Of a DNA stretch of 64,000 nt, positions 1 to 64,000 are shown piece by piece. The translations under genes were made by a program, and so were the position numbers. Within the stretch, counting starts at the first letter, position 1, and each line of letters starts with the position of its first letter. The notes under the pieces are model-generated. The model had not been told where the DNA came from, did no database searches, and saw only the letters and a list, made by a program, of their open reading frames with translations. This DNA comes from Vaginimicrobium propionicum (GTDB lineage Bacteria; Actinomycetota; Actinomycetes; Propionibacteriales; Propionibacteriaceae), in the NCBI RefSeq assembly GCF_900155645.1, contig NZ_LT706985.1:1784051-1848050 (forward strand), given 5' to 3'.

Positions 1-528
1 AAATTAATAGACGAGAAAGTCATTGGACGTGTTGGGGTTTCTAATATGCACACCGCCCAGCTTGAAGCGTGGAGCAAGTTTATTCCGATATGCGCGAACC
101 AGTTACAGCTTTCCTTGGCTCGTCACGCATTCGTTGACGTCGAGGTAGATTTTAACACCGTCAGGGAGCCAACTTTTGGTGCTGGCACGATTGAATGGTG
201 TCTGGCCCACGATGTTGAGTTGCAGTCTTGGAGCCCGGTCGCCCGTGGCCTATATGTCGGCGATGCCCCCATCGACGGCGACGAGGCTCAACGTGGCGCC
301 GTGGCGCGCACTCGGGAGCTTGTGCGTGAATTAGCCGAACGCTATGACGTTGCGTCAACGACAATCGTGTTGGCGTGGGTGTTGCGTCACCCCGCGAAGA
401 TTAGACCCGTGATTGGTTCCACGAACCCGCAGCGAATCCGCGAATGCGCGGCTGCCAAGGACGTCGTCCTAACCCGCGAGGAGTGGTATGCGCTCTACAC
501 TGCCGCGCGGGGCGTGCCAGTACCGTAA
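1..528 (+). CDS. Aldo/keto reductase, YdhF-like (5' end outside window)
   Basis: Frame 1 is open from the first base, so this is the C-terminal 175 residues of a longer protein; the first ATG at 46 is internal. The GVSN motif precedes it, and SPVARG followed by AWVLRHP and PVIGSTNPQRI is the C-terminal NADP-binding half of an aldo/keto reductase TIM barrel. The ending GVPVP and overall spacing are most like the YdhF subgroup. Such enzymes reduce carbonyl substrates with NADPH in the cytoplasm; the substrate cannot be read from sequence. It stops just before the CRISPR locus and shows no functional link to it. Confidence 0.85.
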   Translation, partial: KLIDEKVIGRVGVSNMHTAQLEAWSKFIPICANQLQLSLARHAFVDVEVDFNTVREPTFGAGTIEWCLAHDVELQSWSPVARGLYVGDAPIDGDEAQRGAVARTRELVRELAERYDVASTTIVLAWVLRHPAKIRPVIGSTNPQRIRECAAAKDVVLTREEWYALYTAARGVPVP

Positions 529-562
529 GGGTTAAAGGGCTCGTCCCGCCAAGAACACGAAA

Positions 563-580
563 GCCCGCACGAATGCGGGC
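563..580 (-). terminator. UUCG-loop hairpin, possible minus-strand terminator
   Basis: A perfect 7-bp GC-rich stem (563-569 with 574-580) closes a UUCG tetraloop when read on the minus strand. A short, interrupted T-rich stretch follows on that strand. It lies about 110 bp beyond the tracrRNA terminator, so it may be a back-up terminator for minus-strand transcripts, or it may belong to the end of the aldo/keto reductase transcript. The T-tract is weak. The 581-689 interval between the two hairpins shows no ORF I would support. Confidence 0.4.
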
Positions 581-689
581 CTCGGAAGTGGAGCGCGAAA
601 GCGCGTCCAAATATAGGGGCTGGGGGGTTCAAGCTGAAAGCACCAAACAGGCTCAGCCAGTGTTTGATCTGCGATGAGTCATCGAACGG

Positions 690-715
690 AAAAGAAAAGA
701 GCCCCGAAGGGCTCT
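690..715 (-). terminator. Rho-independent terminator of the tracrRNA
   Basis: On the minus strand a 7-bp stem AGAGCCC/GGGCUCU (715-709 with 704-698) is capped by UUCG and followed by UUUCUUUU (697-690). It is a textbook intrinsic terminator and forms the last hairpin of the tracrRNA. Confidence 0.88.
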
Positions 716-795
716 GGAGCATTCGACGTCTCGAACGAGGAGACGCTTACTAAGAATCAGTTCTTATTCAGGATGCCTTTAAGATAGCGACAAGT
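690..795 (-). ncRNA. tracrRNA of the type II-C CRISPR-Cas9 system
   Basis: Read on the minus strand, 764-750 pairs with repeat nucleotides 2-16 of the crRNA over 15 bp (two are G-U). Bases 787-783 and 780-776 pair with GATAG and CCTTT of the same repeat, leaving a two-base bulge. Downstream come a nexus-like stem (745-740 with 732-727), a UGCUCC linker and a terminator hairpin. This order, and stretches such as AGAACUGA, AGUAAGC and UGCUCC, resemble the Corynebacterium diphtheriae tracrRNA as I remember it. The gene is divergent from cas9. The 5' end is inferred from the end of the antirepeat; I could not assign a convincing promoter. Confidence 0.9.
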
Positions 796-843
796 CAAGT
801 ACTGATCATGAAAAACCCAGGGCAATGTTGCTGTTAAACAAAA

Positions 844-3800
844 ATGTCAGTGCCGTTCGTCATAATGAGCGTCATGGAAACAATGAAGTTAGGTATAGAT
901 GTTGGAACTAACTCTGTCGGACTATGCGCGCTAAGCGTTGATGCCTCAGGTCGGCCACTAAAGATCTTGAACTCCATGACGGTCATCCACGATTCGGGCG
1001 TGGATCCTGAAAAGCAGAAACCCGCAGATACCAGACTTGCAACTGCTGGAACTGCACGACGTATGAGGCGTTTGTATCGAAATAGAAGAAAGCGTCTACG
1101 TCAGCTTGATGAGAAAATAAAAGAGCTCGGGTGGCCAATAATAAACCTCGAAACTTTGAATGATCCGTACGCTCCATGGAAAATAAGGGCACGGCTGGCT
1201 AAGTCGAAATTACCTAAAGAAGAACTACCGGCTGCTATGTCGATAGCATTACGCCACCTCGCTAGGCATAGAGGCTGGCGAAGCCCCTACGAGAGGGTCG
1301 AATCACTACATTCCAAGCACGACGACAGCGAGCTATTTCAGCAACTCAAGCGTCGCGTGAGCGACGAAATTGGGCGACCAGTTGATGAGTTATCTACTCC
1401 GGCTCAGGTTATATGTGAGTGGGGTTTGAGCCCAGCCAAGCGGTTACGAAACGCAGGTAAAACAAAATATGGCTCCGATTCAGTGAAGAATGGCGTATCA
1501 GTATCCGGAGACCTAAAAGCCGGCATTCTAGGCGGCAAACTCATGCAGTCTGATAATGCAAATGAAATCATGCGTATAGGAAAAATGCAGGAATTGCCAC
1601 AACATTTAATTCTGGAACTAATCGATCTGGTTTTTCATGCCGCAAGCCCTGTGGGATCAGCGTCAGCAAAAACCAAGAAGGATGCGCTGCCAGGACAAGG
1701 CAAATACCCACGTGCATCGAAAGCAAATTTAGAGTTTCAGAGGTTCCGCATCGTCCAAGTGGTCGCGAACTTGAGACTCACTGAATCCAAGACCGGCGAG
1801 ATACGTCTCTTAACTCCATCAGAGAAGACGAAAATCATAGATTTCTTGATGTCAGCTGACGAAACTGACGGAATCACCTGGGGCGACGTTGCCGAGCTGC
1901 TCGGCGTTGATCGAGAGCAGTTGAACGGTACGGCACAGCTATCGCCAGACGGGGAACGTGCATCATCGTTTCCGCCAATTAACGTTACACAAAAGCGCAT
2001 TATTGAATCTGAGATAAAACCGTTGCTGACATGGTGGCAGACAGCTGACTTCGAGTCCAAGAATGCGCTAGTGCAAGCTATTTCAAATGCTGAGGTCATC
2101 GATGAAGATTCCCCTGGCTTTAAACAAGCAGAATTATTTCTCAGCAGCTGTGGTGACGATATATTAACGAAGCTAGATGGCATTAAATTACCTGCCGGTC
2201 GCGCCGCATACTCTGAAGACAGTCTGAAACGTCTAAGCGACAGAATGGAAAAGGATTCAGTCGATCTGTTCGAAGCTAGGAAACTCGAATTCGGGGTTCC
2301 GAATGATTGGGTGTCTCCGGCAGACCCGATAGGGGAGCCGGTCGGAAATCCCTCTGTTGATCGAGTAACTAAGATCGTCAACCGTTGGATTCTAGCCGTC
2401 ACCAAGAAATGGGGAGTTCCGGCTTCGGTAAATATCGAACATATTCGGTCTGGGTTGATGTCAAAAAGACAAGTGCGTGCGTATGAGCAAGACGTTAAAA
2501 ATAAACGAGAGCAAAACTTACGAATTATGGAGGAAATAAACGAGAAAATCACCGGACATAAATACGCATCAAGGAGCGACATTACCCGATATCTGGCGGT
2601 TCAACGTCAGAATTGTCAGTGTGCTTACTGTGGAGAATGTATAACTTACGATACTTGCGAAATTGACCATATCGTCCCTAGAAAAGGACCCGGTTCGACC
2701 AACGCCCGGAATAATTTGGTAGCTGCATGTCTTCGATGTAACCGAGCAAAATCGAATACCTCGTTCTCTGTTTGGGCCGAGGAATGTGGTCTCTCTGCGG
2801 TGAGTGTTGACGCTGCAATCGAACGAGTCTGGCAATGGAATGGAGACGCTGGACTTTCGGTACAGCAATTCAAAAATTTTCAGAAGGATGTCATTGCACG
2901 TCTGCGAAAAAGAAGCGAGGACGACGCCATAGATAACCGTTCGATTGAATCAGTGGCATGGATGGCGAATGAGCTACACCACCGAATTCATGCCCATTTC
3001 AAGCAGCTTGGCCATGATGTGCAAGTAAATGTTTTTAGAGGCGCTATCACTGCGGAAGCTAGAAAAGCGTCAGGATTCGAAGGCAAAGTTAATTTAATCG
3101 GTGGTCCCGGCAAAACCCGCCTAGACCGTAGGCACCATACGATGGATGCGGCTGTGATCGCTTTGATGCGCCCAAAGGTAGCTCAAGTATTGGCTGAACG
3201 AATGAACATTCGAACTAGCCAGCGTCTAACTAGGTCGGGTGAGAATTGGAAAGCATATCAGGGCTCTACCATAGAAGCCCGGCAACTATATGCGCAGTGG
3301 CTTAGCAATATGGATAAGTTGCTTGACTTGTTTAATTTCGCAATTGCTAATGACGAAATTCCTGTGACACAAAATGTGAGGTTAAGACTTGGTAACGGCA
3401 ACGCGCATGATGCCAGTGTTAGGAAACCTGTTCCTAAACATGTTGGAGACTCGTGGGCATTAGATGAAATTGATCGGGTAATCACTGAAGCGGCGTGGGT
3501 GGCTCTGACACGTGATCCTGACTTTGATCCTGGAAGCGGATTACCCGCGAACCCAAATCGAGAAATTAGAGTTAAAAATAGTTGGTTGAAGGCCGGAGAC
3601 AATCTTGGGCTCACACCCAGGAAAACCGCCGTTATAGCGGTAAGGGGTGGATATGCTAATCTCGGAAAGGCTATTCACCACGTGCGTATTTACAGGTACG
3701 GCACCAAATCGCCCAAATATGCAATGTTGCGAGTCTTTGCGCACGATCTTTTACGGGATAGAGATAAAAACCTGTTCACTATCCCGCTGAGAGAATCGAG

Positions 3801-4224
3801 TATTAGCTTACGCACCACTAATGCTAAAACCAGAAAAGCGATTGTTGATGGCACTGCGACGTACATTGGATGGTTAGTGACGGGAGCCGAGCTGGAGCTT
3901 GATTTATCAAATCCGTATTTCAAAAAGGGAATTATAGGCTCTTTCTTAGAAGATTTCCCAAATACATCTAAATGGGTGGTAGATGGCTTCCCGGACCAGA
4001 ACCAGTTAAGATTACGTCCACGTCAGCTAGCTGGCGAAGGAATAAAAAACATTGAAGTGTCTGATGGATCTAAAGAAATACTCTCCGGTAAAGGATGGCG
4101 TCCCAGTGTCGACGCGCTTCTTTCGAAAGCGCTTTTCGCCCACGTGATTTGGAGAACCGCGTTGGGCGGATCCCGTACCAAATCCTCAGCAGGTCTGCCA
4201 GCCAGCTTTAGCCTGAAAAATTAG
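844..4224 (+). CDS. cas9: Type II-C CRISPR-associated endonuclease Cas9
   Basis: RNA-guided nuclease that uses crRNA and tracrRNA to cut both strands of invading DNA. At 1126 residues it is of II-C size. Visible parts, in numbering from 844: RuvC-I LGIDVGTNSVG with D19; an arginine-rich bridge helix around 68-92; RuvC-II VNIEHIR with E532; an HNH domain with EIDHIVPR (D608, H609) and NARNN, flanked by CAYC and CLRC zinc-type cysteine pairs; RuvC-III RRHHTMDAAVIAL with H764 and D768. All catalytic residues are present, so it should be an active nuclease. In-frame ATGs at 865, 874 and 883 are alternatives; 883 puts RuvC-I five residues from the start and has GGA ahead, so the true N-terminus may be shorter. 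cas1 follows after 2 bp. PAM unknown. Confidence 0.97.
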   Translation: MSVPFVIMSVMETMKLGIDVGTNSVGLCALSVDASGRPLKILNSMTVIHDSGVDPEKQKPADTRLATAGTARRMRRLYRNRRKRLRQLDEKIKELGWPIINLETLNDPYAPWKIRARLAKSKLPKEELPAAMSIALRHLARHRGWRSPYERVESLHSKHDDSELFQQLKRRVSDEIGRPVDELSTPAQVICEWGLSPAKRLRNAGKTKYGSDSVKNGVSVSGDLKAGILGGKLMQSDNANEIMRIGKMQELPQHLILELIDLVFHAASPVGSASAKTKKDALPGQGKYPRASKANLEFQRFRIVQVVANLRLTESKTGEIRLLTPSEKTKIIDFLMSADETDGITWGDVAELLGVDREQLNGTAQLSPDGERASSFPPINVTQKRIIESEIKPLLTWWQTADFESKNALVQAISNAEVIDEDSPGFKQAELFLSSCGDDILTKLDGIKLPAGRAAYSEDSLKRLSDRMEKDSVDLFEARKLEFGVPNDWVSPADPIGEPVGNPSVDRVTKIVNRWILAVTKKWGVPASVNIEHIRSGLMSKRQVRAYEQDVKNKREQNLRIMEEINEKITGHKYASRSDITRYLAVQRQNCQCAYCGECITYDTCEIDHIVPRKGPGSTNARNNLVAACLRCNRAKSNTSFSVWAEECGLSAVSVDAAIERVWQWNGDAGLSVQQFKNFQKDVIARLRKRSEDDAIDNRSIESVAWMANELHHRIHAHFKQLGHDVQVNVFRGAITAEARKASGFEGKVNLIGGPGKTRLDRRHHTMDAAVIALMRPKVAQVLAERMNIRTSQRLTRSGENWKAYQGSTIEARQLYAQWLSNMDKLLDLFNFAIANDEIPVTQNVRLRLGNGNAHDASVRKPVPKHVGDSWALDEIDRVITEAAWVALTRDPDFDPGSGLPANPNREIRVKNSWLKAGDNLGLTPRKTAVIAVRGGYANLGKAIHHVRIYRYGTKSPKYAMLRVFAHDLLRDRDKNLFTIPLRESSISLRTTNAKTRKAIVDGTATYIGWLVTGAELELDLSNPYFKKGIIGSFLEDFPNTSKWVVDGFPDQNQLRLRPRQLAGEGIKNIEVSDGSKEILSGKGWRPSVDALLSKALFAHVIWRTALGGSRTKSSAGLPASFSLKN

Positions 4225-4226
4225 CT

Positions 4227-5132
4227 ATGTCTTCCAAGTGGCGGGTGATTGATTGTTCCCAGATGGAGGGAACAATCTCATCTGCCCGTGGAGCGATAAT
4301 TATTACGAAGCTGGGGCATCAACCATCTGTGATTCCACGGGCTGATGTCGCAGTGATGCTCGTCGGAATGAAAGTTAAGTTTTCTGCCGCATCAATCCAT
4401 CGCTTATTGTCACAAGACGTTGCGATTCTATTCTGTGACTGGAAAGGCGTTCCAGAAGGAGGCACCTACCCGTGGAGTTCGCATAGCCGTGTTGCCGCGC
4501 GCCACCGTAGTCAGGCTAAGATGACGGTGCCCAGACAAAAGAATGCATGGGGACGGATAGTAAAAGCCAAAGTCCTTGGACAATCTCAAGTTCTAAAAGA
4601 TCAAGGGATTCAGCAGTGGCGACAACTCAGCGATTTGGCACGGCACACCAGATCTGGCGACCCTGAAAACATCGAAGCGCAAGCCGCAAGATTATATTGG
4701 CAAGCATTATTCGGTGCCGAACATTTTCTACGTTCACCTGGAACGGGAATTTCCGTCCGAAATGCTCAATTGGATTACGCTTACGCGGTTTTAAGAGGGC
4801 ACGGAATTAGAGCCGCGCTGAGCGCCGGACTGTCTACTGCAGTGGGAGTTTTTCATCGAGGAAGAAGTAATAACTTCGCTCTCGTCGACGATCTCATCGA
4901 GCCTTTTCGGCCAGCTATCGACGATGCGGTCGCGCAACTCGGTGAAGAGGACTCACTAGAGAACTCGGAAATACGGCACTATCTAGTGGCTGCGGCAGAC
5001 AGGAAATTTTTGGAGGATGGACGAACAATTAGTTCAGCTTTCAGTGAACTAGCCCAGAACTTTGGACAGTATGCAGAAGGCGAAATCGATAGGCTGCAGG
5101 TTCCTCACTGGCTAGGCGCTTCCAATGGCTAA
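4227..5132 (+). CDS. cas1: CRISPR adaptation integrase Cas1
   Basis: With Cas2 forms the complex that integrates new spacers into the array. At 301 residues it is the short type II form. Metal-site residues are visible: E150 in the helix IEAQAARLYW, H210 in FHRGR, and the acidic pair around D222 and E225 in LVDDLIEPFR. The start is 2 bp after the cas9 stop and the end overlaps cas2 by 8 bp, so cas9-cas1-cas2 should be one transcript. There is no cas4 or csn2, which fits subtype II-C. G+C looks lower than in the housekeeping genes around it, consistent with horizontal arrival, but I did not compute this. Confidence 0.96.
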   Translation: MSSKWRVIDCSQMEGTISSARGAIIITKLGHQPSVIPRADVAVMLVGMKVKFSAASIHRLLSQDVAILFCDWKGVPEGGTYPWSSHSRVAARHRSQAKMTVPRQKNAWGRIVKAKVLGQSQVLKDQGIQQWRQLSDLARHTRSGDPENIEAQAARLYWQALFGAEHFLRSPGTGISVRNAQLDYAYAVLRGHGIRAALSAGLSTAVGVFHRGRSNNFALVDDLIEPFRPAIDDAVAQLGEEDSLENSEIRHYLVAAADRKFLEDGRTISSAFSELAQNFGQYAEGEIDRLQVPHWLGASNG

Positions 5133-5445
5133 CGATCCCATGTGGTGCCTAGTGATGTTTGATTTGCCGACTAAAACTGCTGCGGAGCGGCGTAACTATC
5201 AAGAGTTCCGTAACACGCTCCTCGACAACGGTTTCATTTTCGCTCAGTTCAGCGTTTACGCCAAGTACTCCCCCAGCGGAGTGCTCTCAACGAGAGAAGT
5301 CAACGGAATCAAATCCCAAGTTCCTCCAAAAGGAGAAATACGGATCTTGCACGTTACTGATCGACAATGGGCGAATACCGTCAGATTTTCCAACGCAACC
5401 GAGATACCTAACTCAACTGAACCAACACAGCTACTGCTTTTTTAA
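5125..5445 (+). CDS. cas2: CRISPR adaptation protein Cas2
   Basis: Small ferredoxin-fold protein (106 residues) that bridges two Cas1 dimers in the integration complex. The N-terminus MWCLVMFDLPTKT is the usual first strand with its conserved aspartate, followed by YQEFRNTLLDNGF and the QFSVYAKY strand typical of type II Cas2. It overlaps cas1 by 8 bp, implying translational coupling. The stop is followed at once by the A-tract that, on the other strand, is the T-tract of the array terminator. Confidence 0.95.
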   Translation: MANDPMWCLVMFDLPTKTAAERRNYQEFRNTLLDNGFIFAQFSVYAKYSPSGVLSTREVNGIKSQVPPKGEIRILHVTDRQWANTVRFSNATEIPNSTEPTQLLLF

Positions 5446-5446
5446 C

Positions 5447-5471
5447 GAAAAAACGCCGATATCTCGGTGTT
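5447..5471 (-). terminator. Terminator of the minus-strand CRISPR transcript
   Basis: Read on the minus strand, AACACCGA (5471-5464) pairs with TCGGCGTT (5459-5452) around a GATA loop, with one G-U pair, and runs straight into six T residues (5453-5448). On the plus strand no T-tract follows. The hairpin therefore ends transcripts coming from the array toward cas2 and supports minus-strand crRNA synthesis. Confidence 0.8.
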
Positions 5472-5495
5472 GCCAAGGGGAAATTACTTCCCTCT

Positions 5496-6171
5496 GAAGT
5501 CTATCAAAGGGAAGTAGAACTGATTCCCAGCTTAAAATAGTCTGCCGCTGCCCGGTTTAGAAGTCTATCAAAGGGAAGTAGAACTGATTCCCAGCCCTTT
5601 TCGCGAGTTACCGTCTGTCCAAGGAAGTCTATCAAAGGGAAGTAGAACTGATTCCCAGCTACCACTGCCGGGTCGTCGAGCGGATCAGAAGTCTATCAAA
5701 GGGAAGTAGAACTGATTCCCAGCGTAATCGGCGCATCGAGATCGAGGGTGAGAAGTCTATCAAAGGGAAGTAGAACTGATTCCCAGCAGTCTGCTGGTTG
5801 GCGGGCGGTGTTTGCGAAGTCTATCAAAGGGAAGTAGAACTGATTCCCAGCCAAGGTCTAGACCCCGCTGCCAATTGGAGAAGTCTATCAAAGGGAAGTA
5901 GAACTGATTCCCAGCGGGGTGTGGAGGTGCCGAACGTGGCGCGGAAGTCTATCAAAGGGAAGTAGAACTGATTCCCAGCCCCATCTCGCCATTCAGGGGC
6001 AAACGCGGAAGTCTATCAAAGGGAAGTAGAACTGATTCCCAGCGCGGATTGGCTAGAGGAACGCTGCCAGCGAAGTCTATCAAAGGGAAGTAGAACTGAT
6101 TCCCAGCTTGGGCGTGAGTGCATAGGGCTTCATGAGAAGTCTATCAAAGGGAAGTAGAACTGATTCCCAGC
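5496..6171 (-). CRISPR. CRISPR array, 11 repeats and 10 spacers, type II-C
   Basis: Eleven 36-bp repeats start at 5496, 5560, 5624, 5688, 5752, 5816, 5880, 5944, 6008, 6072 and 6136, exactly every 64 bp, so every spacer is 28 bp. By eye all repeats are identical, including both end copies. In crRNA orientation (minus strand) the repeat begins GCTGGGAATCAGTTCT and ends TTTGATAGACTTC, very like the C. diphtheriae repeat as I remember it. That orientation is the one the tracrRNA pairs with. The spacers look G+C-rich and I found no match to them elsewhere in the window by eye. The minus-strand 5' flank is only 70 bp (6172-6241) before the next gene and has no AT-rich leader. Confidence 0.98.
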
Positions 6172-6241
6172 GGCAAAAGATGAGCGACATGCTATGGTCA
6201 GGCGCCCAGAAGGTGAGTCCGCCTAACCAGTTCCGTAAACT

Positions 6242-7366
6242 CTAGTACCAGTTGAACTGGTAGGAGTGGTCGAGGGCTTGGCGCCAGCCCCCATACCGAT
6301 TAAGTACGTAGTTATTGCCCCATCTAAGGGCGGTTACTGGGTCGGACCAGTTGTCGCCGATCTTAGAGCACGGCAAAGCCTGGACGAGACCGCAAGCACC
6401 GCTTGAGGCATTAACTGAGGTGGGGTTCCAGCCGGATTCGCGGAAAATCAGAATGTTGGCGGCCTCGAAATCGGAGGGTGAAATGCCAGCGTCGCTCATC
6501 CATTGCATTCTTTCTGTGTGGCCAGCCATACCCGCGATGACCATGGTGCCGACCAGTTTTTCTTCGGTCACCGGGTTCTTAGTGACTGTTTCGCGCAGTA
6601 CTGAGCGCCCAGATTCCACGCCGTCCGTGTAGGTGAGCGTGGCACGTACCTCTTTAGTGCCGTTGACGCCAGCAACCTGCACTTTGGTGACTCCCTCTGG
6701 CAGGGTGCTATCGGGGGTGGTTTTCGTCTCAAAAGGAATATCTTCCACAAAATCTGCGGTTTTATAGGTTATTCGAGTTACCGTAATCGCCAAATCGGCG
6801 CTCAACGGGGTGCTTTGAGTCGGTTCCACCTTGTCAGTGGGGTTTATTTTGATGCCTAACTCGTTAAGTAAAGCGCCCACTGAGGCAGCCGATGAGATGA
6901 CTTCGCGTGAACTACCGTCCACACTTAACTGAACTCGGTGTGGGTTAGTAGCAGTCAGCGTGATACCTTCGCGCCCCAACGGCAAAGAGCGATCCACCGA
7001 TAACCGGGCGGCAGGGTCAAATAACCCAATTTGCTTGAGCGCATCATCGACTGTCGTAGCGGTTGTCCAAAAAGTCGTTTTCTTACCATCGACGGTAATT
7101 GTTACCGGACGAGCGAATTTAACGGCGATGAAATCAGAATCGTTAACCGTCGATTCCAAAGAGGGGGAAACGATGTCGTGCTCGGTTAGCTCAATGCCCT
7201 CGGCACGTAACGCGTCTTTAACATTTGTGCCAAAGAAATTAACTTGGCGAAGTTGGCCGTCAACACTCATCACAGCGCAGCGATCAAAATGTGCCGCCAT
7301 GCCGCCTACCCCGAATGTGGTCACGGCCGCAACAGCCACCACCAACCAGGCTGGAAACTTGTGCAT
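6242..7366 (-). CDS. RpfB-like cell-wall protein: DUF348 x3, G5, lysozyme-like domain
   Basis: Secreted or membrane-anchored muralytic protein, 374 residues from the ATG at 7366. That start is chosen over the upstream one because AGAGGGA lies just before it. Residues 8-25 form a hydrophobic signal or anchor. Three DUF348 (YabE-like) repeats lie at about 31-72, 88-128 and 145-185, a G5 domain at about 200-273, and a transglycosylase-like domain at 290-374 with RESGWNPTSVN (E310 the likely catalytic acid) and SSGACGLVQALPCSKIG. This architecture matches resuscitation-promoting factors and related peptidoglycan hydrolases that act on the cell wall during growth. Its stop codon is 70 bp from the last CRISPR repeat. 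Confidence 0.9.
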   Translation of the reverse strand: MHKFPAWLVVAVAAVTTFGVGGMAAHFDRCAVMSVDGQLRQVNFFGTNVKDALRAEGIELTEHDIVSPSLESTVNDSDFIAVKFARPVTITVDGKKTTFWTTATTVDDALKQIGLFDPAARLSVDRSLPLGREGITLTATNPHRVQLSVDGSSREVISSAASVGALLNELGIKINPTDKVEPTQSTPLSADLAITVTRITYKTADFVEDIPFETKTTPDSTLPEGVTKVQVAGVNGTKEVRATLTYTDGVESGRSVLRETVTKNPVTEEKLVGTMVIAGMAGHTERMQWMSDAGISPSDFEAANILIFRESGWNPTSVNASSGACGLVQALPCSKIGDNWSDPVTALRWGNNYVLNRYGGWRQALDHSYQFNWY

Positions 7367-7470
7367 TAATCCCTCTTTCGCTTTGAGTCGGGCACGCAAC
7401 TCAAAGCCCTATCTAGGAAATACTAAAGCCAAATTCTTAAATTATCCAAAGAAACTTAAAGGTTGTGGAC

Positions 7471-7507
7471 ACAAAAAGACGGCAAACCAGCCTGGCTTGC
7501 CGTCTTT
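7471..7507 (-). terminator. Rho-independent terminator of sodA
   Basis: An 11-bp perfect stem (7507-7497 with 7485-7475) encloses an 11-nt loop that itself has a short CCAG/TGG pairing. On the minus strand TTTTTGTG follows. It lies 28 bp after the sodA stop. Confidence 0.88.
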
Positions 7508-7534
7508 GAAATCTTAGAGATTTAAGTTATTAAG

Positions 7535-8137
7535 CTACTTCGCTTGGGCTGCAGTGAAACGCTCAGCAACGTCTGTCCAGTTGACGATATTCCAGAAAGC
7601 CTTGACGTAGTCAGCCTTGACGTTCTTGTACTGCAAGTAGAAAGCGTGCTCCCACATGTCAAGCAATAGCAGCGGGACAGCGCCTACTGGCAGGTTGTTC
7701 TGGTGATCGTAGAAAGCCAAAGTGTTTAACCTCTTGCCCAGTGGGTCATAGACTAAAGCGCCCCAGCCAGATCCTTGAATCGACTTAGCGGCCTCACTGA
7801 ACTGTGCCACTAGATTGTCGTAGCCACCAAAGAATTCGTCGATTGCGGCAGCTAGCTCGCCTTCAGGACGCTCAGGGGCGTTGGGGGAGAGATTCTTCCA
7901 AAAAATAGAGTGGTTCTGGTGGCCGGCAAGGTTGAAAGCTAGATCTTTCTCCAATTTGCTGATAGCACCGAAATCGCCCTTCTCGCGGCATTCAGCTAGC
8001 TTCTCCAAGGCGGTATTGGCGCCGTCAACATAAGCTTTGTGATGCTTATCGTGGTGCAATTGCATAATTTCACCGCAGATATGCGGCTCTAGCGCCCCGT
8101 AATCGTAGTCAAGATCGGGCAGAGTATAGACAGCCAT
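7535..8137 (-). CDS. sodA: Superoxide dismutase [Mn/Fe]
   Basis: Converts superoxide to oxygen and hydrogen peroxide in the cytoplasm. The start at 8137 ([11 protein letters not shown]) is preceded by AGGAG at 5 nt; longer upstream readings lack homology. Over 200 residues the metal ligands are all in place: H28 in LHHDKHH, H76 in [10 protein letters not shown]160 and H164 in DMWEHAFY. Q146 in YDHQNNLP occupies the position of the outer-sphere glutamine of manganese enzymes, so Mn or cambialistic use is likely. The gene ends in a strong terminator. Upstream is the terminator of csbD, leaving only 67 bp for a promoter. Confidence 0.95.
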
Positions 8138-8155
8138 TTTTCTCCTAAAATAATC

Positions 8156-8191
8156 ACGGCGATGTGATCTGCGTCCTGGCCCGCTCGCCGT
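8156..8191 (-). repeat. Inverted repeat upstream of sodA
   Basis: Perfect 7-bp arms ACGGCGA (8156-8162) and TCGCCGT (8185-8191) are separated by 22 nt, between the csbD terminator and the sodA Shine-Dalgarno. It could be an operator for a redox or metal regulator, or a stem in the sodA leader. No regulator family consensus is recognisable. Confidence 0.4.
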
Positions 8192-8204
8192 AAAAAGGCC
8201 AGCA

Positions 8205-8248
8205 ATGAAAAACGCCAGGGGCAAACAGTTTAACTGCCACCCCTGGCG
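8205..8248 (-). terminator. Rho-independent terminator of csbD
   Basis: Nine-bp arms CGCCAGGGG/CCCCTGGCG (8213-8221 and 8240-8248), with further pairing inside (TGGCAG against CTGTTTG), are followed on the minus strand by five T residues. It sits 10 bp after the csbD stop. Confidence 0.9.
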
Positions 8249-8258
8249 CTACGCTAAT

Positions 8259-8450
8259 TTACTTCAAGTCGTCCTTAATGTCCTCGACCGCGTCCTTGAT
8301 GGACTCGCCAACCTTAGCGGCCTTGGCCTTGATCTGCTCGGCGATGCCCTCGGCCTGAGCCTGCTCATTACCAGCGGCCTTGCCAATATTTTCCTTGGCT
8401 TCGCCCTTGAGCTCGTCGGCCTTGTTCTTAATGTCGTCGCCTAGTCCCAT
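8259..8450 (-). CDS. CsbD-family small stress protein
   Basis: A 63-residue, highly charged, alanine- and lysine-rich helical protein with the CsbD pattern (DDIKNKADELKGEAKE, then further A/K heptads). CsbD-like proteins are general-stress proteins of unknown biochemical role; the composition suggests a soluble, partly disordered helix. The start has AGGAGA at the right distance. It is monocistronic, with its own terminator, just upstream of sodA, a grouping that would suit a stress regulon, though this is inference. Confidence 0.85.
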   Translation of the reverse strand: MGLGDDIKNKADELKGEAKENIGKAAGNEQAQAEGIAEQIKAKAAKVGESIKDAVEDIKDDLK

Positions 8451-8546
8451 TACTTTCTCCTTATTTGTTAGGTTGATGGCGGAATTGCCTTAACCATTCT
8501 ATTGAGATTTTGGGTCTCATTAAAAGCAACGCTAGCAAGGACCAGA

Positions 8547-9143
8547 TTATTCCGCCCGTCTGGAATTAAATACTCTAAAACCTTTAGCGCTACCCACTCG
8601 CACAGTGTTAAAACCCTGGTCAGTGAGCCATTTTTGTAACGGATCCGCACCTAAATTTTTCCCGACGACTAACCACGCATTCCCGTTAGGAGCCAACCTG
8701 TTCAGCCATTTCAATAGCATTGTGTGCAGCGCCTCTTTGCCTATTCGAATGGGCGGATTTGACCAAATTTCGTCATATTGGACGAGGGGCAAATCATCGG
8801 GTTCAGCAACGCTGACTTGCTGGCTAACCCCATAGCGTTTAGCGTTCTCAAGAGTTAGTTGCAGAGCCAACTGGTTGACGTCAACAGCATCGATATGCGC
8901 CCAGGGGCATTCGTTGGCCAAGGCAATAGCTATTGGCCCGTATCCGCAGCCAAGATCTAGAATTCGTTTGACATGCTGGCCGGGCGGGCTAGTGCGTTTC
9001 AGCATTACCGAAGTGCCCAAATCTAGCCGGTGAGAACTGAACACCCCGTCGGCGCTAATAAACTCGTATTCGCGACCCCATATTTTCGCGAAAACGCTGT
9101 GACGTTCGCCGCTATCTTCGCTGGTAACGAAATAGTGACTCAT
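8547..9143 (-). CDS. RsmC-like class I SAM methyltransferase (rRNA guanine-N2)
   Basis: A 198-residue single-domain methyltransferase of the RsmC/RlmG family, which makes m2G in rRNA. The N-terminus has the family signature FISADGVFSSHRLDLGTSVML. Motif I is ILDLGCGYGPIAIALA, and the catalytic loop SNPPIRIGK is the guanine-N2 type NPP[IF]. It lacks the extra N-terminal domain of enterobacterial RsmC, as usual in Gram-positives. Its ATG overlaps the stop of truA in an ATGA, so it is translationally coupled to another RNA-modification gene. Confidence 0.85.
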   Translation of the reverse strand: MSHYFVTSEDSGERHSVFAKIWGREYEFISADGVFSSHRLDLGTSVMLKRTSPPGQHVKRILDLGCGYGPIAIALANECPWAHIDAVDVNQLALQLTLENAKRYGVSQQVSVAEPDDLPLVQYDEIWSNPPIRIGKEALHTMLLKWLNRLAPNGNAWLVVGKNLGADPLQKWLTDQGFNTVRVGSAKGFRVFNSRRAE

Positions 9144-9946
9144 AACGTTTCCTCCAACTCTCGCTTAGCCCTGGCTTGTCTGGCGCGAGTAGCCAGTGCT
9201 TCATCAGGTGGGTATCCGACCGCCTCCAAAGTTAGCCCGCGCCCTGACATTACTGGCACTTCGTTACTTCTTGTAGTTGCTTTGGTTAGCTGGGTTATCC
9301 AGGAGATATCTCGCTTACCGGCTCCCACTTGACATAAGGCGCCTACTAGAGAGCGCACCATTGAATGACAAAAAGCATCTGAGCGCACCTGAACCTCGAT
9401 AGTGTTACCCACGCGCGCCACCTGTAATCTTTCCAGATTCCGAATAGTTGTCGCCCCCTCACGGTGTTTGCAGAAAGCCACGAAATCTCTCAATCCGCTT
9501 AAGGCTTGTCCGGCTAGCTGCATTGCGTCTAGGTCGAGACGTGCGCGCACTTGAGTGGTAAACCCGCGCAGCAGGGGGTCAGGACGACAAGTATCGTCCC
9601 AAATCCGGTAGACATAGTGACGCCAAATGGCAGAAAATCGGGCATCAAAACCTTCCGGGGCAGGACTTATTTGGTAGATAGTGATGTCTTCCGGCAGCAC
9701 TCGAGACAGTCGGTAACACAGCTGGGCAGGGTCGATCTCGTCTAAATCAATATGAGCAACTTGCCCGCGCGCATGGACGCCAGCGTCAGTGCGTCCAGCA
9801 ACGGTTAACTGGGCACCGGTCTCTAGCCGCAATATCTTCGTTATCCACTCTTCGATGGTTCCTTGTACGGTACGTAATCCGTCCTGACTAGCCCAACCGT
9901 GGAAATTAGTGCCGTCATAGGCTAAATCGAGTCGATAGCGTTTCAC
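9140..9946 (-). CDS. truA: tRNA pseudouridine(38-40) synthase TruA
   Basis: Isomerises uridines 38-40 in the anticodon arm of tRNAs. The 268-residue protein starts MKRYRLDLAYDGTNFHGWA and has the catalytic aspartate D54 in AGRTDAGVHARGQ. The second half of the duplicated fold is visible at FCHSMVRSLVGAL. It is the first gene of a two-gene minus-strand unit with the RsmC-like methyltransferase, and is divergent from rplM. Confidence 0.95.
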   Translation of the reverse strand: MKRYRLDLAYDGTNFHGWASQDGLRTVQGTIEEWITKILRLETGAQLTVAGRTDAGVHARGQVAHIDLDEIDPAQLCYRLSRVLPEDITIYQISPAPEGFDARFSAIWRHYVYRIWDDTCRPDPLLRGFTTQVRARLDLDAMQLAGQALSGLRDFVAFCKHREGATTIRNLERLQVARVGNTIEVQVRSDAFCHSMVRSLVGALCQVGAGKRDISWITQLTKATTRSNEVPVMSGRGLTLEAVGYPPDEALATRARQARAKRELEETL

Positions 9947-10001
9947 CTAGGCGAGTCTAGTTGCACTAGCTAGCTGGTTCCAGATGCTTGGCGCCCAAGA
10001 A

Positions 10002-10010
10002 TGCTAAAAT
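10002..10010 (+). promoter_or_regulatory. Extended -10 element upstream of rplM (candidate P1)
   Basis: TGCTAAAAT matches an extended -10 (TGnTANNNT). No good -35 lies 16-18 bp upstream. It would start a leader of about 210 nt before rplM. Confidence 0.4.
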
Positions 10011-10056
10011 TAGGTGCTGGTGCCACCTGGGATTCAATTTGGTTTTCCCCGCGATT

Positions 10057-10085
10057 TTGACCATGGTCTAGCCCCGCGATATGCT
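10057..10085 (+). promoter_or_regulatory. Sigma70-type promoter of rplM-rpsI (candidate P2)
   Basis: TTGACC (10057-10062), a 17-bp spacer and TATGCT (10080-10085) give the best promoter match in this gap. Transcription would start near 10092, leaving a leader of about 135 nt before the GTG of rplM. Near its end GGTC (10216-10219) and GACC (10223-10226) can form a small hairpin touching the start codon, which may matter for L13 feedback control. Confidence 0.6.
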
Positions 10086-10226
10086 AAAGCGCTGTTGCAC
10101 TTAGAGGGAACGCTGTGCGCGTAGGGTTGTGCCTTAAATGTTGGGTTGGCTCTAGAGCGTCGCGGTAACTCTGGTCAACTGAAATTTGGAAGAACTTAAA
10201 CTGTCTAGTGGAAGTGGTCTGCGACC

Positions 10227-10670
10227 GTGCCTACCTACAGCCCTAAGCCTGGTGAAGTCACCAGGGATTGGCTCGTCATCGACGCTGAGGACGTCATCCT
10301 CGGTCGGTTGGCGGCCACCGCTGCCAACTTGCTGCGTGGCAAACACAAGGCCACCTATGCACCTCATATTGACTGCGGTGATTTTGTTGTCATTATCAAC
10401 GCCTCCAAAGTTGCCTTAACTGGCAACAAAGCGGAAACCTCGCTGCGTTATACCGTCTCTGGCCGTCCTGGCGGCTTGAAAGTTAAGACGGCTGGCGAAT
10501 TACGCGAGAATGATCCGCGCACTCTAGTTGAACGTGCAGTGTGGGGGATGATGCCCAAGAACAAGCTGAGCCGCAAGCAGATGGGCAAGCTAAAGGTATA
10601 TGCTGGCTCGGATCATCCGCACACCGCTCAGCAGCCAAAACCCTATGAGATGAAGCAGGTCGCGCAGTAA
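10227..10670 (+). CDS. rplM: 50S ribosomal protein L13
   Basis: Large-subunit assembly-initiating protein uL13. The 147-residue product starts at GTG 10227 ([11 protein letters not shown]). Family motifs include [26 protein letters not shown] and [13 protein letters not shown], and the C-terminus ends [15 protein letters not shown]. There is no strong Shine-Dalgarno. It is followed 23 bp later by rpsI, the universal L13-S9 pair. Confidence 0.97.
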
Positions 10671-10693
10671 GCGCGAGACGAAGGACGTAACCC

Positions 10694-11224
10694 GTGACTG
10701 AAACGCAGACTGAAGACTTAGAGCTTGAGGAGACTGGCACCACAGGTTTTGTGGACGAGCAGGATCGTCAGATTGCCTATCGTGCGGATTCAGCACCGCG
10801 AGGTGCTTCCGCCAATAGCGAGCGTCCCTCGGTGATTGCACCGGGCGGCGGCACTGGCCGTCGTAAGGAGGCTGTCGCTAGGGTTAGGTTGATTCCTGGC
10901 ACCGGCACATTCAAAATCAATGGCCGCAGCCTAGAGGAATATTTCCCCTCTAAATTGCACCAGCAGATCATTAACGAGCCATTCGTAACCACAGGTCTTG
11001 TTGGTTCCTATGACGTTATCGCCCGCATCGATGGCGGTGGGGTGACCGGTCAGGCCGGCGCTTTGCGTCTAGGTATTGCCCGCGCACTAAACAAGATTGA
11101 CGTTGAGGTTAACCGCCCAACGTTGAAGAAGGCCGGGCTATTGACGCGCGACGCCAGAGCTAAGGAACGTAAGAAAGCTGGTTTGAAGAAAGCCCGTAAG
11201 GCTCCGCAATACTCGAAGCGTTAA
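10694..11224 (+). CDS. rpsI: 30S ribosomal protein S9
   Basis: Small-subunit protein uS9, whose C-terminal KAPQYSKR reaches the P-site tRNA. It starts at GTG 10694 with GAAGGACG ahead. The first about 45 residues (acidic, Thr/Glu-rich) are an actinobacterial-type extension. The core starts near [17 protein letters not shown] and keeps the GGG segment [20 protein letters not shown]. An intrinsic terminator follows, closing the rplM-rpsI operon. Confidence 0.97.
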
Positions 11225-11245
11225 TCGGCTTATCAAAGCTATTTG

Positions 11246-11286
11246 GGACGGTGTTACAGCAAGCTGTGGCACCGTCCTTTTGCTTT
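11246..11286 (+). terminator. Rho-independent terminator after rpsI
   Basis: GGACGGTG (11246-11253) pairs perfectly with CACCGTCC (11270-11277), with CAGC/CTGT pairing inside the loop, then TTTTGCTTT. It is a clear plus-strand intrinsic terminator. Confidence 0.9.
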
Positions 11287-11304
11287 GTTAGTGAGTCGTA
11301 ATTG

Positions 11305-11332
11305 TTCACAGCATGCCGTTTGGCGGTAATTT
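11305..11332 (+). promoter_or_regulatory. glmM promoter placed for a leaderless mRNA
   Basis: TTCACA (11305-11310), 16 bp, then TAATTT (11327-11332), which fits TANNNT. Only six bases separate the -10 from the ATG of glmM, and there is no Shine-Dalgarno, so transcription should begin at or next to the A of the start codon. Confidence 0.55.
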
Positions 11333-11338
11333 TGCCCT

Positions 11339-12688
11339 ATGGCAAGACTATTTGGAACCGACGGGGTGCGCGGCAAAGCTAATGCGGACCTGACTGCGGA
11401 GTTAGCTCTCGATCTTTCTGTAGCCGCCGCACACGTGCTCGGTGAAGCCGGCGCTTTCGGCGATAAGCGTCCTCGGGCGTTAGTTGGACGTGATACCCGA
11501 ATATCTGGCGAGTTCCTAGGCGCGGCGGTGTGCGCTGGTCTGGCAAGCGCCGGCGTTGATGTGATAGACGTTGGTGTCGTCCCAACACCTGGGTTAGCCT
11601 ATTTGGTGGCCACCGAGGGCACCGAACTTGGGGTTATGCTCTCGGCTTCCCACAACCCGATGCCAGATAACGGAATTAAGTTCTTTCAACGCGGTGGAGT
11701 AAAACTAGACGACAGCGTTGAGGATGCTATCGAACAACACCTTGAGGAGCCCTGGCAGCGTCCTATTGGCGGGGCGGTTGGCCGTATCACCCGCGACGAA
11801 TCCATGCTTGACAAGTACATTCAACATCTGATTTCAACTTTGGGCACTACCCGCTTGGATGGTTTGAAAGTTGTTGTGGATGGCGCGAATGGATCGTCCG
11901 CGTTAACAGCGGTGCCAGCCTTTGAGAGGGTGGGCGCTCAAGTGATTGGCATTAACACTCAACCAAACGGGTTAAATATTAATGACAATGCTGGCTCAAC
12001 CCATATTGAGGGACTGAAGAAAGCTGTTGTGGAAAATGGCGCCGACGTTGGTTTCGCCATGGACGGTGACGCTGACCGCTGTCTAGCGGTAGCTAGCGAC
12101 GGCTCGCTCGTAGATGGCGATCAGATCATGGCCATTTTGGCGCTGGAATTAAAGCGTCAGGGCAAGCTTTATCGCGACACTTTAGTGGCCACTGTAATGA
12201 GTAACCTTGGTTTGACTTTGGCAATGAAAGCCAACGGTATTTCTGTTGCGCAAACCAAAGTGGGGGATCGTTATGTGCTGGAATCTATGCAAACCAACGG
12301 GTTTAGTCTTGGTGGGGAACAATCTGGCCACGTCATTATCAAACAATTCGCCAACACTGGCGACGGCGTATTAACGGCCTTGCACGTGGCGGAAACTATC
12401 GTAAAAACTGGCAAGTCCATTGGTGAATTGGCGCAGTGCATGGAAAGACTGCCGCAGGTGCTAATCAACGTGCCTAATGTTGACAAGCTACGTGCCGTGG
12501 TAGATCCGGACGTCTCGGCAGCCGTCAAAGCGGCTAATCAAGAGTTGGGTGAGCGTGGGCGAGTAGTTTTGCGTCCCTCAGGCACGGAACCGCTAGTGCG
12601 CGTGATGGTTGAAGCTGATACTCAAGACAAGGCTCAGCAGGTAGCTGAAAGCTTGGCGACTATTGTTGCGGACAAATTGGCTTTGTAG
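11339..12688 (+). CDS. glmM: Phosphoglucosamine mutase
   Basis: Interconverts glucosamine-6-phosphate and glucosamine-1-phosphate on the way to UDP-GlcNAc for peptidoglycan. The 449 residues show all four domains of the phosphohexomutase fold: the phosphoserine loop SASHNPMPDNG with S104, the Mg loop MDGDADRCLAV, the sugar loop near GGEQSGH, and the phosphate loop RPSGTEPLVRVM. Its partner glmS lies about 1.1 kb downstream with coaA in between on the other strand; only 4 bp separate the glmM and coaA stops. The start codon lacks a Shine-Dalgarno and fits a leaderless transcript. Confidence 0.97.
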   Translation: MARLFGTDGVRGKANADLTAELALDLSVAAAHVLGEAGAFGDKRPRALVGRDTRISGEFLGAAVCAGLASAGVDVIDVGVVPTPGLAYLVATEGTELGVMLSASHNPMPDNGIKFFQRGGVKLDDSVEDAIEQHLEEPWQRPIGGAVGRITRDESMLDKYIQHLISTLGTTRLDGLKVVVDGANGSSALTAVPAFERVGAQVIGINTQPNGLNINDNAGSTHIEGLKKAVVENGADVGFAMDGDADRCLAVASDGSLVDGDQIMAILALELKRQGKLYRDTLVATVMSNLGLTLAMKANGISVAQTKVGDRYVLESMQTNGFSLGGEQSGHVIIKQFANTGDGVLTALHVAETIVKTGKSIGELAQCMERLPQVLINVPNVDKLRAVVDPDVSAAVKAANQELGERGRVVLRPSGTEPLVRVMVEADTQDKAQQVAESLATIVADKLAL

Positions 12689-12692
12689 GTGG

Positions 12693-13709
12693 TTAAATTT
12701 TTCTGATTCGCACGTGACGAATGGTGTGATCTTCAGATTTACGTAATACGACGGTGGCTCGATCTTTAGTTGGCTCGATATTTGCCCTAAGGTTCGGGCC
12801 ATTTGTCGTCTCCCAAATAGCTAGCGCAGTTTCCCGAGCCTCGGAATCGCTTAATAGTGAATACTTGTGGAAATAACTTTTGGGGTCTGCAAAAGCGCCG
12901 TTGCGCAACGCTAAGAATCTGGATAAATACCAATTTCTGATATTGGATTCTTCAGCATTTACGTAAACCGAAAAATCGAAGAAATCGCTGATGGTTATGC
13001 TTTGACCATTGTGTTTTATTGTTGCTGGCTGTAAAACATTCAAACCTTCGACGATGAGAATGTCTGGCTGCTCAATGATGATTTCTTCGTCTGGAATTAT
13101 GTCGTAAATCAAGTGAGAATATTTTGGGGCACTAACCCTAGGTTTCCCAGATTTTACGGCGATAACGAATTCCAACATAGAACGGCGATCATAGCTTTCT
13201 GGGAATCCTTTTCGATCTAAAATTCCGCGATGAATCAACTCGTCGTTAGGTAGTAAAAAACCGTCTGTAGTGATTAAATCCACTTTCGGTTTAGAAGGTT
13301 GGCGCCGCAGTAACTCAGCTAGCAGTCGCGCAGTAGTTGATTTGCCGACTGCCACCGACCCGGCTACGCCAATTACGAACGGGGTGGAGGTGGCTGAGAT
13401 GTCTAAGAAGTTGTTAGATTCGGCAAACATTCGGGTGGTATTAGCCCGATACAGCTCAATCAACTGCGTAAGCGGCAGATAAACCTCTTTCACGTCGTCA
13501 AGATTGGTTGGATCTTGTAGGCCGCGCAGTTTATTTAGGGTCGCGTCGTCAAGGCTGATGTTGGACGCTTGAGCTAGTTGCGCCCAACTTGCCCGAGGCA
13601 ATATAAGCCACGGCTGGTTCGGGGATTGTCGAACTGCTGTCATGACCCCAGTTTCTGCTGTGAAATCTTGTCCATCCCAGCTTACCGACACAATGTCGAT
13701 GATTTCCAT
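12693..13709 (-). CDS. coaA: Type I pantothenate kinase
   Basis: Phosphorylates pantothenate, the first and controlling step of coenzyme A synthesis. The 338-residue protein has the P-loop GSVAVGKST (117-125), the pantothenate-site region LITTDGFLLPN and SYDRRSMLEFV, and IVEGLNVLQP, all as in the bacterial CoaA family, which is usually regulated by CoA. It is slightly longer than Escherichia coli CoaA at the N-terminus. It converges on glmM and is divergent from glmS with a 69-bp shared upstream gap. Confidence 0.95.
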   Translation of the reverse strand: MEIIDIVSVSWDGQDFTAETGVMTAVRQSPNQPWLILPRASWAQLAQASNISLDDATLNKLRGLQDPTNLDDVKEVYLPLTQLIELYRANTTRMFAESNNFLDISATSTPFVIGVAGSVAVGKSTTARLLAELLRRQPSKPKVDLITTDGFLLPNDELIHRGILDRKGFPESYDRRSMLEFVIAVKSGKPRVSAPKYSHLIYDIIPDEEIIIEQPDILIVEGLNVLQPATIKHNGQSITISDFFDFSVYVNAEESNIRNWYLSRFLALRNGAFADPKSYFHKYSLLSDSEARETALAIWETTNGPNLRANIEPTKDRATVVLRKSEDHTIRHVRIRKI

Positions 13710-13778
13710 TTACACTTCTTGCATTAAACTCGGTGAGTCAAAACTTAGCTACGTTACTCGGTCAAGAAAGATAGAACT

Positions 13779-15626
13779 ATGTGCGGAATCATCGGTTATG
13801 TTGGCCCTCGCTCGGCTCAAGACGTCGTCCTTGGCGGGCTTAGAAGAATGGAATACCGTGGCTACGATTCGGCTGGCATAGCTATCGCAGATCATGGAGA
13901 AGTTCGGGTTGTTAAAAAGGCTGGAAAGCTGGTTAATCTAGTCGAGGAGTTGGCTGATAATCCGTTGCCTGAGGTTCATCAGGCGATCGGACACACTCGT
14001 TGGGCAACCCATGGTGGCCCAACGGACGCTAATGCTCACCCACATACTTCTTTTGATGGACGTGTGGCTCTCGTCCATAACGGAATCATCGAAAATTTTG
14101 CGTCACTACGTGCGGGGCTAATTGCTGACGGGGTTAAGTTCACCTCCGAAACCGATACTGAGGTGGTTGCTCATCTGTTAGGTGAAGCTTTATCGGAATC
14201 TACAGATTTGCTAGCCGCGATGAGTCAGGTGGTTAACAAGCTCCACGGGGCTTTCACTCTAGTGGCGATAGACGCCAAAGATCCTGATCATGTGGTTGCT
14301 GCTAGGCGCAGTTCACCGCTGGTTATTGGGGTTGGCCAAGGTGAAAACTTCTTAGCCTCTGACGTAGCCGCTTTTATCGACTATACGAAGGAAGCTATTG
14401 AGCTTGGTGAAGATCAGATAGTGCGCATCGGAGCCGACGAAATTACCGTAGTCAACTTCGACACTACCCCTAGTAGTTACCAGACCTATCACGTTGATTG
14501 GGACGCATCGGCTGCCGAGAAGGCCGGTTACGACTGGTTTATGCGTAAAGAAATCTTTGAGCAGCCCAAAGCGGTAGCTGACACGCTATTAGGTAGGCGC
14601 GCTGACAACGGTGAATTAGTGCTTGACGAGATGCGTGGCATTAATCCCGAGGATTTGAGACGGGTAAATAAGATCGTCATTGTCGCTTGCGGTACTGCAT
14701 ATTACGCGGGCATGGTCGCCAAATACGCTATTGAACACTGGACGAGGGTGCCGTGTGAAGTGGAGTTAGCTAGCGAGTTCCGCTATCGCGACCCGATAGT
14801 TGATCCGATGACTTTATGTGTGACCATTAGCCAGTCAGGTGAGACTGCTGATACGTTGATGGCCATTCGGCACGCTCGTGAGCAGCACTGCAAGGTGATT
14901 GCTATCTGCAATACCAATGGTGCAACTATTCCTCGCGAATCAGACGCGGTTATCTACACCCACGCTGGCCCAGAGATCGCGGTGGCTTCGACTAAAGGTT
15001 TCTTAACTCAGCTAGCGGCTTGCTATTTGCTTGGGCTTTATCTCGCCCAGGTGCGCGGTATGAAATATATCGATGAAGTCAATGCCATCATGACGGAATT
15101 AGAGAAAACTCCGAAATTGATTTCTAAGGTCTTAGCAGAGGCCAACGAAATTTATGAGCTAGCCAGAGAAGTCGTTGGCATGAACGACTTTATTTTCATT
15201 GGTCGTCACGTTGGTTATCCGGTGGCTTTGGAGGGTGCGTTAAAGCTTAAAGAAATCGCTTATCAGCATGCTGAAGGGTTTGCTGCCGGAGAACTAAAGC
15301 ACGGCCCGATAGCGATCATCGAGCCCGGTATGCCAGTGTTCATCATCGTCCCGCCTGCCGGTCGGGACCAGCTACATGACAAGGTAGTTTCAAATATTCA
15401 GGAGGTTCGAGCCAGGGGTGGGCGAGCTATCGTCCTGACTGAGGAGGGGGATTCTTCTGTGGTGGCCTATGCCGATAAAGTCATTTGGTTGCCGAAGGTG
15501 TCTACCCTCTTGCAGCCGCTAGTGGCAGCCATTCCATTGCAGTTATTCGCTTGTGAATTGGCTACGCTACTGGGTAACGATGTTGACCAACCGAGAAATT
15601 TAGCGAAGTCGGTAACAGTCGAATAG
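13779..15626 (+). CDS. glmS: Glutamine--fructose-6-phosphate aminotransferase (isomerising)
   Basis: Makes glucosamine-6-phosphate from fructose-6-phosphate and glutamine, the entry to amino-sugar synthesis. It begins MCGIIGYVG, so the nucleophilic cysteine becomes residue 1 after Met removal. The class II amidotransferase domain covers about 1-230 (GHTRWATHGGPTDANAHPH). Two SIS domains follow, with CGTAYYAG, SQSGETADT and a second SIS domain containing EGFAAGELKHGP, and the protein ends AKSVTVE. At 615 residues it is full length. The upstream gap of 69 bp is too short for a glmS ribozyme. It heads a run with acpS and nnr. Confidence 0.97.
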   Translation: MCGIIGYVGPRSAQDVVLGGLRRMEYRGYDSAGIAIADHGEVRVVKKAGKLVNLVEELADNPLPEVHQAIGHTRWATHGGPTDANAHPHTSFDGRVALVHNGIIENFASLRAGLIADGVKFTSETDTEVVAHLLGEALSESTDLLAAMSQVVNKLHGAFTLVAIDAKDPDHVVAARRSSPLVIGVGQGENFLASDVAAFIDYTKEAIELGEDQIVRIGADEITVVNFDTTPSSYQTYHVDWDASAAEKAGYDWFMRKEIFEQPKAVADTLLGRRADNGELVLDEMRGINPEDLRRVNKIVIVACGTAYYAGMVAKYAIEHWTRVPCEVELASEFRYRDPIVDPMTLCVTISQSGETADTLMAIRHAREQHCKVIAICNTNGATIPRESDAVIYTHAGPEIAVASTKGFLTQLAACYLLGLYLAQVRGMKYIDEVNAIMTELEKTPKLISKVLAEANEIYELAREVVGMNDFIFIGRHVGYPVALEGALKLKEIAYQHAEGFAAGELKHGPIAIIEPGMPVFIIVPPAGRDQLHDKVVSNIQEVRARGGRAIVLTEEGDSSVVAYADKVIWLPKVSTLLQPLVAAIPLQLFACELATLLGNDVDQPRNLAKSVTVE

Positions 15627-15638
15627 AGGGGCAAGCAA

Positions 15639-16016
15639 ATGGGTCAGATAGTTGGAATCGGCGTCGATATCTGCCAAGTTGGTCGGATGTCAGCCGCTCT
15701 AGAACGTCGTCCTGGCCTAGCTAAGAAGTTATTTACCGCCAAAGAAATCGTTGACGCTGACAACCAACTACTATCCGCCGAATCTTTGGCCGCCAGATTC
15801 GCTGCCAAAGAGGCGTTGGTTAAAGCGATGGGCGCCCCGAGTGGATTGCGGTGGCATGACTGCCAAGTCCTCAAGGATGCTAGCGGGAAAATCTTCTTGG
15901 AGTTAAGTGGCACTGTTGCGCAGGCGGCCGAAAGACTAGGTGTCCTAAAAACCCACGTTTCGATTTCTCATGATGGCGGCCTAGCGGTTGCCCAAGTGGT
16001 TTGCGAGGGAGAATGA
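15639..16016 (+). CDS. acpS: Holo-[acyl-carrier-protein] synthase
   Basis: Transfers 4'-phosphopantetheine from CoA to acyl carrier protein. The 125-residue form has GIGVDICQVGRM with the Mg-binding aspartate, and the central SLAARFAAKEALVKAMG signature with the catalytic glutamate. GAGGGG lies before the ATG. It is 12 bp after glmS and its stop overlaps the ATG of nnr in ATGA, giving glmS-acpS-nnr. The closeness of coaA adds a CoA theme to the region. Confidence 0.95.
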   Translation: MGQIVGIGVDICQVGRMSAALERRPGLAKKLFTAKEIVDADNQLLSAESLAARFAAKEALVKAMGAPSGLRWHDCQVLKDASGKIFLELSGTVAQAAERLGVLKTHVSISHDGGLAVAQVVCEGE

Positions 16017-17383
16017 AGAAAGTAGCGAGCGTAGCCGAAATTAGGCGCGCTGAAGAATTATTCTTCGACGCCCATCCGGGAGTGGATTTGATGGCTAGGG
16101 CAGCCCATCAAGTTGCCAAAGCAGCCATCACTATGACTGAGACAGGCGAGACAATTTTGGTAGCTGTCGGGCCAGGTAATAATGGCGGTGACGGGTTATT
16201 TGCCGCTCAAGAATTAGCTCAGCAAGGCTATCTGGTTAACCTGTGGTGTGCTTTCGATAAAGCCCATGAGAAAGGGTTGGAGGCAGCCCTCGCGGCCGGC
16301 GCGCGCCGAGTCGAAGCCCCTAGATTAGATGATGTTTCCCTGGTTATAGATGCAGTATTTGGTATCGGTTCCAGACCAGGCTTGCCTGATAATGTTGCCG
16401 AATTTGCTGGTGCATGTGACGACTGGCAAATCCCAGTGCTATCCGTTGATATTCCCTCTGGTATGGACGCGGACTCTCACTTAGTCGGCAAAGATACTTT
16501 TGAAGCCGAGAAAACCGTCACCTTCGGGGCGATGAAAATGTGCCATGCGGCAGCGCCGGCAGCAGCTTTCTGCGGGACAGTGCAAGTTGCAGATATTGGT
16601 TTCGAGGTTGAAACTAGCGGGCCGAAAGTCATTGAAACTATAGATTTAGTAGATTTGTGGCCATTCCCGGACTACAACTCAGACAAATATGCTCGTGGGG
16701 TTGTGGGTATTGATACTGGTTCGCCGCGATTCCCCGGTGCGTCTTTATTAAATGTCACTGGGGCTTTACATTCGGGGGCCGGAATGATCCGCTATGTCGG
16801 CCCGTTAAACCGCGAACTTATATTGAGTCGTCACCCCTCCGTCATCTTCGGTATTGGCCGCGTAAATTCTTGGGTGGTCGGCTCCGGTTGGGGAGCTCCC
16901 GATATTGAACGACTGAAAAGACGTGTCACCCCCGGCACTCCGCTAGTAGTTGATGCTGAAGCCCTAGATTTGTTGGATCGGGTCAAATTACCGTCCGGCA
17001 GTTTATTGACTCCACATGCTGGCGAGTTGGCGCGCATTCTTGGTGTCAGCCGCGAAGAGGTGGAAGCCGAGCCAATCAAATTCGCTAAACAGGCTGCCGA
17101 GCGCTTTCATTCTGCAGTGTTATTGAAAGGCGCCACCCAATACGTGTGTGATGCTAAGGATTGCATTATCGCCCTGGCCGGGCCGGCTTGGACGGCACAA
17201 GCTGGCTCCGGTGACGTGTTAGCCGGTGTTGCTGGCACTCTTTTAGCGGCCAAAGTTCCACCATTGTTGGCTGGCGCGATGGCTGCTTCTGTTCAAGCAC
17301 AAGCAGCAAACCTAATGCCTGGCCCGCACCCGCCCGACGAAATTGCTCACGCTATCGCAGACACGCTTGGGCGTCTTGGTTAA
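16013..17383 (+). CDS. nnr: Bifunctional NAD(P)HX epimerase / ADP-dependent dehydratase
   Basis: Repairs hydrated NADH and NADPH. The start is the ATG at 16013, overlapping the acpS stop with GAGGGA upstream, in preference to a TTG at 16001. The N-terminal YjeF_N domain has VAVGPGNNGGDGL (about 51-63) and DIPSGMDAD; the C-terminal carbohydrate-kinase-like domain has VVDAEALDLL, LTPHAGELARIL and the AQAGSGDVLAG motif. At 456 residues both domains look intact although the dehydratase half is compact. Its stop overlaps the stop of the convergent glycosyltransferase by 4 bp. Confidence 0.93.
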   Translation: MKKVASVAEIRRAEELFFDAHPGVDLMARAAHQVAKAAITMTETGETILVAVGPGNNGGDGLFAAQELAQQGYLVNLWCAFDKAHEKGLEAALAAGARRVEAPRLDDVSLVIDAVFGIGSRPGLPDNVAEFAGACDDWQIPVLSVDIPSGMDADSHLVGKDTFEAEKTVTFGAMKMCHAAAPAAAFCGTVQVADIGFEVETSGPKVIETIDLVDLWPFPDYNSDKYARGVVGIDTGSPRFPGASLLNVTGALHSGAGMIRYVGPLNRELILSRHPSVIFGIGRVNSWVVGSGWGAPDIERLKRRVTPGTPLVVDAEALDLLDRVKLPSGSLLTPHAGELARILGVSREEVEAEPIKFAKQAAERFHSAVLLKGATQYVCDAKDCIIALAGPAWTAQAGSGDVLAGVAGTLLAAKVPPLLAGAMAASVQAQAANLMPGPHPPDEIAHAIADTLGRLG

Positions 17384-18513
17384 ATACGCAGTGTGAGCCG
17401 GGAGCTTAGGCTGATGGCCTGTTGATAATAGCCAAGTAATTGGTCACAAACCGCTGACCAAGTGCGAGCCTCGACACGTTCGCGTCCTAAGCGGCCGAAA
17501 GCTGCCCGTTTATAGTCATCGCCAACGAGGTCAGCCACTTGGTTGCGCAGCGCCATCAAATCGCCAGGCGGATAAAGCCAACCATTGCGTGAAGAATCCA
17601 CGATATCTATTGGCCCGCCCTTTCTAGGGGCGATTACTGGCAGCGCGCAAGCCTGGGCTTCTTGTAAAGTTTGGCCAAAAGTTTCTAACTCTCCAGGGTG
17701 GACGAAAATATCTAGGCTGGCAAGGTATACAGGTAAATCATCGCCAGTCTTCATACCCACAAATATGGCTTGTGGCAAGGCTTTTTCTAATTCGTGACGC
17801 TGTGGGCCGTCCCCGATAATAACCAGTTTCGTGTTGGGGATCTCGCATAGCGCCGCTAAATCTTCAACCTGTTTTTCGGGGCCAAGGCGACCCATATAGC
17901 CGATAACAACTTCGCCGTCTGGTGCCCAAGAATGGTGCAGTTGCCAGTTTCGTTTGGTCGGATTGAAACGTCTGGAATCAACTCCGCGCCCCCAAACATG
18001 AACGCGGGCGAAACCGTGATCAACAAGTTGTTGACGGGTGTAGGTGGATGGCGCCAGATTGATCGTCGCCATATTGTGCAATTTACGCATGTGGCGCCAG
18101 ACCAGCGGTTCCGCGAGATGGTAACCGTATTTGGCAGCATATGTCGGTACTTCAGTTTGATAAAGCGCAACGACTGGCACCCCCAATTTGGTTGCTGCTT
18201 TTAGCCCCGTATGACCCAAAACAAACGGTGCCGCTAGGTGTACGACATCGGGGGAGAAATCGTTCAGTAACTTTTCTACGCTGTGATTAGTGGCTACCGA
18301 CAGCCGCAGAGCTGGATACCAGGGCAAAGTAACTGAAGATGTTGTCTGCACCGGAAAACCAACATAATCATCTGGAACGCCACCAGGGTGGCTAGGGGCG
18401 ATAACCATCGCTTCGTGGCCGGTTTGGCGTAAATGCTCAAGCATGCGCAACACAGAATTCGTTACCCCATTGATGCTGGGTAAAAAACTTTCGGTAATAA
18501 ATGCAATGCGCAC
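17380..18513 (-). CDS. GT4 glycosyltransferase, MgtA/PimB-like
   Basis: A retaining GT-B glycosyltransferase, 377 residues. The N-terminus MRIAFITESFLPSINGVTNSVLR is typical of the actinobacterial lipid mannosyltransferases (MgtA, PimB'), and the donor-side motif E277TFGQTLQE285 is the EX7E signature, followed by PVIAPRKGGPIDIV. Substrate is inferred: a mannosyl or glucosyl transfer to a membrane glycolipid on the cytoplasmic face. It stands alone on the minus strand, ending in a 4-bp overlap with nnr. Confidence 0.82.
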   Translation of the reverse strand: MRIAFITESFLPSINGVTNSVLRMLEHLRQTGHEAMVIAPSHPGGVPDDYVGFPVQTTSSVTLPWYPALRLSVATNHSVEKLLNDFSPDVVHLAAPFVLGHTGLKAATKLGVPVVALYQTEVPTYAAKYGYHLAEPLVWRHMRKLHNMATINLAPSTYTRQQLVDHGFARVHVWGRGVDSRRFNPTKRNWQLHHSWAPDGEVVIGYMGRLGPEKQVEDLAALCEIPNTKLVIIGDGPQRHELEKALPQAIFVGMKTGDDLPVYLASLDIFVHPGELETFGQTLQEAQACALPVIAPRKGGPIDIVDSSRNGWLYPPGDLMALRNQVADLVGDDYKRAAFGRLGRERVEARTWSAVCDQLLGYYQQAISLSSRLTLRI

Positions 18514-18701
18514 GAGACCAGTTTACGAGCAGTGATTGGCAAACCCGAATTAGCCCTACGCTAGGTTGCCCTTCGCGAGCAGTCGTAACCATTTGGTAGG
18601 TTGGCGCTATTCTAGCCGCTGTGACTTAGATGGTGTCTCTTAATAGGGGCTAAGGTATGAGCCAAGCCAATAGGCACAAGTTGATGAAGTGAGGAATTAG
18701 G

Positions 18702-21296
18702 GTGACAAGAATGCGACGCCTGGTGATCGTGGAATCACCAACCAAGGCGAATAAAATCGCTAGTTTCTTAGGCGAGGATTACATCGTTGAATCCAGCCGA
18801 GGCCACGTCCGCGATTTACCCAATAACGCCTCCGAAGTGCCAGCTAAATATAAGACTCAGGCCTGGTCTCGACTAGGCGTAGATATTGACCATGATTTCG
18901 CGCCACTTTATATCGTCAACCCCGAAAAGCGCGCCACGATAAAACGACTAAAAGAACAGTTGAAGAGCGCTGACGAGTTATATCTGGCAACAGATGAAGA
19001 CCGCGAAGGGGAAGCTATCGCCTGGCACCTCTTAGCGGAATTGAAGCCGAAGGTGCCGGTTAAGAGAATGGTGTTCCACGAGATCACGCCGCAGGCGATT
19101 TTCCAGGCAGTAGAAAACCCGCGCGAGATCGATCTTGATTTAGTGGATGCCCAAGAGACTCGCCGGATCTTAGATCGCCTATACGGTTATCAGGTTTCGC
19201 CAGTGCTATGGAAGAAAGTCATGCCGAAACTCTCCGCTGGACGAGTCCAGTCGGTTGCAACCAGGCTGGTTGTCGATCGTGAACGAGAGAGAATCGCGTT
19301 CGTGGCCGCTAAATATTGGGATCTAAGCCTGAAACTAGCCACACAAACCCAAGACACTTTCACGGCTCGACTAGCCGATGTGGCCGGGGTGCGGGTAGCG
19401 CGCGGCACAGATTTCGACGCTAAAGCTAAACTTCGAGCAAATACCTTAGCGTTAAGCGAGCCGGCTGCTGAAAATCTTTCTAAAGCCCTAGTTAAAGCAC
19501 AAATTAGGGTCAGTGATGTGGACGCTAAGCCCTATCGCCGTCGTCCGGCAGCCCCATTTAGAACTACCACTTTGCAGCAAGAGGCCGGACGTAAATTGGG
19601 CTTCGCCACCGAACGTACTATGCGGATTGCTCAGTCTCTCTACGAGTCTGGATTCATCACTTATATGCGTACCGATTCGGTTTCGTTGTCTGGTGAGGCT
19701 ATCCAGGCGGCGCGTGCCCAGGCGGTTCAGCTTTACGGCTCTGACCAAGTGCCCGATAAGCCGCGCATCTATGCGTCCAAGGTGAAGAATGCCCAAGAGG
19801 CTCACGAGGCGATTCGTCCGGCGGGAGATAAGTTCCGTACCCCAGCTCAAACTGGCTTGTCTGGCGATGAACTTCGGCTTTACGAATTGATTTGGCAGCG
19901 CACTGTAGCGTCCCAAATGGCTGATGCTGTGGGGGAGCAAGTTTCAGTAAAAATGTCGGCAGATTTTGCTGCTGGCGTAGATGTTGGGACGGGTGAGCCA
20001 GCCCCTAATGCCGGTTTAGTGGCGTCTGGGCGCACCATAACCTTTGCTGGTTTTATGCGCGCCTATGTGGAATCAACGGCTCAGGGCGAAGAAACGCCAA
20101 GACTGCCAAAGCTGAGCGCCGGGCAGGAAATCAACTTGGTTGAGGCTGCCCCGCTTGGGCATGAGACGAAACCGCCGGCTCGCTACACCGAGCCGAGCTT
20201 GATAGCTAAATTAGAAGAGCTGGAGATTGGCCGACCCTCAACCTATGCCTCGATTATTCGTACCATCACAGCCAGGGACTACGTTTATCGTCGCGGTACT
20301 GCCTTAGTGCCCACCTGGCTAGCATTCGCGGTTACCAGATTATTGGAAGATCATTTCCCCCAGCTAGTTGACTACGCTTTTACTGCTGGTCTAGAGGAAC
20401 ATCTTGATGAGATCGCCAGTGGTCAACGTGCCCGCTTGGAGGTATTAGAGCGGTTCTATCATGGTGGCGGTGGAGCCAAGGGATTAGCCGAGTTGACTAG
20501 CGACTTAGGCGATATTGACGCTAAAGCAACATCCACTTTCCCGCTGGCGGATTCCGGGATTGTGGTGCGCGTGGGACGTTACGGCCCCTACCTTGAACAT
20601 GATGGTAAACGCGCTAATTTGCCCCCCGATTTAGCTCCTGATGAGTTGAATGTTGATAAAGCTGAAGAGTTGCTTACCAGCGGTAGTGATCAGCGTGAGC
20701 TTGGGATAAACCCGAATACTTCACGGATGATAGTGGCTAAGAATGGTCGGTATGGCCCCTATGTCACCGAGATTCTTGAAGATGACGCCCCGAAATCTGC
20801 CAAAGCCAAGACTGCCTCACTATTTAAGACGATGGCCTTGGATACGCTCACTTTGGAACAAGCGGTGAAACTGCTGAGTTTGCCTCGTGTTGTTGGGACA
20901 AGCGATGGAGTGGAGATTACGGCACAAAATGGCCCTTATGGTCCGTATCTGAAGAAGGGTAGCGATACCCGCCAGCTTGCCAATGAGGAGGAGCTGTTTA
21001 CCGTCACTTTGGAGGCGGCAGAGAAATTATTTGCAGAGCCAAAGAAACGGGGGCGTGCCGCAGCGCCAATGCGTGAGTTGGGTAAAGATCCGCAAACCGG
21101 TAAAGAAATGGTGATAAAGACGGGTCGGTTTGGACCTTATATCACTGACGGTGAAACGAACCAGTCCTTGCCGAAATCTCTAGCCATAGACGACATTACG
21201 GCTGAGCAGGCGTCAGAAATGTTGGCGGCTAAACGTGCTAAAGGCCCGGCTAAAAGGCGCACTACTAGAGGCAAAAAAGGCTCGACTAAGAAATAA
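18702..21296 (+). CDS. topA: DNA topoisomerase I
   Basis: Type IA topoisomerase that relaxes negative supercoils. It starts at GTG 18702 with GAGGAA ahead. The Toprim domain opens with LVIVESPTKANKI (E11) and ATDEDREGEAIAWHL; the nucleophile is Y321 in FITYMRTDSVSLS. Instead of zinc ribbons the C-terminus has four GRYGPY-type repeats (TopA_C_3) and a lysine/arginine tail (KRRTTRGKKGSTKK), as in other actinobacteria, which helps processivity. At 864 residues it is full length. tmk follows after a 148-bp gap. Confidence 0.97.
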   Translation: MTRMRRLVIVESPTKANKIASFLGEDYIVESSRGHVRDLPNNASEVPAKYKTQAWSRLGVDIDHDFAPLYIVNPEKRATIKRLKEQLKSADELYLATDEDREGEAIAWHLLAELKPKVPVKRMVFHEITPQAIFQAVENPREIDLDLVDAQETRRILDRLYGYQVSPVLWKKVMPKLSAGRVQSVATRLVVDRERERIAFVAAKYWDLSLKLATQTQDTFTARLADVAGVRVARGTDFDAKAKLRANTLALSEPAAENLSKALVKAQIRVSDVDAKPYRRRPAAPFRTTTLQQEAGRKLGFATERTMRIAQSLYESGFITYMRTDSVSLSGEAIQAARAQAVQLYGSDQVPDKPRIYASKVKNAQEAHEAIRPAGDKFRTPAQTGLSGDELRLYELIWQRTVASQMADAVGEQVSVKMSADFAAGVDVGTGEPAPNAGLVASGRTITFAGFMRAYVESTAQGEETPRLPKLSAGQEINLVEAAPLGHETKPPARYTEPSLIAKLEELEIGRPSTYASIIRTITARDYVYRRGTALVPTWLAFAVTRLLEDHFPQLVDYAFTAGLEEHLDEIASGQRARLEVLERFYHGGGGAKGLAELTSDLGDIDAKATSTFPLADSGIVVRVGRYGPYLEHDGKRANLPPDLAPDELNVDKAEELLTSGSDQRELGINPNTSRMIVAKNGRYGPYVTEILEDDAPKSAKAKTASLFKTMALDTLTLEQAVKLLSLPRVVGTSDGVEITAQNGPYGPYLKKGSDTRQLANEEELFTVTLEAAEKLFAEPKKRGRAAAPMRELGKDPQTGKEMVIKTGRFGPYITDGETNQSLPKSLAIDDITAEQASEMLAAKRAKGPAKRRTTRGKKGSTKK

Positions 21297-21337
21297 TTGT
21301 CACACCAACCTGCGATGATGAGGCCAAAGGAGGTGCG

Positions 21338-21358
21338 GTGAAAATTGGTGTCGATTGA
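21338..21358 (+). other. Six-codon ORF behind a strong Shine-Dalgarno, upstream of tmk
   Basis: AAAGGAGG at about 21326-21333 is followed at normal spacing by GTG and five further sense codons (MKIGVD), then TGA. It is the best ribosome-binding site in this gap, yet it serves only a minimal ORF. It could be a leader peptide for tmk-holB or a chance motif. A longer overlapping frame from TTG 21345 reaches into tmk but has no recognisable coding character. Confidence 0.25.
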
Positions 21359-21444
21359 AGCCGCTGGGGGCAGGCTGTGCAAAAGTTGGCCAAAACAACG
21401 TGAAAGGCTAACACCAGATCTGTCTGCCAAGAAAGAAGCATTTG

Positions 21445-22062
21445 ATGGCTAGCCTTTTTGTGGTTTTTGAGGGTGGGGATTCCGCCGGAAAATCTACCCA
21501 AGCGGCGCTGCTTGCTGAGACTTTGAGAAAAGCTGGGGTTGAACATATTGTCACTCGGCAGCCTGGCGGTACTGCCTCAGGCGAGCGGATTCGTGACCTT
21601 TTGCTCGACCCGAAAGCTGTGTTAGACGATCGTTGTGAAGCCCTGCTTTATGCGGCTGACAAGGCGCAACACGTTAGCGAAGTGATTAGGCCGGCACTAG
21701 CTAGCGGCAAGGTGGTCATATGTGATCGATATTGCGATTCGTTGATCGCCTATCAAGGTGGCGGACGTGGGCTAGATGCTGGTGAGCTAAACCAATTGCT
21801 GCTTTGGGCTACTGGCGGTTTGTTCGCAGATCTGACTATTTTGTTGGATGTTGCCCCTAACCAGGCAGTTAATAATATCTGCGAAAAAGACCGCGTTGAA
21901 GCTGCTGGGGAGGCGTTTCACGCTAGAGTGCGCCAGGGTTTCTTGGACTTGGCAGCTAAAAACCCCAAGCGGTATCTCGTCCTTAATGCGCGCCAAAGTG
22001 TGGCCGATATTGCCACTCAGGTGCGTCAAGCGGTTGGTGAGCGGCTAGGTAGGTCGTTATAG
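21445..22062 (+). CDS. tmk: Thymidylate kinase
   Basis: Phosphorylates dTMP to dTDP. The ATG at 21445 is preferred over a TTG one codon earlier because AGAAAGAAG precedes it. Over 205 residues it shows the P-loop FEGGDSAGKST (8-18), the substrate segment VICDRYCDSLIAYQG, and LLDVAPNQAV. The arginine-rich LID region of the E. coli type is not obvious here. The stop is immediately followed by the ATG of holB, so the two are coupled. Confidence 0.95.
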   Translation: MASLFVVFEGGDSAGKSTQAALLAETLRKAGVEHIVTRQPGGTASGERIRDLLLDPKAVLDDRCEALLYAADKAQHVSEVIRPALASGKVVICDRYCDSLIAYQGGGRGLDAGELNQLLLWATGGLFADLTILLDVAPNQAVNNICEKDRVEAAGEAFHARVRQGFLDLAAKNPKRYLVLNARQSVADIATQVRQAVGERLGRSL

Positions 22063-23241
22063 ATGAGCGTTTGGGACGAATTAGTTAGTCAATCTGGCGC
22101 GGTGGCTGTGCTGCAGGGTGCCGTACAGGCTACCCATGGCGGGGCGAACCGTCACTCGATGAGCCATGCTTGGCTAATTACCGGCCCACCAGGTTCTGGT
22201 CGCTCAAATACTGCTCGCGCCTTTGCTGCTGCGCTCTTGTGCGATGATGACGGTTGCGGTCAGTGTCGCTCATGTAAGACGGTACTTGGTGGCATGCACC
22301 CAGACGTGACAGTATTGGCAACCCAAAAATTATCTATCGGCGTTGATCAGATCCGTGAAATCGCGTTCAAGTCATCTATGAGTCCGACTATTGGTCGTTA
22401 TCAAATAATTATCGTCGAGGATGCAGATCGAGTCACCGGGCGCGGGGCGGATGCGCTACTAAAGTCGCTAGAGGAGCCGCCGGAGAAAACGGTTTGGCTA
22501 TTGTGTGCCCCGACTGCTGATGATGTCGAGATCACTATTCGTTCAAGGTGTCGCAGAGTAGCTTTGCGTACCCCAGCCATCGATGATGTCGTTAACCTGT
22601 TGGTGACTCGCGACGGTATTGACCCGATTATGGCTGACCACGCTGCTCGGGCAGCTGGTGGTCATATTGGCCGCGCCAGGCGGTTAGCCACAGATGAAGT
22701 CGCCCGCAATCTGCGTCGTAATTGGCTGAAAATCCCTAGTCAGCTCACGAGTGTTTCGGCTTGCCTAAATAGTGCTGAGCAGGTTGTTAAAGAAGCTAAT
22801 GCCCAGGCGAGTGCCGCCACCGAAAAGTTGGACGCTAAAGAGTTAGCTGAGTTGCGTCAAGCGCTAGGTTTAGAAACTCGAGGCGTTCGACCGCGCAATA
22901 TCAAAGCCGCCTTGGATTCACTGGCAGACGAGCAGAAAATGCGCTCGAAGAGGTTCGTGCGTGACGAACTAGACCGCGTCCTAACCGAGCTATCTACCTG
23001 GTATCGAGATGTGCTGGCTATCCAACTAGAAGCCGTTGACGACGGTGATGAGGCGGCAGCTGGAGGGCAAACGGGTCTGGTCAACGCGGAATTACGAGCC
23101 GAGATTCGCAGTGCAGCTAACCGTAGTTCTGCCGCCGAGACACTGCGCCGATTGCAGGCGATTCTGGAAGCTAGAAAGATGCTGGATCACAATGTCGCGC
23201 CGTTGTTGGCTTTCGAAGCATTATTCCTTCAATTGGCTTAG
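22063..23241 (+). CDS. holB: DNA polymerase III subunit delta'
   Basis: Clamp-loader subunit of the replicative polymerase. The 392-residue protein has an AAA+ fold whose P-loop reads GPPGSGRS (41-48), with arginine in place of the Walker lysine, as expected for the non-hydrolysing delta' arm. Zinc-module cysteines are at about 60, 65, 68 and 71. EDADRVTGRGADALLKSLEEPP and the SRCR sensor are intact. The C-terminal collar domain is divergent. It begins directly at the tmk stop, the usual tmk-holB pair. Confidence 0.9.
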   Translation: MSVWDELVSQSGAVAVLQGAVQATHGGANRHSMSHAWLITGPPGSGRSNTARAFAAALLCDDDGCGQCRSCKTVLGGMHPDVTVLATQKLSIGVDQIREIAFKSSMSPTIGRYQIIIVEDADRVTGRGADALLKSLEEPPEKTVWLLCAPTADDVEITIRSRCRRVALRTPAIDDVVNLLVTRDGIDPIMADHAARAAGGHIGRARRLATDEVARNLRRNWLKIPSQLTSVSACLNSAEQVVKEANAQASAATEKLDAKELAELRQALGLETRGVRPRNIKAALDSLADEQKMRSKRFVRDELDRVLTELSTWYRDVLAIQLEAVDDGDEAAAGGQTGLVNAELRAEIRSAANRSSAAETLRRLQAILEARKMLDHNVAPLLAFEALFLQLA

Positions 23242-23353
23242 ATGGTAGTCAGCCAGTAGCCTCGGCGTGTCAGCGCCGCCTTAGTGCTAAGTCGGTGCAG
23301 AATTGATTCGTGGTAGTAGGTCTACCGGCAGTTTTATTGGGCTAGGAGTGAAC

Positions 23354-24067
23354 GTGACTAATAATCCGAGTTTTGGGCTTTCCGGAGCTAGCCCTGCCCG
23401 GCCGCGCGACCCTGAAGAGTTGCAGGCACAATCAGAACTAGATTTTTCAACTGCCAGTTCTGAAGAAACTGTGATTGGCGAGGATATGAACATGGTGGCA
23501 AATAACGAATCAGAGCCGACCAGGGTTTACAGCGACGAATTGAGTCAGAGGGATCGCATGCTGGGAACCGTCCAGCCAGATAACACTGAGGTGCCTGTCG
23601 AGCCGAAACTGACTAAACGAGTTACCGATAAATTCTTTGGTGCGTTAGGGCTATTTTTGCTACGCATTGGGCTTGCCGTCGTCATCGCTGTCATTGGTTG
23701 GCAGGTGCTAACCGATCAGACCGGCTACACCACTGGTTTGATAGACGGTGGGCTGCCAGAGGATTACGCGGGCATCATCGCGTTGGTTTGTGGAATCGGT
23801 TTGTTGGTGACCACTATCCTGTTAATTCTTGGTTGGTGTACCCGTGTAGTGTCAGCCTTCGCTACTGTCGGTTCAATCGCGGTTCTGGTGCTCTTCCGTT
23901 TTGGCCCATTCAATCCCGTCATGGCCGGTAGCAGCGGTTTCTACGGCGACCGTGACCTATTAATCACCTTGATTTTCTTCCTGTTGGTGATGCTAGGGCC
24001 TGGTGGCTGGTCAGTGGATTACGCTTATCGACGTGGCCGCCAGAAGAGCAAACTAGAACAGCTCTAA
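23354..24067 (+). CDS. DoxX-like membrane protein
   Basis: The GTG at 23354 with AGGAG five bases upstream is the best start, giving 237 residues. The first about 85 residues are hydrophilic, acidic and probably disordered. Four hydrophobic segments follow (FFGALGLFLLRIGLAVVIAVIGW; YAGIIALVCGIGLLV...; VSAFATVGSIAVLVLF; LLITLIFFLLVMLGPGG), with short loops and a basic end, in the DoxX arrangement. DoxX relatives are associated with thiol and oxidative stress, but no enzymatic residue can be pointed to, so the role here is open. Confidence 0.7.
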   Translation: MTNNPSFGLSGASPARPRDPEELQAQSELDFSTASSEETVIGEDMNMVANNESEPTRVYSDELSQRDRMLGTVQPDNTEVPVEPKLTKRVTDKFFGALGLFLLRIGLAVVIAVIGWQVLTDQTGYTTGLIDGGLPEDYAGIIALVCGIGLLVTTILLILGWCTRVVSAFATVGSIAVLVLFRFGPFNPVMAGSSGFYGDRDLLITLIFFLLVMLGPGGWSVDYAYRRGRQKSKLEQL

Positions 24068-24097
24068 GCTCTGTCACCTCGATTACCGGCGGCAAGA

Positions 24098-24103
24098 TAA
24101 GCT
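24098..24103 (+). promoter_or_regulatory. -10 hexamer six bases before the RicT start codon
   Basis: TAAGCT fits TANNNT and lies exactly 6 nt before ATG 24110. There is no Shine-Dalgarno. This is the spacing of leaderless promoters; no clear -35 is seen. Confidence 0.4.
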
Positions 24104-24109
24104 AACGGT

Positions 24110-24781
24110 ATGGACATCATCGGGGTTGAATTTGATCGCTACGGTCAGCTCCACTATTTGCGTGTCCCAGAAGGTGAATCTTTCAACGTCGGTGACGACG
24201 TCTTGTATCCGACTTCCAGTGGCACTGAGGTTGCAAAGGTTGTTTGGTGTGGGAGCTCAGCATTAACTGATATTCCCCTGTGTCCGGGTCGGGCAGATCA
24301 GGCTGCGATAAGCCGAGATAGTGAAAATAAAGCAGCTAGGGCGAAAGCCCAGTCAGTCGCAACGGAGCTGATTAATCAGCATGGGCTACCAATGCGGGTT
24401 GTTGGCGTAGATTTGCTAGATCGTTCTGATGAATTCGACCGGATGGTGGCCATCTACTATACGGCTCCACACCGAGTAGATTTTCGGGCTTTAGTTCCAG
24501 ATTTAGCGCGTGCCCTGGCAGCCAGAATAGATTTGCGTCAAGTAGGTGCTCGTGACGCCGCCAGGTTAATCGGCGGCGTAGGACGGTGCGGACGCCAGTT
24601 GTGCTGCGCTAATAATCTGGGTTTGTTGGAGCCAATAAGTTTGCGTGAAATCAATTATTCGACTGCAATGCCAGCCACTGGAGCGTGCGGCAGATTGTTG
24701 TGCTGTTTACGCTATGAGGATGATCTACCCTGCGGGCAAGATCCCAACAGCTGCCCGGCCAGCCCATACGCCAACGATTAA
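24110..24781 (+). CDS. PSP1 domain protein, RicT (YaaT)-like
   Basis: A 223-residue PSP1-family protein. The N-terminal half (GVEFDRYGQLHYLRVPEG) and DFRALVPDLARALAARIDLRQVGARDAARLIGG are characteristic, as are the two cysteine clusters GRCGRQLCC and GACGRLLCCLRYED. In Bacillus the homologue RicT is part of the Ric complex affecting RNA processing and carries Fe-S clusters; that function is known from family members only. It often lies next to holB, as here with one gene between. A lipoprotein peptidase begins 8 bp later. Confidence 0.88.
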   Translation: MDIIGVEFDRYGQLHYLRVPEGESFNVGDDVLYPTSSGTEVAKVVWCGSSALTDIPLCPGRADQAAISRDSENKAARAKAQSVATELINQHGLPMRVVGVDLLDRSDEFDRMVAIYYTAPHRVDFRALVPDLARALAARIDLRQVGARDAARLIGGVGRCGRQLCCANNLGLLEPISLREINYSTAMPATGACGRLLCCLRYEDDLPCGQDPNSCPASPYAND

Positions 24782-24789
24782 GGAGTCGC

Positions 24790-26373
24790 GTGCGTCTGCG
24801 TAGAACCTTGAGCGCGCTTTGCGTTGGGCTGTTGTTGACAGCTTGCGCCCCGGCACCCAGCCAACTAGCCCCCACGCCTTCATCACCGTCTCCGACGCCA
24901 ATTCAGCTACCCATACCTGCTAATACCTGGCCTGAGCTAGCCAACCCAGATCGGCGCCAAGTCGATTCCAATGCGAAACCGAGAGTTTTCGTAAACCCGC
25001 CACAAGGAAGCGGATTAGGGCGTTACTTCAACCAGAAACTGCACTGGCAGGAATGTGGCGGTTTTTAGTGCGCCGAATTCGCTGCCCCCCTGGATTGGAA
25101 TAATCCTGACGCTCAAGCCATCACGATAAGCATGAAACGTGCTACAGCCGAGCACAATACCTTGGGCAGCCTATTCATAAATCCTGGTGGGCCAGGCATG
25201 CCAGCCAAAGGTTATGTAGATGATTTCCATCGTTCTCAACTGGCTGGCTATGACATCATCGGCATGGATTCTAGAGGTTCAGGGGATTCCACTCCGGTCG
25301 TTTGTGGCACTACCGAGGAGTTAGATTCCTATTTCGCTGCTGATATCTCACCCGACGATGCTAGTGAAGAGGCTGCGTTAGTGGATGAGGCCAAGAAATT
25401 CGCTGATGGGTGCCGACGAAACTCTGGTGTGCTGTTGGATCACATTTCGACTATCGAGACCATGTATGACTATGACTTGGCTAGGCAGTTAGTTGGGGAT
25501 GAGAAATTGAATTTTTATGGGATTAGCTACGGTACTTTCCTTGGCGCGGTCTACGCAGAGCTTTTCCCAGATAAGGTCGGACGCATGGTTTTAGATGCGC
25601 CCGTGCAGCTTGACCCGAATCAAGAAGTGCCTCAAGCAGTTGGCTTTGAGCGGGCATTGCATGCTTGGGCTGCTTGGTGCGGCGAACAAACCAATGAAAT
25701 TTGTCCCCTCGGAAATAATGAAGACGAAGTAGTGCAGACTTTTGTAGATTTCCTTGAGGCGGTAGACGCTAAACCGTTGCAAACAGGCACACCACGACAA
25801 CTTACTCAATCGTTGGCTGTTTCTGGACTAGCAATATTTTTTTACGGCGGTCAAGAGTATTACCAGCAATTAGCTCAGATTCTGTCTGCCGCTATCCAAA
25901 CGTCTGATGGGTCGGTGTTGCTAATGGCTGCTGACCAGATGAATGATCGCAGCCAGTCCGGTTATTCGTCGCTGGCAACTGCTTTCCCAGCAATATCTTG
26001 TGCCGATACTCAAGATGATGGGCTAGCAGCAAGTTATGCTTACTGGCGCAATGAAGTGATACCTCAGGCTCCAGTATTCGGTAAATTCTTTGGCCCAGAT
26101 GCTTTATGCCCAATCTGGACGGCTAAGCCGATGCCGCGAATCAAGTTTTCCGCTGCTGGGGCTGCCCCGATAGTAGTCGTAGGCTCAACCTTAGATTCTG
26201 CTACCCCCTACGAGCAGGCTGTTACCATGGCAGATTCGTTGGAATCGGCGGTGTTAGTGACTAGAGAAGGCCCTGGACATGGCTCTTTGGGGGATAGCGA
26301 ATGTGTAGATAAAGCAGTATTTAACTACCTCAACCATGGCCGAGTGCCTGCCGAGGGTACTCGCTGCCACTAG
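24790..26373 (+). pseudogene. TAP-like secreted peptidase (alpha/beta hydrolase) broken by an amber codon
   Basis: One continuous frame encodes a lipoprotein (GTG start, AAGGAG upstream, lipobox LLTAC) and an S33-type alpha/beta hydrolase of the tripeptidyl aminopeptidase family, but codon 93 is TAG (25066-25068). On both sides homology-like text is continuous: WQECGGF, stop, CAEFAAPLDWNNPD, where the family usually has a residue such as Q between F and CA. CAG to TAG would be a single transition. Beyond the stop everything is intact: S246 in GISYG, D469 in STLDSATP, H497 in GPGHGS, and the C-terminal TAP domain. It is a recent nonsense mutation, a suppressed stop or a sequencing error. No restart with a Shine-Dalgarno is seen after the stop. 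Confidence 0.85.
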
Positions 26374-26445
26374 GCCTTACGCACCCAACCGTGATATTTT
26401 TTGCACCTATAGCCACCCAGTCGCCCGCATCCAGTGCTGGTGAAG

Positions 26446-26451
26446 TAGATT
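26446..26451 (+). promoter_or_regulatory. -10 hexamer six bases before the amine oxidase GTG
   Basis: TAGATT fits TANNNT and ends 6 nt before the GTG at 26458, where no Shine-Dalgarno is visible. This suggests a leaderless transcript; no -35 match is seen. Confidence 0.35.
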
Positions 26452-26457
26452 GTTTAT

Positions 26458-27804
26458 GTGTTGGATTGCATCATTTTGGGTGCCGGGATTGCCGGTCTAT
26501 ACGCTGCTCGTGAGCTAAAAGCTCAGGGCTTGGAAGTGCTCGTGCTGGAGGCACGCGACGAGGTCGGTGGCAGAATCAGAACCGAAATCGTGCGCGACCA
26601 CGTCATCGAACATGGTGGACAATGGGTTGCTGGCGGGCATCATAAACTGTTGGATCTAATTGAGAAATTTGGTCTGGAGTTAGTTCCAGCACATACTGAA
26701 CGTGCTGTTGTAAAAGTTCAAAATAAACGTTTCATCTCCACCGAGGACAAGGATCGTGCCAAGGCGTTATCGCCTTTCGAAATTGCTGATTTAGGCCAAG
26801 GGTTGATGCGCTTCAGCAGGTTAGCTGCGAGGCTAAATGACGACCCGATCTGGGCTCAGGCCAATACTAAATGGTTAGAGCAATCCTTAAAGCGCTGGGT
26901 AGAAACTAATCTACGCACGCCGGGAGCCAAGCGAGATTTTCTTGACCTGATAAAGGTTGTGATGGCCAAAGATGACCAGGACGCTACCTTGCGTAGCGCA
27001 TTGGAGAAGGGGCCTTCGGCTTTCGATTTAGAGGATATGTTCGCCGTAAATGGTGGATTGAAACAATTCAGGATTCGCGGTGGCATGACCCAAGTCACTA
27101 ATCGGCTAGCTGCAGATTTAGGTGAGGACGCCATTGTTACCGGCGCTGTCGTTACTCACGTTGATTGGCGGGTAGACGAGGTTGTTGTCCACACTCAGGA
27201 CGCTAAGAAGTACACCGCTAAGCAAGCTTTAGTTACGTTGCCACCTTGGTTGGCGCAGCGGTTGGATTACAACCCTCCGCTGCCTGGTTGGCGTGATGAA
27301 GTGGTGGCGCGCACATCGCCAGGCAATGTCATCAAGGCGCACCTAATTTACGACCACCCGTGGTGGTATGACGAGGGTCTTTCCGGTCAATCAAGTTGCG
27401 ATACTGGCGCGGTGCGCGTGACTTTCGACGTCACAGATGACAAAAACGGTCCTGGCGTGTTGATGGGTTTCTTTACTGGGGCTGAGGCATCTACTTTGGT
27501 CAAGCGTTCCGTTTCTCTTAGAGATCGAGTCTTTACGGACGCGGTTGCCGATATCTTGTCTGAAACAGCCCATTGTCCGCATCAATATGTCGATCTGGCT
27601 TGGGCGAATGAGCCATTCAGTGAGGGGTGCCACGGCGCTCACTTCTCGCCCGGCATTTGGACGACCGATGGCCAACTACTTAGCGAGCCGGTCGGCCCGC
27701 TCTACTTCGCTGGATGTGAGTATGCGGATAAGTTTAACGGCTATATTGAGGGTGCCCTGAAATCGGCTGATGAAGCCGTATCGAGAATGAAAGAGCAGCT
27801 TTAG
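26458..27804 (+). CDS. FAD-dependent amine oxidase (monoamine-oxidase family)
   Basis: Flavoenzyme of 448 residues. The dinucleotide fold GAGIAGLYAARELK (8-21) is followed by LEARDEVGGRIRTE and the substrate-domain segment EHGGQWVAGGHH. The C-terminal FAD motif LYFAGCEYADKFNGYIEGALKSA is standard for flavin monoamine oxidases and putrescine oxidases of actinobacteria. It probably oxidises a primary amine to an aldehyde with peroxide release; the substrate is not deducible. Its stop overlaps that of the convergent gene by 4 bp. Confidence 0.88.
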   Translation: MLDCIILGAGIAGLYAARELKAQGLEVLVLEARDEVGGRIRTEIVRDHVIEHGGQWVAGGHHKLLDLIEKFGLELVPAHTERAVVKVQNKRFISTEDKDRAKALSPFEIADLGQGLMRFSRLAARLNDDPIWAQANTKWLEQSLKRWVETNLRTPGAKRDFLDLIKVVMAKDDQDATLRSALEKGPSAFDLEDMFAVNGGLKQFRIRGGMTQVTNRLAADLGEDAIVTGAVVTHVDWRVDEVVVHTQDAKKYTAKQALVTLPPWLAQRLDYNPPLPGWRDEVVARTSPGNVIKAHLIYDHPWWYDEGLSGQSSCDTGAVRVTFDVTDDKNGPGVLMGFFTGAEASTLVKRSVSLRDRVFTDAVADILSETAHCPHQYVDLAWANEPFSEGCHGAHFSPGIWTTDGQLLSEPVGPLYFAGCEYADKFNGYIEGALKSADEAVSRMKEQL

Positions 27805-28760
27805 CCGCGTGCACAACTCGGGGCTGCAAAACCATGTCCCTGAGTCGCTATCACCTTAGCAAGATTGGTGAGTGTAGTGCGTGCCGTTTCCACGTTCGGG
27901 GCGTCTGTGACCATCGCTACACCAACCTCGGTAGTGTCTGGCAAGGCTATTAGACCGCCCTGGCGTAATTCCACATCTCCAGTGGGGGTACTGCCTTGGC
28001 CAGCCTTAGAAAATGCCCTAGGTAGCGTGGCTAGCCCGAATTCTATTTCGCGACTTTCGTCCAGTCGAGTCATGACGTCAACGACCCTTAGCCAATCACA
28101 CCTAATGGAAGCGAAAAACTCAGCTTGCGAATCTAGACGCCAAACCGTTTGGGTATATGGCGGATTATCTACGTTAGTGCTGGCCGGCACGGTTGTTGCC
28201 CAATCGCCGTAGCGTCGTAACATGGCCATGGTCTTTTCGCTAGCTTGGTCGCCAGAACCTAGAAATGCCCACAGTGCGTCGTCGCCGGCTTGGGAGTCTT
28301 CTACCAGAGAGCGGCGGAATAGGTAGTTAGCGTCTTCTGGCTGCTTTGGCTCATTCAAGACTGCGATCGCCGTGGCCACATCTATGGTTGACCAGGCCAA
28401 GCCAGATCTTAGACTGCCCCCTGACCAGGTGGATTGGGTGCGAGTGTCCCGATCGGCGATAGACGTTATCGCAACCCCAACAAGGACGCCCTGCCTGGAT
28501 TCGATTTCTGCTATCGTGTTCTCGATTGCCGCCTGTTGGGGTGGAGTGCTTAATTGTGGTTTAGATGTGGGCAGCTGTTCAATGTTTAGCGAGGGAGTGA
28601 ATGTTGGGGCGGGGATAGGTCCGCTGCCAGCTCTAGATACTCCGATCATCGTTAGCAATAGCAATGTGAAGACCATTACTGTGATGACTAAGCCAATCGG
28701 GGCATGCCAAAACCAACGAAAACGCTTACGTAATCGTTTCGTTGCGTCGCTAATGGGCAT
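27801..28760 (-). CDS. Membrane-anchored extracellular protein, beta-lactamase-like fold without SxxK
   Basis: A 319-residue protein with a basic N-terminus, one membrane segment (about 21-42) and a Pro/Thr/Ser linker. The outside domain follows the class A beta-lactamase pattern loosely: AIENTIAEIESRQGVLVGVAITSI at the start, LAWSTIDVATAIAVL where STxK would be expected, a SGDQASEKTMAMLRRYG helix, and LRQGGLIALPDTTEVGVAMVTDAP near the KTG strand. The catalytic lysine is absent (STID), so it is likely a non-catalytic relative or a serine hydrolase of another kind. This fold call is inference. Confidence 0.55.
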   Translation of the reverse strand: MPISDATKRLRKRFRWFWHAPIGLVITVMVFTLLLLTMIGVSRAGSGPIPAPTFTPSLNIEQLPTSKPQLSTPPQQAAIENTIAEIESRQGVLVGVAITSIADRDTRTQSTWSGGSLRSGLAWSTIDVATAIAVLNEPKQPEDANYLFRRSLVEDSQAGDDALWAFLGSGDQASEKTMAMLRRYGDWATTVPASTNVDNPPYTQTVWRLDSQAEFFASIRCDWLRVVDVMTRLDESREIEFGLATLPRAFSKAGQGSTPTGDVELRQGGLIALPDTTEVGVAMVTDAPNVETARTTLTNLAKVIATQGHGFAAPSCARG

Positions 28761-28863
28761 TGGATCAATCTCCAGGTAAATTTTGTCAGTGGTAGCAACT
28801 ACGCTAACTGAGATATTCTCATTCTCTCAGGTAGCTGGCCAATCTGAAAGTGGGTAGTAACGG

Positions 28864-29895
28864 ATGTATTGCGCGCGATGCGGCAATGAAGTCGGCGTCC
28901 GTGACCTCAGATGCGCTATGTGTGATGCTGATTTGAATTCATCGGGCGCGCTGAGATTGACTGACCCACGTCTTGACCCGAATTTTGTGCCTGTCGGTGT
29001 ATCGGACGAAACTCAAGGCGCAGTTGACGTTGACAGCCAAGAAAACGTTGAAGATGCTCAGCTAGATGCTGTGGAAAAAAGTTCGCTAGCTGAGTCCGGG
29101 CAGGTGATCGACGAGGCGGAAGCCAGCGGCGAGGAGGAAACTGGGTCTGAAAACGGTGGCGATATTGACCAGCCCAGCGATGAAAATGAGAGCGGCGATT
29201 CTGGCGAGGCGGGGGAAGCCCCGACAGCGAGCGATGAAGGCTCTGCCAGTGACGAAACCGTTAGCGATGAGGCTGGCAACAAGAAAGATAAGTGGTCAAC
29301 AAAGTTTGCTGAACAAGTATCAGACAAAGTTGGTGATCTCAAAGATGAGGTTGCCAAGCTAAATACTGCGTTGAGTGAGCCGGAAAATCTTCGACAACTA
29401 GCCAAAACGCTTGGCTACGACACCCAGCGGGTGGCTCCAGCAAAAGTCATGGGGGTGCTGGCGATTTTAGCGTTCGCAATTGTCATCATGGTTGTTTTAA
29501 TGGGGCAGCTGATGAATATCGACAAAGTGCTGCTGCCAGAGATAATTCACACCCCCACGCCTTCGGCTTCGGCCAGCAAAACCCCAGCAACGCAGTCCCA
29601 AAGCCCATCGCCGTCTGGCTCGGCTCAGCCTGAAGAGGCTGTCAGCGAAACCCCGAAGATGATTGAGGGGGCAAAGGAATGCGACCCAGGCGTTTGGGCG
29701 GGTCCGCAAACTTCTTGCCCGCTGGCTAATGCAGTCGGCGAAAAAGTTGACCGTAAATTGGACGGGGCAATCGACATCAGTGCGGTTAGTTCCGTAACAC
29801 AGCGTGAATACACTTTGCATTGCACATCAGGTCACGGCATAACCTGCGAAGGTACCGGGGACGTTGAGGGAGTTCTTGTCTGGTTGGTTGCCTAG
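28864..29895 (+). CDS. Zinc-ribbon membrane protein with extracellular Cys domain
   Basis: 343 residues in four parts: a zinc ribbon at the start (C3, C6, C17, C20), a long acidic Glu/Asp/Ser/Gly-rich stretch to about 140, a single membrane helix near 195-217 (VMGVLAILAFAIVIMVVLMG), and after a Ser/Pro/Thr linker a C-terminal domain of about 75 residues with four cysteines (ECDPGVW, TSCPLA, LHCTSGHGITCEG). The ribbon is cytoplasmic and the tail domain outside. Similar tail domains occur in actinobacterial surface proteins of unknown role. Its stop shares CTAG with the convergent methyltransferase. Confidence 0.65.
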   Translation: MYCARCGNEVGVRDLRCAMCDADLNSSGALRLTDPRLDPNFVPVGVSDETQGAVDVDSQENVEDAQLDAVEKSSLAESGQVIDEAEASGEEETGSENGGDIDQPSDENESGDSGEAGEAPTASDEGSASDETVSDEAGNKKDKWSTKFAEQVSDKVGDLKDEVAKLNTALSEPENLRQLAKTLGYDTQRVAPAKVMGVLAILAFAIVIMVVLMGQLMNIDKVLLPEIIHTPTPSASASKTPATQSQSPSPSGSAQPEEAVSETPKMIEGAKECDPGVWAGPQTSCPLANAVGEKVDRKLDGAIDISAVSSVTQREYTLHCTSGHGITCEGTGDVEGVLVWLVA

Positions 29896-30875
29896 GCTCT
29901 GGCAACTATCAAATCGCGGTTAATGGACGAATCCACGCGGTGAGCAAAATCACCCCAAGACGGGTCTTGGGGCAGCTTCAGCCCTGCGTCTTTTAGCGCG
30001 TTTTCTAAATCTGGCCTAGACATCGAATAAGTATTCCAGCTAATTCCTAGTGCTCCTCCGCTGCGCAATTGGCTCGCCCAAATCGGGATAGCCTCAGTTA
30101 AGAGCTGCTTAGCTGATCGGTGGCGTTCGCCTCCGTCATTACTAGAGTGCCTAACCCCATAGGGGGCGTCGGTGATGATGGCGTCGAAAGTTTTTTTGCC
30201 ATAAAGCATCTTTGAATCGCGGGTATCACCGCTCATGACAACCATGGAAACTTGTTTTTCACCCACACTGGCTTGAACGTCAAGCTTCATGCCGAGTTTT
30301 CGTCCATCTCGTCTTATTGGCACTAAAGATGCTTTGTGTTTGTAGTGGCCTCGTCGCAAATAAGTTTTAATGAAAGTTTCTATGCTGGCTATTGCCTTTT
30401 GGTCTTGTTCAACCCCGTAACTGTTAAAGCCGTTTAACCATGCAGTTGTTAAGGTGGTGCCGCGTCCAGCCATCGGATCTAGAATATCTAGCTTTTCCCC
30501 ACGATTGGCTAGGGTGGTTTTCACCTGGGAGAGGGTCAAATGGACGAGCATTTGGGTGAATAATTCATTGGTTTTCCCCCGATATTTCGGGATGGTTACC
30601 AGATCATCGGGGAAAACTCGCCAATTTGGTAATGCCACAGGCTTCAACCACTCGTCATGGCGCTCAAAGGCCACTAATGCACATGATTGGCGCGCTAGCG
30701 CCACTAAATCTAGGTTATCGGCGTTAAAAGTTAACGCACCCACCTGATCTAGCCAGGTGATTTCAGCTTGAATGCCAGTAGTCACGGCCAATTCAGCTTT
30801 CGCTAAGGCCGGAGTAGCCTCGGCGAAAACTCGATTAGCGGACGGGGCAAGCAGCAGTAAATATTGGGCTGCCAT
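29892..30875 (-). CDS. TRM11-like SAM methyltransferase
   Basis: A 327-residue Rossmann methyltransferase. Motif I is DPMAGRGTTLTTAWLNG, the adenine-contact acidic residue is in GVEQDQ, and the catalytic loop is ITDAPYGVR, a (D/N)PPY-type motif altered to DAPYG as in the Trm11/THUMP tRNA guanine-N2 methyltransferases. The N-terminal third (YLLLLAPSANRVFAEATPALAKAEL) also resembles that family but lacks a clear THUMP domain. Target RNA is inferred. It precedes ppa's stop by a short gap on the same strand. Confidence 0.75.
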   Translation of the reverse strand: MAAQYLLLLAPSANRVFAEATPALAKAELAVTTGIQAEITWLDQVGALTFNADNLDLVALARQSCALVAFERHDEWLKPVALPNWRVFPDDLVTIPKYRGKTNELFTQMLVHLTLSQVKTTLANRGEKLDILDPMAGRGTTLTTAWLNGFNSYGVEQDQKAIASIETFIKTYLRRGHYKHKASLVPIRRDGRKLGMKLDVQASVGEKQVSMVVMSGDTRDSKMLYGKKTFDAIITDAPYGVRHSSNDGGERHRSAKQLLTEAIPIWASQLRSGGALGISWNTYSMSRPDLENALKDAGLKLPQDPSWGDFAHRVDSSINRDLIVARA

Positions 30876-30893
30876 CAGTTAGTTCAAATCGAC

Positions 30894-31430
30894 CTAATGT
30901 TGTTCGTACGGGGTGCCCTTAGCGCGTTCGAGGGAGGCGCGCACTTCTTTTTCGGCTTCGATGCGTCCTACCCAAGTGGCGCCTTCAACCGATTTGCCTG
31001 GTTCCAAATCTTTATAGACGGTAAAGAAGTGCTCAATCTCTAAGAGCATGAATTCTGGAATGTCGTCCAGATCATCCATGTAGTCGCGCCGCGAATCAGC
31101 GGTTGGGATGCAGAGTACTTTGTCGTCGCCGCCCATCTCGTCTTGCATTTTGAACATGGCGATTGCGCGACATTCCACCAGGCAACCGGGGAAAGTGGAT
31201 TCCGGCAAGATGACCATCGCATCTAGCGGGTCACCGTCTTCACCTAGAGTTCCGTCAATAAACCCGTAGTCATACGGATATTGGGTGGAGGTGAATAGTG
31301 TCCGGTCGAGACGGATACGGCCAGTGTTGTGGTCCATCTCGTACTTGTTCTTAGTGCCACGCGGAATTTCAACGGTCATGTCGAAAGTGAAACGGGCTCT
31401 AGAATCGACCTTACTTAAATCTTCGCTCAT
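30894..31430 (-). CDS. ppa: Inorganic pyrophosphatase
   Basis: Hydrolyses pyrophosphate, pulling biosynthetic reactions forward. The start at 31430 (MSEDLSK) is preferred to an ATG three codons earlier because AAGG abuts that earlier codon and is better spaced for the later one. Over 178 residues it shows [14 protein letters not shown], the [11 protein letters not shown] strand and the acidic Mg site DGDPLDAMV with DLDDIP downstream. It is divergent from the dac gene, the same ppa-dac pairing as in mycobacteria. Confidence 0.96.
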
Positions 31431-31507
31431 TACTGTCATCCTTATGCTGAAGGGCGAAAGTCCATACCTAACTATGAAATTATCTTGTTTTTAAGGAGAT
31501 GGAGCCA

Positions 31508-32929
31508 ATGGCGCGTAAATCAACCGATCCTGGTCGTCATATTGCCGGTTGGGTGGCCTGGGCGAGCGTTGTTGGGCTGCTGGCCATAATGGCTCTGGGC
31601 AGTTATCCATTAGCTCAAGCGAAAGGCTGGCTGATTGACGGCGGTCAACCGACTATTTCTGCTGAGCAATTAGAAAGCTTGCAACCAGAAGGAAACACCC
31701 AGGCGCTCATCGGGTCTGCTGGATGCCTTGAGCCGAAGGCTAGCGCTGATCAGGCGAAAGTTGCTCAAGCCATAAAGTCTGTGGGGGGAATAGAAAAAGG
31801 CAGCCTTGGAATAGCCGTGGCAGATTTAGGGGCAGATGATTTGTTATATGGCGACAATGCTGATGTCGCGATGACGCCGGCATCCACTAATAAGATCATG
31901 ACAGGCCTAAGTGCGCTAAAGGTATTGGGTTATGACTCAACTTTCGCTACCCGCGTCATGTGGGATTCAGAAACTAAGACGTTAACCCTGGTTGGGGGTG
32001 GAGACCCATTGTTGGCGTCCACCCCGGAAACTCACCCTTATAGAACTAGGGTAAAACCTGCAACCTTGAGTGACTTAGCTGACCAGGTGGCAACAAAACT
32101 AGCGGAGCAGGGAATCAGTGAAGTCACCCTAAATTACGATGACTCTTTGTTTTCTGGTCCTAGCTGGCACCCGGATTGGGCACCGGATTTTCGTCAATGG
32201 GTGGCGCCGATAACTGCGTTGGCGGTGGATTTAGGTAACGCGCCTGCCCATCCCGAAACTGCCGACCCCTCGCTGGCTGCTGCCCAAACATTCGCTGACC
32301 AATTGCATCAACTAGGAATCACCGCTTCGGCTCCGAGCGCCAGCGTGGCGAGTTCTGAACTTAGCGAATTAGCCAGCGTCACAAGCCCATCCGTATATGC
32401 CATGGTCGAGCAGCTAATCATCCACTCTGATAACTACGTTACTGAGGTGCTTTTTCGGCAGACAGCGGTAGCTAGTGGCAAACCAGCAACATTTCAAGAC
32501 GCTGCCGCTTTGCAAACTGAACTATTGAAAGATTTCGGATTATGGTCGGATAATCAGGTCATTACTGATGGGTCAGGGCTATCCGACAAGAATAAACTGA
32601 CGCCGCGCAACCTGGTTAAGGCCTTGCAGCTAGCCAATAGCTTAGAACAGGTTGGCTATCTGCTTGCTGGGTTGCCGACTGCTAGGGTTTCAGGCAGCCT
32701 AGCGGCCAGATTTTGGGATGCGGCTAGCAGTGCTGGTGCTGGTCGAGTTAGAGCCAAAACTGGCTATTTAGACCACGTTTCATCATTAGCAGGGATAACC
32801 CCGACCAAGGACGGTGCAATAGTGGTTTTCGCCTTCATCGGCAATGATTTGCCGCTCGATACTGACCCCCGCCCATGGTTCGATCATGCCGCGGCGGCAC
32901 TAGCTGGATGTCAGTGCGCGGTAGGGTAG
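31508..32929 (+). CDS. D-alanyl-D-alanine carboxypeptidase/endopeptidase, PBP4 family (S13)
   Basis: Trims peptidoglycan stem peptides outside the cell. The ATG at 31508 is nine bases beyond AAGGAG; an ATG at 31499 directly abuts it and is less likely. Over 473 residues there is one N-terminal membrane segment, then the penicillin-binding motifs S126TNK129, S307DN309 and K417TG419. The family's inserted domains between the first two motifs are present in reduced form. The gene leads into the DUF2342 metalloprotease, tilS and hpt, the order also found in mycobacteria. Confidence 0.92.
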   Translation: MARKSTDPGRHIAGWVAWASVVGLLAIMALGSYPLAQAKGWLIDGGQPTISAEQLESLQPEGNTQALIGSAGCLEPKASADQAKVAQAIKSVGGIEKGSLGIAVADLGADDLLYGDNADVAMTPASTNKIMTGLSALKVLGYDSTFATRVMWDSETKTLTLVGGGDPLLASTPETHPYRTRVKPATLSDLADQVATKLAEQGISEVTLNYDDSLFSGPSWHPDWAPDFRQWVAPITALAVDLGNAPAHPETADPSLAAAQTFADQLHQLGITASAPSASVASSELSELASVTSPSVYAMVEQLIIHSDNYVTEVLFRQTAVASGKPATFQDAAALQTELLKDFGLWSDNQVITDGSGLSDKNKLTPRNLVKALQLANSLEQVGYLLAGLPTARVSGSLAARFWDAASSAGAGRVRAKTGYLDHVSSLAGITPTKDGAIVVFAFIGNDLPLDTDPRPWFDHAAAALAGCQCAVG

Positions 32930-32933
32930 CGAC

Positions 32934-33935
32934 ATGATTGATTGGCAAGTTGCCACCAAAGTTGGACGCGGATTAGTCCCCATCGTTAAGCCGCCCTCCG
33001 TTAACGAGACTAGAGCTATTGTCTGTGGTTTGCGCCACGCGGCAGCCAAATGCGTCAGCATCATCCAAGACGTCACTGAATTGCCAGAAACCGGTGTAGT
33101 GCCGGAGCTTGTGGTTGGTAGACGAGATTTAGTTGAAGCTAACGTGGCAACCGCCAAGGTGCTATTTGAGAGTCTTGAAACCGAGGCAACCAATCCGTTC
33201 ACGAAAGCGAGTCAAGCAGCCCGAGGAGCCAGCCTAGGGGCGGCGTTAGCGCTAATCGTGCCACGGATTCTTGGCCAGTACGATCCTTTCGGGCCGCGTC
33301 CGGCGTTAATGCTGTGCGCTCCGACTATCTACGAGGTTGAGCAGGAATTGCGCGTAGACCCTGGCGATTTTCGGCTTTGGGTAGCGCTGCACGAGCAGAC
33401 TCACCGCGTCCAATTCGCTAACGCGCCCTGGATTAGAGACCATTTGATGTCATTGCTGGCAGTGCTGTTAAAGGACGAGAAAAACTTCGATCTTAATCGG
33501 CTGATTCAGTCTCGTAAATCTGACCCTGACGAGCCAAAACGACCTACTTCGATGGCCTTGGCGGCCAAAATGGTTTCTCCGGAAAGCGCTAAAGCCCTAG
33601 ACCAAGTAAATGCTGTTATGGGGTTGCTAGAAGGCCATGCTGACTTCATGATGGACGCTGTCGGGGCGACGGTGGTGCCCAGCGTCAAGGTGATTAGGCG
33701 GCGATTCCAGAATCGTCGACAAAAGAAGGGCTGGCAACAAATTTTCTTCAAACTCATGGGCATGGACGCCAAGATGGTTCAATATCGCGATGGTGCCAGA
33801 TTCTGTCGGGCGGTAATCGACGAAGTAGGCGTGGCTGGGCTAAACAAAGTTTGGGAAAGTAAAGAAAACTTGCCCACTCTAGTCGAACTGCAAGCGCCAC
33901 TAAGGTGGCTAAACCGCGTAGGTTACGGCTCCTGA
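32934..33935 (+). CDS. DUF2342 zinc-dependent metalloprotease
   Basis: A 333-residue member of the actinobacterial DUF2342 family. The metal site H153EQTH157 and a downstream LLEGHADFMMD segment are as expected for a gluzincin-type protease. Known members lie, as here, between a PBP4-type carboxypeptidase and tilS; the substrate is not established. TAGGGT lies 6 nt before the ATG and there is no good Shine-Dalgarno, so an internal leaderless start is possible. The stop TGA shares its A with the ATG of tilS. Confidence 0.85.
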   Translation: MIDWQVATKVGRGLVPIVKPPSVNETRAIVCGLRHAAAKCVSIIQDVTELPETGVVPELVVGRRDLVEANVATAKVLFESLETEATNPFTKASQAARGASLGAALALIVPRILGQYDPFGPRPALMLCAPTIYEVEQELRVDPGDFRLWVALHEQTHRVQFANAPWIRDHLMSLLAVLLKDEKNFDLNRLIQSRKSDPDEPKRPTSMALAAKMVSPESAKALDQVNAVMGLLEGHADFMMDAVGATVVPSVKVIRRRFQNRRQKKGWQQIFFKLMGMDAKMVQYRDGARFCRAVIDEVGVAGLNKVWESKENLPTLVELQAPLRWLNRVGYGS

Positions 33936-34903
33936 TGGCGCGCAAAGCGTTAAGCCCGGCCTGTTTGGAAGTAGTGCAAGCGGTTCGGCCAGTGCTGGAG
34001 CGGGCATGCGAATATCCGATCACCCCTATTCGTATTGGTGTGTCTGGCGGAGCCGATTCGATGAGTTTGGCTGCTGCTTTTGCGCATCTGGTTAGCCGAG
34101 AGTTCCCTGAGGCCGACGTCAATGCGCTAGTGGTAGACCATGGTCTACAGGCAGGTTCTGATGAGGTTGCTGCTCGCACAGCTGCAGCCGTAACAGCCAT
34201 GGGAATACGCACCAGTGTGGTGGCTGTCGATGTGGTAGATGACGGTGTTGGTATGGAAGCTGCCGCCAGGGATGCCAGACTGGCAGCGTTAACCAGTGAC
34301 TTCAGTGGAATGGTGGTTTTAGGTCACAATCTAAACGATCAATCTGAGACTGTTTTGTTGGGGCTGGCTAGGGGTTCTGGCACTAGATCATTGGCGGGGA
34401 TAGCCCAACAAATGTCCTGGGGTAAAGCTACGTTAGTGCGTCCGTTGCTCGCTCTAACTAGGGCGACTTTGCGTCAAGCTGCCCAAGATTGGGGGCTAGC
34501 CATCTGGGATGATCCGCAAAATCAATGGCAGGAATTCGCCAGGGTGCGAGTCCGAAATGTTGTTATGCCAACTTTGGTTGAGGCCCTAGGGGTCGGTGTG
34601 GTTGCCGGCTTAGCGCGTTCCGCCGAGTTGTGTCGTCATGATGCTGATTTTTTAGATGAATTGGCTGAAAGACAATGGCAACCGGACGAAACCTTAGATA
34701 CTAAGTGGCTCTCGAACCTTCCCCCAGCTCTAGCAACCCGAGTAATTCGCCTATGGCTAGGGTCTTTAGGAGTGGAAGAGCCAACCTTTACTCACACCAT
34801 GCAAGTTTGGGAGCTGGTTACTAACTGGCGAGGGCAACAAGGAGTTGATCTTCCTGGCAAAGTCCGTATCGTGCGTCGCGCGGGCAAGTTAAAAAGCGGC
34901 TAG
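33935..34903 (+). CDS. tilS: tRNA(Ile)-lysidine synthase
   Basis: Modifies C34 of the AUA-reading tRNA-Ile to lysidine with ATP and lysine. The ATG at 33935 overlaps the previous stop (TGATG) and is preferred to an upstream GTG at 33905. Over 322 residues the PP-loop SGGADS (37-42) and LGHNLNDQSETVLLGLARGSGTRSLAG are diagnostic; RPLLALTRATLRQAAQDWGL follows. This is the short form with a reduced C-terminal region. Confidence 0.94.
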   Translation: MARKALSPACLEVVQAVRPVLERACEYPITPIRIGVSGGADSMSLAAAFAHLVSREFPEADVNALVVDHGLQAGSDEVAARTAAAVTAMGIRTSVVAVDVVDDGVGMEAAARDARLAALTSDFSGMVVLGHNLNDQSETVLLGLARGSGTRSLAGIAQQMSWGKATLVRPLLALTRATLRQAAQDWGLAIWDDPQNQWQEFARVRVRNVVMPTLVEALGVGVVAGLARSAELCRHDADFLDELAERQWQPDETLDTKWLSNLPPALATRVIRLWLGSLGVEEPTFTHTMQVWELVTNWRGQQGVDLPGKVRIVRRAGKLKSG

Positions 34904-34912
34904 TCTTATCGC

Positions 34913-35464
34913 GTGGATGCAGCAGATATCAGCCAAGATCTAGATCACCTTCTCTATTCCAGCCAAGAATTAGCCACTCGGGTTGACGAAATGGCGGCCG
35001 AAATAGATCGCGACTATGCCGGTCGCGAGCTACTCATTGTCGGCGTGCTAAATGGCGCCATGATGGTCGTCTCTGATTTGACTCGGGCGATGAAAAGCCA
35101 TTGTGCGGTCGATTGGATGGCGATCTCGTCCTATGGCTCTGGGACGAAAACCTCCGGCGTGGTGCGGATTTTGAAAGATTTATCAACCGATATTCATGGT
35201 CGTGACGTGTTAATCGTCGAAGACATCGTAGATACTGGCCTGACGCTCAGCTACCTCGTTCAAAACCTGAAGTCTAGGGAGCCTGCCAGCCTGGAAATCA
35301 TGACGATGTTCCGTAAGCCGGAGGCATTGAACTGCGAGGTGGATGTCAAATATGTCGGCTATGACGTTCCCAACGAATTTGTTGTCGGCTATGGGTTAGA
35401 TTTCGCTGGCCGCTACCGTAATTTGCGTGACCTAGCTACTTTGGCGCCACATATCTACTCCTAG
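34913..35464 (+). CDS. hpt: Hypoxanthine phosphoribosyltransferase
   Basis: Salvages hypoxanthine and guanine with PRPP. The 183-residue protein has LLIVGVLNGAMMVVSDL, the PRPP loop VLIVEDIVDTGLTLSYLV and FVVGYGLDFAGRYRNL. The GTG start at 34913 has no Shine-Dalgarno; TAGTCT 6 nt upstream, which includes the tilS stop codon, fits a leaderless start. In related genomes ftsH follows hpt; here a different small gene does. Confidence 0.94.
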   Translation: MDAADISQDLDHLLYSSQELATRVDEMAAEIDRDYAGRELLIVGVLNGAMMVVSDLTRAMKSHCAVDWMAISSYGSGTKTSGVVRILKDLSTDIHGRDVLIVEDIVDTGLTLSYLVQNLKSREPASLEIMTMFRKPEALNCEVDVKYVGYDVPNEFVVGYGLDFAGRYRNLRDLATLAPHIYS

Positions 35465-35471
35465 GTGCCCA

Positions 35472-36035
35472 GTGGCTCGCAGTGGCGGATTAGGTGGCCT
35501 AGGGTCGATTTTCCTGGCAGCAATCGGGGTGGCCGTAGTGCTAGGCATGGGCGCCCTAGTGGCCAATCAGTCAGGATTGGCGAAAATACCTTCCGGTTCC
35601 CAAGCAGCCAAAACGGATATTGCACACCTTCAGGTAGGCGATTGTCTGCGTTTTGTTGCCGAGGCTGGGCAAGTTCCTGCTGCCACTGGAGATAGCGAAA
35701 TATCCCATTTGGCCATCGATTGCGACGATGCCGGGTTCAAATTTCAGGTTGCTGCTGTCGGCCAGGAATGCCCGAATGAATGGTATTGGCGCTACTACCA
35801 GCCCGATTTGTTTTCCGATAATTTGAAATACGACTTCTGTTTGGCTCCGGTATTTGCTGAAGATACGTGTTACGTCAAAGATGATATTGAAGTTTGGCGA
35901 GAAAGCGATTGCCCTCAGGCCAGCTTCTACGTTCAGCAAATAGTTGCTAATAAAGATGAATGTTCTCGTTCAGGTTCGGCCATCGAATTAGAGCTGCCCA
36001 ATCCAGGTAAAGTGGTGTGTGCTGTCAAACCTTGA
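35472..36035 (+). CDS. Secreted or anchored Cys-rich protein in the place of ftsH
   Basis: Not assigned to a named function. 187 residues starting at GTG 35472, 7 bp after hpt. Residues about 10-34 are a hydrophobic anchor or signal. The outside part begins with HLQVGDCLRF, a motif shared with LppU/septum-formation-type extracellular domains of actinobacteria, and contains eight cysteines, enough for four disulfides. No catalytic motif is seen. It lies inside a cluster (tilS, hpt, folE-folK) where ftsH is expected. Confidence 0.6.
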   Translation: MARSGGLGGLGSIFLAAIGVAVVLGMGALVANQSGLAKIPSGSQAAKTDIAHLQVGDCLRFVAEAGQVPAATGDSEISHLAIDCDDAGFKFQVAAVGQECPNEWYWRYYQPDLFSDNLKYDFCLAPVFAEDTCYVKDDIEVWRESDCPQASFYVQQIVANKDECSRSGSAIELELPNPGKVVCAVKP

Positions 36036-36088
36036 TCAGGGTCTTCTTTTTGACCAGGTAAAACAAAATTTGGGTAACGAGGAATTAG

Positions 36089-36691
36089 ATGGGATCATCG
36101 CAGGTCGATATATCTGGGGACGGATTCGATAGTCAGCGCATTGAGCGTGGGGTTAAAGAAATACTTAAAGGTATTGGTGAAGATCCCAACCGGCCAGGTC
36201 TAATAGAAACACCCGCTAGGGTAGCCAGGGCTTGTCGAGAATTATTTGCGGGAATGCGTCAAGATCCTGCCGAATTATTTGAAACTATTTTCGATGCTAG
36301 CCATGATGAAATGGTTTTAGTCAGGGATATTGAATTGCATTCCATGTGTGAACATCATTTATTGCCATTCCATGGCGTTGCACACATCGCCTATATTCCC
36401 CCGACTAGTGGACAAGTGGCGGGGCTTTCGAAACTAGCTAGGTTAGTCGAGGTTTATGCTCGTAGGCTACAACTTCAAGAACGGTTAACAACTCAGCTCG
36501 CCAATGAATTAGAACGCGATTTGGACGCAAAAGGTGTGATGGTCGTCCTTGAATGTGAACATTCTTGTATGACCATGCGCGGAATTAAGAAACCTGGTTC
36601 GCGCACCATCACCTCTGCTGTGCGTGGGCAAATGCGCAATCCAGCTACCAGAGCCGAAGCGATGAGTTTAATTTTGGGAGTCAATAAATGA
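36089..36691 (+). CDS. folE: GTP cyclohydrolase I
   Basis: First enzyme of tetrahydrofolate synthesis: GTP to dihydroneopterin triphosphate. 200 residues; the zinc ligands C87 and H90 ([11 protein letters not shown]) and C160 (HSCMTMRG) are present, as are RLQLQERLT and the [11 protein letters not shown] end. GAGGAA lies before the ATG. It overlaps folP by 4 bp and heads the folE-folP-folB-folK operon. Confidence 0.97.
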
Positions 36692-37500
36692 CCCGCACCT
36701 TGGTTCAAGGGATTCTAAATGTCACTCCAGATTCTTTTTCTGATGGCGGTCAGTGGATTAATCCGCGCGATGCTATCGCTCACGGCATGCAGCTGATAGC
36801 GGATGGGGCAGATTTAATCGACGTTGGTGGAGAATCCACCAGGCCTGGAGCGCAGCGCACCAGTCAGACAGAAGAATTGCAACGGGTACTGCCAGTGGTA
36901 ACCGAATTGTCGAAACACGTCCAGGTTAGCGTTGATACCATGCGAGCTGAGGTTGCTAAAGCAGCTATCGACGCTGGGGCAACCATTATTAATGACGTTT
37001 CTGGTGGTTTATCTGACCCACAAATGCTTGGGGTTGTGGCATCGAATGGAGTGGACTTTATCTGCCAGCATTGGCGCGGTTACGGCGACGTGATGAACGC
37101 TGCCGCCAAATATCACGACGTTGTTGGAGAAACCGCACAGGAACTGAAAAATCGAGTGTCAGCTTGTTTAGCGGCAGGCATTGAGAGTGAAAAAATCATC
37201 ATCGACCCCGGTCTCGGGTTTGCCAAAGTTGGTGATGATGATTGGCAAATACTCGCCAACTTGGAGACTTTCACCACTATGGGTTATCGGGTACTTATCG
37301 GAGCTTCCAGAAAACGCTTTCTGGCGGCGGTTACTGGCGCACGCCCAGCTCAAGATAGAGATGGAGCCACTGCGGCGGTTTCTACCATCTGTGCTTTAGC
37401 CCAGGTGTGGGCAGTGCGCACCCATGAAGTGCGATTGCAACGCGATTGTGTGGCTGTTGCAGAAAAATTACTCAAAATTCGAGGAGCTAATTATGAGTGA
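36688..37500 (+). CDS. folP: Dihydropteroate synthase
   Basis: Condenses p-aminobenzoate with dihydropterin pyrophosphate, the sulfonamide target. 270 residues; [15 protein letters not shown] and [14 protein letters not shown] are the pterin and pyrophosphate loops, with IDPGLGFAK and IGASRKRFL toward the end. The sulfonamide loops show no insertion. It overlaps folE at the start and folB at the end. Confidence 0.97.
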
Positions 37501-37846
37501 AACCGAAATTAAACTTAGTGGATTAAGAGTTTTTGCTCATCATGGAGTTTATGACTGGGAGCAAGAAGAAGAGCAGCTTTTTGTCATTGACATTGAGCTG
37601 GCTGTTCCCACCCCAGTAGAAGATGACCTGAGTAATACTGTCGATTACTCCGAAGTCTTAGAAGAAATTGCCGATTTAACGAAGTTCAATCGTTTCAAAC
37701 TAATTGAAACGCTCGGCGCAAGAATTTTGGATCATGTCTTAGCCAAACCAATGGTCATTAGAGCGAAGGTCACCATTCATAAGCCGCAGGCTCAACTTAA
37801 TGTTCAATGTGGTGATGTTGCAGTGGTGGTTGAGGCAAATAAATGA
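37493..37846 (+). CDS. folB: Dihydroneopterin aldolase
   Basis: Cleaves dihydroneopterin to hydroxymethyl-dihydropterin. The start is ATG 37493, inside the end of folP, with GAGGAG ahead; a longer in-frame reading from 37424 is not needed. 117 residues with LSGLRVFAHHGVYDWE (catalytic region), VDYSEVLEEI, LIETLGARILDHVL and the VTIHKPQAQ strand. The stop overlaps the folK start by 4 bp. Confidence 0.95.
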   Translation: MSETEIKLSGLRVFAHHGVYDWEQEEEQLFVIDIELAVPTPVEDDLSNTVDYSEVLEEIADLTKFNRFKLIETLGARILDHVLAKPMVIRAKVTIHKPQAQLNVQCGDVAVVVEANK

Positions 37847-38367
37847 CTGCCTCGACTCAGATCGTGCTAAGTTTAGGTTCGAATCAGGCAGATTCCCAAG
37901 CTATCCTTCAGACAGCAGTGGATAAATTAGCTAGCACACCAGGGGTATCAATAACTGCAATATCGGGCATATATTTAACCAAACCTGTCGGTAATACAAA
38001 CCAACCAGATTTCTTAAATGCCGTAGTCTTGGGCAAATCCTCGATAAGCGCAAATACTTTATTGCGACGAATACAGACTATCGAGACGCAATTAGGTCGC
38101 GTGCGTGACCGGCTTAACCCTAAAGGTCCGCGAACAATTGATATTGATATCGTAAAATTCGGTGAACAAGTTAGTAATTCTAGCCATCTAACCCTGCCGC
38201 ATCCAGCGGCCAAGAAGCGCGCATTTGTATTAGTTCCTTGGTTAGAAGTTGAACCATGTGCGAAACTGCGAGGACAATTAGTTTCTGACTTGGTAGCTAA
38301 TCTAGATAAGTCAGATGTGCTAAGAGTTAACGATAAAAAAATTAAAAATATGGCTATTCATAATTAA
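37843..38367 (+). CDS. folK: Hydroxymethyl-dihydropterin pyrophosphokinase
   Basis: Activates the pterin for folP with ATP. 174 residues; LSLGSNQAD, the PVGNTNQPDFLNAVV loop, and LGRVRDRLNPKGPRTIDIDI with the Mg-binding aspartates. The usual GPRTLDLDL reads GPRTIDIDI. The lysine/asparagine-rich C-terminus (NDKKIKNMAIHN) is AT-rich compared with the rest. It ends the folate operon. Confidence 0.94.
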   Translation: MTASTQIVLSLGSNQADSQAILQTAVDKLASTPGVSITAISGIYLTKPVGNTNQPDFLNAVVLGKSSISANTLLRRIQTIETQLGRVRDRLNPKGPRTIDIDIVKFGEQVSNSSHLTLPHPAAKKRAFVLVPWLEVEPCAKLRGQLVSDLVANLDKSDVLRVNDKKIKNMAIHN

Positions 38368-38395
38368 TAGCTTTTCACAGCTTCTGAATTATTGA

Positions 38396-38424
38396 TTAAG
38401 ACGATAATTGAGCTAATCTATCAT
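38396..38424 (+). promoter_or_regulatory. Candidate lsr2 promoter
   Basis: TTAAGA (38396-38401), 17 bp, TATCAT (38419-38424). The start would be near 38431, with AAAGGA at 38459-38464 serving as the ribosome-binding site. The surrounding 100 bp is AT-rich. Confidence 0.4.
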
Positions 38425-38471
38425 TCAAGCAGCGGATAAAGACTGCCGATTTTACAGAAAAGGATTTCACT

Positions 38472-38807
38472 ATGGCGAAGAAAGTAACCACTACTTACGT
38501 TGACGATCTTGATGGGGAAACTATTGCTCACGACACGATTCAATTCGCTCTTGACGGTGTGACCTATGAAATTGACCTTTCTGAAGAAAACGCGAATCGT
38601 TTTCGCGAGCAAATGGCAAAGTGGGTTGGCTTTGCTCGCCGTGTAGGGGGACGCAGGAGCGCTGGTCGCAAACGTTTCCAGGATGGCCCAGCTGCTTCTG
38701 AGATTCGCGAGTGGGCGGCAGCTAATGGTTGGCAGGTTTCTGACCGTGGCCGCGTACCGGCTGAGGTGCGCGAAGCATACGAGCAGGCTCACGCCCAAGA
38801 AAACTAA
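38472..38807 (+). CDS. lsr2: Nucleoid-associated protein Lsr2
   Basis: Actinobacterial H-NS-like protein that bridges DNA and silences AT-rich, foreign genes. 111 residues: an N-terminal dimerisation part (VTTTYVDDLDGETIAHDTIQF, VTYEIDLSEENANRFRE), an R/K-rich linker, and the C-terminal DNA-binding domain IREWAAANGWQVSDRGRVPAEV, in which RGR inserts into the minor groove. It lies between folK and clpC as in mycobacteria. It could act on the lower-G+C CRISPR locus, but that is inference. Confidence 0.96.
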   Translation: MAKKVTTTYVDDLDGETIAHDTIQFALDGVTYEIDLSEENANRFREQMAKWVGFARRVGGRRSAGRKRFQDGPAASEIREWAAANGWQVSDRGRVPAEVREAYEQAHAQEN

Positions 38808-38935
38808 AACTTTATTGCCACGCGGCGGGAACAAATCAGCTTCCTTATGACCTTTATTGAATAGCTAATACACTTGGCTAAGGCGCTGCTGGTTACCTAG
38901 GGGCGTAGCGGATAACAACTCATAAGGAGTCACAA

Positions 38936-41401
38936 TTGTTTGAGCGGTTCACTGATCGTGCCCGCCGCGTGGTGGTCTTGGCTCAAGACGAAGCCAAGAT
39001 GCTTAACCATAACTACATTGGCACCGAGCATTTATTGCTTGGCCTAATCCACGAGGGTGAAGGTGTTGCAGCCAAGGCGCTCGAGCAGCTTGGCATCTCG
39101 CTAGAGGCCGTCCGTGAAAAGGTTGAAGAAATGATTGGCCACGGCCAGTCAGAGCCTAGAGGTCACATTCCTTTCACACCTCGTGCAAAGAAAGTGCTGG
39201 AGCTTTCGCTACGCGAAGCGTTGCAAATGAATCACAGCTATATCGGCACCGAACATATTCTGCTTGGGCTAATCCGCGAGGGCGAAGGGGTAGCTGCCAC
39301 CGTCCTGATCAAATTAGGAGCCGACTTAAACCGAGTGCGCGCTACCGTATTGCAATTACTTAGCGGTTATCAGGGCGGCGTAGAAGGGCAAGCGGTAACT
39401 TCTGGCGCCCCAGAGGAAGCCCCGCGTACTGGTGCCTCCATCCTCGATCAATTTGGACGCAACCTTACCCAAGCCGCCAGAGAGAACCGGCTGGATCCGG
39501 TGATTGGCCGTCACAACGAGATTGAACGAGTAATGACGGTGCTTAGCCGCCGCACCAAAAACAATCCGGTACTTATTGGGGAGCCGGGGGTTGGCAAAAC
39601 CGCCATCGTGGAGGGGCTCGCCCAGCAAATAGTGCGCGGTGATGTGCCAGAAACGCTGCGTAATAAGCAGATTTATACGCTTGACTTGGGTGCTTTGGTA
39701 GCTGGCTCGCGTTATCGCGGTGATTTCGAAGAGCGGCTGAAAAAGGTGCTTAAAGAAATCCGTGGGCGCGGCGATGTGATGCTGTTTATCGATGAGATTC
39801 ATACTCTGGTTGGCGCTGGTGCTGCCGAGGGTGCCATTGACGCGGCCTCTATCTTGAAGCCGATGTTGGCTCGCGGCGAATTGCAGACTATCGGCGCTAC
39901 TACTACCGATGAATACCGTAAATATATTGAGAAAGACGCGGCTTTAGAGCGTCGTTTCCAGCCAATTCAGGTTGCTGAGCCGTCTGTCGAAATGACGATA
40001 GATATTCTGAAAGGGTTACGCGACCGTTATGAGGCTCACCATCGCATAACAATTACAGACGAGGCTTTGGCAGCTGCGGCTAGCCTGGCGGATCGATATG
40101 TTCAAGATCGTTTCCTGCCTGACAAGGCTATTGACTTGATTGATGAGGCTGGTGCCAGAATGCGGATTAAACGCATGACAGCGCCGCCTGATTTGCGGGA
40201 ATTTGACGAGAAAATCTCCAAGACACGCATTGAAAAAGAAGCCGCCATTGACCAACAAGACTTCGAGCGTGCTGCTGGGTTACGCGATGAGGAAAGGAAA
40301 CTCATTGCTGCCCGTCAGGAGCGAGAGTCTGCTTGGCGAGAAGGCGATTCCGAGGTGCCTGCCGTCGTTGGCGGCGACCAAATCGCTGAGGTACTTTCGT
40401 CTACTACCGGAGTGCCGGTTTCCCAGCTAACTGAAGAAGAGTCCGCCAGGTTGCTGCGCATGGAAGAAGAAATCCATAAGCGTTATGTCGGCCAAGATGA
40501 TGCGGTAAAGGCACTATCGAGGTCAATCAGGCGTACCCGCGCTGGCCTTAAAGACCCGAATCGCCCATCGGGTTCTTTCATCTTCGCTGGTCCGTCTGGT
40601 GTTGGTAAAACCGAGCTGACTAAGGCATTAGCGGAATTCTTGTTCGGTGATGAGTCGGCACTAATTACCTTGGACATGTCGGAATATTCTGAGAAGCACA
40701 CCGCATCTCGAATGTTTGGTTCCCCGCCCGGATATGTCGGTTACGACGAGGGTGGGCAACTGACGGAGAAGGTGCGTCGCAAGCCATTCTCAGTGATTCT
40801 GTTCGACGAAATCGAGAAGGCGCACCCCGATATCTTCAACTCGCTGTTGCAGATTCTTGACGAGGGACGGCTAACTGACGCTCAAGGGCGCATTGTTGAT
40901 TTCAAGAACACTGTCATCGTTATGACGACAAACCTTGGCACCCGAGATATCTCTCGCTCGGTGAGCTTGGGCTTTTCCCAAACCGGCGCTGGCGGCAATG
41001 ATTACGAATCAATGAAAGCTAAAGTCAGCGAGGAATTGAAACAGCATTTCCGGCCAGAGTTCTTAAACCGTGTGGACGAGACTATCGTCTTCCACCAGCT
41101 GTCTCAGGATGATATTTTGCGTATCGTCGATTTGATGATTGCCCAGGTACGTTCCCGAATGCGGGAACGCGATATGGACATCGAGTTGACTGAGGCTGCT
41201 CGTAAGCTGATTGCTGAGCGTGGCTACGATCCGCTATTGGGTGCTAGGCCGCTACGTCGAGCTATCCAACGTGAAATCGAAGACCCGATCGCTGAGCAGA
41301 TTCTCTTTGGAGACATAAAGGCCGGCAATACTGTGGTGGTAGGCGTCGTCGAGAATGCGGATAAGGATTCGGCTCGTCCGTTTACTTTCCACGCTAAGTA
41401 G
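38936..41401 (+). CDS. clpC: ATP-dependent Clp protease ATP-binding subunit ClpC
   Basis: Hexameric AAA+ unfoldase that feeds ClpP. 821 residues from TTG 38936 (AAGGAG at 7 nt; no ATG gives the conserved [13 protein letters not shown] start). Two ClpN repeats at about 1-145 (each with [12 protein letters not shown] or [12 protein letters not shown]), AAA domain 1 with GEPGVGKTA, a UVR-like middle domain ([16 protein letters not shown]), AAA domain 2 with GPSGVGKTE and [10 protein letters not shown]. It is monocistronic by appearance, ending in a strong hairpin. Confidence 0.97.
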
Positions 41402-41411
41402 GTTTAGATCG

Positions 41412-41427
41412 CTAGTTACCTAACTAG
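41412..41427. repeat. Short palindrome after clpC
   Basis: CTAGTTA and TAACTAG separated by CC form a 7-bp perfect inverted repeat followed by TTTCTT. It may be part of the clpC transcript end or an operator; too AT-rich to be a strong terminator alone. Confidence 0.35.
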
Positions 41428-41441
41428 TTTCTTAGATAGTT

Positions 41442-41470
41442 CTAGCCAGCGCATCATTTGCGCTGGCTAG
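41442..41470 (+). terminator. Hairpin after clpC, probable terminator
   Basis: An 11-bp perfect stem (41442-41452 with 41460-41470) encloses a 7-nt loop. A T-rich TATTTT lies about 9 bases later, so it is an imperfect intrinsic terminator or a stabilising 3' hairpin. Confidence 0.55.
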
Positions 41471-41481
41471 GCCAAAGTATT

Positions 41482-41509
41482 TTGCCGCCCCTTAGCCTCG
41501 GCGTAGACT
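41482..41509 (+). promoter_or_regulatory. Promoter of the GNAT-TsaE gene
   Basis: TTGCCG (41482-41487), 16 bp, TAGACT (41504-41509). The GTG start at 41518 lies eight bases after the -10 and lacks a Shine-Dalgarno, so the mRNA is probably leaderless or nearly so. Confidence 0.5.
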
Positions 41510-41517
41510 TTGCCGCT

Positions 41518-42447
41518 GTGAGCGAGGAGAAAACCGGACAGTTAATAGTGCGGGCTGCCAGTGTCGATGAGGCTGCTTTGATGCAAAACATCATTGTTGA
41601 CGCTTTCTCTGCTCGCCAGGCGCTTGATCCCCCGGCCGAGGCCTTGAGTGAGACTCTAACTTCAGTCCGCGAGCGGCTGGAACGGGAAATCGGAGTGCTG
41701 GCTTTCGTTGATGATCAACCGGCAGGCTGTTTATTCCTAGATTTATCCGGGCCGGCGATGCTACACCGCGTGGCAGTGCTACCAAAGTTTAGGAAAGCCT
41801 CAGTGGCCTCCGAGATGGTTCGTGCTGGCGCTGAAGTAGCTACTGACGAGGGGTTTAATGAGCTTCGAATCGTGGCTCGTGAGGAATTGCCCGAGGTTAT
41901 TTCGTGGTGGAGACGCCACGGTTTTACCAAACGCGCACGTGTTGCTCATGGCTTCGTTTTAGGACGCCGGCTACCGGCTCGCTACGAGATTCCCGATGAA
42001 GACGCGATGAAATCTTTAGGACGTGGCCTAGCTAAGGTGGTTCGTGCTGGTGATTTAATCATTGCCAGTGGTGAACTTGGGGCTGGAAAGACCACTTTCA
42101 CTCAAGGTCTGGGTGAGGGCATGAAGGTAAGTGGGCCGGTGATTTCGCCAACTTTCGTTCTCAGCAGAATCCACCCGGCAAATTCTGGCCCGGCGCTGGT
42201 GCACGTCGATGCCTACCGACTCTCCTCTATGGCAGAACTAGAAGATATTGACCTAGACGTGTCAATGGATGAGGCTGTCACCCTAGTCGAGTGGGGAGAA
42301 GGTATTGCCGAGGGGCTATCGGCCGATCGACTAGATATTGAAATTGTTCGTTTGCCCAGCAGTGATACACGAATCGTCTATTTAGATGGCACTGGGCCTC
42401 GCTGGCAAGATGTGGATTTGACCGGGTTAGATGAGGAAGTGAACTGA
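41518..42447 (+). CDS. tsaE: GNAT acetyltransferase - TsaE ATPase fusion
   Basis: 309 residues from GTG 41518; a TTG at 41458 lies inside the clpC hairpin and is rejected. Residues about 8-150 are a GNAT domain (LIVRAASVDEAALMQ, LHRVAVLPKFRKASVASEMV, WWRRHGF). Residues about 155-309 are TsaE, the ATPase that supports TsaB-TsaD in making t6A37 of tRNA: GELGAGKTTFTQGLGEG (185-201) and SPTFVLSRIHP, HVDAYRL, VEWGEGI. The GNAT half is distinct from RimI, which is encoded separately two genes on. It is coupled to tsaB (stop and start share one base). Confidence 0.9.
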   Translation: MSEEKTGQLIVRAASVDEAALMQNIIVDAFSARQALDPPAEALSETLTSVRERLEREIGVLAFVDDQPAGCLFLDLSGPAMLHRVAVLPKFRKASVASEMVRAGAEVATDEGFNELRIVAREELPEVISWWRRHGFTKRARVAHGFVLGRRLPARYEIPDEDAMKSLGRGLAKVVRAGDLIIASGELGAGKTTFTQGLGEGMKVSGPVISPTFVLSRIHPANSGPALVHVDAYRLSSMAELEDIDLDVSMDEAVTLVEWGEGIAEGLSADRLDIEIVRLPSSDTRIVYLDGTGPRWQDVDLTGLDEEVN

Positions 42448-43094
42448 TGAATACGTTAGCTATTGACACGGCCACTGGCATTAGTGTCGGGGTGGCTAAA
42501 GATGGAAAACCCGTAGTCAGTTTGCGAGAAGAGGACACCCGCTCGCACGCTGAGCTGACGCAATCTCTGGTAAACAAGGCTCTTGATATGGCAGGTGTCG
42601 GCCTGGACGAGTTGAGCCTTATTGTGGCCGGCATTGGTCCTGGCCCATTTACTGGGTTGCGGGTAGGTATTGTCACTGCCACGGTTAGCGCGAGCTTATT
42701 ACAGATTCCGGTTAAAGGGGTTTGCAGCCTGGACGCTATCGCCTTGAGCGCCCAATGCGCTGAAAACTTCGTGGTAGCTACCGATGCCAGACGCAAAGAA
42801 GTTTATTGGGCAACCTATCGTCCAGACCGGACGAGGATTGGTGAGCCTCAAGTCAGTGCGCCCGAGCAAGTGCCGGATCTGCCGGTTTGCGGGCCGGCAC
42901 TTGAAAAATACCCTGATCTTGGAGTGGGCGCCTTCAAGGCCGAATTGGACGCCGGGATTTTGGCTGCCGAAGCCAGCCAGCTAGCCGATTTGGGTACCAG
43001 CCCGATTTATTTACGTAAACCCGATGCGTCCTTGCCGTCGAAACGTAAATCGACGCTGACCCATCGTCGGTTAACCATCCCTAAAGCGAAGTGA
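42447..43094 (+). CDS. tsaB: tRNA threonylcarbamoyladenosine protein TsaB
   Basis: Scaffold partner of TsaD in t6A synthesis, an ASKHA-fold protein without its own activity. 215 residues: LAIDTATGISVGVAKDG, GIGPGPFTGLRVGIVTA and ATDARRKEVYWATY are the recognisable blocks. Its end is basic (LPSKRKSTLTHRRL), a little extended. It overlaps rimI by 4 bp. Confidence 0.93.
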   Translation: MNTLAIDTATGISVGVAKDGKPVVSLREEDTRSHAELTQSLVNKALDMAGVGLDELSLIVAGIGPGPFTGLRVGIVTATVSASLLQIPVKGVCSLDAIALSAQCAENFVVATDARRKEVYWATYRPDRTRIGEPQVSAPEQVPDLPVCGPALEKYPDLGVGAFKAELDAGILAAEASQLADLGTSPIYLRKPDASLPSKRKSTLTHRRLTIPKAK

Positions 43095-43522
43095 AACCGC
43101 TAATTCGGGCAGCTCAAGATAGCGATTTGGACGCTATCTTGGCTCTGGAGGCCGCGTTCGCGCCTACCGAGCGTTGGTCGCGACAATCGTGGGGTGAGGA
43201 ATTGAACCACTGTCATGTGCTAGTTGCTCACCAGCCTGCTGTTGTTGCGGTAGCAAGTTTTCGTCTGATAGTAGACGAGGTGGAGTTGGATTCGGTTGTG
43301 GTGGCTGGCCATTGCAGGCGCACGGGTTTAGCTACGCGGCTAATCAGTGAAGGTATGAAGTGGGCGAAAAGCCAAGGAGCTGGCCGAATGTTACTAGAAG
43401 TAGCACTCGATAATGAGGCGGCCAGCAATCTTTATTCGAAACTAGGGTTTGTGAAGTTATCGCGTCGAAAGAATTACTATGGGTCAGGCCGCGACGCGTT
43501 AGTAATGACGAAGGATTTGTAG
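43091..43522 (+). CDS. rimI: Ribosomal protein S18-alanine N-acetyltransferase-like (RimI)
   Basis: GNAT protein of 143 residues from GTG 43091. ELDSVVVAGHCRRTGLATRLI is the acetyl-CoA loop and MLLEVALDNEAASNLYSKLGFVKLSRRKNYY the C-terminal core, as in RimI. Position between tsaB and tsaD is conserved across bacteria. It is adjacent to tsaD with no gap. Confidence 0.9.
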   Translation: MKPLIRAAQDSDLDAILALEAAFAPTERWSRQSWGEELNHCHVLVAHQPAVVAVASFRLIVDEVELDSVVVAGHCRRTGLATRLISEGMKWAKSQGAGRMLLEVALDNEAASNLYSKLGFVKLSRRKNYYGSGRDALVMTKDL

Positions 43523-44566
43523 ATGAGCGAACCATTGGTGCTTGGTATCGAATCAAGCTGCGACGAGACAGGTGTGGGTATCGTGCGCGGCAGTCAGTTG
43601 CTGGCAAATGAGGTGGCCAGCTCTATGGAATTGCATAAGCGATTTGGTGGGGTGGTGCCTGAGGTGGCCTCCAGGGCGCATTTGGAGGCGATAGTGCCCA
43701 CCCTAAATCGTGCGTTACAGGCAGCCGATGTTGATGTGAGCCAGCTAGACGCTATCGCGGTGACTGCCGGGCCGGGGCTGATGGGTTCCCTAGTGGTTGG
43801 ATTGGCTGCAGCGAAAGCCCTAGCCGCAACGGCAAATAAACCACTTTATGGGGTTAACCATTTAATCGGTCACGTTGGGGTGGACATGATCGAGCATGGC
43901 CCGCTGCCGTCCCCAACGCTCGCGCTGCTAGTTTCCGGTGGCCATACCCAGTTACTGTTAGTGCGCGACATCGCTTCAGATATCACCGAGATTGGCACCA
44001 CTATCGACGACGCCGCCGGCGAAGCCTACGACAAGGTTGCTCGACTCTTAGGTATGGGTTACCCCGGTGGGCCAGTCATCGACAAAGCTGCCAGCAAAGG
44101 TGACCCGAAAGCCATTCACTTCCCTAGAGGGCTAACTAGTCAGCGTGATATCGCTAAACACCGCTTTGACTACTCGTTCTCCGGGTTAAAGACGGCAGTC
44201 GCCAGGTGGGTAGAAACCCGCGAAATCGCCGGTGAAGAGATTCCTACCTTTGACGTTTGCGCTTCTTTCCAAGAGGCAGTGGCTGATGTATTAACCGCCA
44301 AAGCCATTGATGCTTGCCGCCACTTTCAGGTGGACACCATCGTCCTTGGCGGCGGGGTAGCAGCTAACTCTAGATTGCGTGGGTTACTGGCTGAACGTGC
44401 TGAGGCGGCTGGGATCACTATGCGCAGGCCGCGACCTGGGCTGTGCACCGACAACGGGGCGATGATCGCAGTGCTGGGGGCAAATCTGGTGAAAGCGGGC
44501 ATACGTCCTAGCCAGATAACTATTTCTGCTGATTCGTCTATGCCGGTAACCCAGGTGGTGTGCTGA
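43523..44566 (+). CDS. tsaD: tRNA N6-adenosine threonylcarbamoyltransferase TsaD
   Basis: Catalytic subunit that transfers threonylcarbamoyl to A37. 347 residues; [15 protein letters not shown] at the start, [16 protein letters not shown] carrying the metal histidines (HLIGH), [12 protein letters not shown], and [12 protein letters not shown]. The C-terminus includes [14 protein letters not shown] and CTDNGAMIA. With tsaE and tsaB it gives the ASKHA/ATPase set; the Sua5-type TsaC is not in the window. Confidence 0.97.
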
Positions 44567-44567
44567 T

Positions 44568-45059
44568 ATGGCCTATAACCCTGACCTAACAACGCTCGGT
44601 TTTTTGGTGCGCGATAACACAGTGTTGATGGTGCACCGAATTGCCAGGGATACGGATGAGCAACTAGGCAAATGGAATGGTCTAGGCGGCAAGGTTGAGC
44701 CAGGTGAGGACGCTTGGCAGGCTATGACGCGTGAAATCCGCGAAGAAGCTGGCGTTGAAGTTACCTCGATGCGGCTGCGAGGTTCCATAAACTGGCCGGG
44801 TTTCCATGCCGACGGTACCGGAGTTTTTGCCCTAGTTTTCTTAATCGACGCCTGGGAAGGCGAAATTCTTAAAGAGAACGAGGAAGGGCCGCTAGCTTTC
44901 CAACCCATAGACAACTTGGCAAATCTCGAAATGTGGGGTGGCGACCGATTCTTTATTCCGCTCGTCTTTGACCCTGACGTGGAATCATTTCACCTAGTCA
45001 TCCCATATGAGGACGGCGAAGAAAAAGGTTGGGATGGCACCATTCGACGATATTCTTAG
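44568..45059 (+). CDS. NUDIX hydrolase, 8-oxo-dGTPase-like
   Basis: 163 residues. The Nudix box is GGKVEPGEDAWQAMTREI followed by REEAGVEV. LGFLVRDNTVLMVHR and KWNGLGGKVEPGE resemble MTH1/MutT-type enzymes that clean oxidised nucleotides; substrate is inferred. It starts 1 bp after tsaD, so it is likely in the same transcript. The following methyltransferase begins within its last codons. Confidence 0.85.
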   Translation: MAYNPDLTTLGFLVRDNTVLMVHRIARDTDEQLGKWNGLGGKVEPGEDAWQAMTREIREEAGVEVTSMRLRGSINWPGFHADGTGVFALVFLIDAWEGEILKENEEGPLAFQPIDNLANLEMWGGDRFFIPLVFDPDVESFHLVIPYEDGEEKGWDGTIRRYS

Positions 45060-46176
45060 CCCCCAGGGGCAAGCGGCAATAACACTTGCTAGTCAACTAG
45101 GTGATTCTATTAGTGCCGCCAAACGGCTTAGACAACAGTTCTCGCCCGCCTTAGCCGCCGAGGCAGCCACTCAAGTTGCATTGCGCGCCAAGGCAGTCGC
45201 CAAATTCGGTCAAGACGCAGCCAACATGTTCTTCACCTCAGACGGTCTAGAGCAGGCCACCCGCGCCTCGGTAGCCGCTTGGCGAGCTGAGCAATTCCGT
45301 AGTGCCGGGGTTAAACATGTGCTTGATTTATGTTGCGGTATCGGTGCGGACGCGAGAGCTTTCGTCGAGGCTGGGATGAGGGTTACCGGGGTTGAGATAG
45401 ACCCGAAAACAGCGGCTTTCGCTAAAGCGAATGTTAGCCAGGCAGAAATTATTTGCGCTGATGCCAAGCAAGTCGCGGCGCAGCTCATCACCCCAGATAC
45501 GGCTGTTTTTATCGATCCAGCTAGGAGGAATGAGAAAGGACGTAGTTGGCGGCCAGCAGATTTTCGTCCCGGATGGGATTTCATTACTCAGTTATTGAAT
45601 CAATGCTCAGCTTTACTGGTTTGCGTAAAACTTGGGCCAGGTTTGCTCAGAGAGTTTATTGACGATTCGCTAGTTACCACTTGGGTTAGCGATCATGGCC
45701 AAATGGTTGAAGCCTCGCTGTGGAAAGGAATGGGGGAGCCAGGAGATCAAATTGCTGTTCTGTTACCTCAAGGCATTAGCGTGCGCGCTAGTGGAGCCAA
45801 ACTGCCATCAGGCTCGTTGGGACGCTACCTTTGGGAGCCGGATCCAGCTATTTTGCGCGCCCAGGCGACAGCCGATGTGGCCGGTAATGGACGGCTAGTC
45901 AGCGACGGTGTGGGATATGTCACCTCAGACGAAAAGCTACCCCAAGATTTCGGCACGCTATTCGAGATTGACGAGGTATTAAACTACGACCTGAAAACCT
46001 TGAAGGCGTGGGTGCGTGAAAAAGACGTCGGGGTGGTTGAGATTAAGAAACGCGCAATAGATATTGACCCTGCAATATTGCGTAGAAAATTGAAATTGCG
46101 CGGGTCGCAGAGCGCAACTTTAGTGTTGACTCCCACCCTTTCTGGTGCCCGTGCGCTCGTCGTTCATCGGGTATAA
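45034..46176 (+). CDS. THUMP-like SAM methyltransferase
   Basis: 380 residues from ATG 45034, which has AAAAAGG ahead and overlaps the NUDIX gene by 26 bp; an earlier in-frame start at 45007 is less likely. Motif I is VLDLCCGIGADARAFVEAG, the acidic SAM residue in GVEIDP, and FIDPARRNEKGRSWRP is the diagnostic segment of the actinobacterial THUMP-like methyltransferases (DPARR). The C-terminal part (EIKKRAIDIDPAILRRKLKLRG) is the THUMP-like domain. The substrate, probably an RNA, is unknown. Confidence 0.82.
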   Translation: MAPFDDILSPQGQAAITLASQLGDSISAAKRLRQQFSPALAAEAATQVALRAKAVAKFGQDAANMFFTSDGLEQATRASVAAWRAEQFRSAGVKHVLDLCCGIGADARAFVEAGMRVTGVEIDPKTAAFAKANVSQAEIICADAKQVAAQLITPDTAVFIDPARRNEKGRSWRPADFRPGWDFITQLLNQCSALLVCVKLGPGLLREFIDDSLVTTWVSDHGQMVEASLWKGMGEPGDQIAVLLPQGISVRASGAKLPSGSLGRYLWEPDPAILRAQATADVAGNGRLVSDGVGYVTSDEKLPQDFGTLFEIDEVLNYDLKTLKAWVREKDVGVVEIKKRAIDIDPAILRRKLKLRGSQSATLVLTPTLSGARALVVHRV

Positions 46177-46227
46177 CCACTTGTAAAAACAAATTTTTGG
46201 GCTGGGTCGGGCTCTTTCTTAATCGGT

Positions 46228-46245
46228 GGGCGAATTTCGTCGCCC
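46228..46245. other. Hairpin in the gap before the Bax inhibitor-like gene
   Basis: GGGCGA (46228-46233) pairs with TCGCCC (46240-46245). TTTT follows only 8 bases later. It may end the tsa/NUDIX/methyltransferase transcript, with weak support. Confidence 0.3.
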
Positions 46246-46301
46246 GGAATCGTTTTGACCAGCATATTGACTGGATCAGGTGAGGATTGCCTAACCAGGG
46301 T

Positions 46302-46330
46302 TTGCCCCTATTGGGAATGAATCGTAGCTT
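46302..46330 (+). promoter_or_regulatory. Candidate promoter of the Bax inhibitor-like gene
   Basis: TTGCCC (46302-46307), 17 bp, TAGCTT (46325-46330). A short leader of about 30 nt would contain the GAGAGGAAAT ribosome-binding site. Confidence 0.4.
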
Positions 46331-46367
46331 AGCTAGCGTTTAGTTAAATAACAGATTGAGAGGAAAT

Positions 46368-47144
46368 ATGCGTAGCACTAATCCCGTCCTGACTAGGACA
46401 GATTTTGGTCTTAACCAATATGCGCCGCCGGCAGATCAATTCAATGGCTCCTGGTATGCGCCCCCAATGACACAGCGCATGACCCTAGCGGATGTGGTGT
46501 CTAAAACCTCTGGCTTATTTTTGGTGCTGGTAGCAACAGCCATCGCCTCAGCGATGATTATCCCGATTCAGTTTTTGATGGGGGCGACCATCGTCTGCTC
46601 ACTGGCCGCTTTCGTTACCTCTATCGTTGTTGCCGGACGCCGCAAAGTCTCCCTACCAGGCGTCTTGGCTTTCACAATTTTTGAAGGGGTCTTCGTTGGG
46701 GGTTTTTCGAAACTCTTCGAGCTGCTATATCCCGGTATTGTCGTTCAAGCAGTGCTGGGCACGTTCATGGCGGCGGCAGCGACGTTCATCGCCTATCGCT
46801 TCGGCAATGTTAGAGTGCGCGGTCGGCTAGCTCGAATAGTAACCATCGCAGTCTTTGCCTATGCCGGTGTTGCCCTAGTCAACTTGGTAATGCTGCTGTT
46901 CGGGACGAACTTAGGAATTTTTAACATTGGCCCATCGGCTGGAATGTTGTCATGGTTGGCTGCCGGTATTGGTGTGGTGCTGGCAGTGGCGTCCCTGGTC
47001 ATGGATTTTGATGAGGTTGATCGCGGCATCAGGATGGGTGCACCGGCTCAAGAATCTTGGCGGGCAGCTTTCGGTTTAATGGTGACGATGGTTTGGCTCT
47101 ACACGCAAATTCTAAGGATTGCCAGCTTCTTCTATCGCGATTAA
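46368..47144 (+). CDS. Bax inhibitor-1/YccA-family membrane protein
   Basis: 258 residues from ATG 46368, which follows GAGGAAAT. About 60 hydrophilic N-terminal residues lead into seven hydrophobic segments (LFLVLVATAIASAMI through FGLMVTMVWLYTQILRI). The acidic VMDFDEVDRGI loop near the end is a hallmark of the YccA/TMBIM family, whose members include pH-sensitive calcium leak channels. The bacterial role is not settled. It lies alone, converging on a NUDIX gene. Confidence 0.82.
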   Translation: MRSTNPVLTRTDFGLNQYAPPADQFNGSWYAPPMTQRMTLADVVSKTSGLFLVLVATAIASAMIIPIQFLMGATIVCSLAAFVTSIVVAGRRKVSLPGVLAFTIFEGVFVGGFSKLFELLYPGIVVQAVLGTFMAAAATFIAYRFGNVRVRGRLARIVTIAVFAYAGVALVNLVMLLFGTNLGIFNIGPSAGMLSWLAAGIGVVLAVASLVMDFDEVDRGIRMGAPAQESWRAAFGLMVTMVWLYTQILRIASFFYRD

Positions 47145-47156
47145 CGCGACGGCGGG

Positions 47157-47840
47157 TTACGGGACGTGTGCCAGGTGAGATTCCAGCAGCGAACGGGCGC
47201 CACCCGTCCACCGGAAAGTTCGCCAGCGATATAGCGGAATCCACCGTGCTGCTGAAGTGGTGCCGCCCACGTCTAAGACTACGGGTTTTGTTGGGTTGGG
47301 GCAGGTTGCGGTGTAGATAATTCGGATAGCTTGGAAGTCTTCTAGCTGCCCGCTAGGGCCTTTGCCCAGCCGGTGCTCGGATTGGATATCTATCAATCTG
47401 CCAAGGCTTACTTCTTGCGATGTTTCTTCGTTGATTTCACGCATCAGGCATGCTGCTGGCGTTTCTCCAGGCTCTAATCCCCCACCAGGTAGCTGCCACA
47501 AACCCGGAATTGCCGTAAGATTTGAGCATTTTGATCCAAGCACTCCGGCATGGGACTTCACGATCGCATAAGATGCGATTCGTTGGCGTTTAATTGGGGG
47601 TTCTGTTAATTTCCGCGCCTTATGCCAACCCTTAGTGCGTATTTTCGGGGGGCGGCTACTTGGTGTGCGCTCCACGACTAAAGCGGTAATGACTATCTCT
47701 GAGTCGATTAGCAGTGCGGACAGCAATCTAGAAACTACGAAGCCTTCACGCCAAAGCAACATCTTCGGGTCAGCACCGTGATTGATATTTTTGATTACCG
47801 AAGCCGGCCCACCAGGCGCCAGGACTCCGATAATCTTCAT
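47157..47840 (-). CDS. NUDIX hydrolase with N-terminal extension
   Basis: 227 residues. The Nudix box starts at GGGLEPGETPAACLMREI and continues NEETSQEV, with serine where glycine usually stands. The first about 80 residues (MKIIGVLAPGGPASVIKNI and LLIDSEIVITALVVERTP) are not part of the Nudix fold and are unassigned. The box is otherwise complete, so activity on a nucleoside diphosphate derivative is plausible; substrate unknown. Confidence 0.75.
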   Translation of the reverse strand: MKIIGVLAPGGPASVIKNINHGADPKMLLWREGFVVSRLLSALLIDSEIVITALVVERTPSSRPPKIRTKGWHKARKLTEPPIKRQRIASYAIVKSHAGVLGSKCSNLTAIPGLWQLPGGGLEPGETPAACLMREINEETSQEVSLGRLIDIQSEHRLGKGPSGQLEDFQAIRIIYTATCPNPTKPVVLDVGGTTSAARWIPLYRWRTFRWTGGARSLLESHLAHVP

Positions 47841-47864
47841 ATGACCATCATGGCATCTTCCACG

Positions 47865-48761
47865 TCAGATTTCGTTGCCCTCAAGATCAGTGATCAACAC
47901 TTTGCCATCCACCTCGTAGCGCAGTTCGACCTTGCTATCAAGGGGTTTCTTTATTGACACTGTCCAATCTGGCATTTCGTGTGCAGGCGAAACTGTGGCC
48001 ATGTGTTGAACCTTGGTCAAGATTGCCTGAGGGTCAATCAGGCTCGGATCAAATTCTTCATTATCAGTTTGTTGTGAGCGTTGGGTGTGGTAGGCGGGCA
48101 CGCCGTTCTTGCGTATTCTACGTTCGATATGGGCAGGGCCGGCTTTTAAGTCCACCCACAATTCAGCAGCAGATATTTTTGCGCCTAAAATCAGCGGTGC
48201 TTTGTCAATAGCTTCGGCTAGTCCAGCGTGGATACCTTCGGGCACTAGATAATTTAGTGGAGCAATGACGCTGGCGTCAGGGCGGAAAAATACCGTCATT
48301 GACTCTGGATTGGTGGATACTGTCATCAAGATTTTCGCATCGGAATATTCGGTGATCTGTAATTCTTGGTGTTCGTAGGAGCCAGCGATGCGTCCGGCTT
48401 GACGAAACATTTGGCCAACATCGCCGATGTTGAAATCTTTCGGGTCGAAACTGGACGAGACTACTGTATCGGTGCCCTCGTCTACCTCGGTTATTATCCC
48501 GTTTTCCCACTTCAGCGATACCGGACGTACCCAATCGTCAACATAGGTCAGCCTGGCGGCTTTATCAGTTATTTTGACCCTGACTATATCTACATCTCCA
48601 GCCTTGGTGCACAGCTCATCAACTGCTCGTTTAGCTGCTCCAGGCCTGGTCAAGTCGATCATGGGGCTGGGCGTAGGGGAGGGAACCTGGGCTTGAGTAG
48701 AACAGGCGGTGAATGCTGAGATGATCAGAGCGCCCAAGATGGTGACCAGGGTCTTTTTCAT
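47865..48761 (-). CDS. Secreted lipoprotein of unknown function
   Basis: 298 residues with a type II signal and lipobox (ALIISAFTAC), followed by a Pro/Ser/Thr linker and a soluble domain. The sequence alternates beta-strand-like segments and charged turns (VRVKITDKAARLTYVDD, LKWENGIITEVDEG, KVELRYEVDGKVLITD). No family motif is recognised and only one later cysteine occurs. It sits between a NUDIX gene and a small membrane protein, which do not hint at a role. Confidence 0.65.
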   Translation of the reverse strand: MKKTLVTILGALIISAFTACSTQAQVPSPTPSPMIDLTRPGAAKRAVDELCTKAGDVDIVRVKITDKAARLTYVDDWVRPVSLKWENGIITEVDEGTDTVVSSSFDPKDFNIGDVGQMFRQAGRIAGSYEHQELQITEYSDAKILMTVSTNPESMTVFFRPDASVIAPLNYLVPEGIHAGLAEAIDKAPLILGAKISAAELWVDLKAGPAHIERRIRKNGVPAYHTQRSQQTDNEEFDPSLIDPQAILTKVQHMATVSPAHEMPDWTVSIKKPLDSKVELRYEVDGKVLITDLEGNEI

Positions 48762-48838
48762 GAGCGTTAGTGTATGTCCTCAAATAATGAGCAGCCAAGC
48801 TTTAGTGGCTTAGCTGAAAAACAATTACACTCGAGCCT

Positions 48839-49186
48839 ATGATGAATTTTTCTAAAACGCTTTTGAAAATTTTCGGGTTGATCGGGTTATTGGCCACCGT
48901 GGGTTTAGCGGTATTTAACTGGGTAAGAATTTATGGGCTGATTCAGGCTTCTCAAAGGTTTGGAGTCGAACAACAAAACCCGAACCCGATGGTGTTGGTT
49001 GGTACCGTCGTCGCTTTAATAGCTGGTTTGCTACTGGGTATTGGCTTGGCTATGCCGTCACAAACATTCAAGAAGCGTTATGAGCGCACACGCGAAGCCG
49101 AGTTGGAATCTGAAGCTAAGGAGGCTGGCTTTAATGGGGCTGCGCCTGCGCCGCGTCCGAGCTTGGATAATACTGAAGAGGCTTAA
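48839..49186 (+). CDS. Small membrane protein, two transmembrane helices
   Basis: 115 residues, hydrophobic helices at about 8-27 (LLKIFGLIGLLATVGLAVF) and 50-72, then a charged cytoplasmic tail (KKRYERTREAELESEAKEAG). No family recognised. TACACT lies 7 nt before the ATG without a Shine-Dalgarno, so the mRNA may be leaderless. It converges on the next gene with 6 bp between stops. Confidence 0.6.
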   Translation: MMNFSKTLLKIFGLIGLLATVGLAVFNWVRIYGLIQASQRFGVEQQNPNPMVLVGTVVALIAGLLLGIGLAMPSQTFKKRYERTREAELESEAKEAGFNGAAPAPRPSLDNTEEA

Positions 49187-49192
49187 GGAGGC

Positions 49193-49630
49193 CTAGCTAC
49201 CCTCTAAACATTCTTTGTCGTCAGGGTCGCACCAGATAATTTCGACGCATTCGCCGTTAGGGTCGCACGACATTTCAGTTTCGGGAGCGGCGAATGTGCG
49301 TGTTGGTTGTTGGTGGCTCTCGGACGGTTCAGGAGAGCCAGTATTAGGCGGTGGGGTCAGTGAAACGATTGGTTCTGGCGTATAACGTTTCCCAGTTGGC
49401 GTAGGAGAAATGAGATCTACTGGCGTAGGTGAATGCGATACCGAAAGCACGCTGCCACCTTGGCCATTGTCAGATGGTGATGGGCTAGCAGAAAAAAATA
49501 GTGCTCCAGCGCCTAGGGCGCAGGCGACCAGAACTGCCAGGGCAGTGATTAGAACGACCAGCCAGCTGCGGTTCGGTTTCGGCCTGGCAGAGGTTCGCAG
49601 TCCGAAAAGTGGACGATCAGTGCGTGCCAT
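49193..49630 (-). CDS. Single-pass protein with short Cys-motif tail
   Basis: 145 residues: about 22 basic residues inside, one membrane helix (LVVLITALAVLVACALGAGALFF), a Ser/Pro/Thr-rich stalk, and a C-terminal 27-residue tail with four cysteines (SCDPNGECVEIIWCDPDDKEC). The even cysteine number suggests two disulfides outside the cell. Function unknown. Confidence 0.55.
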   Translation of the reverse strand: MARTDRPLFGLRTSARPKPNRSWLVVLITALAVLVACALGAGALFFSASPSPSDNGQGGSVLSVSHSPTPVDLISPTPTGKRYTPEPIVSLTPPPNTGSPEPSESHQQPTRTFAAPETEMSCDPNGECVEIIWCDPDDKECLEGS

Positions 49631-49835
49631 GCAAACCTTTCAATTCTGTGGCGCCAATGCCAATATTTCGATTGGTTGTTCCAGGATAACCTATGTGTTT
49701 AACTAGGCCTTTCACCTCGTCTTGCCGCGTGTTGTCGTATCAGATAACCAAGGAGAATCGCCTAGTGGCACAAATCATTGTCGTCAGGTGGCAGAAGGTG
49801 CTAAAGTTCGCCGTTCAAATCGTAAGGCGTGAATC

Positions 49836-49844
49836 TGGTAAGAT
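49836..49844 (+). promoter_or_regulatory. Extended -10 promoter of carD
   Basis: TGGTAAGAT matches TGnTANNNT. No -35 hexamer is found at normal spacing. The start would be near 49851, just before the first stem of the leader structure. The remaining gap back to 49631 holds no ORF I would support. Confidence 0.5.
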
Positions 49845-49853
49845 AGATCAAGT

Positions 49854-49911
49854 CCACCTGTGAGCCTATAGGGGTCTCACATCGCAAAGGCGATTGAATC
49901 TATCTGGGTGG
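49854..49911 (+). promoter_or_regulatory. Structured carD 5' leader (possible three-way junction)
   Basis: CCACC (49854-49858) can pair with GGTGG (49907-49911), closing a junction of two hairpins: GTGAG/CTCAC (49860-49864 with 49876-49880) and ATCGC/GCGAT (49881-49885 with 49890-49894). The two hairpins are directly adjacent and could stack. The AGAGG ribosome-binding site begins about 10 nt downstream, so folding could control carD translation. Confidence 0.4.
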
Positions 49912-49929
49912 TTAACCGTTAGAGGTAGC

Positions 49930-50463
49930 ATGCAATTAGAAGTTGGTCAGGTCGTTATCCATCCCCATCATGGGCCGGCGACAGTCACCGACATCTGCAC
50001 TCGTACGGTTAGGGGCAAAGACGTCAATTACGCGGAGCTTGAGGTGCAGGGGAATAAACTGCACGTCAGCTTTCCGGTGTCCAAAGCGGAAGAGATTGGT
50101 ATCCGCGATATCGCGGGGCGTCATCAGTTAGACAAACTTACCGAGGTTCTGTGCGCTCCTACCGTTAATGAAGAGTCGCAGTGGTCGAGGCGTTATAAGG
50201 CTAATCGTGCGTCTATGGCTACCGGAGACCCATTGCAATTAGCCGCTGTCGTGCGTGATCTGGTGCGCCGTCGTGAACGCGGTTCATTATCGCTGGGTGA
50301 GCGCGACTTACTTAAGGAAGCTGCCGCTCCGTTATTAGCAGAGATTGCGTTGGCTGTTGAGTTGAACGAGGACGAAGCTCGCGAAATCATGTTCACCATG
50401 ATCATGGATGAGTCACCTCGTGCCCTAGATGAGCTAGAAGAATCTCGCAAAGTAGCAGTCTAA
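49930..50463 (+). CDS. carD: CarD-family RNA polymerase-binding regulator
   Basis: Binds the RNA polymerase beta subunit and stabilises open complexes at rRNA and other promoters. The ATG at 49930 with AGAGG five bases upstream gives 177 residues; a longer in-frame reading from 49894 would start inside the leader structure. The N-terminal Tudor-like interaction domain is MQLEVGQVVIHPHHGPATVTD, and the helical C-terminal DNA-binding domain includes WSRRYKANRASMATGD, VVRDLVRRRERGSLSLGERDLLKEA. A terminator follows. Confidence 0.95.
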   Translation: MQLEVGQVVIHPHHGPATVTDICTRTVRGKDVNYAELEVQGNKLHVSFPVSKAEEIGIRDIAGRHQLDKLTEVLCAPTVNEESQWSRRYKANRASMATGDPLQLAAVVRDLVRRRERGSLSLGERDLLKEAAAPLLAEIALAVELNEDEAREIMFTMIMDESPRALDELEESRKVAV

Positions 50464-50489
50464 AATTCGTTGTTGAACTGAATTTTTGT

Positions 50490-50525
50490 GTTGAGGTCGG
50501 GTATTGCCCGGCCTCAACCAATTTT
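50490..50525 (+). terminator. Terminator of carD
   Basis: A 12-bp stem with one G-U (50490-50501 with 50507-50518) and 5-nt loop is followed by CAATTTTG. It lies 27 bp after carD and before the convergent aroD. Confidence 0.82.
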
Positions 50526-50546
50526 GTGGGGTAAATCCTATTCTCG

Positions 50547-51278
50547 TTACTGTCTAGCCAGTATTGATCTGACTCTTATAGCGTCGGCCAGTGGTAACTG
50601 GCCGGGGGCAGATGCCTCATCTAGGGCGGCGAATGTTGCCCGAACCCCAAACTGCCCACCCACTACGCGGGTGGCAACGCCGAAGGTTCCCATCGCGATG
50701 GCGATAATCGGTTTAGCAATCTGGCGGCTAGCTTCAGCGCTGGCGGTTAGCAGCCGTGCTGCGTCACTAGGACAATGTGGCGTTACGGCAAGTTTCGCAA
50801 TATCTGCTACCTGAGCCAATTGGCTCAGCAGGTCAATCATCGTCTCGGTATCGGGGGTGGCCTGACAATCATGGTATGAAGCCACCACCGGTAATCCGGC
50901 CTGATGGACGGATTCGATAGCTGCCAGATGGCAACCAAGCCGATACTCGACGTCGAGTGCGTCGGCACCAGAGCGTGCGCTCTTAGAAACCAACTCTAAA
51001 TAGTCTTCTTCGCTGATGGCACTGCCACCCTCAGCAGCGCTACGGAAGGTTGCTAATAACGGCTTTTTCCCCAGGGCATGTCGGATAGTGCGAGTCGCTT
51101 CGCCAATCTCGGGTCGCGTTATAAGCCGGTCGATGCGCCACTCAGCTAAATCAGCGCCACTTTCGCTAATACGGCGAGCTTGAGCCAGAGCATGATCCAT
51201 CGTGGTTGCAGTTATCGGCACGATGATCTTTGTTGACCCTAATCTGAGGCTTACATCACCAATAGATACAGTTTTCAT
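50547..51278 (-). CDS. aroD: Type I 3-dehydroquinate dehydratase
   Basis: Third step of the shikimate pathway, via a Schiff base. 243 residues; ADLAEWRIDRL, the catalytic histidine in VVASYHDCQATP and the lysine in ADIAKLAVTPH, then AMGTFGVATRVVGG. Type I enzymes are less usual in actinobacteria, many of which use the type II (AroQ) enzyme. The upstream kinase-like gene on the same strand ends only 4 bp before it. Confidence 0.93.
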   Translation of the reverse strand: MKTVSIGDVSLRLGSTKIIVPITATTMDHALAQARRISESGADLAEWRIDRLITRPEIGEATRTIRHALGKKPLLATFRSAAEGGSAISEEDYLELVSKSARSGADALDVEYRLGCHLAAIESVHQAGLPVVASYHDCQATPDTETMIDLLSQLAQVADIAKLAVTPHCPSDAARLLTASAEASRQIAKPIIAIAMGTFGVATRVVGGQFGVRATFAALDEASAPGQLPLADAIRVRSILARQ

Positions 51279-51282
51279 AGCG

Positions 51283-51840
51283 TTATTCCAGGTTTCTGCT
51301 AACCCAAATACTAGCTAGCTTCTTGGGTTGGTTGATGCGCCAGTGTCGCTCTTCTTGGGCTGCCCATACATCCCACCAGTCACGATAAGTTTCACCGTCG
51401 CGCGCCAATGCCAGTCGCTTTCTGATTTGACTTGCCATCTCATACCAAATCGTGTGGTTTGCTAGAGCAGCGCTGGCTGGGGTAATCGCTCCACAACCAA
51501 CAATAAACATTGACTGGTTTGGGTTTACCTCGACCCATTGACTAGCTTTATCAAGTCTCCAATCCCAGCGTCGGTAGCCAACAGCACGTCCAGAAATCAG
51601 CTCTGGAACTAACTTGCTGGCTTGAGCTAGGCCATGCCATCCAGGGTAGAAATCATCTAAACAGATAAGCTGCAAATCGCAGATTCGTGGTTTCAAATCG
51701 GCATAAAGTCGATTAGCTAATTGAGTTTTTCCTGACCCCGAGCCGCCGTCCAATAACAATATGGGGCGCTTAGGTAAGTCTGTGGTCAAATGTGTGACTA
51801 ATGCTAAGTATTGCTGGTCTAACGTGAAACTAGCATGCAT
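51283..51840 (-). CDS. P-loop ATPase, uridine-kinase-like
   Basis: 185 residues with one clear P-loop (LLLDGGSGSGKTQLANRL), a DDFYPGWHGL segment where uridine kinases bind substrate, and YRRWDWRLDKASQWVEVNP. This is the small actinobacterial relative of uridine/cytidine kinase or the AAA-type fold; a substrate is not established. The gene is the first of a pair with aroD. Confidence 0.75.
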   Translation of the reverse strand: MHASFTLDQQYLALVTHLTTDLPKRPILLLDGGSGSGKTQLANRLYADLKPRICDLQLICLDDFYPGWHGLAQASKLVPELISGRAVGYRRWDWRLDKASQWVEVNPNQSMFIVGCGAITPASAALANHTIWYEMASQIRKRLALARDGETYRDWWDVWAAQEERHWRINQPKKLASIWVSRNLE

Positions 51841-51882
51841 TCTTGTCCTAACTGTTGTTGACCACTAGACCATACTTGAGGT

Positions 51883-53472
51883 GTGAGTGAAGTTATGGAT
51901 TCGGCGACGCATGCACTAGGTAAAAAACAGAACCGTGCGCCTAGGTCGCAGAAATTTGTGGCCTCTTTTTTGCGTGGCAGCCTGACGGTTATAGCCATTG
52001 CTGCTCAGATAGCTCTCTTTATCATGTTGGTGACCGTCGGGGTGCGGGCGGTGCGCTGGGTTGCGGTGTTGTCGGTAGCTGCTTCTGTGGTGGCGCTCAT
52101 CTTTATTCTTAACTCTAAAATGCAGCTTGAGTATAAGTTGGCTTGGTCGATTGTTATTTTGCTCTTGCCCTTTGCTGGCGGGGTTTTTTATCTGCTCTTC
52201 GGATCCAGGACAGGTACCCGCCGTCAGGTAGCTAAATATAATGAGATTCAGGCTGCTGCTCGCCAAAACCAACTTTCGGCGCCTAAAGCGATCACTGACG
52301 GAAAATGTCATGTCGAACCAAGAGCTGAAGCTCAGCTAACTTATCTTGAAAAAGCCGGCCCGTTTTTTGCCTATTCGGATACCGAAACCACCTATTATCC
52401 GTTGGGCGATGAGGCTTTCCCGGCGATGATGGAAGCTATCGAGAATGCAAAAAACTGGATTGGGTTAGAGTATTTCATTGTTGCTAAAGGCAAAATGTTG
52501 ACCCAATTAGTTCAGGCGCTTAAGCGGAAAGTGGATGAAGGGGTCAAAGTTTATTTTCTCTACGACGATCTAGGCTCAATCTTCAAAGTGCCGTTCGGTT
52601 TCCTAGCAGATTTGCGTGAAGCTGGAATCCAGGCTCAGCCGGTTAACCGATTTGGCCCAGGCTTGACATTGCGTTATAACAACCGCGATCACCGGAAATT
52701 TTTGATTGTTGACGGTGATATTGCCTTCACCGGCGGGATTAATATCGGTGATGAATATATCAATGAGATTGAACGCTTCGGTCACTGGCGCGACACAGTC
52801 ATCCGGCTCAAAGGTCCAGGGGCTTGGGGCGCGGTGACATTGTTCTTTACTATCTGGGATTTGGTTACCGGTCAGGCCACAGATTTAGCTACGTTAAGAC
52901 CCGAATTAGAACATGAGTCGCATCCGGGAATCGTCCTTAATTTCGATGACACCCCGTTTGATGATGTCTCGATCGGATGGGCAGCGTATCGAAATGTTAT
53001 TTCCAAGGCGGAACGTTACGTCTATATCACCACCCCTTATTTGGTGCCCAGTGCCGAACAATTGGACGTCTTAACCAGTGCTGCGCTTTCAGGGGTGCGG
53101 GTGTGCATCATGACCCCTGGAATCCCAGATAAGCGAGCCGTGTGGGAGGTTACTCGCTCAAATTACCTGCGCCTGTTAGAGGCTGGCGTAGAAATATATG
53201 AATACAGCCCAGGTTTTCTGCACGCCAAACAGATAGTTTCTGATGATCGTTATGCGATTATTGGCACTATTAATTTTGATTTCCGCAGTTTCTATCTTCA
53301 CCAAGAAAACGGTGTCTGGATGTGCGATACCCCGGTTGTTGGTGAAATGGTTGAAGATTTCGAGAACTTGTTGTCGAAGTGCCACAAAATCGAGCTGGCT
53401 CAGGTGCGTAATATCCATCCATTGCGTAGATTGCTACGAGTTATGTTGCGTACGTTCTCGCCAATGTTGTGA
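51883..53472 (+). CDS. cls: Cardiolipin synthase (phospholipase D family)
   Basis: Membrane enzyme that joins phosphatidyl groups to make cardiolipin. 529 residues from GTG 51883. After a basic start come two membrane helices (AIAAQIALFIMLVTVGV; LAWSIVILLLPFAGGVFYLLFG). Two HKD sites follow: HRKFLIVDGDIAFTGGINIG and HAKQIVSDDRYAIIGTINFD, with the FRSFYLHQENG segment near the end. All residues of both sites are present. Confidence 0.93.
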   Translation: MSEVMDSATHALGKKQNRAPRSQKFVASFLRGSLTVIAIAAQIALFIMLVTVGVRAVRWVAVLSVAASVVALIFILNSKMQLEYKLAWSIVILLLPFAGGVFYLLFGSRTGTRRQVAKYNEIQAAARQNQLSAPKAITDGKCHVEPRAEAQLTYLEKAGPFFAYSDTETTYYPLGDEAFPAMMEAIENAKNWIGLEYFIVAKGKMLTQLVQALKRKVDEGVKVYFLYDDLGSIFKVPFGFLADLREAGIQAQPVNRFGPGLTLRYNNRDHRKFLIVDGDIAFTGGINIGDEYINEIERFGHWRDTVIRLKGPGAWGAVTLFFTIWDLVTGQATDLATLRPELEHESHPGIVLNFDDTPFDDVSIGWAAYRNVISKAERYVYITTPYLVPSAEQLDVLTSAALSGVRVCIMTPGIPDKRAVWEVTRSNYLRLLEAGVEIYEYSPGFLHAKQIVSDDRYAIIGTINFDFRSFYLHQENGVWMCDTPVVGEMVEDFENLLSKCHKIELAQVRNIHPLRRLLRVMLRTFSPML

Positions 53473-53478
53473 GGAAAG

Positions 53479-54165
53479 ATGGATTGGAATAAATTCGCGG
53501 TAGCCTTATTCGATTTGGATGGGGTACTAACTCCCACCACAGATCTGCATATGCAAGCCTGGGCAACCATGTTCAACCGATATTTAGGAGATCTGGCCGA
53601 CCAAGCGCCTTATACTCAGGCAGATTATTTTGCTTATGTAGACGGCAAACCCCGTTATGAGGGGGTGCGCACCATGCTGGCTTCGCGCGGTATTCAGGTA
53701 GAAGAAGACGAAATCATCAAATTGGGCGACCAAAAAAATATGGATTTCAACCAGCTGCTAGCGACCCAGGGTATCGCCCCTTATCCGGGCACTATGAAGT
53801 TATTGAACAAATTGCGTGCGGCGTCCATGAGGATGTGTGTAGTCAGTTCATCGCGCAACGCTATGCAAGTGTTAGCGGCGGCTGAGCTAACTGATTATTT
53901 TGCGCACATTGTGGACGGTAACCTGGCTCGCGAGCAACACTTGCAGGGCAAGCCGGCTGCTGACACTTACGCGTATGCGGCGAAACTTTGTGGGGTTACT
54001 AACGCTCAAGCAGTAGTTGTCGAGGATGCTATCTCTGGAGTGCAAGCTGGACGAGCTGGCCAATTCGGTTTTGTACTGGGCGTCAACCGAGGAGTGGGTG
54101 CTGAAGCGCTATACCAGGCTGGAGCTGACCTGGTTGTTGAGGACTTAGAAGAGGTGGCCAAATGA
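53479..54165 (+). CDS. pgmB: Beta-phosphoglucomutase-like HAD phosphatase/mutase
   Basis: Probably converts beta-glucose-1-phosphate, the product of the adjacent phosphorylase, to glucose-6-phosphate. 228 residues: FDLDGVLTPTTDLH with D12 and D14, VVSSSRNAMQVL (motif II), KPAADTYAYAAKLCGV and VVEDAISGVQAGRAG (motif IV). It starts 6 bp after cls and overlaps the GH65 gene by 4 bp. Other HAD phosphatase functions cannot be excluded, but the pairing is characteristic. Confidence 0.87.
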   Translation: MDWNKFAVALFDLDGVLTPTTDLHMQAWATMFNRYLGDLADQAPYTQADYFAYVDGKPRYEGVRTMLASRGIQVEEDEIIKLGDQKNMDFNQLLATQGIAPYPGTMKLLNKLRAASMRMCVVSSSRNAMQVLAAAELTDYFAHIVDGNLAREQHLQGKPAADTYAYAAKLCGVTNAQAVVVEDAISGVQAGRAGQFGFVLGVNRGVGAEALYQAGADLVVEDLEEVAK

Positions 54166-56660
54166 TTGTGCCTGAAAGCATCGAAGACCCGATGGATGCT
54201 GTCCGGTTCCCGCCAGATGCCTGGAGATTGGTAGAAAAATTTCCTAGTGCTAACGATTTAGGGTTGACAGAAACCCTATTTGCCACCGCTAATGGCTATC
54301 TTGGGATGCGCGCGACCCCCACTGAAGGTAGACCGGCATATAAAACTGGCACCTTCATCAATGGATTCCATGAGACTTGGGAAATTAAGCACGCTGAAAA
54401 TGCTTTCGGTTTCGCCAAGACCGGCCAAACTATTGTCAATGCGCCAAGCAGTCACATCATGAAACTGTACGTTGACGATGAGCCATTGCTGGTCTCTTCG
54501 GCAGATTTACAAGAATATGAGCGTTCGATTGATTTCAGGGACGGCATCTTGCGCCGCGATCTGACCTGGCGCACTCCGTCTGGAAAACGAGTGCGGGTGC
54601 GTACCACTCGAATGGTTAGTCTTGCCGACCGTCATCTAGCTTTATTTACCCTAGAAATCACCATGTTGGCGGGGAACGCGCCAATAGTTGTTAGCTCCCA
54701 AATAGTTAACCAAGAAGATTTTGATGCTTTCTCCCAAACCGACCACGACAAGGTTGGCATGAAAGATCCACGACGTAATCAAGGAATGGATCACCGGGTG
54801 CTGAACTGCAAAATGCATTGGTGCTCGCCGAAGAGGATGATTCTTGGATACCAGGTCGCCAATTCCAAAATGACGCTTGGTGTTGGCGCTGACCACCTCA
54901 TCGATACCCGCAACGATTTCGAGGAATTGGACGATACTTCCGAAGATTTAGGGCGCAAAATTTATCGGATTAGCGCCAAACAGGGTGAGCCAATCAAAAT
55001 CACCAAAGCAGTGGCCTATCACACTGCTGATCAAGTGCCGGCGCGTGAGCTATCGGATCGAGTGCGACGCACCCTAGACAGAGTGCAGGTGGATGGTTTT
55101 TCTGCATTAGTGGAATCCCACAAGCGGGTTTTGGAAGGGTTCTGGGAGCGCTCAGATGTTTCCATAGGAGCCGAAACCAGGGTGCAACAAGCGATGCGCT
55201 GGTGTCTGTTCCAGTTAGTGCAGGCCTCAGCCAGAGCAGACGGTATTGGCATTCCAGCCAAAGGGCTGACTGGCGACGGTTATGAAGGTCACTATTTTTG
55301 GGACTCAGAAGTTTATGTCATCCCATTCTTGGCCTATACCAACCCTGTGTGGGCTAGAAATGCTTTACGATTCAGATATTCCAGCCTTGAACAAGCCAGA
55401 GAACGAGCTAGAGAGCTTTCTACCTGTGGCGCACTATTCCCGTGGCGCACGATTAACGGTGAGGAAGCCTCCGCCTACTATGCTGCTGGCACCGCTCAAT
55501 ACCACATTGACGCCGATATTGCCTATGCTGTAGGTCAGTATTGGTTCATCACCGGTGATACAGAATTTATGTACGGTGAAGGCGCTGAAATGCTCGTTGA
55601 AACGGCGAGAATGTGGGCAGAGTTAGGTTTTTGGCGGGTCGCTGAATCCGGTCAGGTATTCGAGATTCATGGCGTGACTGGCCCGGACGAATACACCACT
55701 GTCGTCAACAACAATATGTATACAAACGTGATGGCTCGCCATAACTTGCGGTTAGCTTGCCGAATAGTTGAGGTGATGAAAGAGGAAGCCCCGCAAGCCT
55801 ATGAGAAACTAGTTCACGACGTAGATTTGCGTGATGAAGAAGTAGCCGAGTGGCAGGCCTGCGCCAAAGGCATGAAAATTCCTTTTGATGAGCACTTAGG
55901 CATTCACCCGCAAGACGATGTGTTCATCGAAAAAGAACTGTGGGATATTGAAAATACCCCTAAAGAACGTTTCCCGCTGCTACTGCATTATCACCCCCTG
56001 GTTATCTACCGTTTTCAGGTCTTGAAACAAGCAGACGTGGTATTGGCGTTATTCTTACTAGCTGATGAGTTCACTGCCGATCAGAAACGCGCCGACTTTG
56101 AATACTATGACCCGATCACTACGGGTGATTCGTCCTTGTCAGTGGTGGTGCAGTCGATAGTTGCCGCCCAAGTAGGTCATCAAGACATGGCATACCAGTA
56201 TTTCCATTCTGGGCTATATGTAGACCTTGGCGACTTGCATAACAACACTTGTGACGGCGTACACATTGCCTCAGCAGGTGGGGTTTGGCATTCCGTAATT
56301 CACGGTTTCGCTGGGATGAGCCAAAACGAGGAAATTTTAGAATTCGATCCAAGGCTGCCTAGACAGTGGACGCATATTGATTTTAGGGTGCGTAGTGGAC
56401 AAACTCGCCTGCGTATTCACCTGACAAAAAATGAGTTGCAATTTTGTATCGAGGAGGGGCCGGCGATATCTGTTCGAGTGCGAGGTAAAGAATATAGCGT
56501 TACTGAAGATGCGCCGACTGTGGTTCGGTTATCTGGTCAAGGCTTGCGGCTACCTAATCTTGGCACCTCACACCCGATTATCGGTGGGCTGCGTCATGAT
56601 GGGACGGTAATTACTGCCGAAGTGCCAGAGTTGACGGAATCTATCCCGTCTATTGAGTGA
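54162..56660 (+). CDS. GH65 glycoside phosphorylase (maltose/trehalose/kojibiose type)
   Basis: 832 residues, full length for GH65. LFATANGYLGMRATPTEG and TFINGFHETWEIKH are the N-terminal family blocks, the catalytic acid is E510 in VTGPDEYTTVVNNNMYTN, and TTGDSSLSVVVQSIVAAQVG is the phosphate-site loop. It phosphorolyses an alpha-linked diglucoside to glucose and beta-glucose-1-phosphate, which the coupled pgmB product would use. The exact disaccharide is not determinable by eye. No sugar transporter is adjacent. Confidence 0.9.
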   Translation: MIVPESIEDPMDAVRFPPDAWRLVEKFPSANDLGLTETLFATANGYLGMRATPTEGRPAYKTGTFINGFHETWEIKHAENAFGFAKTGQTIVNAPSSHIMKLYVDDEPLLVSSADLQEYERSIDFRDGILRRDLTWRTPSGKRVRVRTTRMVSLADRHLALFTLEITMLAGNAPIVVSSQIVNQEDFDAFSQTDHDKVGMKDPRRNQGMDHRVLNCKMHWCSPKRMILGYQVANSKMTLGVGADHLIDTRNDFEELDDTSEDLGRKIYRISAKQGEPIKITKAVAYHTADQVPARELSDRVRRTLDRVQVDGFSALVESHKRVLEGFWERSDVSIGAETRVQQAMRWCLFQLVQASARADGIGIPAKGLTGDGYEGHYFWDSEVYVIPFLAYTNPVWARNALRFRYSSLEQARERARELSTCGALFPWRTINGEEASAYYAAGTAQYHIDADIAYAVGQYWFITGDTEFMYGEGAEMLVETARMWAELGFWRVAESGQVFEIHGVTGPDEYTTVVNNNMYTNVMARHNLRLACRIVEVMKEEAPQAYEKLVHDVDLRDEEVAEWQACAKGMKIPFDEHLGIHPQDDVFIEKELWDIENTPKERFPLLLHYHPLVIYRFQVLKQADVVLALFLLADEFTADQKRADFEYYDPITTGDSSLSVVVQSIVAAQVGHQDMAYQYFHSGLYVDLGDLHNNTCDGVHIASAGGVWHSVIHGFAGMSQNEEILEFDPRLPRQWTHIDFRVRSGQTRLRIHLTKNELQFCIEEGPAISVRVRGKEYSVTEDAPTVVRLSGQGLRLPNLGTSHPIIGGLRHDGTVITAEVPELTESIPSIE

Positions 56661-56661
56661 T

Positions 56662-57759
56662 TTAGCCGCGCTGATGGTCAACCTGGGCAGCGAGCCTAGC
56701 TAGACCGTCGCGAATAGCTCTGGCCTGGGTTGGTGAAACTGATTCAACGGCTGCAAGCTCGGCTCGTGTCGCGGCAAACATGCCTTGTAAACCGCCAAAA
56801 TGGGTCAATAAGGCTTTGGCTAGGTTGGTGGAGACTTGGGCTGCCTGGGTGACTTGACGTAACCCCCGGCTGGTTAGATGAGCGTCTAAGTCGCTGCCTA
56901 ACCCGATGGTGACCCCCACTGTTGCTGGATCAAGCAAATCACCAGTGGCTAGGTGAGATAGCTTGTCCAGGGCGAATTTTTTCGGCTCAGTGAGATTGTC
57001 GGCATAATCTAATTCGAGCATGGACGCTAGCCTGTCAATACCGTTCGTCACTTCAAAAAGTTGTAACTGTAGGAGTCTGCCGTCAACGCCTAAAGCTTCG
57101 ACATAGCCCTCTAATTCTTCGTTTAGCCGTCGAATCATCGCCAGTGGTTGAGCAGTGTGGACAAGGTCGGAGACTGTGACTCGATCATCCACTTCTAACA
57201 TCGAAAGCAGAGCTGTCTGCTCGTGTAACCGTTCCCGGAAACGCCCCATAGTCGCTAGGGCCTGTTCGGCGCGCATCAGAATCTGTTCACTAGATTCGAT
57301 GGGGTAGCGTAGCCCTTCCATGAATAACGCAATGGTGTTCATAGAGGCTGACACCGTAGCGACCGGCACATGCGCCTGCTGCGCTATGCGATCAGCGCTG
57401 CGGTGTCGGGTGCCAGTTTCGATGGTTGGTAGTAGCCCGGATGGCACAAAATGCACTCCGGCAGTGACGATGGTGTCTAGGTCATTAGACAGCACTATGC
57501 CGCCATCCATTTTTGCTAGCTCACGTAGTGCGGTCGGGGTAAAAGGGGCATTTACGGTGAAGCCGCCAGTACTGATTTCGTCTACTACGGCATTTCGCCC
57601 CAAAACTACCAAGGCGCCAGTATGGCCATGAGTTATGCGATCTAAACCTTCCCGAAGCGGTGTGCCAGGCGCTAATAGAGCGCGGTAGTGACGGTAGCGC
57701 TGCTCGTTATGGCCTAAAAGTTTGCCCACGTGATCCAGTCTAGGGCTAAGGCTAGACAT
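56662..57759 (-). CDS. disA: DNA integrity scanning diadenylate cyclase DisA
   Basis: Makes the second messenger c-di-AMP and scans for DNA branches. 365 residues: DAC domain with the ATP motifs DGGIVLSNDLD and GTRHRSADRIAQQ, a linker, and a C-terminal helix-hairpin-helix (LLTHFGGLQGMFAATRAELAAVESVSPTQARAI). The first DAC motif is usually DGA; here it is DGG. It is coupled to radA (1 bp between stop and start) and converges on the GH65 gene with 1 bp between stops. Confidence 0.95.
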   Translation of the reverse strand: MSSLSPRLDHVGKLLGHNEQRYRHYRALLAPGTPLREGLDRITHGHTGALVVLGRNAVVDEISTGGFTVNAPFTPTALRELAKMDGGIVLSNDLDTIVTAGVHFVPSGLLPTIETGTRHRSADRIAQQAHVPVATVSASMNTIALFMEGLRYPIESSEQILMRAEQALATMGRFRERLHEQTALLSMLEVDDRVTVSDLVHTAQPLAMIRRLNEELEGYVEALGVDGRLLQLQLFEVTNGIDRLASMLELDYADNLTEPKKFALDKLSHLATGDLLDPATVGVTIGLGSDLDAHLTSRGLRQVTQAAQVSTNLAKALLTHFGGLQGMFAATRAELAAVESVSPTQARAIRDGLARLAAQVDHQRG

Positions 57760-57760
57760 G

Positions 57761-59143
57761 CTAGCCCGCCTTCCGTAAATCTAGGGTGGCTAAAGCTTGG
57801 GCTAGAGTGTTGACCTCAACCACTTTCAAGGTGCCTAAGTTCGGCAAATGCTGATTAGGGTCGCGGTTATTTGTTGGCACCAAAGCCAAGTCGAAACCTA
57901 GCCTGGCGGCTTCCCCGACTCTTCGCTCTAATCCCGGCACTCGGCGCAAGTCACCAGCTAAACCGACCTCCCCGAAAGCTACTACTCGACGTGGGTAATT
58001 GCGTTCTAGATTTGCCGAAGCTACCGCGATGGCTACCGCTAGATCAGCTGCCGGATCGAGAATGCGTGCTCCACCAACAGTCGAAACATAGACGTCTTGG
58101 CGCGCTAGCGAGAAATGTGCTTTGCGTTGGAGCACGGCCAAAATCATCGCCACTCTAGAGCTGTCGATGCCATGAGCTAGGCGACGGGCAGGGGTTTCGG
58201 CCGGGACAGGTGCCACTAAGGCTTGTACCTCGACCAGTAATGCGCGCCTGCCCTCTAGAGCCACAGATACGCAGGTGCCAGGCGTTGGCTCCCCATGCCT
58301 TGTAGTGAACATGCCAGACGGGTCAGGCACTTCGAAAATGCCGTGCTCACCCATCTCGAAACAGCCGATTTCGTCGGCAGGTCCAAAACGATTTTTCTGA
58401 GCGCGCACCATTCTAAAACCAGAGTTTTTGTCCCCCTCGAAACTGAGCACCACATCAACTAGGTGTTCAAGTGTGCGTGGGCCGGCGATGGCTCCGTCTT
58501 TAGTGACGTGACCGACGATTATCAAACAAAAACCGCAGCGTTTAGCCACCCTCACCAGCGCTGCCGTCACTTCGCGTACCTGGGTGATACCGCCAGGAGA
58601 GCCGTCGATTTCATCGGTGGAGATAGTTTGCACCGAATCGACTACAACCAGATCGGGGGTGACTTCTTCAATATGGCCAAGCACCGTTGCCAAGTCCGTT
58701 TCAGCAGCCAAATAAAGCTGGCTAGCTAAACAATTTGTGCGCGCGGCTCGCAGCCTTACTTGAGCAGCGGACTCCTCGCCGGTGATATAGAGAGTTTTGT
58801 GATCGGCCTTAGCCCATTTAGACGCTACCTCTAGCAACAAAGTGGATTTGCCGATTCCTGGCTCGCCAGCCAATAACAAGACTGCACCTGGCACTAGACC
58901 GCCACCAAGCACACGGTCAAGTTCACCGATTTGAGTAGGTTGGTGACCAGCAGCCTCGGCATCCACCTCCGTTATCGGCACCGCCGCAGTGCTGGGGGAA
59001 AGCGCGGCAATCTCACTGAGTTTTGGCGCCCCAACTTCAGCCACCGAACCCCAAGTTTGGCATTCGCCACAACGACCAACCCATTTGGCGGTAGTCCAAC
59101 CGCATTCAGTGCAGCGGTACGCAGGTTTCGCAGTCTTTGCCAT
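57761..59143 (-). CDS. radA: DNA repair protein RadA
   Basis: RecA-like branch-migration ATPase. 460 residues: an N-terminal zinc finger (YRCTECGWTT and GRCGECQTWG), P-loop GEPGIGKSTLLLEVA, the RadA-specific KNRFG within RAQKNRFGPADEIG, and the C-terminal Lon-protease-like domain (DVYVSTVGGARI, VAFGEVGLAGDLRRV). It is followed immediately by disA, a conserved pair in which RadA is known to limit DisA activity in other bacteria. Confidence 0.96.
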   Translation of the reverse strand: MAKTAKPAYRCTECGWTTAKWVGRCGECQTWGSVAEVGAPKLSEIAALSPSTAAVPITEVDAEAAGHQPTQIGELDRVLGGGLVPGAVLLLAGEPGIGKSTLLLEVASKWAKADHKTLYITGEESAAQVRLRAARTNCLASQLYLAAETDLATVLGHIEEVTPDLVVVDSVQTISTDEIDGSPGGITQVREVTAALVRVAKRCGFCLIIVGHVTKDGAIAGPRTLEHLVDVVLSFEGDKNSGFRMVRAQKNRFGPADEIGCFEMGEHGIFEVPDPSGMFTTRHGEPTPGTCVSVALEGRRALLVEVQALVAPVPAETPARRLAHGIDSSRVAMILAVLQRKAHFSLARQDVYVSTVGGARILDPAADLAVAIAVASANLERNYPRRVVAFGEVGLAGDLRRVPGLERRVGEAARLGFDLALVPTNNRDPNQHLPNLGTLKVVEVNTLAQALATLDLRKAG

Positions 59144-59184
59144 GACTCAAAGACTAGAGCCAGGCGGTGACAATTTTAAGATGC

Positions 59185-59823
59185 CTAGATGCGAACTAAT
59201 CCAGTGCCAGGGATGTTGAAGGTGACCCCGAGAATGCCCGGCGAACCGTGTGGGTGCGAAAAATCAAAGGTGACCCCGTCAAAAACTGGGCCAATTTCGG
59301 CGCCAATCCATTCCTCAACCCGTGATTTCGAGCCCGCAATCTCGATTTTTTCGAGGCTAACATCCGCGTCCAGAGCAGAGGGCAAAACGTCGGCAGGTGA
59401 TTCCCAACGCAAGAAATAAGGCAGCTGAGGATCAGTCATTAAGCCCTTAATGCCAATCTGTTCCCATTCTAGAACTCGCGAGTCTGGGAAAGTCCTGGTG
59501 CCTGGCACCGCTTTGCGTTCTAGGCGTTTTTCATAGGGCACTAAATCATCGACAGAGACTACCCAACCCAGCCAGCCGCCTCCGGCCTCTTGCCTAGCGC
59601 GTACAGCTTGACCGTAGACTGCCTTGTCGGCAGCCGGGTGGTCGAGCACTTCCACAACTTCCAGATACCGCGCGTCAGTGAGCGGCAAAATATTATTTCT
59701 GGTGCCGAAACGGGGGTGAATACCACCGTCCTTGAAACGGTCGCCGAAGATTTCGCTAAGCCTATCAACAGTTGCGCTCAGCCCATCGCGGCCGGCTACG
59801 AATACCAAATGATCGACATGCAT
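59185..59823 (-). CDS. VOC-superfamily (glyoxalase-like) protein
   Basis: 212 residues. HVDHLVFVAGRDGLSATVDRL at the start and FGTRNNILPLTDARYLEVVEVL are the first betaalphabetabeta unit of the glyoxalase-like domain found in many actinobacterial proteins. The H4 and E metal positions are present, but the second half is less clear. Function unknown. It is followed by radA after 41 bp on the same strand. Confidence 0.75.
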   Translation of the reverse strand: MHVDHLVFVAGRDGLSATVDRLSEIFGDRFKDGGIHPRFGTRNNILPLTDARYLEVVEVLDHPAADKAVYGQAVRARQEAGGGWLGWVVSVDDLVPYEKRLERKAVPGTRTFPDSRVLEWEQIGIKGLMTDPQLPYFLRWESPADVLPSALDADVSLEKIEIAGSKSRVEEWIGAEIGPVFDGVTFDFSHPHGSPGILGVTFNIPGTGLVRI

Positions 59824-60050
59824 ACCTCCATTTTGTACCCTGGCGACGTGAAGAGCTAATTTGGTTGCCTACCTCTACCAACGTGTAACTTGTGGATAAC
59901 GAAAAACAGTTGAGTTTGAAAATTAATCTTTTACCCTCTACAGGCCTAGTCCGATTGGTGTTAGGAAGTTAACGCTTTCGCAACGAGTCAGTGCCTTAGC
60001 TAGAGTGATTTTGACACTAAGCATGATATTTCCAGGGCGAGGGAGCGAGA

Positions 60051-60964
60051 ATGATCGACGAATTGGCTGACCGGCTAGCAAGTAGTAGCCGATTGCGTCA
60101 GGCAGTTGAAAAAGCCCCTGCCGCCAAAGAGCTAGTGCGCCGCTATGTGGTCGATGGCTCGCTAGATACGTTAGTGGAAACCGTAAAATCGCAGTGCGAT
60201 AAGGGTTTGAAAGTAACGATTGATTATTTGCCGAAAGAAATCGCAGACAGCCACCAAATTGGCCAGATTGCTGATTCTTATAATCGGATAATCGCTCGTT
60301 TGGCTGACGAAGGTTTAGCCGCCGACAGCGAATTAAGTTTGCGATTATCAACCTTAGGACTAGGACGTATCGCCCCGCAGCTAACCATGGTTTTAGCCAG
60401 AGACATAACCCGCAGTGCCTATAACGCCGGGATAAGGGTGTGCTTGGGGATGGAAGACTACGATCAGGTTGACGATGTGCTGGCTGTCCACCAGGATTTA
60501 CGTCAAGATTTCCCGGACACTGCCGTCACGATTCAAGCTAATTTGCGTCGCAGTCTGGACGATTTGCCTAAATTAGTTGCGCAACGGGCTAAAGTGCGCA
60601 TTTGCAAAGGTTCCTACCGGGCGGGTCGCGATGATGTTTGGCAGACGAATCTGGCGATAGACCAAGCATTTATTTACTGTTTGCGGATAATTATGGACGC
60701 CGGCCAGGCGCCGCTAATCGCCACGCATGACCCAAGAATTATCGAAATTTCGGAATATCTGATTAACCACAAATCTCTTGAGGGCTACGAGTTTCAGATG
60801 CTTTCCGGGATTCGACCCTTGGAGCAGCGTCGGCTGGTAGATATTGGTCACCAAGTGCGTTGCTATCTGCCTTTTGGGCCTAATTGGTTGCACTACTATA
60901 TTCGTCGCACTCTAGATAGGCCGCAAAATGTTGCCTTATTTGCTCGCTCACTGCTGGGTAGGCG

Positions 60965-60968
<4 letters not shown>
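60051..60968 (+). CDS. Proline dehydrogenase
   Basis: FAD enzyme of proline catabolism, monofunctional (305 residues), TIM barrel. RVCLGMEDYDQVDDVL, KVRICKGSYRAG, LIATHDPRIIEI, and the C-terminal FQMLSGIRPLEQRRLVDIGH and YLPFGPNWLHYYIRR blocks bind flavin and substrate. The last motif ends RRTLDRPQN where RRxxERPxN is usual. GAGGGAG precedes the ATG. The P5C dehydrogenase is not next to it. Confidence 0.9.
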
Positions 60969-62772
<1,804 letters not shown>

Positions 62773-62782
62773 GTCTCAAGTT

Positions 62783-62810
62783 TTGTCTAGTGTTGGCCAG
62801 TCGCTAGAAT
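62783..62810 (+). promoter_or_regulatory. Promoter of the bS22 gene
   Basis: TTGTCT (62783-62788), 16 bp, TAGAAT (62805-62810). The start near 62817 gives a leader of about 30 nt containing the AAAGG ribosome-binding site. Confidence 0.6.
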
Positions 62811-62847
62811 CTAGTGGGTTACCCAGCTGCTGGTAGAAAGGTGAACT

Positions 62848-62949
62848 GTGGGTTCGGTTGTTAAAAAGCGCCGCAAGCGCATGTCCAAGAAGAAGCACCG
62901 CAAGCTATTGAAGCGTACCCGGATTCAACGTCGCCGAGCGGGCAAATAA
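62848..62949 (+). CDS. Small ribosomal protein bS22 (AURKAIP1/COX24-type), 33 residues
   Basis: GTG start at 62848 with AAAGG seven bases upstream; 33 residues, almost half lysine and arginine: [20 protein letters not shown] and a tail ending RRRAGK. This is the strongly conserved actinobacterial bS22 (COX24 domain) protein, first found in mycobacterial ribosomes near the decoding site. Its own promoter lies upstream. Confidence 0.9.
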
Positions 62950-62966
62950 GACCGATTGCTGTTGCC

Positions 62967-64000
62967 ATGTCCACACGCCAGGAGGATGCACGGGTCGCCG
63001 GGCGAGTCTTCTTCGTGGGGTTGGCTGCTGGCAGTCCTGATTATTTGACGCTATCCGGTCAACGAGTGCTTGCCGAGGCGCAGCTAGTGGTGGTTGACGC
63101 TGATGTAAAAGAAACGTTGGCGCAGCCAGAGCTTAGTTTTCGCCCAGAGGTCAAGGTTATCGAAATTCTCGGTGACCCAGATGTGGCGCATGCTTTGACG
63201 CAGGTTAAAGAGGCTAGTCGAGCAGGTGAATTAGTTGCTTGGCTAAGCCCCTCGCAGTCGATAGCGCAGGAAACGATCTGTGGTCATTCGGTAGCAGAAT
63301 TGGCGCTTAGTCTGGTTCAGGACGGTGTTCCGGTAGGTGTTGTCCCGTACTCAATTAATGACGGTGAGAATCCTGAAAATATCCTGTCTCAAGGGTGTCC
63401 GCTAGCTGACTGGCGGGTGTTAGTGCCTTTCACTAGAAGAGTTAGTTCCCCGTTATTGCGTCGGCTGACGATTTACGGTGCTGAAATAGTGACGGTGCCC
63501 ACACTGGCGATTGAGCCGCCGCGTAATACTAACCAATTCGAGAGAGCTGTCCACGGCCTTGTTGAGGGTTGTTATCAATGGGTGATTTTTACCAGCGTGC
63601 ATGCGGTGCGCGCCATCATCGAATATGTCGTTGGCTACGGTTTGGATGCCCGCTGTTTCGCCGGTATCAGGGTTGGCGTTACCGATGAGCAAGCTGAAGA
63701 AGAGCTACGTTCTTGGGGGATAGTCCCAGATTTTATTCCAGTAGAACGCACTGGCCTCGGGTTAGCAGCAGATTTCCCGATCTATGATTCCATGCTTGAC
63801 CCGCTAGATGGCGTTCTAGTGCCGAAAGCTGATACAGCGACCGAGCCGATGACTGAGGGCTTGACAAAGCTGGGGTGGAAAGTTGACGAAGTCACTGTTT
63901 TTCGGGCAGTTCGGGCGCCATCACCGTCGGCGGAAATCCGGGAAGCCATAAAGCAAGGTGATTTTGATGCCGTACTATTTTCGAGTTCTACGGCGGTGGC
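62967..64000 (+). CDS. hemD: Uroporphyrinogen-III synthase with shortened N-terminal methylase-like domain (3' end outside)
   Basis: Open from ATG 62967 to the window edge without a stop (about 344 codons seen). The N-terminal about 130 residues start like a tetrapyrrole methylase (GRVFFVGLAAGSPDYLTLSGQ, LAEAQLVVVDADV), but the segment before the HemD domain is about half a normal CobA domain. HemD features begin near DWRVLVPFTRRVSSPLLRRL and continue through WVIFTSVHAVRAIIEYV and AVLFSSSTAV. This would be the actinobacterial CobA-HemD fusion with a degenerate first half. The start lacks a good Shine-Dalgarno; AGGAGG at 62979-62984 lies inside the frame. Confidence 0.8.
   Translation, partial: MSTRQEDARVAGRVFFVGLAAGSPDYLTLSGQRVLAEAQLVVVDADVKETLAQPELSFRPEVKVIEILGDPDVAHALTQVKEASRAGELVAWLSPSQSIAQETICGHSVAELALSLVQDGVPVGVVPYSINDGENPENILSQGCPLADWRVLVPFTRRVSSPLLRRLTIYGAEIVTVPTLAIEPPRNTNQFERAVHGLVEGCYQWVIFTSVHAVRAIIEYVVGYGLDARCFAGIRVGVTDEQAEEELRSWGIVPDFIPVERTGLGLAADFPIYDSMLDPLDGVLVPKADTATEPMTEGLTKLGWKVDEVTVFRAVRAPSPSAEIREAIKQGDFDAVLFSSSTAV

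Follow-up and report, generated by a model that had tools for sequence, protein, structure and literature searches.

An amber codon interrupts an otherwise intact TAP-like peptidase gene of Vaginimicrobium propionicum

Organization of the interrupted gene

The gene described here lies on the forward strand of a 64,000-nucleotide stretch of the Vaginimicrobium propionicum genome (‘the window’; all positions are counted from its first letter). Direct reading of positions 24790-26373 gave one frame of 527 codons plus a final TAG, with a GTG start and a sole internal stop, the TAG at 25066-25068, which is codon 93. The lipobox (LTAC, with the Cys19 codon at 24844-24846) is located upstream of this TAG. 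An earlier note on the same DNA had described a frame intact save for one amber codon, with the lipobox before it and the Ser-Asp-His triad after it, and this description was confirmed by direct reading and by alignment. The features of the locus are as follows:

24780-24785, + strand: Shine-Dalgarno-like AAGGAG, overlapping the TAA of the upstream gene (read directly)
24790-25068, + strand: 5′ part with signal peptide, lipobox (Cys19) and Pro/Ser-rich linker; a 92-residue ORF up to the TAG (frame read; features recognized by eye)
25066-25068, + strand: in-frame TAG, codon 93 (read directly; no stop at this site in the homologues examined)
25069-26373, + strand: 3′ part with a complete TAP-like alpha/beta hydrolase domain and Ser-Asp-His, 434 codons plus TAG (Pfam, Hip1 profile, structure model)
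25132-26373, + strand: ORF of 413 aa from the first ATG, GTG or TTG after the stop (ORF reading; no Shine-Dalgarno sequence by eye)

By eye, the 5′ part (24790-25068) resembled the same stretch of relatives, including the RYxxQxxxWxxC pattern, and it gave no Pfam match. The 434 codons after the stop matched PF08386 (TAP-like C-terminal domain; 1.6e-22, 80 bits against a curated cut-off of 21) and PF00561 (Abhydrolase_1; 5.2e-18), and matches to NCBIfam were all far below the cut-offs. Ser (25525-25527, GISYG), Asp (26194-26196, DSATP) and His (26278-26280, GHG) occupy columns that are invariant in 19 aligned sequences. In the numbering of the 434-residue part these are S153, D376 and H404, which we take to be the catalytic triad from their role in the family. 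A profile of the 19 sequences matched Hip1 of M. tuberculosis over the whole hydrolase domain (6.6e-90). For the sequence downstream of the TAG, structure prediction gave a confident model (pLDDT 93, pTM 0.91), whose best PDB matches were Hip1 entries, with TM scores of 0.91-0.92 at 29-30% identity. The resemblance goes beyond chance, since Pfam matches were obtained and the alignment with the homologues begins directly behind the stop, at the first codon, while the frames of the homologues continue upstream of it. The exported lipoprotein N-terminus and the domain are not joined in one unbroken frame, as the TAG separates the lipobox from the domain. Judged by its sequence, the gene descends from the TAP-like/Hip1-type family, but the product of standard decoding is no member of it.

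Distribution and gene neighborhood

A peptidase match was found in 123 of the 147 Propionibacteriaceae genomes, V. propionicum included. The other 24, some of which are incomplete, gave none, and among near-complete family genomes the match was lacking in 16/116. Absence from 24/147 genomes is evidently tolerated, and the gene is therefore dispensable. None of the four listed genomes of one genus (g22), all of them at least 99% complete, had a match, and the gene seems to be absent there. In tblastn searches of plasmids with the peptidase, only matches below 60% identity were obtained, and a first contig scan with a single protein as the query gave no match.

A topA-tmk-holB-DoxX block was located beside the gene in seven of eight relatives, the gene labels being our own reading; in the eighth, whose contig is 17.7 kb long, DoxX and PSP1 were found upstream of the gene. 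The truncating lesion was absent from the orthologues in this conserved locus. A 14-kb piece of a 2.0-Mb family member (L082), likely the nearest relative among the eight compared, kept the order of the window from topA to ppa (18702 to 31439), minus the gene at 29892-30875, and so conserved a longer part of it than the other seven did. Elsewhere in the window, within 27801-28826 on the minus strand, the ORF that begins at 28760 has 22 coding-like codons in the same frame ahead of its first start; a less common start codon upstream may be the true beginning of this gene.

Only one full-length peptidase match was present in the V. propionicum genome. The single other PF08386 match was a 583-codon frame, which from its sequence we take to be an S9-type peptidase. 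It resembled the peptidase weakly (26.6% identity over query residues 339-405, E 0.003), and a backup paralogue was accordingly rejected.

The codon-93 site in relatives

The site of codon 93 was read in 109 homologous loci (107 distinct, as two pairs had identical DNA), comprising 29 from Propionibacteriaceae and 80 from named records, the latter being the best 80 of at least 589 confirmed. Two of the family loci (L016 and L017) had the same DNA as the records of a Propionibacteriaceae MAG and of Propionibacterium sp. oral taxon 192, which identifies the family searched as Propionibacteriaceae. The 29 family loci were read as DNA from the 122 relatives with a match, as were loci from 9 more of those relatives; the short frames G048 and G141 at contig edges were left out, and the remaining relatives entered as table rows only.

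A stop at the site was found in 0/109 loci (107 distinct) and in 0/9 further loci; the genus-level search covered the present genome alone. All 29 family loci were in frame for at least 89 codons upstream of the site. The 80 best-listed named loci likewise all read through it; the frame spans 59 codons in one of them (L109) and at least 60 in the other 79. The nine further loci, which include most of the shortest frames, also cross the site; in two of the loci (L181 and L185) just 35 and 23 codons precede the contig end, and L183 is probably the same place as L113, the two contigs being equally long. As far as was seen in the sequences of these relatives, the stop thus appears private to the present genome. 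Homologues that end at this position and are followed by a separate downstream gene, an arrangement that the earlier note had considered, are ruled out for the loci read, all of which cross the site.

Of the 109 loci, 57 have Q at the site, 37 have E, 7 R, 3 D and 2 L, while V, T and M occur once each. The suggestion that the stop replaces a set family residue before the CAxxxxPLDW block was not borne out, as eight different residues occur there. A single CAG to TAG change, as proposed in the earlier note, is plausible; the parental codon can only be inferred, because the residue at this site is variable among relatives.

Decoding of TAG

The open frame itself, and nothing else, speaks for TAG being read as an amino acid, whether throughout the genome or with the help of a dedicated suppressor tRNA. 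Both release factors were present in open frames: RF1 with 461.8 bits against a cut-off of 423.25, and RF2 with 501.3 bits against a cut-off of 370. Scores above the Rfam cut-off were obtained at 46 tRNA places of the genome; ARAGORN also called every one of these as a tRNA, and none of the 46 carried a CUA anticodon. In 304 kb, made up of the window and twelve 20-kb stretches, TAG was the terminal stop of 51 of the 161 long stop-to-stop frames and is thus an ordinary stop in this organism. An amber suppressor tRNA or altered code was rejected on these grounds and its probability is close to nil; the suppression considered in the earlier note, and the suppressor tRNA it had proposed to look for, found no support.

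No Rfam match or tRNA was found in the window. The fold of the 101 bases from 25060 had a z-score of 0.54 and was equalled or surpassed in stability by 133 of 200 shuffles, and an RNA element after the stop was rejected because this fold is no better than chance. A-to-I editing was also considered and discounted.

Screens for other interrupted genes

The genome consists of one contig and is 99.95% complete, and 304 kb of its 2.01 Mb were screened for further interruptions. A first screen, for interruptions within the same frame, gave 6 hits among 128 pairs. Two of these were in the window and were ordinary gene junctions by eye, and in the other four a start codon followed 1 to 4 codons past the stop. 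This screen was insensitive, as the codon-93 TAG itself went unflagged because the N-terminal part scores low. A second screen, of 244 coding-like segments, picked out 14 places, the codon-93 case included. Ten of the other 13 were scanned with Pfam: three were without a match, and in seven the best stretch began after the first start codon, which gives no sign of interruption. Three of the seven (L090, L091 and the minus-strand L095) carry little weight in this respect, as the Pfam stretch begins well inside. A second interrupted gene was therefore not shown in the 304-kb sample, in which both screens were weak.

Age of any loss of constraint

The 434 codons after the stop have retained 72/72 residues on which the 18 other sequences of the alignment all agree, and these 18 show 0 to 5 private departures each. 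Under a simple model with transitions given double weight, one unconstrained substitution per site would be expected to produce approximately 149 changes at the 72 residues and 48 new stops. As none of these were seen, any loss of constraint dates back no further than approximately 0.015 substitutions per site (95% bound). A recent loss and unbroken constraint are both compatible with this bound. The observation in the earlier note that the remaining coding sequence is free of other decay holds, with no further stop and every invariant residue in place. A recent event, as the note had also proposed, is supported by the same evidence, unless constraint was never lost.

Interpretation of the interrupted frame

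We consider it fairly probable that the TAG is a recent single-base nonsense allele that inactivates the sole gene for a TAP-like/Hip1-type lipoprotein peptidase detected in this genome. The stop itself, the intact remainder, the standard termination machinery without an amber tRNA and the absence of a stop in the relatives examined were all observed. According to the proposed course of events, one base would have changed recently to create the TAG at codon 93; translation would start at the GTG at 24790 and be ended by RF1 at codon 93, so that the product would be a lipoprotein stub of 92 residues lacking the catalytic domain. This presupposes a real base, a single-base change, efficient termination and an inert stub. 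An identical intact coding sequence would, however, be left by a sequencing error or by a leaky stop in use.

If the TAG were a wrong base call from sequencing or assembly, the real gene would be intact, and the stop would be expected as the sole lesion in a sequence without decay, as is the case. With no other interrupted gene shown in 304 kb by the weak screens, assuming a single wrong base is no more complicated than assuming a single mutation. The same lack of a second interruption, together with the single contig and its completeness, nevertheless mildly favours an accurate assembly, and we regard such an error as unlikely, if the most credible of the alternatives to a nonsense allele. 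Leaky termination, in which near-cognate tRNAs read UAG at a low level to give a little full-length enzyme with the stop as a dampener, would also agree with the full conservation of the remainder. In their 2021 survey, Belinky et al. reported that in-frame stops with dN/dS below 1 are numerous and widespread in bacteria, and suggested that readthrough is frequent (PMC7918605). RF1 is present in V. propionicum, however, and no amber tRNA was found; the downstream RNA structure is no better than chance, and the stop is absent from every relative examined. Leaky termination is accordingly rather improbable. Still less probable is that the amber codon is used as a low-level readthrough switch which keeps a surface peptidase scarce in a bacterium whose release factors are ordinary and which lacks a suppressor tRNA.

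Translation could also restart after the stop, the first candidate being the ATG at 25132, to yield a cytosolic hydrolase, as the 413-residue ORF that begins there has the full triad. No Shine-Dalgarno sequence was seen by eye before this ATG, and a restart at residue 22 of 434 would, according to the structure model, remove strand 2-7 of the predicted core and the beginning of strand 17-25, in addition to the signal peptide. Among the residues missing would be C1, P7, L8, D9, P13 and A17, which are invariant in the 19 sequences, and we consider such a restart very unlikely.

With a nonsense allele as the preferred reading, the finding is correctly observed and ordinary. The gene should be annotated as interrupted, and an amber code is not needed for the organism; otherwise the finding is of little consequence. 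Were readthrough shown, this would be a further case of a conserved bacterial gene that tolerates an in-frame stop.

Comparison with known systems

The gene resembles M. tuberculosis Hip1 (Rv2224c, carboxylesterase A; PDB 5ugq, 5uoh, 7sfm and 8e5w) in its hydrolase domain, both by profile and by fold, and in the presence of Ser, Asp and His. Hip1 has been described as a cell-envelope-associated serine protease (PMC4022732). The V. propionicum gene differs in its internal TAG before the domain and belongs to another bacterial family. Closer counterparts are the TAP-like orthologues of Propionibacteriaceae (PF08386 and PF00561), which share up to 57% identity, an upstream stretch that by eye is similarly lipoprotein-like, and the same neighborhood, whereas those examined are uninterrupted at the codon-93 site. 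The cases of Belinky et al. are alike in that a single in-frame stop breaks a gene that is conserved in other respects. The focus of that survey was on stops found in orthologues of at least two species, whereas the V. propionicum stop is known from one genome and would fall outside that set (PMC7918605).
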